Assembly (NCBI GenBank): GCA_014378805.1
Contig: JACMMY010000222.1
Span: 1-35,534 of the forward strand
Source of the DNA: Moraxellaceae bacterium
GTDB taxonomy: Bacteria > Pseudomonadota > Gammaproteobacteria > Pseudomonadales > Moraxellaceae
Length of the DNA stretch: 35,534 nt
Direction of reading: 5' to 3'
How positions within the stretch are numbered: position 1 is the first letter of the stretch; each line of letters opens with the position of its first letter. The translations under genes and the position numbers were made by a program. The notes beneath the pieces are model-generated. The model saw only the letters and a list, made by a program, of their open reading frames with translations, did not search any database and was not told the DNA's origin. This document shows, piece after piece, positions 1-35,534 of this stretch.

Positions 1-2
1 AA

Positions 3-308
3 GCGCAATCAGGTGAAGCCTCAGAAGTCGTCCGTGTACGTGTCTTTGCTGCACGCGAACGCCAAATGACCCGTCAAAAAACGACAAATCAATCATTAAC
101 GCCAACCCAGCTTGATCAGTTTGTATTATTGGGCACAGCAGAACAAAAGCTCATGCAATTGGCACAAGCACGGTTAGCCTTGTCAGCGCGCGCCTATCAT
201 CGCGTGTTGCGTGTGGCGCGAACAATTGCGGATTTAGCGGATAGTGAGAATGTGCTGTCGCCACATTTGACGGAAGCGTTGGGCTATCGTGGTTTTGCTC
301 AAACTTAA
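3..308 (+). CDS. comM: ComM/YifB family Mg-chelatase-like AAA ATPase, C-terminal part (truncated by window start)
   Basis: Open frame from base 3: AQSGEASEVVRVRVFAARERQMTRQ...LSARAYHRVLRVARTIADLADSENVLSPHLTEALGYR, matching the conserved C-terminus of the YifB/ComM family. Confidence 0.85.
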   Translation, partial: AQSGEASEVVRVRVFAARERQMTRQKTTNQSLTPTQLDQFVLLGTAEQKLMQLAQARLALSARAYHRVLRVARTIADLADSENVLSPHLTEALGYRGFAQT

Positions 309-488
309 ACAACCATTAACGATATAATGACTTCATCTAGACTCCGTTTAGTGGTCTTCGTTTAGGTTAGAAGCTTCCACTGAATAGATTACAAAAAACA
401 CTCAATGAGAATTGAATCACCCTGAAATATTCTGCGATGTGCCGCGTCTATAGAACACCACAATGGGTTTTATGGGATGAGCAGCATC

Positions 489-1226
489 ATGAATAGCAGT
501 GTTGCGAAATTTTCAGGATTGGTTCTTTGGGGTGTATTACAGCAAGCGAATGCAGCTCAGGCAGATTTACACTTCCAAAGCAGCAGCTAACAAACGCAAC
601 TGTTAGAACTCTATACCTCGCAAGGCTGTAGCAGTTGCCCTCCCGCAGAACATTGGTTGCAACAATTCACCAATTCACCTCGGCTATGGTCGCAGATTAT
701 CCCCATTGCAATGCATGTTGATTATTGGGATGACTTGGGGTGGAAAGATCCTTACGCAAACCTTGCATACACCCAACGTCAACGCGCCTACCGACAAGCT
801 GGACACGTTGGTGGAGTTTATACCCCAGGTTTTGTGGTCAATGGACAAGAGTGGCGCGGCTGGTTTGATCAAAAATCATTACCGACCCTAAGCGGTAGTT
901 CAGGCATTCTGCAAGTCACCGCTAAAAACGAACAGTTGATCGCTGAATATAGTGGGAAGAATGAACCCCTTGTATTGCACGCCGTATTATTAGGTTTTGG
1001 GCTTAAAACCAGTATTAGTCGTGGTGAGAATCGACAACGTGTTTTGGAAGAAGATTTCGTCTCGCTGGCGCAAACAACCAGTCAATCGATCGACAATCAT
1101 TGGCAATTAAAAATCCCCACGTCTACGATCAATGCCAAACGCTATGGACTGGCAATATGGGTTGAACGACCGAATCAAATGTCACCCATTCAAGCCACGG
1201 GCGGCTGGTTTACACCTGAACCTTAA
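489..1226 (+). pseudogene. DUF1223 (thioredoxin-like fold) secreted protein, interrupted by in-frame TAA at 588-590
   Basis: ATG at 489 gives MNSSVAKFSGLVLWGVLQQANAAQADLHFQSSS*; the same frame continues QTQLLELYTSQGCSSCPPAEHWLQQ... into ORF 657-1226. The TSQGCSSCPPA motif typical of DUF1223 lies after the stop. Confidence 0.75.
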
Positions 1227-1255
1227 AGGTGTTTAATTTACTCAAAAAAATCAAC

Positions 1256-1297
1256 ACTAAAAATGAGGTAGTTAATGATTGTAACCTCATTTTTAGT
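1256..1297. terminator. Bidirectional terminator-like hairpin between convergent genes
   Basis: Perfect 14-bp inverted repeat ACTAAAAATGAGGT / ACCTCATTTTTAGT (1256-1269 / 1284-1297) with A/T tracts on both sides, between convergent genes. Confidence 0.8.
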
Positions 1298-1310
1298 CTT
1301 GATGAACGGA

Positions 1311-2153
1311 TTATTTCAGTAATACTTGCGCTTGAAGTTCGGCCAATCCTTCACGCATGTGACGTAAGAGCTCATCTGTTAATGTATGTACGGTATGCCC
1401 TTCGACAGAAATTGCAGGAAGCGGCAGCACATGTGCACGTACTCGACTACGGCCTAATACATCTTTCAAATGCGTCCCAAAACTCATTTCGCCGATATAC
1501 GGCATCACCGAATCCAACCGACCATCAGGCCCTTGGTAACACAAGATCAAGGGCTGCACAGGTGTTCCTGTTTCTACAGCTGCAGACAGCAGTTTGCTAT
1601 GTAACCGACGAATCTCACGACCATCTGTCGTGGTGCCTTCAGGAAAAAATAAAACGGGTAATTTTTGGCGTAAGAAACCTGCAATCTGAACAGCGACCGC
1701 TGCTGAATCGCCTGATCCACGTTTTATAAATAATGCCCCACCTGCTTTTGCTCAACGTCCAATCACGGGCCAGCTCGCTACATCGGCTTTTGATAAAAAA
1801 AATACTGGTGCAACAGAACCAATCACGGGAATATCAACCCATGACACATGATTGCTTACCCATAATGCATGCTCAGTGGGCATCTCACCATGAATTTTAA
1901 CCTCAACTGCTAAAGCACGGCAAAGTCGTTTACAGACATCGCTCACCACACGTGGATGATGGGGCTGATTAGGCTTAGTCAGTGCGCCACTCACTCCTGC
2001 TGCATAAAAGCCCTGACCAACAGCGACCAGCAGACCACTTGAACGTAAGATTCTACGGATTTGACGACGGGTTTGAGTCGGTAAAGTTGCAGCAAAAGAA
2101 GGTTGTACTTCAGACATAAATGCTCTCAAAAAAAACCTTAAAAATGATTTCAA
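1311..2153 (-). pseudogene. PlsC-like 1-acyl-glycerol-3-phosphate (or lyso-ornithine lipid) acyltransferase, interrupted by in-frame TGA near 1752
   Basis: ORF 1752-2153(-) carries the NHVSWVD acyltransferase motif and FLSKADVASWPVIGR*. After the TGA the same frame continues AKAGGALFIKRGSGDSAAV...FPEGTTTDG...PVQPLILCYQ to 1311. The two parts are in the same frame (594 nt offset). Confidence 0.8.
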
Positions 2154-2463
2154 AAAAACATTGACCTGATATTAACCAGATCAGGATCAAACCTGTGAAT
2201 CCTTAGCTTAATCGATAATTCACATCAGAATAATCCCTAAATATGACAACGATTAAATATTCACTGATTAATAAGGATAATATTCAAATTCTACACACTC
2301 ATACACAACGCCAAACAAAACGAGCTACAGCGTTCAACAACCCATTTGCGTATACATGGTATACTGCGCCATATAGGCAAACACGCTTATTTTCAACAAT
2401 AATGCGTAGCGACTTGCCGTAAGATTTGATAGACAACTCACCTCATTTTCAGTATGGATATGT

Positions 2464-3903
2464 ATGGAACTGTTTGACCGACCGAGTGGTGGCGAACGCG
2501 CACTATTGGTTCACCTGAATATTAATCAAATCGACCATCAAGATCTTGAAGAATTTCGATTGCTTTCCCAATCGGCAGGCGCTGAAATTATTGATCTGAT
2601 TACTGGCTCTCGCAAAAGACCTGATGCTCGGCTTTTTGTTGGTAAAGGCAAGGCTGAGGAAATACATCAATCCGTCGTTCAGAATGCGATTGATCTGGTG
2701 ATCTTTGATCACACCTTGACGCCTGCGCAAGAGCGCAATTTAGAAAAAATATTTGAATGTCGCGTTGTAGATCGGACAGGTTTGATTCTGGATATTTTCG
2801 CCCAACGTGCGCGAACATTTGAAGGCAAACTGCAAGTCGAACTCGCTCAGCTTGACCATTTGGCTTCTCGCCTCGTGCGCGGTTGGACTCACCTTGAGCG
2901 CCAAGGTGGTGGTATTGGTCTACGAGGTCCTGGTGAAACGCAGCTTGAAACCGACCGTCGTTTATTGCAAATTCGTGTTGGGCAATTAAAAGATCGTCTC
3001 AACAAAGTTCGCCAGACTCGCAAACAAGGTCGCGCGGCTCGCCAAAAAGCTGATATCCCAACCGTTTCCTTAGTCGGTTATACCAATGCTGGCAAATCGA
3101 CGATGTTTAATCGACTTGCTGAAAGCGATGTTTACGTTGCCAATCAACTATTCGCAACACTCGATCCAACACTACGTCGCTTAGAATGGCAAGGTCTAGG
3201 GCCTTTGGTTCTTGCAGATACCGTAGGTTTTGTGCGCCATTTGCCGCATGGATTGGTTGAGTCGTTCCGCGCAACCTTAGAAGAAACCTTAGAAGCTGAT
3301 TTACTGCTTCATGTGATTGATCAGAGCAGTGAAGATCGCGACGAACAAATTGATGCCGTAGAAGCTGTGCTTAAAGAAATTGGTGCTGAAGTGCCTATTC
3401 TCAGGGTCTACAATAAAATTGATATTAGCGGTGATGCACCTTCACTCCATGAAGGCTCACCCGATGTGCCTGACCGTGTCTATGTGTCCGCCTATAGCGG
3501 TGCGGGCATGGACTTGCTCAAACAAGCGGTACAACAACGTCTTTCTGTTGGCAAAGTCTCGACTTTTCACCTGACCTTACCGCTTAGCGCGGGACGTTTG
3601 CGTAGTCAGTTCTACCGATTAGGCGTCATTCAAACTGAAAACACCCTTGATAATGGCGCGTCTGAATTAGCGGTCATGCTTGCCATTCCTTTACTGGCGC
3701 GAATTCTGGCAGAAGCGCAGGTGAATCCTGATGATGTTTTGCCTGAAGCTGAAGCGATCTTATTTCGCAGAACGTTGGAACATTTTGAATTGGCAAAAAT
3801 TGAGCGTGCGCAAGCCTTAGCCAATCAAGAGGAAACGTTTGAAGACCTCGATATTGAAGATGCTGATCTCGAAGAATTGACATCACCTATTCATTATTCT
3901 TAA
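2464..3903 (+). CDS. hflX: GTPase HflX
   Basis: HflX N-terminal domain, RGPGETQLETDRR, GYTNAGKST P-loop, DTVGFVRHLPH motif. Confidence 0.95.
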   Translation: MELFDRPSGGERALLVHLNINQIDHQDLEEFRLLSQSAGAEIIDLITGSRKRPDARLFVGKGKAEEIHQSVVQNAIDLVIFDHTLTPAQERNLEKIFECRVVDRTGLILDIFAQRARTFEGKLQVELAQLDHLASRLVRGWTHLERQGGGIGLRGPGETQLETDRRLLQIRVGQLKDRLNKVRQTRKQGRAARQKADIPTVSLVGYTNAGKSTMFNRLAESDVYVANQLFATLDPTLRRLEWQGLGPLVLADTVGFVRHLPHGLVESFRATLEETLEADLLLHVIDQSSEDRDEQIDAVEAVLKEIGAEVPILRVYNKIDISGDAPSLHEGSPDVPDRVYVSAYSGAGMDLLKQAVQQRLSVGKVSTFHLTLPLSAGRLRSQFYRLGVIQTENTLDNGASELAVMLAIPLLARILAEAQVNPDDVLPEAEAILFRRTLEHFELAKIERAQALANQEETFEDLDIEDADLEELTSPIHYS

Positions 3904-3912
3904 TAAACAGCC

Positions 3913-4371
3913 ATGACGACTATCCATTCAGATCAAAACGGCACAATCAACAGTGCCATCGACAACGAAATCACTCTCGAGAATCAACCTCAAACCGATT
4001 CCGCTCCAGTGGCTTTTGATTGGAAAATACTGATTGTCGTGACGGTGATTATTATCTTTATCCGTGAAGTCTCTGTTTGGCTGATGACACAAATTGGTTA
4101 TACAAACTTAGGCAACTTCTTAGGCTTATTTTTATTATTTGGCTTTGCAATTGCCTATCGCATATCGAAGGGTGACATCCCTACTCGAATCGTCACTGCA
4201 AACGCAAAAATACTCAAAGAAGGTATTTTTGCATTTCTGCCGATTTGTGCTGGCATCGGCACACTACTGGTTGGATTAGGAAATGACGCGGTCAAGATTC
4301 TGTTTATTATGGTTATTAGTACACTCATTCCCATGCGCATTTACGCCTACATCGTGAAGAAGTGGTTATGA
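3913..4371 (+). CDS. LrgA/CidA-family holin-like membrane protein
   Basis: Four hydrophobic segments, 4-bp ATGA overlap with a following LrgB-like gene; primary sequence matches LrgA only loosely. Confidence 0.55.
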   Translation: MTTIHSDQNGTINSAIDNEITLENQPQTDSAPVAFDWKILIVVTVIIIFIREVSVWLMTQIGYTNLGNFLGLFLLFGFAIAYRISKGDIPTRIVTANAKILKEGIFAFLPICAGIGTLLVGLGNDAVKILFIMVISTLIPMRIYAYIVKKWL

Positions 4372-5072
4372 TTGATCTATTCACACAACACATTGCTCAT
4401 GACTACTCCGCGAGTATCACGATTGCGGCTGGATTTATCTTAACTTTAATTGGCTATGTCACCGCAAGATTATTGAACATCCGTTTTCCACGTTTTCCGA
4501 TGGTGATCGCTGCCATTATTGTCGTTGTTGTATTGCTTGCACTGTGCGATTGGCATTACACCGCATACGCTCAGACGGTCGAGCCTTTATTTAACCACAT
4601 TCTGGGTTATGCAACGGTTGCTCTGGCGATCCCATTAGCAACCATTAAATTTGACCAATTGCCGATCAAACGCCTCATCGGCTTATTTGCTTTTGCCTCA
4701 GTCTTTGGCAGTGTGCTGGCCATGTCACTCGCCTATGGGCTGAATCTCGCAAAACCTGAAATCTTAGCGTTCGCAACGCGCGCAGTCACGACCCCAATTG
4801 CACTCAATGTTGCCGCAATGACCCACGCACCGCTGACGCTCGTGAGCTTTATTGTTATATTTTCAGGTCTCATCGGTGCAATACTCTCACCATTGATTTT
4901 GCGCAATATTGATGATGAGCGCGCGGCAGGATTTGCGCTCGGACTTGCCGCTCATGCCATTGGCACAGCGCAAGCATGGCAAAGAAGTCCAATCGCTGGC
5001 GAATATGCTGCCTTCGGTATGGCAGTCAATGCTGTCATAACCGCACTTTGGGTCATTCCCCTCTTCTCCTAA
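4368..5072 (+). CDS. LrgB/CidB-family membrane protein
   Basis: Multi-TM protein with SVFGSVLAMSLAYGL and RAVTTPIALNVAAMT / GLAAHAIGTAQAW, resembling the conserved LrgB motifs; start taken as ATG 4368 overlapping the previous stop. Confidence 0.75.
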   Translation: MIDLFTQHIAHDYSASITIAAGFILTLIGYVTARLLNIRFPRFPMVIAAIIVVVVLLALCDWHYTAYAQTVEPLFNHILGYATVALAIPLATIKFDQLPIKRLIGLFAFASVFGSVLAMSLAYGLNLAKPEILAFATRAVTTPIALNVAAMTHAPLTLVSFIVIFSGLIGAILSPLILRNIDDERAAGFALGLAAHAIGTAQAWQRSPIAGEYAAFGMAVNAVITALWVIPLFS

Positions 5073-5167
5073 ATGATTTCAAAAGTCTCACATCAATACG
5101 ACACAGGTTTATACTAAAAAATCGCGTTTATGCTATAAAAATAGAGACAAGCATGAGGTGAGATGTT

Positions 5168-5641
5168 ATGAAAATATTCGTAAAACAATCTTTATTTGCG
5201 ACTCAGGTTTTAGCACTGACGTGCTTCATGTCTAGCATGGCATTGGCAGCAGACGTGACCGGAACTTGGCGTAGTATTGACGACAAAACTGGCTTCGCCA
5301 AGTCTATTATCAGAATTGAAAAAACGGCCAATGGCACCTATAGCGGCACGATTGAAAAAGTGCTGACCCACGAAGGTTACATACCGAAAAAGATTTGCGT
5401 GAATTGTCCAGCGCCATTTACCGACAAACCCATTGAAGGATTAAATATCATCTGGGGCTTAGTGACGACGCCATCAGCAAGTGGAGTCTATGATCAAGGT
5501 AAAATTTTAGATCCGTTGAGTGGAAAAATTTACCGCGCCAAGCTGACCCTCGGCGCCAATGGTCAAACACTTAATGTCCGTGGCTATATCGGCTTTTCGA
5601 TGTTTGGGAGAAGTCAGGTCTGGCAACGAGAAACCGAATAA
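5168..5641 (+). CDS. DUF2147 domain-containing secreted protein
   Basis: Signal peptide, then DVTGTWRSIDDKTGFAKSIIRI...YSGTIEKVL...KICVNCP..., typical DUF2147. Confidence 0.8.
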   Translation: MKIFVKQSLFATQVLALTCFMSSMALAADVTGTWRSIDDKTGFAKSIIRIEKTANGTYSGTIEKVLTHEGYIPKKICVNCPAPFTDKPIEGLNIIWGLVTTPSASGVYDQGKILDPLSGKIYRAKLTLGANGQTLNVRGYIGFSMFGRSQVWQRETE

Positions 5642-5814
5642 AGGAGTAACCACGGCCAAAACAATTGTCCATAGAGGCGCAATAAACCACCTTACGTCTA
5701 ACGAATCATCAAATTAAATGAAATGCGCCGGATAAATGCTACTATTAAAGTGTATTAGTTCTCACAAACTAAGCTTGTAAATTAGGATGATTTAGATTTG
5801 GCAAAAATACAGGG

Positions 5815-7071
5815 ATGATGCGCGTAAATATGAAGAAAGAGCGTCCAACCGCCATGAATAATGGAGTCTTTCAACTCGACGCAGATGCCGAGTTTGACCC
5901 CCTCGTAGAACCACAATTCTCCGAAACAGAAATTAAAACCACATTAGATACTGGGATATGGTTTTTACTCTTCCCTGAGCACATTGAAAAAGAATATCGA
6001 AAACAATCACGCGTCAGATCGATCAAGACCTATCGATTTAATGGGATATTCGCCTTTGCTGTGTTTGCAGTCATTTGTATCAGCGTCGTCAAGCTCATTC
6101 CAGCCAGCAGTTATACACAATGCGTTTCAGTCTATGCAGCCGGCGGACTTATTATGCTTGGCGTACGCATTCTTTCATACTTTAGAATGTTTGATCGCTG
6201 GTTTTATCGATATGTCACAATCAGCGCCTCGGTGATGATTACCATTGGCGTCTATGCCAATAACGCTATCCCAATGGGAGCTGCCACGACATTATCGTAT
6301 ATCAGTCTGACCTACATACTATTCTTCACCTATTGTTTTGTCGGATTACGTCTGCAACTTTCGTCACTTGCAAACTTAATGGGCGGAGCATGTGGTGTTT
6401 TACTGACGTATATAACTGGCGCAAAAATGGACTGGCTCATCATGCCACAGACCTTTGCAACCGCTAGTTTTTTAGCCATGTTCCTCGCGTATGGATTGAA
6501 ACGACAAGAGCGCATTAACTTCCTACAGTCCTATTTATTAAATTTATCTCTCGAAAAGAGTAAACGACTCTCTCGCGAAGATGCTTTAACGGGACTGGCC
6601 AATCGTCGATATCTCAACGAAATGATGGTCATCGAATGGAATCGAATGCTCCGCCAAAAATCCTACCTGGCGATCATCATGATTGATATTGATTTTTTCA
6701 AACGCTATAACGATACCCTTGGACACTTGGCTGGAGATCAATGCTTACATCAAGTTGCAAAGCTCGTTAGTGAAGAAGCCAAACGAGGTGGCGAACTCGC
6801 AGCACGCTACGGCGGCGAAGAATTTGTCTTACTCTTTCCAGATATGACTGTAGATTTAGCCAAGCAGCAAGTCGAGCGACTGATCGCAAGGGTCAATGCC
6901 GCAGCAATTCCACATCCAGATAGCAGCCTGAAAATCGTCACCGTCAGCGTAGGCGTCTCAGTCGTAATACCACAACCAGAAATGTCGGTCGACGTTCAAC
7001 TCGGTCAAGCAGATGAGGCGCTCTATCGCGCCAAAGCAAATGGTAAAAATCGCTACGAATTCTTTGAGTAA
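5815..7071 (+). CDS. Membrane diguanylate cyclase (GGDEF)
   Basis: N-terminal hydrophobic segments then SREDALTGLANRRYL ... DIDFFKRYNDTLGHLAGDQ ... ARYGGEEFVLLFP. Confidence 0.92.
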   Translation: MMRVNMKKERPTAMNNGVFQLDADAEFDPLVEPQFSETEIKTTLDTGIWFLLFPEHIEKEYRKQSRVRSIKTYRFNGIFAFAVFAVICISVVKLIPASSYTQCVSVYAAGGLIMLGVRILSYFRMFDRWFYRYVTISASVMITIGVYANNAIPMGAATTLSYISLTYILFFTYCFVGLRLQLSSLANLMGGACGVLLTYITGAKMDWLIMPQTFATASFLAMFLAYGLKRQERINFLQSYLLNLSLEKSKRLSREDALTGLANRRYLNEMMVIEWNRMLRQKSYLAIIMIDIDFFKRYNDTLGHLAGDQCLHQVAKLVSEEAKRGGELAARYGGEEFVLLFPDMTVDLAKQQVERLIARVNAAAIPHPDSSLKIVTVSVGVSVVIPQPEMSVDVQLGQADEALYRAKANGKNRYEFFE

Positions 7072-7252
7072 AATATGTTTCAATAGGACTCAACGATCAC
7101 GCGCTAAAATTTAATAAATCACCGTACATGATTGTTAAATTTTTCGATTGTGCGCATTTTATTTCCACGTTACTCCAGCATATAAGTCAAAAAATATACA
7201 CATGGATTCTTCTTATTACCTACCTCGGAAACGACTTGGCGGCTTTAGTAGC

Positions 7253-7738
7253 ATGAACCGATCGAGTTGGACTTTATTGCTAATTGGTGTTCTTCTTATT
7301 CCAATTTGCCTCTATTATTTCTCAGCCTATTGGGTGTCGCATCAAGTGTTATCCGCACTAAAAACTCAAGATATTAATGAATTAAGACAGAGGATTCCGA
7401 GCAAGCTCATCACCGACCTTGTGCCCAATACGCATCCTGAAAAAAATTGGCAAGGTGCAGGCAGTCAATACTTAAAACATGTATGGCCGAAGCTATATCA
7501 AGAGATTGATCGCGAAGTTTGGCTCTCACTGCATGTGCAGGGATTAAGTGATCGTGAGATTAGTCATTATTATGAACGTTATTTTAATCGATACGCCTTA
7601 GATTTAGGGAGTGATCACGACAAGATTCGCATTGAGTTTGAACGCACCCGATTTATCCAATGGCGCGTTCAGCAGGTTTGTTATCCTAATCCGCAGCCTG
7701 CTGTGGTCGAGAATCGTTGCCCATCCTCTAATCGATAA
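7253..7738 (+). CDS. DUF2939-like single-TM protein
   Basis: Hydrophobic N-terminus followed by LSALKTQDINELRQRIPSKLITDLV; ORF opens at 7148 but 7253 (MNRSSW) is a likely start; the 3' end overlaps apaH. Confidence 0.5.
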   Translation: MNRSSWTLLLIGVLLIPICLYYFSAYWVSHQVLSALKTQDINELRQRIPSKLITDLVPNTHPEKNWQGAGSQYLKHVWPKLYQEIDREVWLSLHVQGLSDREISHYYERYFNRYALDLGSDHDKIRIEFERTRFIQWRVQQVCYPNPQPAVVENRCPSSNR

Positions 7739-8523
7739 GCCACCAAACTTCCGCCCCAAACACAACCGCCATCGAGTGGAACCGCATTCAACATCTGCCC
7801 TGCACCTTCTAGAGCGGCCCAATGTCCAAACAAAACATTTTCTATCCGCTTAAATTGGGGTTGCCAATTAAACCACGGTGCAAAACCATCGGGCATCGGC
7901 GCATCCAGACCATCTTTAAACGCAAACTCTAAACGACCATCCGCATCAACCAAACGCATCCGAGTCAGGTAATTGGTAATCACACGAAGCCGCACTGAAC
8001 CCTCTAAATCATCAGACCAAACATCTGGATCATTACCATACATATTTTCAAGAAAACGATCTAACTCAATAAATGTGCCACGCAAGGTCATCGCGACTTC
8101 AAACGCTAGACTTTCGGCTTGCGCTATCGTCCAGCAATGCGGCAAACCTGCGTGCGTCAATACATAATCAGCATTCGGACGCAGCAATAACGGCTGTTTA
8201 CGCAACCAATTCAAAAGCACAGGTGCATCAGGCGCTTCTAAAATCGGTGTAGTTCGGTCGTTTTTGCGAATTTTGTTATAGCCACGCCAGACTGCGAGCA
8301 GATTCAGGTCGTGATTACCTAGCACCGTCCGCGCAACATCTTTTTCACATAATTTTTTTACAAAACGTAAGGTCGCAAGCGAATCTTCACCGCGTGCAAC
8401 CAAATCGCCTGCAAACCACAGACAATCTTGTTTTTCGTCAAATTCAATGTGTTCGAGCAAGGTTTGTAGTGCGGTAAAACAGCCTTGCAAATCACCGATC
8501 ACATAGTTGTAGCGTATTGGCAT
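7681..8523 (-). CDS. apaH: Bis(5'-nucleosyl)-tetraphosphatase, symmetrical (ApaH)
   Basis: VIGDLQGCFTALQTLL, FAGDLVARGEDSLATLRFV, VLGNHDLNLLAV, THAGLPHCW motifs. Confidence 0.95.
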   Translation of the reverse strand: MPIRYNYVIGDLQGCFTALQTLLEHIEFDEKQDCLWFAGDLVARGEDSLATLRFVKKLCEKDVARTVLGNHDLNLLAVWRGYNKIRKNDRTTPILEAPDAPVLLNWLRKQPLLLRPNADYVLTHAGLPHCWTIAQAESLAFEVAMTLRGTFIELDRFLENMYGNDPDVWSDDLEGSVRLRVITNYLTRMRLVDADGRLEFAFKDGLDAPMPDGFAPWFNWQPQFKRIENVLFGHWAALEGAGQMLNAVPLDGGCVWGGSLVAYRLEDGQRFSTTAGCGLG

Positions 8524-9440
8524 TATTGATTATCCACACTCTCATCAGCATCATCAGATAAATCAACAATCGCCTGAATATCTTTCACGTTCATGTCGAC
8601 ATAATCCGCCAACGCCACAAAGTCAGCAATACTCAACGTTTCAGGACGTGCCATCGGGCTAATACCAAGCTGGGCAAAGCCCGCTTCATCAACTTGACCT
8701 TTTAAGGTGTTGCGCAAAGTTTTACGACGTTGGTTAAACACTTGTGAAACCAATGCAGCAAGTAGTTTTTCATTTCGCGCTTGCACAGGTTTAACCGCAT
8801 AAGGTTCTAAACGGAAAACCGCACTGGTGACTTTTGGTGGTGGATTAAACGCACCCGGTGGCACCTCAAACAAGAATGTCGGTTTACAGTAATACTGAAT
8901 CATCACTGACAAACGCCCAAAATCTTTGTTTTTTGGTTCAGCAACGATGCGGTCAACCACTTCTTTTTGCAGCATAAAGTGCATGTCTTTGACTGCTGCA
9001 CCGTAGCGAATGAGATGAAAAAGCAACGGCGTTGAAATGTTATACGGCAAATTTCCAACTACACGCAGCGGTTTATCCAATTTTTCCATTTGCGCGAAGT
9101 CAAAACGCAGCGCATCGCCTTCAACAATCGTTAAATGCTGTGGATGGCCCATGCGCGCTGGCAAGGTTGCCGCCAAATCACGGTCTAACTCCAGCACGGT
9201 CAAATGCGATGACGCCGCTAACAAAGGTGCAGTCAACGCCCCCATTCCCGGCCCGATCTCAACGAGGTTATCACCGAGACGCGGTGCAACGGCTTGAACA
9301 ATTCGCCCAATGACCCGTTGATCATGCAGGAAGTTTTGTCCAAAACGCTTACGTGCTTTATGACCTTTTAGCTCAGGTTCTGCAAATAACAAAGCATCGC
9401 TATCAAACGTTTCGGAATTTGTCATGGGGGAAAATCTCAA
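8523..9440 (-). CDS. rsmA: 16S rRNA (adenine1518/1519-N6)-dimethyltransferase
   Basis: KRFGQNFLHDQRVIGRIV, VEIGPGMGALT, VVGNLPYNISTPLLFHL, VPPGAFNPPPKVTSAVF motifs; adjacent to apaH. Start may be the internal ATG at 9425 (MTNSE). Confidence 0.95.
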   Translation of the reverse strand: MRFSPMTNSETFDSDALLFAEPELKGHKARKRFGQNFLHDQRVIGRIVQAVAPRLGDNLVEIGPGMGALTAPLLAASSHLTVLELDRDLAATLPARMGHPQHLTIVEGDALRFDFAQMEKLDKPLRVVGNLPYNISTPLLFHLIRYGAAVKDMHFMLQKEVVDRIVAEPKNKDFGRLSVMIQYYCKPTFLFEVPPGAFNPPPKVTSAVFRLEPYAVKPVQARNEKLLAALVSQVFNQRRKTLRNTLKGQVDEAGFAQLGISPMARPETLSIADFVALADYVDMNVKDIQAIVDLSDDADESVDNQ

Positions 9441-9570
9441 ATTTTTTCTGAATGTAATAAGTCGCTATTTTACATGACTAGGCAATCAATATGATATGAA
9501 ATGGCACATGAGTGATTGCAATGTTATTTTATTAGTTCACAAAAACAGTCGAAACACGCAGGGAAGCATT

Positions 9571-9597
9571 AGATAAGCAGATCAATTCTGCTTATCT
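9571..9597. repeat. Perfect 10-bp inverted repeat
   Basis: AGATAAGCAG ATCAATT CTGCTTATCT. Confidence 0.75.
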
Positions 9598-9644
9598 AAA
9601 AGTCGTTATTTCAAATCTATTTTCTCCAACCGTCTACAAAGCTT

Positions 9645-9675
9645 AAAAAACCTCATCATGACGATGAGGTTTTTA
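9645..9675. terminator. Rho-independent terminator
   Basis: AAAAAACCTCATCATGACGATGAGGTTTTT; hairpin with A/T flanks downstream of the acyl-CoA dehydrogenase gene. Confidence 0.8.
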
Positions 9676-9709
9676 TAAGGATTCAATCATTGCGCGTCGG
9701 AAGCTAAAC

Positions 9710-10858
9710 TCATAAAGAGCGCGCGATAATCTCTTTCATGATTTCGCTAGAACCGCCATAAATCCTTTGCACACGAGCATCAGCATACATCTGCGTAATC
9801 GGGTATTCGAGCATATAACCATAACCGCCAAAGAACTGTAAGCATTCATCAACGACTTTACATTCCAATTCGCTGAGATTGAGTTTCACGATAGATGCCG
9901 TCACCGTATCCAACTCGCCATCAATCATACGCTGAATACACTCATCGACAAATGCACGAGCCATCACGGCTTGCGCCTTCATATCTGCCAATTTAAAACG
10001 TGTATTCTGCATATCTAACAATGTCTTACCAAATGCCTTACGTTCTTTGGTATAAGTCACAGTCAGATCTAATGCACGTTCAATAATACCCATGGCACAA
10101 ATACCAAGCATCAAACGTTCATAAGGCAGCTCACTCATGAGATGTGCAAAACCTTTGCCTTCAACGCCACCTAACAGGTTTTCAGCAGGCACGTGCACAT
10201 CATCAAAGAACAACTCGCAAGTATCTTGACCTTTTTGTCCAAGTTTTTCCAAAATACGACCGACTTTGAACCCTTTTACTTTCTTGGTTTCAACCAAGAG
10301 TAGTGAAATTCCTTTTGAACCTGCATCTGGATTGGTCTTGGTGACAACGACAATCAGATCAGCAAGATAGCCATTGGAAATAAAAATCTTTGATCCATTA
10401 ATCACATATTCATCACCATCACGGTCGGCACGCGTGCGAATACCTTGCAAGTCTGATCCAGCACTCGGTTCTGACATGGCGATCGCATCAATCATTTCGC
10501 CCGAGGCCAAAAGTGGTAAATATTTTTGTTTCTGCGCGTCAGTGCCTTGATTCAAAATATAGTGCGCCGCAATCGCATGGACGTGTAAACCAAATGCGCG
10601 ATCACCCGCATAAGCGAGCTCTTCAAAGAAAATCGCCATATGTGCAAAATTACCACCACTACCACCAAACTCATCCGGCACATCGGCCAGTAAAATACCG
10701 AGTTCACCCGCTTTATTCCAAAGATCACGATCTACATGTTGTTGCTTTGCCCATTTTTCGCCGTGTGCACTAATCTCGGTTTGGACAAAACGACGAACAT
10801 TGTCTCGGTACATCTCAAGTTCAGAATCCATCCATCGTTTTTTTTGCAGATTCATCAT
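9710..10858 (-). CDS. Acyl-CoA dehydrogenase family protein
   Basis: AIAMSEPSAGSDLQGIRT, KIFISNG, YTKERKAFGKTL, YGGSSEIMKEIIARSL motifs. Confidence 0.93.
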   Translation of the reverse strand: MMNLQKKRWMDSELEMYRDNVRRFVQTEISAHGEKWAKQQHVDRDLWNKAGELGILLADVPDEFGGSGGNFAHMAIFFEELAYAGDRAFGLHVHAIAAHYILNQGTDAQKQKYLPLLASGEMIDAIAMSEPSAGSDLQGIRTRADRDGDEYVINGSKIFISNGYLADLIVVVTKTNPDAGSKGISLLLVETKKVKGFKVGRILEKLGQKGQDTCELFFDDVHVPAENLLGGVEGKGFAHLMSELPYERLMLGICAMGIIERALDLTVTYTKERKAFGKTLLDMQNTRFKLADMKAQAVMARAFVDECIQRMIDGELDTVTASIVKLNLSELECKVVDECLQFFGGYGYMLEYPITQMYADARVQRIYGGSSEIMKEIIARSL

Positions 10859-11015
10859 TATTACTCCAGTAATTACATTTATTGAACCTAAACAAACCTA
10901 ATTATTTTCAGTTTGCAACAACAAACCATACAGCGCGATCAAGCCTGTAATATCATCATTTATGATTAATTTAGGTCAAACGACCGATAAATATTTTCAA
11001 AATTATATAGGTCAG

Positions 11016-11031
11016 TTGACAGATTCGTCAA
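11016..11031. promoter_or_regulatory. Candidate TetR-type operator in the divergent acd/tetR promoter region
   Basis: TTGAC AGATTC GTCAA inverted repeat between the divergent genes. Confidence 0.35.
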
Positions 11032-11086
11032 TGATCTGGAAAATGGTATTTTCTACCAACCTTAAATAAATGGATTTCAACGAGCA

Positions 11087-11725
11087 ATGCTCAATACTGT
11101 GATTGAATCATTAAAGAAAAAAGGTTCTGGCACGACAGAAAAAGGCGTCGAACGCGCCCAAGAAATTATGAAAGCCGCGCGAGAAATATTTGCGACCGAA
11201 GGTTATGCGGGATTGTCCATGCGTAGCGTCGCCGCACGAGTGAACGTCAGTTTAAGTACAGTGCAGCACTACTACCAAGACAAAGACACCTTGGTCGAAG
11301 CTGTTCTCCTTTTTATGATTGATGATTATCGGATTGCGATCGAGCAGCTTAATCAAACGATGACTGGAAAAACGCAGATTGAACGATTGATGGCGGCGAT
11401 GGATTTATTTATTGCAGAAATTCTTCGTACTGAAGTTGCGAGTGTTTTTATGGAAATATGGTCTATTGCAAACCGTAATACCGTTGCCGCAAAAATTCTC
11501 GATCAAGTTCGCATTCGTGAACAAAAAGAATTTGTTCGTTTAATCAAAGGTCTTGTTCCGGATTTAAATGAAGGTAATGACGAGATACGTGCAGCCTTGA
11601 TGATTGCCCAAATTGAAGGGCTCACGATACAACTCTCTCGCAAGAGTTCAGGTCAATGGCATCACGAACAACTGGTAGCGGCCGCGCGCATGGCGTTACT
11701 AAGATTGGCGACAGGTTCAAATTAA
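11087..11725 (+). CDS. TetR/AcrR family transcriptional regulator
   Basis: ARAREI-like N-terminus: REIFATEGYAGLSMRSVAARVNVSLSTVQHYYQDKDTLVEAVL helix-turn-helix. Confidence 0.93.
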   Translation: MLNTVIESLKKKGSGTTEKGVERAQEIMKAAREIFATEGYAGLSMRSVAARVNVSLSTVQHYYQDKDTLVEAVLLFMIDDYRIAIEQLNQTMTGKTQIERLMAAMDLFIAEILRTEVASVFMEIWSIANRNTVAAKILDQVRIREQKEFVRLIKGLVPDLNEGNDEIRAALMIAQIEGLTIQLSRKSSGQWHHEQLVAAARMALLRLATGSN

Positions 11726-11883
11726 AGTGAGGTTTAGAGATCTCTCTTCACGTTTGTGATTGAGCCCTTGAAAAGTTTGATACGGGATCAGCATACTTAG
11801 GATGAGCTTCAGCCCATCAACAACATTTAATACACTCCTCACCCAACAATAACAACCTCATTGTGACAATAAAAATGACCTCT

Positions 11884-12048
11884 TTTTGTCCAAACCGTTT
11901 ACGCGCTATATGACCTTTTAGCTCAGGTTCTGCGAATAGCAAAGCAGCGCGATCAAACGTTCCGGTTTTCACTCATTGGGGAATCTCAGGTTTTCTAGGT
12001 GTAATAAAGGGGTTATTTTGCATGATTGAGTGGGTGAGATGATATGGA
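11884..12048 (-). pseudogene. Diverged remnant of the rsmA 5' end plus upstream region (direct repeat of 9334-9504)
   Basis: Aligns by eye over ~165 nt with 9334-9504, e.g. ATGACCTTTTAGCTCAGGTTCTGC[A/G]AATA[A/G]CAAAGCA and GTAATAA..[TATTTT][A/G]CATGA; roughly four fifths of positions agree. Confidence 0.85.
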
Positions 12049-12065
12049 CGGACTTTGATTCTCAC

Positions 12066-12133
12066 TGTAAATGCGTACTGATGAGTCCGTGTCGGATGAT
12101 TGTCAACCCATCCGACGATTCTTGTAATTTACA
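12066..12133. other. Nested inverted repeats, possible structured RNA or regulatory element
   Basis: Outer stem TGTAAAT(12066-12072)/ATTTACA(12127-12133) enclosing GTCGGATG(12091-12098)/CATCCGAC(12109-12116). Confidence 0.35.
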
Positions 12134-12187
12134 ATCTAAAAACCAAAAATAAAATCACTCCGTGGTTATATTATCCAGTTGTGTTGA

Positions 12188-12901
12188 CTAGCTCTTTGCG
12201 ATGTTTTTAAACGCATTTTTGACCTTTTGGATCGCATATCTATTCATATGTTGCGCACGCCTATCCCAATGACTCGCGGTCTGCTCTAATTTGGCTTTAA
12301 TGATCTGTGCTTGCTCCAACTCCTTCTGTTTTAGCAAGCAAATGGCATATTCCACACAAATCTCAACACTACCAAAGCAGCGCATTAAATATTCGAATTG
12401 CTCACGCGCAGCATCATTTTCACCCATTTCAGCCAGAGTAAGAGCAGCCAACAAGGTCACATCTTCGACATGATAGTTCGCATCTTTCGCACGACTATCA
12501 CTCAACAAAACCAAGACTCGTTGATGTTGATTCACATCAAAATTCGCATAAGCTGTTACTAAACGCACCTGTAAATCTGAATCAGATGCCCGCGTTAAAC
12601 AGGACTCAAACTCCTTCACTGCTTCAATCATATTCCCCATTGCTCGCAGTGCATTTGCCACGCGCAGATGGTTATGCACCGATGCAGTCAGGTTATATGC
12701 CTGACGTGCAGCCAAGAGCTCTCGGTTTGGATTTAAAACTCCTGAGGTCTGGGCTGTGAACTGACGAAAACCATAGTGCATGCGAGTGTTGGGTAAAAAA
12801 ATCGCAATAATGACATGCAAGCCAATACCATAAATTGAAAAATATTCAAACAATTGAACTAAGTTACCCACAAAAATGATCCTTATTATTAATTTCGTCA
12901 C
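12188..12901 (-). CDS. TPR-repeat membrane-anchored protein
   Basis: Hydrophobic N-terminus then TPR-like helices (VHNHLRVANALRAMGNMIEAVKEFESCL; LLAALTLAEMGENDAAREQFEYLM). Confidence 0.65.
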   Translation of the reverse strand: MTKLIIRIIFVGNLVQLFEYFSIYGIGLHVIIAIFLPNTRMHYGFRQFTAQTSGVLNPNRELLAARQAYNLTASVHNHLRVANALRAMGNMIEAVKEFESCLTRASDSDLQVRLVTAYANFDVNQHQRVLVLLSDSRAKDANYHVEDVTLLAALTLAEMGENDAAREQFEYLMRCFGSVEICVEYAICLLKQKELEQAQIIKAKLEQTASHWDRRAQHMNRYAIQKVKNAFKNIAKS

Positions 12902-13150
12902 ACGATCTTATCGTAGCGCTGTTACACAAGTCCACTAAACAAGGCTCATCATCTCCAGATGTTTTATATTCATTGCAACAATCAAGCGTGGATATGTGAC
13001 GAAGTTGCGATATTGGAAATATTCAATGTTTCATCGGGATATAAATTCAGAGATTTATTAAAATCTAAATTAAGATTAAGTTGTTTATTTTAATAAATAA
13101 TTTTGATCTAAAACCATCCTGAGAATGCTTTTATTGCTTCAAGTTGAACA

Positions 13151-13222
13151 ATTAGACCAATTAGACCAATTAGACCAATTAGACCAATTAGACCAATTAG
13201 ACCAATTAGACCAATTAGACCA
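13151..13222. repeat. Tandem array of eight perfect 9-bp units ATTAGACCA
   Basis: Counted directly: 13151-13222 = 8 x ATTAGACCA. Confidence 0.97.
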
Positions 13223-13239
13223 ACTTTAGTATAGTTGGT
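13219..13239. promoter_or_regulatory. Candidate operator palindrome upstream of the TA module
   Basis: ACCAACT TTAGTAT AGTTGGT, 7-bp perfect arms, overlapping the last tandem unit and ~18 nt before the antitoxin start. Confidence 0.4.
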
Positions 13240-13256
13240 TAAAAATGAGGTGAACA

Positions 13257-13496
13257 ATGATTATTAATCTATCCGAGGCAAAAGCGCATTTATCCGAGTT
13301 GGTGCAACGCGCCTATCAGGGTGAAGAAATTATTATTGCCAAAAATAATTTACCGCTTGTTGAACTCGTCGTTCATCGCCCAAAGAGCAAAGTAATCCTT
13401 GGTTTACTCAAAGATCATCCATCGCGTGATGCGCTCAATGCCGCACTAGACATAGATGTCAGTAATTTATGGGATGGTGAGGTATTTCCGCAGTGA
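13257..13496 (+). CDS. Phd/YefM-type antitoxin of a type II toxin-antitoxin module
   Basis: MIINLSEAKAHLSELVQRAYQGEEIIIAKNNLPLVELVV is the typical Phd/YefM N-terminus; followed by an overlapping PIN toxin frame (GTGA). Confidence 0.85.
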   Translation: MIINLSEAKAHLSELVQRAYQGEEIIIAKNNLPLVELVVHRPKSKVILGLLKDHPSRDALNAALDIDVSNLWDGEVFPQ

Positions 13497-13865
13497 ACAT
13501 TTTGATCGACACGCATATTTTTTTATGGGCATTAACAAACCCAGATAACATAACCACCGAACAAACCTCAGCCTTACAAAATCCTCATAATCACATTTAT
13601 GTCAGTGCAATGAGCATCACCGAAATCATCATCAAAGCCAGTATAGGCAAGCTAGATGTTAATTTCGACCCTGTGGAAATTGCTAAAAAAAAGCAGATTC
13701 AATTTGCTCGATTACCGCGCTGAAGACGCTTTATTTCTACAAGCGCTGCCGTTACATCACAAAGACCCATTTGATCGGATGCTGATCGCGCAAGCAAAAG
13801 CGAACGATATGACGATTATGGCCAATGATTCTTTGTTTAGGCGTTATGATTGCGAATTGATTTAA
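13493..13865 (+). pseudogene. PIN-domain (VapC-like) toxin split by a frameshift near 13718-13723
   Basis: GTG-started ORF MNILIDTHIFLWALTNPD...FARLPR* ends at 13723; the C-terminal PIN half RAEDALFLQALPLHHKDPFDRMLIAQAKANDMTIMANDSLFRRYDCELI continues in a different frame to 13865. Confidence 0.85.
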
Positions 13866-14048
13866 TCTTTGAGTAGATAAAGTCCATCTACAATTCTTTA
13901 GCTGACAAATAAGACGTGAATTGTGAAAGTTACTCCATGACACTAAACTATCGCACTAATAAAAAAACGATAATTCATCTTGACTTAGCTACAACTTAAT
14001 GACACATTCAGCCCTATATTTACTTTTATTTTCAAATCAAAACAGGGA

Positions 14049-14098
14049 TCTTATGTGGCAACTTTTGGCATCTTATGTGTCACCTCTGCCGCATAAGA
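14049..14098. repeat. 12-bp inverted repeat (one mismatch) left of the cassette boundary
   Basis: TCTTATGTGGCA (14049-14060) versus TGCCGCATAAGA (14087-14098). Confidence 0.6.
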
Positions 14099-14119
14099 GT
14101 AGTTAGGCATTAGGGATAA

Positions 14120-15004
14120 ATGAGAGCGAGGTGTCTGGTGAGCTACAAAGAAGCAGTGTCGAAATGGGAATCGCGTGGAAAGCCGCTCATTGTCGAAGGC
14201 GCGAACAGTCGAATCTGGCGCGAAGGAAGTGGGGAGCCAGTAATTTGTCTGCATGGTGTGCCTGCGTCTGGGTTCTTGTACCGAAAGGTGCTTCCCGAAC
14301 TTGCTGCGCGTGGGTTGGAGGGAATCACATTTGATCTGCCAGGAATGGGATTTGCGGATCGCCCCTCGGATTTCGACTATTCATGGAGCGGTTTGTCGCA
14401 GTGGACCGTCAAGGCAATCGACGCCGCTGGCATAGATAAATTCCACCTAGTAGTTCATGACATCGGCGGGCCGGTCGGATTCGACGTAATCAGGCAGATT
14501 CCCGGTAGAATACGCTCGCTAACCGTACTCAACACGTTGGTAAGAGCCGCTAGCTTTCATCGTCCGTGGGTTATGGAGCCATTTGCTCACCCAATAATTG
14601 GTTCGCTTTGGGTTGCTTCGATGCGGACGCCAATGATCATTCCTCTAATGCGCACAATCGGAATGCACGATGGACCTAGCAACGACGACCTGCGGGCATA
14701 CGGCTACCTGCTCACTCGCGTTGACGGAGGCGTGGCATTCAGAAAGGTAATGCGTGGCTTTGAGCGAACATCGGAATTCGAGAGTAGAATCGTCTCTGCT
14801 CTTAAAACGCGGAAATTTCCCGCGCAAGTAATATGGGGCGCTGAGGATCCGGCGCTGAAGATGTCCAGATATGCTCCGGAAATCTGCGAGGTCCTTGGCC
14901 TGAATTCCTGGCACAAGGTTCGTGGAAAGCACTTCCTTCAGGAAGACTCACCGAAAGAAATTGCGCAGCTAGTTGCATCATTCGTTGAGGGTCAAAGGAA
15001 GTGA
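14120..15004 (+). CDS. Alpha/beta hydrolase, haloalkane dehalogenase-like
   Basis: ICLHGVPASGFLYRKVLPELAARG, LVVHDIGGPVGFD (Asp at the nucleophile position), VIWGAEDPAL, GKHFLQEDSP catalytic His region. Start may be 14138 or another nearby codon. Confidence 0.8.
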   Translation: MRARCLVSYKEAVSKWESRGKPLIVEGANSRIWREGSGEPVICLHGVPASGFLYRKVLPELAARGLEGITFDLPGMGFADRPSDFDYSWSGLSQWTVKAIDAAGIDKFHLVVHDIGGPVGFDVIRQIPGRIRSLTVLNTLVRAASFHRPWVMEPFAHPIIGSLWVASMRTPMIIPLMRTIGMHDGPSNDDLRAYGYLLTRVDGGVAFRKVMRGFERTSEFESRIVSALKTRKFPAQVIWGAEDPALKMSRYAPEICEVLGLNSWHKVRGKHFLQEDSPKEIAQLVASFVEGQRK

Positions 15005-15026
15005 TATATCCCCCCGAGAAATGGTG

Positions 15027-15089
15027 CGCTAATGCATCCATTCGCTGCAGGCACGATGGCCCTGACGAGCCGCGGCCTGAGCTCAAACG
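15027..15089 (+). other. attC-like recombination site of the candidate cassette
   Basis: GCTAATGCATCCATTCGCTGCAGGC ... GCCGCGGCCTGAGCTCAAACG; the right half closely resembles the common attC right half GCGCGGCTTAACTCAAGCG^TTRRRY. Left core is degenerate (GCTAATG rather than RYYYAAC). Confidence 0.5.
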
Positions 15090-16091
15090 TTATATAACCT
15101 TCCTACTCGCCAACTCATCCGCCAACTTCACCGCCACCACCAAACTCCCTGCTTCCGCACGCCCAGTCCCCGCCAAATCCAGCGCAGTCCCATGATCCAC
15201 CGAAGTCCGAATAAACGGTAAACCCAACGTAATATTCACCGCCTCACCAAAACCCAATGCCTTCAGCACAGGCAAACCCTGATCGTGATACATCGCCAGC
15301 ACAGCATCTGCCGCCTTGAGCAAACGTGGCGTAAACAACGTATCCGCAGGCAACGCATGACCCACATCCACACCTTGCGCCCGAAACTGAGCAAGGACAG
15401 GCTCAATCACGTCAATTTCCTCACGCCCCAAATACCCACCCTCACCCGCATGTGGATTCAGACCACATACCAAAATCTTTGGATGTTCTATCGCAAATTT
15501 CGTGCGTAAATCGTGAATCAAAATCGTTAATACTTGCGTCAATAACTCAGGCGTAATCGCATCAGGCACCGCACGTAACGGTAAATGCGTCGTCGCCAAC
15601 GCCACACGCAAAGTGGGTGTCGCCAGCATCATCACGACTTTATCCACTTTCGCTTTTTCTTGAAAAAACTCGGTATGACCACTGAACGCAATACCTGCTT
15701 CATTCATCACCGATTTCTGCACAGGCGCAGTCACCACGCCAGCCACGCGCCCATTCAAACACGCATCCGCCGCAACTGATAATTGCTCCAACACATACGG
15801 CGCATTCAGCGGATTTAACTGACCATCGACCACCGACACCCGCAGCGGCACAGGGCGAATATAAAGACTTCCCGCTGGCGCAGCCGTTTCCTGCCCCATA
15901 TAATCAATCAAATTGACTTCTAAACCCAACTTACGCGCACGACGCAACATCAGCGCAGGATCAGCAAGGACAATCACAGGACGCGTGATACCCTGTTCTG
16001 GCAATAATTTCGCCAATGCCAATGTAATATCAATGCCAATGCCCGCAGGTTCGCCTGTGGTGAGATAAAGAGGTAAAGCGGCTGTGCTCAT
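15090..16091 (-). CDS. pdxA: 4-hydroxythreonine-4-phosphate dehydrogenase
   Basis: [90 protein letters not shown]. Confidence 0.95.
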
Positions 16092-16210
16092 CGAATGTCC
16101 ATCGCGTGATATCTAGCAGAATAATCACAGTATAACGTCTCCTAGACCCTTGTGAATGCTAGAGAGTTCGTCTTACTACAAAAGAAATATACCTTTAACA
16201 CCGAAAACGG

Positions 16211-16239
16211 TTGTCAAGTCAACCCGACTTCCTTATAAT
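16211..16239 (+). promoter_or_regulatory. Sigma70-type promoter for rplM-rpsI
   Basis: TTGTCA - 17 nt - TATAAT. Confidence 0.75.
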
Positions 16240-16302
16240 TCGCGGTCTGTTTTGAGAGCCCCGTAAACTCTCTTAAACAACTTTAATATAGGCATAGATG
16301 CA

Positions 16303-16731
16303 ATGAAAACTATCAGCGCAAAGCCAGAAAACGTCACACGCGAGTGGTTTGTCGTCGACGCAAATGGCAAAACTCTTGGTCGCATCGCGACTGAAATCGC
16401 AAGTCGTTTGCGCGGCAAGCACAAACCTAGCTATACCCCGCACGTTGACACTGGTGATTACATCATCGTTATCAACGCGGAAAAAGTCGTTGTCACAGGC
16501 AAAAAAGCCCAAGACAAAATGTACTATCGCCACAGTGAATTCCCAGGCGGCCTGAAAACAACTAACTTCACTAAGTTAATTGCACACAAGCCTACTGACG
16601 TATTGCATCGTGCGATCAAAGGTATGCTACCAAAAGGTCCTCTTGGCTTCGCCATGATCACCAAATTGAAGCTATATGCAGGTAGCACTCACCCGCATGA
16701 AGCACAACAACCACAAGTTCTGGAACTGTAA
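16303..16731 (+). CDS. rplM: 50S ribosomal protein L13
   Basis: [59 protein letters not shown]. Confidence 0.98.
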
Positions 16732-16734
16732 GCC

Positions 16735-17127
16735 ATGACGACACAACGTAATTACGGCACTGGTCGCCGCAAGACCGCTACCGCTCGTGTGTTCCTGGCT
16801 CCAGGTTCAGGCGCGATGACCATCAACAACAAAACGCTTGATCAGTATTTTGCTCGTGAAACTTCACGCATGATCGTTCGTCAACCACTAGAATTGGTTG
16901 ATGGCTTAGCAAAATACGACATTTTTGTTACCGTTAAAGGCGGTGGCATGAGTGGTCAAGCGGGTGCAATTCGTCACGGTATTACACGTGCATTGTACGC
17001 ATCTGACGAAACATTGAAATCAGCATTGCGTCAAGCTGGCTTCGTGACTCGTGATGCTCGTGAAGTTGAACGTAAGAAAATTGGTCTACGCAAAGCGCGT
17101 AAACGCCCACAATACTCAAAACGTTAA
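16735..17127 (+). CDS. rpsI: 30S ribosomal protein S9
   Basis: [20 protein letters not shown] ... [18 protein letters not shown]. Confidence 0.98.
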
Positions 17128-17151
17128 TCTCAAAACGTTTTTTGGATGTGT

Positions 17152-17183
17152 ACAAAACCCCGACTCTGTTCGGGGTTTTGTTA
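17152..17183 (+). terminator. Rho-independent terminator after rpsI
   Basis: CAAAACCCCG ACTCTGTT CGGGGTTTTG TTATT. Confidence 0.88.
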
Positions 17184-17461
17184 TTATGGGGTTTAATCAA
17201 AACTCCACGCGCCTCTATACAAAACTAAGGCCACTGAGCGGAGTCGAAGTGCGTAAACTCTATGTGCTCATCTCAAATACCGTTTATTCCGGCTCCGCTC
17301 AATGAACGGCATCAACTATTTAAATATTCAAGTTTGAACATTATCACAGCACGATTAAGTAGCATTTCTCTCTAATAGTATTTAGCATAAAAGCCATCAA
17401 TATCATGCTTATTTTTCATCTCGATTTTTCGCATACTTTATTCTTCCATTGAGGCAAATGC

Positions 17462-18052
17462 ATGAGCAACACCAACGATGCAGACCAAGTTAATGTGAGC
17501 CGCCGTCGCATGTTGGTAAACACCACCACGGCAATGGGTGCTGTCGGTATTGTTGGTGCAATCACACCATTTGTAAAATCATGCACCCCAAGTGAAAAAG
17601 CCAAAGCAGCAAGCAGCCCTATCACGCAAGATATCAGCGCGCTCAAAGCGGGTAAAATGATGGTCGTTGAATGGCAAAGTAAGCCTATCTATATTATTCG
17701 CCGCACTGATGAAATGCTGAATAACTTAGCATTGAGCAATCCCAAACTACGTGATGCAAGCTCGAATGAATCCAATCAACCTGATTATGCAAAGAATGTG
17801 CATCGTTCACGCGACCCACATCTACTGGTCATGGTTGGCGTGTGTACACATTTAGGCTGTGCACCTGGTTTTCGCCCTGAAACAAATGCTTCACTTGATG
17901 CCAATTGGACGGGTGGATTTTTATGTCCCTGTCACGGCTCCAAATACGATTTAGCCGGACGTGTCTTTGATGGCTCGCCTGCTCCACTGAACATGGAAAT
18001 TCCTAAATATAACCTTATAGGTAATGTCTTGATCATTGGCGAGGATGCCTAA
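17462..18052 (+). CDS. petA: Ubiquinol-cytochrome c reductase iron-sulfur (Rieske) subunit
   Basis: SRRRMLVNTTTAMGAVGIVGAITPFV TAT-like N-terminus; CTHLGC and CPCHGS Rieske motifs. Confidence 0.96.
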   Translation: MSNTNDADQVNVSRRRMLVNTTTAMGAVGIVGAITPFVKSCTPSEKAKAASSPITQDISALKAGKMMVVEWQSKPIYIIRRTDEMLNNLALSNPKLRDASSNESNQPDYAKNVHRSRDPHLLVMVGVCTHLGCAPGFRPETNASLDANWTGGFLCPCHGSKYDLAGRVFDGSPAPLNMEIPKYNLIGNVLIIGEDA

Positions 18053-19302
18053 TGCGCAGAGGACAACGATTGAAGAACTGGATGAACTTACGATTTCCAG
18101 CCCAACAGACTTCCGAAAAACATTGGTCCAAGTATTACGTCGCCAAGAATCTGAACATTTGGTATCTCTTCGGCATGTTGTCTTTATTGATTTTGGTTAA
18201 TCAATTGATCACTGGCATCTGGCTTGCCATGATGTACACACCCAGTATCGAAGACGCATTTGCATCGGTCGAAGGTAACATCATGCGAGACGTATCCGCA
18301 GGTTGGCTGATTCGAAATCTGCATGCAGTCGGCGCATCGGCATTGTTTATGGTGATTTACTTGCACATGTTTCGCGGACTACTTTACGGTTCTTATCAGA
18401 AACCACGCGAGCTGGTTTGGCTAATCGGTATGGTTTTGTATGTCTGCCTGATGGCGGAAGGTTTCTTTGGTTATGTCCTACCTTGGGGCAATATGTCGTA
18501 TTGGGGGGCGCAAGTCATCCTCAACTTACCCGCCGCAATTCCGAATGTCGGGGACTCTATAGCAACATGGATTCGCGGAGATTTTGTCTTATCAGGTATT
18601 ACCTTAAACCGAATCTTTGCACTGCATGTCATTGCCATTCCATTATTTTTAGTTTTTTTTGTCTTTATTCATTTAGTCTCTTTGCATCATGTCGGCTCTA
18701 ACAACCCAGACGGTATTGAGATCAAAAAACACATTGATAAAAACGGTATTCCGCTCGATGGAATTCCATTGCACCCTTATTACACGACGCATAATTTAGT
18801 CGGCATAGTCGTATTTTTGATTATTTTCTTTGCCTTCGTTTTTTTCTATCCTGATGGCGGCGGTTATATATTAGAACCGGCAAACTTTGAACCTGCGAAT
18901 CCATTAAAAACGCCATCACACATTGCACCCGTTTGGTATTTCACGCCGTTTTATGCGATTTTATTAGCGATTCCAAGCAAGTTGGGCGGCGTGATAGCGC
19001 TCATGAGTTCAGTTGCGATTTTCTGTGCACTGCCTTGGCTAGATAAATCACCTGTGAAATCGATGCGTTACAAAGGTATTCTCTCTAAGATATGGCTCAC
19101 GATTTTTGTGATCAGTATTTTGACACTTGGCGTGATCGGTGCAACTCCTTTAGATCATGCTTTGCTGCCATCCATAAGCAATCAACGGTTTGCGCAGATC
19201 ATGACATTTTTCTATTTTCTCTATTTCCTGCTGATGCCGTTTTACACCGCGATTGAAAACTTTCGAGTACCGCCCAGCCGTGTTACACGAGGTCATCAAT
19301 GA
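18052..19302 (+). CDS. petB: Cytochrome b of the bc1 complex
   Basis: LNIWYLFGMLSLLILVNQLITGIWLAMMYTP, GYVLPWGNMSYWGAQVI, HPYYTTHNLVG. Confidence 0.96.
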   Translation: MRRGQRLKNWMNLRFPAQQTSEKHWSKYYVAKNLNIWYLFGMLSLLILVNQLITGIWLAMMYTPSIEDAFASVEGNIMRDVSAGWLIRNLHAVGASALFMVIYLHMFRGLLYGSYQKPRELVWLIGMVLYVCLMAEGFFGYVLPWGNMSYWGAQVILNLPAAIPNVGDSIATWIRGDFVLSGITLNRIFALHVIAIPLFLVFFVFIHLVSLHHVGSNNPDGIEIKKHIDKNGIPLDGIPLHPYYTTHNLVGIVVFLIIFFAFVFFYPDGGGYILEPANFEPANPLKTPSHIAPVWYFTPFYAILLAIPSKLGGVIALMSSVAIFCALPWLDKSPVKSMRYKGILSKIWLTIFVISILTLGVIGATPLDHALLPSISNQRFAQIMTFFYFLYFLLMPFYTAIENFRVPPSRVTRGHQ

Positions 19303-20027
19303 TTTTCTGTGCAAGATCCTTATTAACACTCTTATTTTTATTCAGCGGTTTAATGCTTAACGCTGCTTGCGCCGCTGAGATGCGCTGCGGCACTTCGCTT
19401 GCACCCAATGCATTACCCACACCTAAAAACCAATATGGCGAATATGAATGCCGCAAAGCACCAATTGATATCACAGACCAAGCATCACTTCGCCGTGGTG
19501 CAGCAATGTTCATGAATCAATGCGCGAGTTGCCACGCGCTCAAGTATATGCGTTATCAAAGAATAGCAACTGACTTATCCATTCAACCTGAACAAATGAA
19601 ACAGTTTCTGCAGCTCAGTCAAGCTCAGTTAAATGATGATATCAGCGCCAGACTCGCGCCTGATTTACAGATTAAAATATTTGGTACGGTTCCACCAGAC
19701 TTGACATTAACAGCACGCAAACGAAGCCCTGATTGGATATACACCTATCTACTCAGTTTTTATTCCGATCCCTCGCGACCATTAGGCGTCAATAATGCCG
19801 TACTTCCCGATACGGCCATGCCAAACGTACTGGATGCATTGCACAAAGAAGTCGGCGATCAGGCGTTTAAAGCGCGCATTGGCGACCTCGTTAACTTTCT
19901 AAATTACACGGCTGAACCCCAACAACAAAAACGAAAAATTTACGGTATCTTCGTATTATTATTTCTATTCATCTTTTTAATCCCTGTATATCTACTGCAC
20001 AAGGAATATTGGAAAGACATCAAATAG
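19299..20027 (+). CDS. petC: Cytochrome c1
   Basis: FMNQCASCHALKYMRYQRI heme site; PPDLTLTARKRSPDWIYTYLLSFY; C-terminal TM. Confidence 0.95.
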   Translation: MIFCARSLLTLLFLFSGLMLNAACAAEMRCGTSLAPNALPTPKNQYGEYECRKAPIDITDQASLRRGAAMFMNQCASCHALKYMRYQRIATDLSIQPEQMKQFLQLSQAQLNDDISARLAPDLQIKIFGTVPPDLTLTARKRSPDWIYTYLLSFYSDPSRPLGVNNAVLPDTAMPNVLDALHKEVGDQAFKARIGDLVNFLNYTAEPQQQKRKIYGIFVLLFLFIFLIPVYLLHKEYWKDIK

Positions 20028-20041
20028 CGAATAAAGGTTGT

Positions 20042-20065
20042 TCATTTCGAATCTGCTCGAAATGA
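20042..20065. repeat. Perfect 9-bp inverted repeat between petC and sspA
   Basis: TCATTTCGA ATCTGC TCGAAATGA. Confidence 0.7.
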
Positions 20066-20136
20066 TTCGTTAAAATCACGCAAATTTGATTCAAACTGCT
20101 TTATACTTTTTGACTTGCTAAAAATAAGACGCGTTC

Positions 20137-20835
20137 ATGCCGACTGCCATTCCGATCAAAGCCGCTCCAACTAAAGCTTCACCTACAAAATCACTGCTGA
20201 ATTTACCATTGCAAAATGGCATTTTTCTGTATGCACATCCCGATGCGCATCATAGTCATCGCGTTCGTTTGGCTTTGGCTGAAAAAGAAGTTGATTACAC
20301 GCTGATCTTAGTCGATCCCGATGACCGTCCAGAAGATTTGGCTGCGTTAAATCCCTATAACACGCTGCCGACATTAGTTGAGCGCGAACTCAGATTGTTT
20401 GAAAGTCGCATTATCTTAGAATATCTCGATGACCGTTATCGTCAAACCAGACTCCATCCCGACGCACCTGCAGCACGTGCATTGGTCAAACAATATGCGT
20501 GGCGCATTGAGCGTGATTGGTTAGCTGCGGCTGATATTTTGCTGACGGACTCGACCACATTGGACGCAAAAAAAGCGGCACATGCTCGCAAAGTATTGAC
20601 GGATTCATTGATTAGTTTATCACCACTATTCGGTCATCAACCTTATTTTTTAAGTGATACTTTTGGGCTCTGCGACTGTCTGCTTGCGCCTGTGCTGTGG
20701 CGATTACCGCAAATGAATATCCAACTGCCATCCAATTTAGCCAAACCTCTGCTAACATATTGTCAGCGTTTGTTTGAGCGTCCTGCTTTTATCAAGTCAT
20801 TGACCGCGCAAGAACGCGCCAGACATCGTGATTAG
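20137..20835 (+). CDS. sspA: Stringent starvation protein A (GST-like)
   Basis: LYAHPDAHHSHRVRLALAEKEVDYTLILVDPDDRPEDLAALNPYNTLPTLVERELRLFESRIILEYLDDRYRQTRLHP; next to sspB. Confidence 0.92.
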   Translation: MPTAIPIKAAPTKASPTKSLLNLPLQNGIFLYAHPDAHHSHRVRLALAEKEVDYTLILVDPDDRPEDLAALNPYNTLPTLVERELRLFESRIILEYLDDRYRQTRLHPDAPAARALVKQYAWRIERDWLAAADILLTDSTTLDAKKAAHARKVLTDSLISLSPLFGHQPYFLSDTFGLCDCLLAPVLWRLPQMNIQLPSNLAKPLLTYCQRLFERPAFIKSLTAQERARHRD

Positions 20836-20898
20836 CGTTTTAAACAGTCCATACTTTCACGTGAAATACGCTATAAAAATGAACTTACGAGTACCATC

Positions 20899-21333
20899 AT
20901 GACCACATCAACCGCTGTAACCAATACCATTACCCCAACGCGTCCTTATCTGGTGCGTGCGATTTACGAATGGATTAACGACAATTTACTCACGCCTTAC
21001 CTACTCATCAATGCTGAGGAAAAGGGGACTTTCGTTCCGCAGCAATATATTAAAGACGGTCAAATTGTACTGAATATCGCACCCCATGCGGTGAATCAAC
21101 TGATTATGGATAATGATGCGATTGGTTTCAGTGCACGCTTTGGTGGTGTGCCACAACAAGTTTATGTGCCGATGCGAGCCATCTTGGGTTTATATGCGCG
21201 AGAAAATGGTCAAGGTTTATTTTTTGATGCAAGCGAATATCCAGCAGAAAAAACTGAAGAAAGCGCCACTGAAGAGCCTATGATTCAATCACCTGAACCT
21301 GTGAAAAAACCCAGCTTACGGCTATTAGATTAA
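20899..21333 (+). CDS. sspB: ClpXP protease specificity-enhancing factor SspB
   Basis: TRPYLVRAIYEWINDNLLTPYLLINAE ... VLNIAPHAVNQLIMDNDAIGFSARFGGVPQQVYVPMRAILGLYARENGQGLFF. Confidence 0.93.
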   Translation: MTTSTAVTNTITPTRPYLVRAIYEWINDNLLTPYLLINAEEKGTFVPQQYIKDGQIVLNIAPHAVNQLIMDNDAIGFSARFGGVPQQVYVPMRAILGLYARENGQGLFFDASEYPAEKTEESATEEPMIQSPEPVKKPSLRLLD

Positions 21334-21621
21334 TGTATTTGCTTAACCTAATGATGATCTTGCATTTACGACGAAGTTCTTGATAGATTTACAAACAAGA
21401 TTAATGTCTAATCACCTTCACGCATCATGAATATGCCATGAATACATGTTACGTTGAGTTTAATTTTTTCGTCAATGTCCATGCTCGAAATTTGCGACAG
21501 ATCAGACACATAAAGCTTTGATGGATATATTTTTGTTTGGATCTTATTTTACATTATATTGTTAATATGGATTTTTCTAAAAACACACATTATTCTCCAC
21601 GACTTGAGAGAGGCTCTACAA

Positions 21622-23379
21622 ATGACATTATCCTTATTACAACATCTGCGCGAGACTCAAGGTGCAGCACTCGTCGGCGAAGTGACTGAACGTTATGGTC
21701 TCAGTGTAGAAAAAGCGACAGTCTTCATTAATGCGGCGTTGGCTTTGGTTGTCGGTCGTTTGGTCCATATTAACCAGACTCAAGGCACTTCTACAGTACT
21801 CGAAATTTTGGATAAACACGATACATCTGAACTTTGGAAAAATACTAATTTTTCTGATGCGCTAAAAGAACTATCTGCGCTAGGTGGTACCGACGAAAAC
21901 ACAAATTTACAAGCACTGAATCTGATCGGCGAACGTAGCCTGTCTGAAATTCATAATCTTGAACAAATAGCCAGTTTAGGCAAAGACGGGATTAACGAAC
22001 TCCTAGAAGGTCAACCAGAACACCTCCAAGGTCATTTTCCCGATTGGATTTATGCAGCAGCAGGTTTACCTGCACTGATTGGTCTCGGTGTGTTTAATGC
22101 AGTAAAAGAAAGTGTGGCGAGCCTCGGAAGTATTTTAAAACAAGCGGGTGAGGCCATTGCAGAAACGGCTTCTGATGTAGCACATGTCGCTTCTGACATG
22201 ACCACAACTGCGCTAGACAGCGCAACAGAAGCGGCATCCACCATCGCAGATAAAACAGTTGATGCAGCCGGAGCAGTTGCCGATACCGCTTCAGAAATTG
22301 CCAACAAAACATCCGCCGCCACTGTGGCAGCAGTGACAGCAACATCCGCCGCGGCATCAAGCGCAGTCCATGCAGCAAGCGATGCTTTGCATAAAACTGC
22401 ACATACCGCCTCAGACACCGTATCACGCGTCAATCACGCAGCCATTCATGTAGTCAAAGAACCCACGTCTTTTCTCTTGCGCGCGCTCCCATGGTTAGGA
22501 TTGGCAGTATTAGTGCTACTCGGATTACTGTTCTGGAAAGGTTGCCAAGGTGAAACAGTTCCAGTCGTTGCATCGACGGCAAACACAATGGCGACGATTG
22601 CTAGTCCAGAGACATTGACAATCAACACAGGTGCAAATGGCGAATTGCTGAATTGCACGGGTATTGTCGGTCATGCGGATCTACTAGCTAACTTTACAGA
22701 TGCGATTAAAGCTCAGTTTGGTCCAGCAGCAAAATGTGATATTAAAGTAAATGCGCATGTTGCAACTTCTTTTGGGGGCTTAGCAGGTCTCAATGAATCC
22801 CTCGGTGCGATTAAATCATCGCCAAACACCAACTTCGCACTTAGTGGTGATACCGTCACTATCAATACTGCGACTGCATCTGAAAATAGCAAACTCGCTG
22901 AACGATTGAAAACGCTCTTTGGCACTGGTGTCACCATCATTACCCCTATTCCATCAGATCCGACGGATGCAGCCGCATACGAGCTTGCAAATATCAATCC
23001 GAATACCGTAAAAGCAGAAGACGTCATTCACGCATTGAATTTGCAAGTGATCAACTTTGCAGTCGGTTCAAATGAAATTCCTGATGTAAACAAACTGATT
23101 TTGGATAAAGCGGCGACATTAATCAAAGCGATTCCCCAACTAAACATCGCAATCACAGGACATACAGACTCGTCTGGCAATGAAAAAAGTAATGTTGCGC
23201 TATCCACGGCTCGCGCAAAATCAGTTGCCACATATCTTGCAAACCAAGGTGTTCCAGCCACATCAATCACTGCGAAGGGTTTAGGCTCAAGCAAACCGAT
23301 CGCTGACAATGCAACTGAAGAAGGCAAACTGAAAAATCGTCGTATTACATTTGCGATTGAAGGTGCGACTGGATCGTAA
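21622..23379 (+). CDS. Multi-domain envelope protein: DUF937-like N-terminus, Ala-rich LEA/apolipophorin-like repeat region, one TM, C-terminal OmpA domain
   Basis: AETASDVAHVASDMTTTALDSATEAASTIADKTVDAAGAVADTASEIANKTSAA repeat; ALPWLGLAVLVLLGLLFWKGC TM; INIAITGHTDSSGNEKSNVALSTARAKSVATYLANQGV...LKNRRITF OmpA. ORF opens at 21559; ATG 21622 is a likely start. Confidence 0.8.
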   Translation: MTLSLLQHLRETQGAALVGEVTERYGLSVEKATVFINAALALVVGRLVHINQTQGTSTVLEILDKHDTSELWKNTNFSDALKELSALGGTDENTNLQALNLIGERSLSEIHNLEQIASLGKDGINELLEGQPEHLQGHFPDWIYAAAGLPALIGLGVFNAVKESVASLGSILKQAGEAIAETASDVAHVASDMTTTALDSATEAASTIADKTVDAAGAVADTASEIANKTSAATVAAVTATSAAASSAVHAASDALHKTAHTASDTVSRVNHAAIHVVKEPTSFLLRALPWLGLAVLVLLGLLFWKGCQGETVPVVASTANTMATIASPETLTINTGANGELLNCTGIVGHADLLANFTDAIKAQFGPAAKCDIKVNAHVATSFGGLAGLNESLGAIKSSPNTNFALSGDTVTINTATASENSKLAERLKTLFGTGVTIITPIPSDPTDAAAYELANINPNTVKAEDVIHALNLQVINFAVGSNEIPDVNKLILDKAATLIKAIPQLNIAITGHTDSSGNEKSNVALSTARAKSVATYLANQGVPATSITAKGLGSSKPIADNATEEGKLKNRRITFAIEGATGS

Positions 23380-23401
23380 GTAAGATTTTTGCGATGAAAT
23401 G

Positions 23402-23434
23402 AGGACTGTAATTTGAATTGCAGTCCTTTTTTTG
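23402..23434 (+). terminator. Rho-independent terminator
   Basis: AGGACTG TAATTTGAATTG CAGTCCT TTTTTTT. Confidence 0.85.
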
Positions 23435-23614
23435 TGGGTTTGCACAGGTGCGACTTACTTTTGCTTCTCCTTGACATATTATTTTTTCAATGATAGTTTC
23501 ATTTGAAATAAACCAATGTCTATCGATTTATTTTGAATAAAAACAGCTACTTATAACTAGAACCCCATATATCCCAAATAGCCATATAAGATCCAAAATC
23601 CAAAGGAGAAAAAA

Positions 23615-24010
23615 ATGCCAGCTGTACTCGTGGAGGTCCGATGCGACCATGGTCAAGAGCGGGAAATTCAGCTCATGTAAGCAGTACACTCGGCGATGGT
23701 TGAGGCTTTCAGGATACCCGTTACGGATCGAACTGTGGGCCTGATCGTACACCAGCCCCACAGAATGATGTATCTCCCAGATCTGACGCATCCTGAACTG
23801 TTTACTCAAGTGAGTATTGATGCCTTTTCTGGACGCTCCATTGATGCAAAACGCGCCCTCTATCGCGCCATCGTCTCAAATCTCGAAGTTCTTGTCATTC
23901 CTAAGTCGCATGTAAAGGTTTTGCTTCGCGAACTCCCCAAAGAGAACTGGGGAATCCGTGGCGGTCAAGCAGGCTCAGATGTCGATATCGGATTCAAAAT
24001 TGAGGTTTAG
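23615..24010 (+). pseudogene. Tautomerase-family (4-oxalocrotonate tautomerase-like) protein interrupted by in-frame TAA at 23678-23680
   Basis: AAGGAG ribosome site then ATG: MPAVLVEVRCDHGQEREIQLM*AVHSAMVEAFRIPVTDRTVGLIVHQPHRMMYLPD...; the same frame continues to 24010; Pro follows the initiator Met as in this superfamily. Confidence 0.7.
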
Positions 24011-24081
24011 TGTTCTATTAAGTTCGGACTGATCAGCTCAAGGATCGCACCCATTTTTCGGCTGCGACCCTTAGCAGTGCC

Positions 24082-25467
24082 TCAATCAAACCACTTCAAC
24101 TTATCACGTAACTTCACCACTTCACCAATAATGGTCAAAGTCGGCGCAACCACTTTTTGCTCATCAATCAAATCAGCAATCGTCGCAATCGTGCCTACAA
24201 CCACATGTTGATCTGGCGTAGTTCCTTTACTAACCAAAGCAATCGGCATATCGCCGCGCAAACCATGCGCCATCAACTCTTGGCAGGTATTGCGAAGTCC
24301 AACTAAGCCCATGTATAGCACAAGCGTTTGATTTTCATAAATCAGCTCCGACCAAGGCAATGCAGGCGAACCATCTTTTAAATGACCCGTCAAAAAGCGC
24401 ACGCTTTGCGCGTAATCTCGATGCGTCAGCGGAATGCCTGCATAGGCACTACATCCTGTTGCTGCGGTAATCCCTGGCACGACCTGAAATGCGATACCAG
24501 CCGCAACCAACTCCTCAATTTCTTCGCCGCCACGACCAAAGATAAACGGATCACCGCCTTTTAGACGACAAACGCGCTTGCCTTCTTTGGCAAGACGAAC
24601 GAGTAATTGATTAATATTCTCTTGTGGCACAGCATGATTTGCACGCGCTTTGCCGACGTAAATTCGTTCTGCATCGCGACGAACCAATGACATGATCGGT
24701 GCAGACACCAATCGATCATAGACCACGACATCGGCCTGTTGCATCAGACGCAGCGCTTTAAACGTCAGCAAATCAGGATCGCCTGGACCCGCGCCAACAA
24801 GATAAACCTCGCCTTTCGATGATGAATCAGCTAACCAATCTGCCAATGCTTGTGGCATTGCTGCGTCGGCTTCATCTCGCTGACCATTGAGGACTTTTTC
24901 GCCAATTGGACCTGCATACAAATCTTCCCAAAAAATTCGGCGCTCATCAGGGTTCACAATCGCAGCTTTAATCTGTGGTCGCCAATCTCCCGAAAACTTA
25001 GATAAATCACCAAATTTTGCAGGCACTAATGATTCGATTTTCGTGCGTAATTGGCGCGCTAATACAGGCGACTTTCCACCACTAGAGATCGAAATCAACA
25101 GCGGTGAACGGTCTACAATTGCGGGGACGATAAAACGACAGTGCGGTGGATCATCCACTGAGTTGACTAAAATTTTAAGCGATTCACAATCATGGAAAAC
25201 TTGTTGATTGACAGCCGGATCATCCGTTGCGGCAATCACCAGACGATAGTCTTGCAGATTAAAATGAGAAGAATAGAACTCCAGAAACACACTGCCGCCG
25301 CTCTCTTTAACCATGCGATCCAATTCAGGAATCACATCCATCGCAATGACATCTAACTGCGCGCCCGCTTGCACCAACAAATCGGCCTTACGCCGCGCAA
25401 TCTTTCCACCACCCACAATCAAGCATCGTTGATGAGTCAGTTTAAGCGCAATTGGTAAAACATCCAT
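24082..25467 (-). CDS. cysG: Siroheme synthase (precorrin-2 dehydrogenase / ferrochelatase / uroporphyrinogen-III methyltransferase)
   Basis: MDVLPIALKLTHQRCLIVGGGKIARRKADLL ... VYLVGAGPGDPDLLTFKALRLMQQADVVVYDRLVS ... RLKGGDPFIFGRGGEE ... VPGITAATGCSAYAGIPLTHRDYA. Confidence 0.97.
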   Translation of the reverse strand: MDVLPIALKLTHQRCLIVGGGKIARRKADLLVQAGAQLDVIAMDVIPELDRMVKESGGSVFLEFYSSHFNLQDYRLVIAATDDPAVNQQVFHDCESLKILVNSVDDPPHCRFIVPAIVDRSPLLISISSGGKSPVLARQLRTKIESLVPAKFGDLSKFSGDWRPQIKAAIVNPDERRIFWEDLYAGPIGEKVLNGQRDEADAAMPQALADWLADSSSKGEVYLVGAGPGDPDLLTFKALRLMQQADVVVYDRLVSAPIMSLVRRDAERIYVGKARANHAVPQENINQLLVRLAKEGKRVCRLKGGDPFIFGRGGEEIEELVAAGIAFQVVPGITAATGCSAYAGIPLTHRDYAQSVRFLTGHLKDGSPALPWSELIYENQTLVLYMGLVGLRNTCQELMAHGLRGDMPIALVSKGTTPDQHVVVGTIATIADLIDEQKVVAPTLTIIGEVVKLRDKLKWFD

Positions 25468-25489
25468 ACATCACCCCAACAACCATAAA

Positions 25490-25518
25490 TAAGGAGGCAT
25501 TACGCCTCCCTTTTTTTA
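25490..25518. terminator. Terminator-like hairpin between serS and cysG
   Basis: AAGGAGGC ATTAC GCCTCCC TTTTTTT. Confidence 0.6.
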
Positions 25519-25538
25519 AATATTAAACAACTAAACAA

Positions 25539-26900
<1,362 letters not shown>

Positions 26901-27261
26901 TTAGGACGCGTTAAAAACAACGTAATCCATCGCTAAATACACCATGATCAGTAATATATTGATTATACACTGTGATTGCTTGTTGATTTTTTCAGTAACC
27001 AACACTCTTTTGTGAATGAAATCATAACGACATGGTGCTCATTATCAATTACATCAGAATCGTTATTAATATTTTTCTGACTTTTTACTTGAATAAGCGC
27101 TTTATTAAGTACCATGTTACGCATCCACATTCAAAATCATTAAATTCAAAGTATTGTACGGGCAACCTGTGGTTGCTCTTATTGAAAGATGTTCCAATAT
27201 TTGATCAGGACGATCAGAGATCGCCCCTACGCTCAATTGCTTGCTCTACAACAAAAACCTA

Positions 27262-28683
27262 TCAGCTACCCGAACCTGAACTGCGACGACGCTGTCCTGC
27301 ATGGTTAGCATGACCAGAATGTGGCGAAGTGCCTTGCGGTTTAGGCTTCTGACCAGCAGGTTTAGCTGCGCCACCCAAGTTACTTCTAGGATTGCGCGGC
27401 GGACGTGCCACTTGTGGTTTACGCAGCGGTTCAGCTCTGATTTTCGGATCAACTTCAAAACCCTTAATCACACGCTGTTCAAGTTTACGTTTCATCAGCT
27501 TTTCGATATTAGCCAGCAAACCCAACTCATCGATACAGACCAGTGAACACGCTTCACCTTCCGAACCCGCACGACCTGTACGACCAATGCGATGCACGTA
27601 GTCTTCTGGCGTATTTGGCAATTCATAATTCACCACATGCGGCAATTGATCAATATCAATCCCACGCGCAGCAATATCGGTTGCAACCAATACACGTAAA
27701 CGACCTGCTTTAAATTCACTTAAGGCACGCTCACGCGCAGCTTGGCTCTTATTCCCATGAATCGCCATGGCTGAAATGCCTGCATTATCCAGCTGTTCCG
27801 CCAAACGATTTGAACCATGTTTGGTACGCGCAAAGACCAGCACTTGTTCCCAACGATTGGTGGTGATCAAATGTTCAAGCAGTGCACGTTTCTTTTCACG
27901 ATCAACAGGATGCACGACTTGACTGACCAATTCAGCAGGCGCATTTTGTTTCGCCACTTCGATATAGACAGGATCATTCAAAATACCAGCCGCAAGCGTC
28001 TTAATCTCTTGCGAGAAGGTTGCAGAGAACAATAGATTCTGACGAGTCTTAGGCAACAACGGCAAAATACGACGGATATCACGAATAAAGCCCATGTCTA
28101 ACATGCGATCTGCTTCGTCTAACACCAGCGTATCAACACCTGACAAATCAATCGTTTTCTGACCAATATGATCCAAAAGACGTCCAGGTGTCGCCACCAA
28201 AATATCGACGCGACGATTCAGTTTATCTTTTTGTGGATTAATGTTTACACCGCCAAAGATCACCAATGATTTCACATCGAGATGCTGACCATAAGTACGA
28301 ACGCTTTCTTCAACTTGCGATGCGAGTTCACGCGTTGGCGTTAAAATGAGCGTGCGAATCTTCGCTTTATGATTCACGCGTGAAAAATCAACGCGCGACA
28401 ACAGTTCGAGGATTGGTAATGTAAAACCCGCTGTTTTTCCTGTGCCTGTTTGCGCAGCGGCCAGCAAATCACGACCTGCGATCACTGCAGGAATCGCTTC
28501 CACTTGAATCGGTGTAGGCGAAGTATACCCTTGTGCTTCTAACGCTTTCACAATCTTTGGCGATAAACCAAGTTGTGCGAAAGTCACGTTAGCTGTTTGT
28601 TTTTGTAAAGAATCTGGGGTGTTTTCTGAAGTTTTCGCAGAAACAGTATTTACCACTAAAGACATAGGATGCTCATCAATCAA
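27262..28683 (-). CDS. rhlE: DEAD-box RNA helicase, RhlE-like
   Basis: [73 protein letters not shown]; basic C-terminal tail. Confidence 0.92.
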
Positions 28684-28903
28684 GGCGTGATCGCACGACG
28701 CACAAAAAGTGCGTAAAATGCAATATAAACGTCATTATAACAGCTTCGGCAAAGTCATTGTTCGTAGTATACTAATTCAACAACTTGCTCTTTATAAAAG
28801 TTTGATGAGGAAACGATTTTTTTTATATTGTCAGCCCAGTTGCTTGTATCAGCTAAGTCATTAAAAAACTCATCACAAATACGATTCATAAAAGGTATAC
28901 GCT

Positions 28904-30223
28904 GTGAGCTTGCTCAATAACTTTGTAGTGCTTGGTATTTTAATCGCATGTAGCGCGTTTCTATCGATGTCAGAAATCTCGATTGCTGCTGCAAGAAAAA
29001 TTAAACTTCAACTTCTTCTGGCCGAAGGTAAATTAGGCGCGCAGAAAGTGCTTACTGTCCAAGATCAAGCAGGGAACTTTTTTGCGGCGACGCAAATTGG
29101 CTTAAATGCAGTCGCGATTTTAGGGGGTATTTTAGGTCAAGCCGCATTCACGCCCTACATCCAATACTTTATCAGTCAATTTTATAATGGTGACATGCTG
29201 GGCACGATTAGCTTTGTGCTGTCCTTTATTTTTGTGACATCGTTATTCATACTCTTTGCAGATCTCATGCCGAAACGTATTGCCATGACTGCGCCTGAGC
29301 AAGTCTCTATTCGACTGGTTAGCCCATTATTATTTTTTATTAAAATCTGTACACCGCTGATTTTATTGATTAATGGTGCAGCAAATGCACTCTTTAAACT
29401 TTTTAAAATTTCAACCGTTCGTAATGACGCGATCACTTACGACGATATTTACGCCATGGTCGATGCAGGCGCACAAACGGGTGCTATTCATAAACAAGAA
29501 TTTCATCTGATTGAAAATGTGTTTGAACTTGAGTCACGCACTGTACCCTCATCGATGACCTCACGCGAAAGTATTATTTATTTTACCTTACAAGAAAGTA
29601 ACGACAGCCTAAAACAGAAAATTGCCGCACATCCGCATTCAAAATTTTTAATCTGTGACCAAACGATTGATACCGTAATTGGCTATGTCGACACCAAAGA
29701 TATTTTACTTCGCATGATCAACAATCAACCACTCGCACAAATTTACGAATCCAATATTCGCGCGGTATTAATGATTCCAGACTCACTGACGCTGTCGGAG
29801 CTATTAGCGCGATTTAAAGCCACACGTGAAGATTTTGCAGCCGTGATCAATGAATACGCATTAGTCGTCGGTGTCATTACGCTGAATGACATCATGAGCA
29901 CCGTAATGGGCAACTTGGTCAGTCAAAGCCAAGAAGAACAAGTGATGCAGCGCGATGAAAATTCATGGCTCGTCGATGGAGCAACGCCGATTGGTGATGT
30001 GAAAAATGCTCTTGGACTCGAGTTTTTGCCTGATGACGACAACTATGAAACGATCGCAGGTTTTATCATGTACATGCTACGTAAAATTCCGAAACTTACA
30101 GATTTTGTTGAGTTTGCGGGATTTAAATTCGAAGTCGTCGATATTGATCACTATAAAATTGACCAACTTCTTGTTACACGTATAATTATACCCTCACAAG
30201 TCTCTGAAGAAACTCATCATTAA
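28904..30223 (+). CDS. CNNM/CBS-domain transporter family (HlyC/CorC-like)
   Basis: GTG start; CSAFLSMSEISIAAARKIKLQLLLAEGKLGAQKVLTVQDQ...LIENVFELESRTVPSSMTSRESI...GYVDTKDIL...VINEYALVVGVITLNDIMSTVMG. Confidence 0.92.
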   Translation: MSLLNNFVVLGILIACSAFLSMSEISIAAARKIKLQLLLAEGKLGAQKVLTVQDQAGNFFAATQIGLNAVAILGGILGQAAFTPYIQYFISQFYNGDMLGTISFVLSFIFVTSLFILFADLMPKRIAMTAPEQVSIRLVSPLLFFIKICTPLILLINGAANALFKLFKISTVRNDAITYDDIYAMVDAGAQTGAIHKQEFHLIENVFELESRTVPSSMTSRESIIYFTLQESNDSLKQKIAAHPHSKFLICDQTIDTVIGYVDTKDILLRMINNQPLAQIYESNIRAVLMIPDSLTLSELLARFKATREDFAAVINEYALVVGVITLNDIMSTVMGNLVSQSQEEQVMQRDENSWLVDGATPIGDVKNALGLEFLPDDDNYETIAGFIMYMLRKIPKLTDFVEFAGFKFEVVDIDHYKIDQLLVTRIIIPSQVSEETHH

Positions 30224-30250
30224 AACTCATCATTAAAACTCATCATTAAA
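30212..30250. repeat. Three perfect tandem 13-bp units ACTCATCATTAAA plus a partial fourth
   Basis: 30212-30224, 30225-30237, 30238-30250, then ATTCATCAAGG; spans the stop codon of the preceding CDS. Confidence 0.95.
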
Positions 30251-30271
30251 ATTCATCAAGGAAATTCTGCA

Positions 30272-31033
30272 ATGAAATGCGTATTTATCACAGGTGCTGG
30301 CGCTGGCATTGGTCAAGAAACAGCTCGACTTTTTGCAAAAAAAGGCTGGTTTGTTGGTTTGTATGATCGTGATGAAGGAGCTGTAAAAAAACTTGCAGAT
30401 GAAATTGGCAGCAAACAAGCCATTTTCGGCAAGCTCGATGTTACAGATGTTGATGGATGGAAAAAATCGCTGGCTGATTTTTTTGATCAAACATCACAAC
30501 TTGATTTGCTGATAAACAATGCAGGCGTTTTGTATTCAGGTGCGTTTGAAAACATCACGATTCAACAGCATAAACAAATTATTGATATCAATGTGCAAGG
30601 GGTCATTAACGGCTGTCATAGCGCATTTCCTTATTTACAAACGACACCACATTCACGTGTGATCAATATCTCTTCTGCCTCCGCAATTTATGGTCAACCT
30701 GATATTGCAACCTACTCAGCCAGTAAGTTTGCAATTCGCGGTCTCACAGAAGCACTTGATAATGAATGGAAAGTTCAGGGTATTCGCGTCGTAGACATCA
30801 TGCCATTGTTTGTAAAAACAGCCATGGTCACCGATATGAAAGCTGCAAGTTTCCGCAAAATGGGTGCGAAACTCACGCCAAATGATGTTGCGTTGGCAAT
30901 CTATCGCGTCACAAAAGAAAAAACACCCGCAACCCACACCCCTGTGGGACTTTCAACTCGCCTACTCTACACCGTCTCTGGTTTTGCACCGGATCGATTG
31001 AATCATTGGCTGAACGGTTTACTCAGCAAGTAA
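30272..31033 (+). CDS. SDR family oxidoreductase
   Basis: FITGAGAGIGQETARLFAKKGW, LINNAGVLYSG, YSASKFAIRGLTEALDNEW. Confidence 0.93.
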   Translation: MKCVFITGAGAGIGQETARLFAKKGWFVGLYDRDEGAVKKLADEIGSKQAIFGKLDVTDVDGWKKSLADFFDQTSQLDLLINNAGVLYSGAFENITIQQHKQIIDINVQGVINGCHSAFPYLQTTPHSRVINISSASAIYGQPDIATYSASKFAIRGLTEALDNEWKVQGIRVVDIMPLFVKTAMVTDMKAASFRKMGAKLTPNDVALAIYRVTKEKTPATHTPVGLSTRLLYTVSGFAPDRLNHWLNGLLSK

Positions 31034-31047
31034 TCCTTGCAGTAAAT

Positions 31048-31112
31048 AAAACCCTTAGTATGAAAAGTGCGACTTCAATGCATGAAGTGTATTTTTCATA
31101 GTAAGGGTTTTT
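31048..31112. terminator. Large bidirectional terminator-like hairpin
   Basis: AAAACCCTTAGTATGAAAA ... TTTTTCATAGTAAGGGTTTTT with an inner ACTTCA-ATGCA-TGAAGT palindrome. Confidence 0.75.
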
Positions 31113-31162
31113 CTTTATGGCGTTTGACCAAAGCCCTTATTTTCCTACTGATATCGCATATC

Positions 31163-31197
31163 TCGACAGGCACCTAGTTAAAAGTTCAGCCTGTCGA
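31163..31197. repeat. REP-like inverted repeat
   Basis: TCGACAGGC ... GCCTGTCGA (9-bp arms); TTCAGCCTGTCGAAGC-type sequence. Confidence 0.5.
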
Positions 31198-31250
31198 AGC
31201 GTGTCCCAAGGATACGATTGAAAAACACTTTGATGAAACCTGAATTGACC

Positions 31251-31970
31251 TTACTGATCAATCACATCCACACCTTTCGGTGGCACAAACTGAAACTGAC
31301 TATTAGCAATAACAGGATTGAGTTTTGTCTCCGTAAAATTCACAGTTGTTTGTTGGCCGAGTGAATCTGACAACACCATTTGCGATGGCATATTATTTTC
31401 AAAACGTATTGCCAAACTCTCAAACACGCCATCTTTCGCACGTGGATACAATACAAAATAAGGCACTGCGTTATTAGGTTGCGTCACCTTATACGACTTC
31501 ATCATCTGCGCAGCATTGCCAGACAGCAACAATGCGGGCGTGTTACTCATTTGCTCATCTAACGTTTGACGCGTCGCCTGCTGTAAATCAGGATCGTAAA
31601 TCCACACGGTTTTGCCACTGGTCACAATCAATTGCTTCATCGGACTCGTGGTTTCCCAACGGAACAAACCTTGACGTTTGACCTGCATCACACCGCTAAA
31701 AGTTTGACCCAAATGTGTTGATTTCAGACCCATTTGCTTTTGTGCTGGCAACGGTTTAGTCGGCGTAGTCGCTTTCGTGGTTTGATTAAAATTGGCTTGT
31801 AGGCTATTCATTTTACGGAGTAGACCATTTAAATTTGTGGTTGCTTGCGCTGGTGTTGCGGCAACTTGTGTGGTCATTTGTCCTGCAGATGCAACGGATG
31901 TGACCATCGGTAACGTGAAAGCAATTGAAATAGCCAAAACACTGAATGAACGACTCATAATTTTTCCCAA
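31251..31970 (-). CDS. lolA: Outer-membrane lipoprotein carrier protein LolA
   Basis: Signal peptide; MNSLQANFNQTT...FSGVMQVKRQGLFRWETTSPMKQLIVTSGKTVWIYDPDLQQATRQTL; C-terminal VNFTETKLNPVIANSQFQFVPPKGVDVI. Confidence 0.93.
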   Translation of the reverse strand: MGKIMSRSFSVLAISIAFTLPMVTSVASAGQMTTQVAATPAQATTNLNGLLRKMNSLQANFNQTTKATTPTKPLPAQKQMGLKSTHLGQTFSGVMQVKRQGLFRWETTSPMKQLIVTSGKTVWIYDPDLQQATRQTLDEQMSNTPALLLSGNAAQMMKSYKVTQPNNAVPYFVLYPRAKDGVFESLAIRFENNMPSQMVLSDSLGQQTTVNFTETKLNPVIANSQFQFVPPKGVDVIDQ

Positions 31971-32274
31971 TTTAAACCTGTGAATTCAATCATCTTTAAT
32001 CATGGTGCTATTTTGCCTTCAGATGCCCCAGCAATCCACAGCGGTTTTGTGTGTATTAGAAAGCATTCGATGACGTTCAGTAAAAATTATGATGAATTAT
32101 GGAGATAAAAAAAGCACCTTCGATGACAAAGATGCTTTGTTGATATCATAATTTTAAATCAATATTGAAAAGCTGATTGCGCTTTTATTTCTATGCAATT
32201 GAAAATATCAATATACGCGATATTTGCTGAACGCCTCACTACAAAATGCTCCGTGAGCTTTAAAAGTGAGTGAG

Positions 32275-33144
32275 TTATTTCTTTGCTTTCATATCAATAA
32301 TTTTACACACTAATTTAAGCTTTAGCTGTAACCGTTTATTCACTTTGACTGCAACAAAGTAATCTGCACAATTAAAATCTTGATCAAAATACGCCTCTTT
32401 CGAAAACACTGCACCAACGCTGCGATACTTCTTAATTAATGAAGGGACGTCTTTGTTGCGGTATTTGAGCGAAACTTCGTTGTCTTTACGCTCAAAAAAA
32501 TTGGCTTCATCATTTTCAGCCAACAAATACTCTTTTAGATTAAAGGCTTTCAAACTGACAATTTTTTTGCTTTTCGCTTTGTCATGAATATAACCTTCTG
32601 TCGCAATGATTTTTTGGCTTTTCACACCCAGATTAACACTGACTGTGCCAATCAGATACTTGGCATCCAACTCTTTCACAATTAAAGGGACCATGCCCAT
32701 CCACAGCACTGACAATGCTTTACCGCCTCGGTAAGTTTCGTCGACGCAAGTACGTCCAATTTCATATACTTGATCTTTACCGCTGAGATATTCATCCAGA
32801 TTAAACTCTAATTCCGAGTAATATCTGCCGAGTTTTTCTTTTGCTTTCGGAGTGACAACGCGGGTACATGCTGCAATTTGGTTGGTTTTTGTGTCACGCA
32901 CCACGACATGAATACTGAACTCATCGAAGCGATCAATATCAGTACCTTGATCAAAAAAAATCCCATATGCCGCACCAAAAACACGAGCACGAAAACGTTG
33001 AACTTCTACAATCGTTTGAGCATCAGTGACTACTTCACATTTAAGCGCAGGGACTTTTTTAGGGGGTTTTTGCTTAAAGCTTTTTAATGCGCTTTTCGGC
33101 ATGAAGCGAAGAATTGGACCAGAGCGAAGCATAGTGGCTTGCAT
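32275..33144 (-). CDS. GNAT-fold N-acyltransferase, OlsB-like (L-ornithine N-alpha-acyltransferase)
   Basis: VEVQRFRARVFGAAYGIFF...DIDRFDEFSIHVVVRD...ACTRVVTP...GRYYSELEFNL...YEIGRTCVDETYRGGKALSVLWMG. Confidence 0.75.
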   Translation of the reverse strand: MQATMLRSGPILRFMPKSALKSFKQKPPKKVPALKCEVVTDAQTIVEVQRFRARVFGAAYGIFFDQGTDIDRFDEFSIHVVVRDTKTNQIAACTRVVTPKAKEKLGRYYSELEFNLDEYLSGKDQVYEIGRTCVDETYRGGKALSVLWMGMVPLIVKELDAKYLIGTVSVNLGVKSQKIIATEGYIHDKAKSKKIVSLKAFNLKEYLLAENDEANFFERKDNEVSLKYRNKDVPSLIKKYRSVGAVFSKEAYFDQDFNCADYFVAVKVNKRLQLKLKLVCKIIDMKAKK

Positions 33145-33320
33145 AAGACTTTCCGATGATGATCTGTTATTTGTAGTTCATCCTAGCCTTAGAATATGAC
33201 AGTTTTACGACACTTGCTTTCTGGTCGCCAGTAGCCGTCTGTTATTCAATTAGATTTTATGAATATAAATATTAAATCCATTCGACAAGCCCATGCCAAA
33301 AATTCCTGAATGCGCAATCA

Positions 33321-33350
33321 AAAAAAATCCGCCAAAAGACGGATTTTTTT
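33321..33350. terminator. Rho-independent terminator (bidirectional)
   Basis: AAAAAAATCCG CCAAAAGA CGGATTTTTTT. Confidence 0.88.
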
Positions 33351-33392
33351 CAATATCACAGTGCATTAAGCGCCAAATACATCAGATACCGA

Positions 33393-34874
33393 TTAACGTT
33401 TTGCTGTTTGTTTAGACTCTTTATTATCGAATCTTAAAAAACCATCTTCAAACGAACTTTTACGCAAATGGACACGATCAGCCAAATAATTATTCAGTAC
33501 GCGCCACGGTGCTTTTGAACCTTGACGAGGTAATGTTTTCGCTGCACGTGCAATGTAACCCGCATGAATGCTACCCATGACTGTATCGGCTGTTTTGCAG
33601 CCTTCATGATCTTGCGGCAAAACAGTTTGGTAACCTTTTTTGTCCATAAAGTTTATTAAACGACAGATATATTCAGCTGCAATATCAACTTTCAATGTCC
33701 ATGAGGCATTGGTGTAACCAACAATCAACGCTGCGTTCGGTACATTTTCAACCAATACACTCTGATACATCAAATTTTCATTTGGATTGAATGTCTTGCC
33801 GTCAACCTCAACTTCAGTCCCGCCTAACATTTGCACATTTAAGCCTGTTGCAGAAACAATAATGTCTGTATTCAATGTTTTACCCGATTTAAGCATAATG
33901 CCGTCTTCAGTGAAACATTCAATATGATCAGTTTCAATACTTGCCTTACCTTGTTTCAGCGCTTTAAATAAATCGCCATCAGGCACAACACACAAGCGCT
34001 CATCCCAAGGATTGTAGCTCGGTGTAAAGTGGCGCATATCAATGTTTTTACCGACTTGATGCTTAACGCCCGCTAAAAGTAATTTACGCATGACCTTAGG
34101 TTGTGCCAGTGAGAGCTCATAAATCGCTTTTTGAAGCCCAATATTGCGACCACGGGTAATTTTATAAGCCAGCGCACCCGGCAAGACTTTCTTAAGTTTA
34201 TCGTAGACAATATCAACAGACGGCACAGAGGCAATATAGGTCGGTGAGCGTTGCAGCATCGTGACATGCCCCGCTTTATCCGCCATCGATGGAACAAGCG
34301 TAATGGCTGTCGCACCACTTCCAATAATCACCACACGTTTACCGCTGTAATCCAAATTTTCTGGCCAATGTTGCGGGTGAATAATCTGACCTTTGAATCG
34401 ATTTTGTTCTGGAAACTCAGGACTATAGCCTTTATCGTAGTTATAATAACCCGTACAACCTAGCAAGAAGTTCGCTGTCCACTCTTCCGCCATTTTGGTA
34501 GCGCCGTTATATATCGTCAATGTCCATAACTTCTGTTTTGACGACCATGATGCTTTTTTAACGTGACGCTGATAATGGATATGTTTTGGAATATCATTTT
34601 CTTTTGCGGTATCATTCAAATAACCGCGAATTGATGCGCCATCTGCCAGCACTTTTGACTCTGTCCACGGTCTAAATTGATAGCCAAATGTCGACATATC
34701 AGAATCGGAGCGAATGCCCGGATAACGAAACAGATCCCATGTACCGCCCATGGCTTCACGGCGTTCAAGAATTGCAAAAGTCTTTTTTGGGCAATCGCGT
34801 TTCAAATGGCATGCCATGCCAATACCAGAGATACCCGCACCAACAATTAACACATCAAAATGCTTCTGGTTCAT
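33393..34874 (-). CDS. Flavin-containing monooxygenase, AlmA-like
   Basis: DVLIVGAGISGIGMACHLKRDCPKKTFAILERREAMGGTWDLFRYPGIRSDSDMSTFGYQFRPW...VVIIGSGATAITLVPSMA; close in feel to the Acinetobacter AlmA long-chain alkane monooxygenase N-terminus. Confidence 0.85.
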   Translation of the reverse strand: MNQKHFDVLIVGAGISGIGMACHLKRDCPKKTFAILERREAMGGTWDLFRYPGIRSDSDMSTFGYQFRPWTESKVLADGASIRGYLNDTAKENDIPKHIHYQRHVKKASWSSKQKLWTLTIYNGATKMAEEWTANFLLGCTGYYNYDKGYSPEFPEQNRFKGQIIHPQHWPENLDYSGKRVVIIGSGATAITLVPSMADKAGHVTMLQRSPTYIASVPSVDIVYDKLKKVLPGALAYKITRGRNIGLQKAIYELSLAQPKVMRKLLLAGVKHQVGKNIDMRHFTPSYNPWDERLCVVPDGDLFKALKQGKASIETDHIECFTEDGIMLKSGKTLNTDIIVSATGLNVQMLGGTEVEVDGKTFNPNENLMYQSVLVENVPNAALIVGYTNASWTLKVDIAAEYICRLINFMDKKGYQTVLPQDHEGCKTADTVMGSIHAGYIARAAKTLPRQGSKAPWRVLNNYLADRVHLRKSSFEDGFLRFDNKESKQTAKR

Positions 34875-34919
34875 ATGCTACTCTTATCAATCAGGATGGA
34901 CTGGTGTTAACATAGCACA

Positions 34920-34963
34920 AAGTTGACAATAGTCAATGTCAACTTGCGACAATTTAGTGTCGC
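34920..34963. promoter_or_regulatory. Two abutting palindromes upstream of the AlmA-like gene (candidate operators)
   Basis: AAGTTGACA ATAGTCAA TGTCAACTT (34920-34945, includes TTGACAATAGTCAA) followed directly by GCGACA ATTTAG TGTCGC (34946-34963). Confidence 0.5.
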
Positions 34964-35174
34964 CAAATGACTGTTTCTAAATATCCATTTATAAACAAAA
35001 TCTTAATAAATGTAATGAGCTAAATTTTTATAGAGGATAAATTAGAGAACTATCATATTGATAAAATCATCGAAGTCATTTTATCAGAGTACTCCTTTAT
35101 TTTATGCGTATCCCCATTTCCGCTAAACGGTACAACTCAAGACAAACACCAAGATCAACAAGAACGTTCTCCCA

Positions 35175-35205
35175 TAAAAAAATCCGCCAAGCGGCGGATT
35201 TTTTA
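35175..35205. terminator. Rho-independent terminator downstream of rpmA
   Basis: TAAAAAAATCCGCC AAGC GGCGGATTTTTT. Confidence 0.9.
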
Positions 35206-35226
35206 CATCTTAGGCGAACCCTAAAA

Positions 35227-35496
35227 TTATGCAGCAGCGACTACTGGATCAACGATCACGTAGCGACGACCGAATGCACCTTTAACCGCAAAGCGCAGGA
35301 TGCCATCAGCAGTTGCGAACAAAGTATGGTCACGACCCATACCAACGTTTGCACCAGCATGGAATTCAGTACCGCGTTGACGCACGATGATGTTACCAGC
35401 GATGATTTTTTGACCGCCGTACATTTTTACACCGAGCATCTTAGGATTGGAATCGCGACCGTTACGGGTTGATCCACCAGCTTTTTTATGTGCCAT
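35227..35496 (-). CDS. rpmA: 50S ribosomal protein L27
   Basis: [69 protein letters not shown]. Confidence 0.98.
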
Positions 35497-35534
35497 GAGT
35501 TTTAACTCCTCAAGCGTAAAATAAGTTTGTAAAC

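Follow-up and report, generated by a model that had tools for sequence, protein, structure and literature searches.

Eight perfect 9-bp repeats before a Phd-PIN toxin-antitoxin operon of a Moraxellaceae bacterium: probably an autorepressor operator expanded by slippage

Introduction

Does the number of sites that an antitoxin finds in front of its own genes set how tightly a toxin-antitoxin (TA) operon is shut off, and could replication slippage act as the tuner? The question is raised by a locus in which a short direct repeat runs into a palindrome upstream of a TA operon. It lies in a stretch of 35,534 nucleotides (contig JACMMY010000222.1, hereafter the window), which is one full contig of a 301-contig draft assembly of 2.56 Mb; the copy number of the array (eight) and the length of an A8 run in the toxin gene are as given by that draft assembly. 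A preliminary description of the sequence had offered three roles for the array, namely spacing the promoter, providing repeated binding sites, or acting as a phase-variation switch of the TA module.

Results and Discussion

The Repeat Array and the Palindrome

Four elements were distinguished upstream of the operon, with GACC positions and offsets counted from the start of the −35 sequence:

13142-13150, plus strand: degenerate unit AGTTGAACA, in which 6/9 bases match; also the array start, at one mismatch, in the family pattern scan
13151-13204, plus strand: units 1-6 of ATTAGACCA, additional half-sites that lie upstream of the promoter, with GACC at −52, −43, −34, −25, −16, and −7
13205-13222, plus strand: units 7-8 of ATTAGACCA, coinciding with the family-operator half-sites at positions 2 and 11
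13219-13239, no strand assigned: palindrome ACCAACT-N7-AGTTGGT, whose half-sites correspond to family-operator offsets 11 and 30

Direct reading gave eight identical 9-bp units at 13151-13222 with no mismatch, and TRF reported the same array with a period of 9, 8.3 copies, a 100% match, and a score of 150. When up to three mismatches were allowed, the two-unit 18-mer was matched eight times in the window, against 0.03 matches expected from shuffling. A genome-wide search at up to two mismatches returned the array locus and one isolated site, with two mismatches, on another contig, and the draft genome of 2.56 Mb has no other such array. The palindrome (ACCAACT-TTAGTAT-AGTTGGT) has perfectly matched arms and has ACCA in common with unit 8. 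Thus, the perfect eightfold repeat, its overlap with the palindrome, and the degenerate unit that precedes it are all as the preliminary description had reported them. No Rfam match for an RNA element was found around the array (12900-14150).

The Antitoxin Gene and the Split Toxin Gene

The operon downstream of the array comprises the following features:

13247-13252, plus strand: Shine-Dalgarno-like GAGGTG, read directly from the sequence
13257-13496, plus strand: Phd/YefM-family antitoxin of 79 aa, a predicted autorepressor, above Pfam and NCBIfam cut-offs
13493-13865, plus strand: gene of the PIN-domain (VapC-like) toxin, interrupted by a +1 frameshift
13685-13692, plus strand: A8 run that breaks the toxin frame with one extra base

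The antitoxin belongs to the Phd/YefM family by both profiles used, Pfam PF02604 (PhdYeFM; 30.9 bits for a cut-off of 29.8) and NCBIfam TIGR01552 (phd_fam; 32.9 for a cut-off of 20.8). Its AlphaFold model has a confident N-terminal b-a-a-b-b domain (E-H-H-E-E, residues 1-40, pLDDT about 93-94), whose nearest solved folds are those of Phd, including operator-DNA-bound structures (4zm0 and 4zm2), and of VapB46 (6jqy). The model therefore points to the N-terminal dimerisation and DNA-binding fold of Phd/YefM proteins, with match probabilities of 0.98-1.00 but E-values of 0.03-0.08, above 0.01. Searches by sequence among solved structures returned none for the antitoxin or the toxin. No relative of the antitoxin was found in phage records and only four, all distant, on plasmids, and a phage or plasmid origin was rejected on these grounds.

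The two genes overlap by four bases (GTGA, 13493-13496), as they do in most relatives, and together with the operator-like sites at the promoter this arrangement appears to be that of a type II TA operon. The toxin frame is interrupted in the A8 run, leaving an ORF of 76 aa (13493-13723), and the rest is readable in another frame (13656-13865). Both halves resemble PF01850, the first falling just under the cut-off, and the 76-aa product is devoid of the conserved C-terminal acidic residues of the PIN domain. The 27 distinct full-length toxins of the relatives measure 122-123 aa; the window toxin is thus not a full-length PIN/VapC protein with its conserved acidic residues. The TA operon announced in the preliminary description therefore stands, with an antitoxin that passes family cut-offs and a toxin of PIN type, but the split of the toxin had gone unremarked. 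The frame break at A8 may be a genuine mutation, a site of slippage, or an artefact of assembly, and, because the toxin is frameshifted, the module may be decaying. The normal toxin co-repressor is probably missing in the window. We also observed that one operon holds two slippery tracts, the A8 homopolymer in the toxin gene and the repeat array in the operator.

An Operator Shared by Relatives That Have No Array

Relatives of the antitoxin were gathered from whole genomes and GTDB contigs, and the DNA upstream of their genes was read. Twenty-nine relatives have no array; they are evolutionarily non-independent, several coming from closely related Desulfobacterota. Their promoters follow a common plan (−35 TTGACC, 17 bp, −10 TATNNT), overlaid with GRYC half-sites (GACC/GGTC) located 2, 11, (21), and 30 bases from the start of the −35 sequence, the word at offset 21 being a degenerate GGTA that overlaps the −10. 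These relatives carry the short word only two to four times across the promoter.

Pairs of GACC/GGTC words were found 9 bp apart in 17 of the 29 array-less upstream regions and 19 bp apart in 10 of them, whereas none of 300 dinucleotide-preserving shuffled sets gave more than 2. When the regions were aligned on their promoters, GRYC occurred at offset 2 in 26/29, a count that is partly by construction since promoters were placed by the best match to TTGACC and TATAAT (manually, at TTGACT, for L035 and L044). It occurred at offset 11 in 23/29 and at offset 30 in 12/29 (23/29 when one mismatch to GACC or GGTC is allowed), for a background of 2% at each of the three offsets; promoter placement has no bearing on the pair-distance test or on the counts for offsets 11 and 30. 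Further upstream, at −25, −16, and −7, the word was present in 1, 0, and 0 of the 29 regions. This layout for a Phd-PIN operon, with GRYC words at 9/10/9 bp over TTGACC-17-TATNNT, was absent from the open-access literature searched.

The Array Lies in Register with the Conserved Operator

Alignment with these relatives places the promoter of the window as follows:

13207-13212, plus strand: predicted −35 TAGACC, inside unit 7, aligned with the TTGACC of the relatives
13230-13235, plus strand: predicted −10 TATAGT, 17 bp from the −35

TAGACC-17-TATAGT was the only promoter-like match on the plus strand in 12900-14150, its −35 being weaker than the TTGACC of the family. Consensus promoter matches were no commoner than in shuffles, so the assignment rests on the alignment with the relatives. 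Units 7 and 8 fall exactly on offsets 2 and 11, the right arm of the palindrome falls exactly on offset 30, and units 1-6 extend the 9-bp register upstream, from −7 to −52. From this match in register, the palindrome would correspond to the conserved half-sites 11 and 30, and the array to the offset-2 half-site multiplied upstream. Among the roles first offered for the array, comparison with the relatives strongly supports repeated binding sites, the unit appearing to be the family operator half-site, and also backs the suggestion that the palindrome is an antitoxin operator. A role in spacing the promoter did not hold up: as the predicted −35 lies inside unit 7, the gain or loss of whole units rebuilds the same −35/−10 pair and changes only the number of upstream sites. 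These results suggest that the array is probably the autorepressor operator of the Phd-PIN operon, expanded by slippage.

The array could otherwise be coding, since a 34-residue ORF, MLLLLQVEQ(LDQ)8L (13125-13229), spans all of it, with 9 bp amounting to three codons, and might give a leader peptide. However, no clear Shine-Dalgarno sequence precedes its ATG, the repeat is in any case open in four of its six frames, the predicted promoter sits within the ORF, and what the relatives conserve is the half-sites and not the ORF, all of which makes a leader peptide very improbable. Where short direct repeats lie close to a TA module, a plasmid is the typical setting. The array does adjoin such a module and might consist of iterons, or form the partition (centromere) array of some mobile element, with no relation to the antitoxin. 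We give this reading almost no credence: the contig is chromosomal in content (pdxA, rsmA, and ribosomal protein genes, named from their sequence), no replication or partition gene was recognised nearby, and the unit is the half-site of the antitoxin operator in a conserved register.

A Possible Mode of Action of the Expanded Operator

We infer that the antitoxin binds these words cooperatively, that slippage multiplied them, and that expression is affected in the following way. The N-terminal dimer of the Phd-fold antitoxin would read GRYC words (GACC/GGTC) spaced about one helical turn apart, and the family operator would consist of two pairs of half-sites laid over the −35, the spacer, and the −10. 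In the window, the first pair may have become a perfect 9-bp direct repeat that grew upstream to eight copies by replication slippage. On the resulting continuous strip of half-sites, antitoxin dimers could load side by side, neighbouring dimers covering 9-bp steps much as omega dimers occupy the heptads of pSM19035. Gaining or losing units would leave the core promoter unchanged and alter how many dimers stack beside RNA polymerase; the extra units would thus tighten autorepression or make it more cooperative and would titrate some of the antitoxin, both effects being tuned by copy number. With the toxin co-repressor lacking, the extra sites might offset weak binding by the antitoxin alone, or they might be drifting. 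That a Phd-type antitoxin loads cooperatively on half-sites of slippage-variable number, that mutation of the repeat number thereby sets how strongly a Phd-PIN operon represses itself, and that the −35 is built into the repeat so as to preserve the core promoter through each change, is put forward here as a tentative and rather doubtful idea.

Arrays in Another Genus

Three species of a related genus, g10 (G026, G233, and G012), carry three, three, and four copies, respectively, of another unit, GACCAACTT, before the orthologous operon. All three have intact toxins of 123 aa, and in all three the TTGACC of the −35 falls within a unit. The closest relative of the window, which belongs to the window's own genus (L029 in G001; antitoxin 78% identical), has no array. 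Because the g10 unit differs from that of the window and this closest relative is array-less, the two expansions look independent. The window and g10 can be regarded as natural experiments in which an operator was lengthened. In the window's two sister species, L029 is a lone antitoxin gene and L057 only an antitoxin fragment, neither with an array.

No operator array beyond those of the window and g10 was found among 349 genomes of the family, 369 of the class, and 399 of the phylum, the class and phylum samples being thin and the scan patterns blind to arrays with a different core. Long arrays are rare across the genomes scanned, so the system can work without them. The other matches of the class- and phylum-wide scans were coding-type repeats only (judged from the sequence alone for the class). 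Two-mismatch matches in G020 and G121 had no Phd gene behind them and did not exceed the level of the reversed-pattern control, and they were rejected. Sixty-nine viral contigs with three-unit GACCAAYT arrays were also set aside, since these were mostly collagen-like GPT coding repeats, and no Phd gene was recognised behind any of them.

The g10 operons bear on a more modest explanation, in which units 7-8 and the palindrome form the operator and units 1-6 are a neutral product of slippage, tolerated because the toxin is broken. The split at A8, the reduction of the module to an antitoxin or a fragment of it in the two sister species, and the lack of upstream sites in array-less relatives all agree with such neutrality, as does the perfect identity of the units, which would imply little time under selection. 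However, g10 has multi-copy arrays of its own before intact toxin genes, so that additional units are also found in operons that look functional, and the half-site word was kept exactly in the added copies. We regard neutrality of units 1-6 as a real possibility, although well behind an operator whose added units contribute to repression.

Repeat number differs between sister g10 species (3, 3, and 4, with one genome per species), and this might be taken as the mark of a phase-variation switch or rheostat, in which copy number would shift the promoter geometry or the position of an upstream factor and so turn the operon up or down. Perfect repeats invite slippage, and promoter-proximal repeats do tune expression in other bacteria (PMC4081817). 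Nevertheless, the distance between −35 and −10 is constant at any copy number, the −35 lying within a unit, and a phase-variation switch would act on a toxin frame that is already broken at A8; we thus consider a switch of this type improbable. A −35 inside the repeat keeps the core promoter intact, which argues for a graded effect on repression, or no effect, rather than for a spacing switch. An expanded autorepressor operator would be compatible with such a graded effect.

Comparison with Known Regulatory Arrays and Operators

A close parallel in the literature examined is the omega-epsilon-zeta system of pSM19035, in which arrays of the heptad NATCACN precede the TA operon and omega loads cooperatively along them, one dimer per repeat (PMC4803016, PMC3920265, PMC3874152), with an affinity that depends on the number and orientation of the repeats (PMC3874152, PMC4803016). 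The window, known from its sequence, shares with it a short direct-repeat array ahead of a TA operon. The units differ, however, in length (7 bp for omega, 9 bp here) and in sequence, and omega is a ribbon-helix-helix regulator and not an antitoxin, unlike the predicted Phd-fold reader of the window.

In the YefM-YoeB and Axe-Txe systems, operator sites overlap the promoter with a spacing that is conserved among relatives (PMC7730913). The family described here resembles them in its antitoxin superfamily (Phd/YefM), in the overlap of sites with the promoter, and in the conserved spacing. Their operators are nevertheless two palindromes with TGTACA cores 12 bp apart from centre to centre and no arrays, whereas in the present family the half-sites are GRYC words spaced at 9/10/9 bp and the toxin is a PIN protein, not YoeB.

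P1 Phd-Doc has two adjacent palindromic operators that are bound by Phd dimers (PMC13034048, PMC4803016). The Phd fold is common to both systems, 4zm0 and 4zm2 being among the nearest solved structures, but the P1 toxin is Doc, and the likeness to P1 Phd is one of fold. We know of no tandem expansion in P1 Phd-Doc.

VapB46-VapC46 of Mycobacterium tuberculosis is close in antitoxin fold (6jqy; TM-scores of 0.77-0.82 on the target and an rmsd of 1.4-1.8 A across 41-42 columns), with a sequence identity to the window antitoxin of about 24%. The antitoxin of 6jqy is named VapB, and its partner is hence presumably a PIN toxin.

Simple sequence repeats close to promoters tune the expression of H. 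pylori sabA, N. meningitidis nadA, and M. catarrhalis uspA2, through DNA structure and phasing for sabA and through a separate bound factor for nadA (PMC4081817). The window likewise has a slippage-prone repeat beside a promoter, but its repeat would itself supply the operator word of that promoter, and the −35 lies within it.

Genomic Surroundings of the Operon

Downstream of the operon, positions 14024-14108 share 82-83% DNA identity with the region that adjoins the integrase gene in plasmid integrons of Acinetobacter, with an identical 36-base core, and are followed by a lone alpha/beta hydrolase gene (14120-15004), ending at ..AACGTTATATAACC near 15088. Together these resemble an orphan attI site that carries one cassette; the genome yielded no integron integrase exceeding the family cut-off. 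In the corresponding position next to pdxA, the antitoxin fragment L057 (G002, 3140-3920) is followed by similar attI-like DNA and the antitoxin gene L029 (G001, 3240-4370) by decayed attI-like DNA, and in both species another gene takes the place of the cassette. This insert is absent from G003, where pdxA and rsmA are close neighbours.

Upstream, the window holds a partial copy of the start of rsmA (11883-11960; 85% identity across 26 residues). The full gene (8523-9440) is 2.4 kb away, which would fit an insertion that opened the pdxA-rsmA junction and left one end duplicated. Just before the array, a decayed frame (12985-13050) resembles the end of a transposase-like gene that adjoins the antitoxin fragment in L057 and has weak Pfam support (Y1_Tnp, E = 0.047). 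Finally, a second tandem repeat, AAACTCATCATTA in 3.8 copies, was observed at 30210-30258 of the window, where it separates the end of a membrane-protein-like gene from an SDR-like gene.
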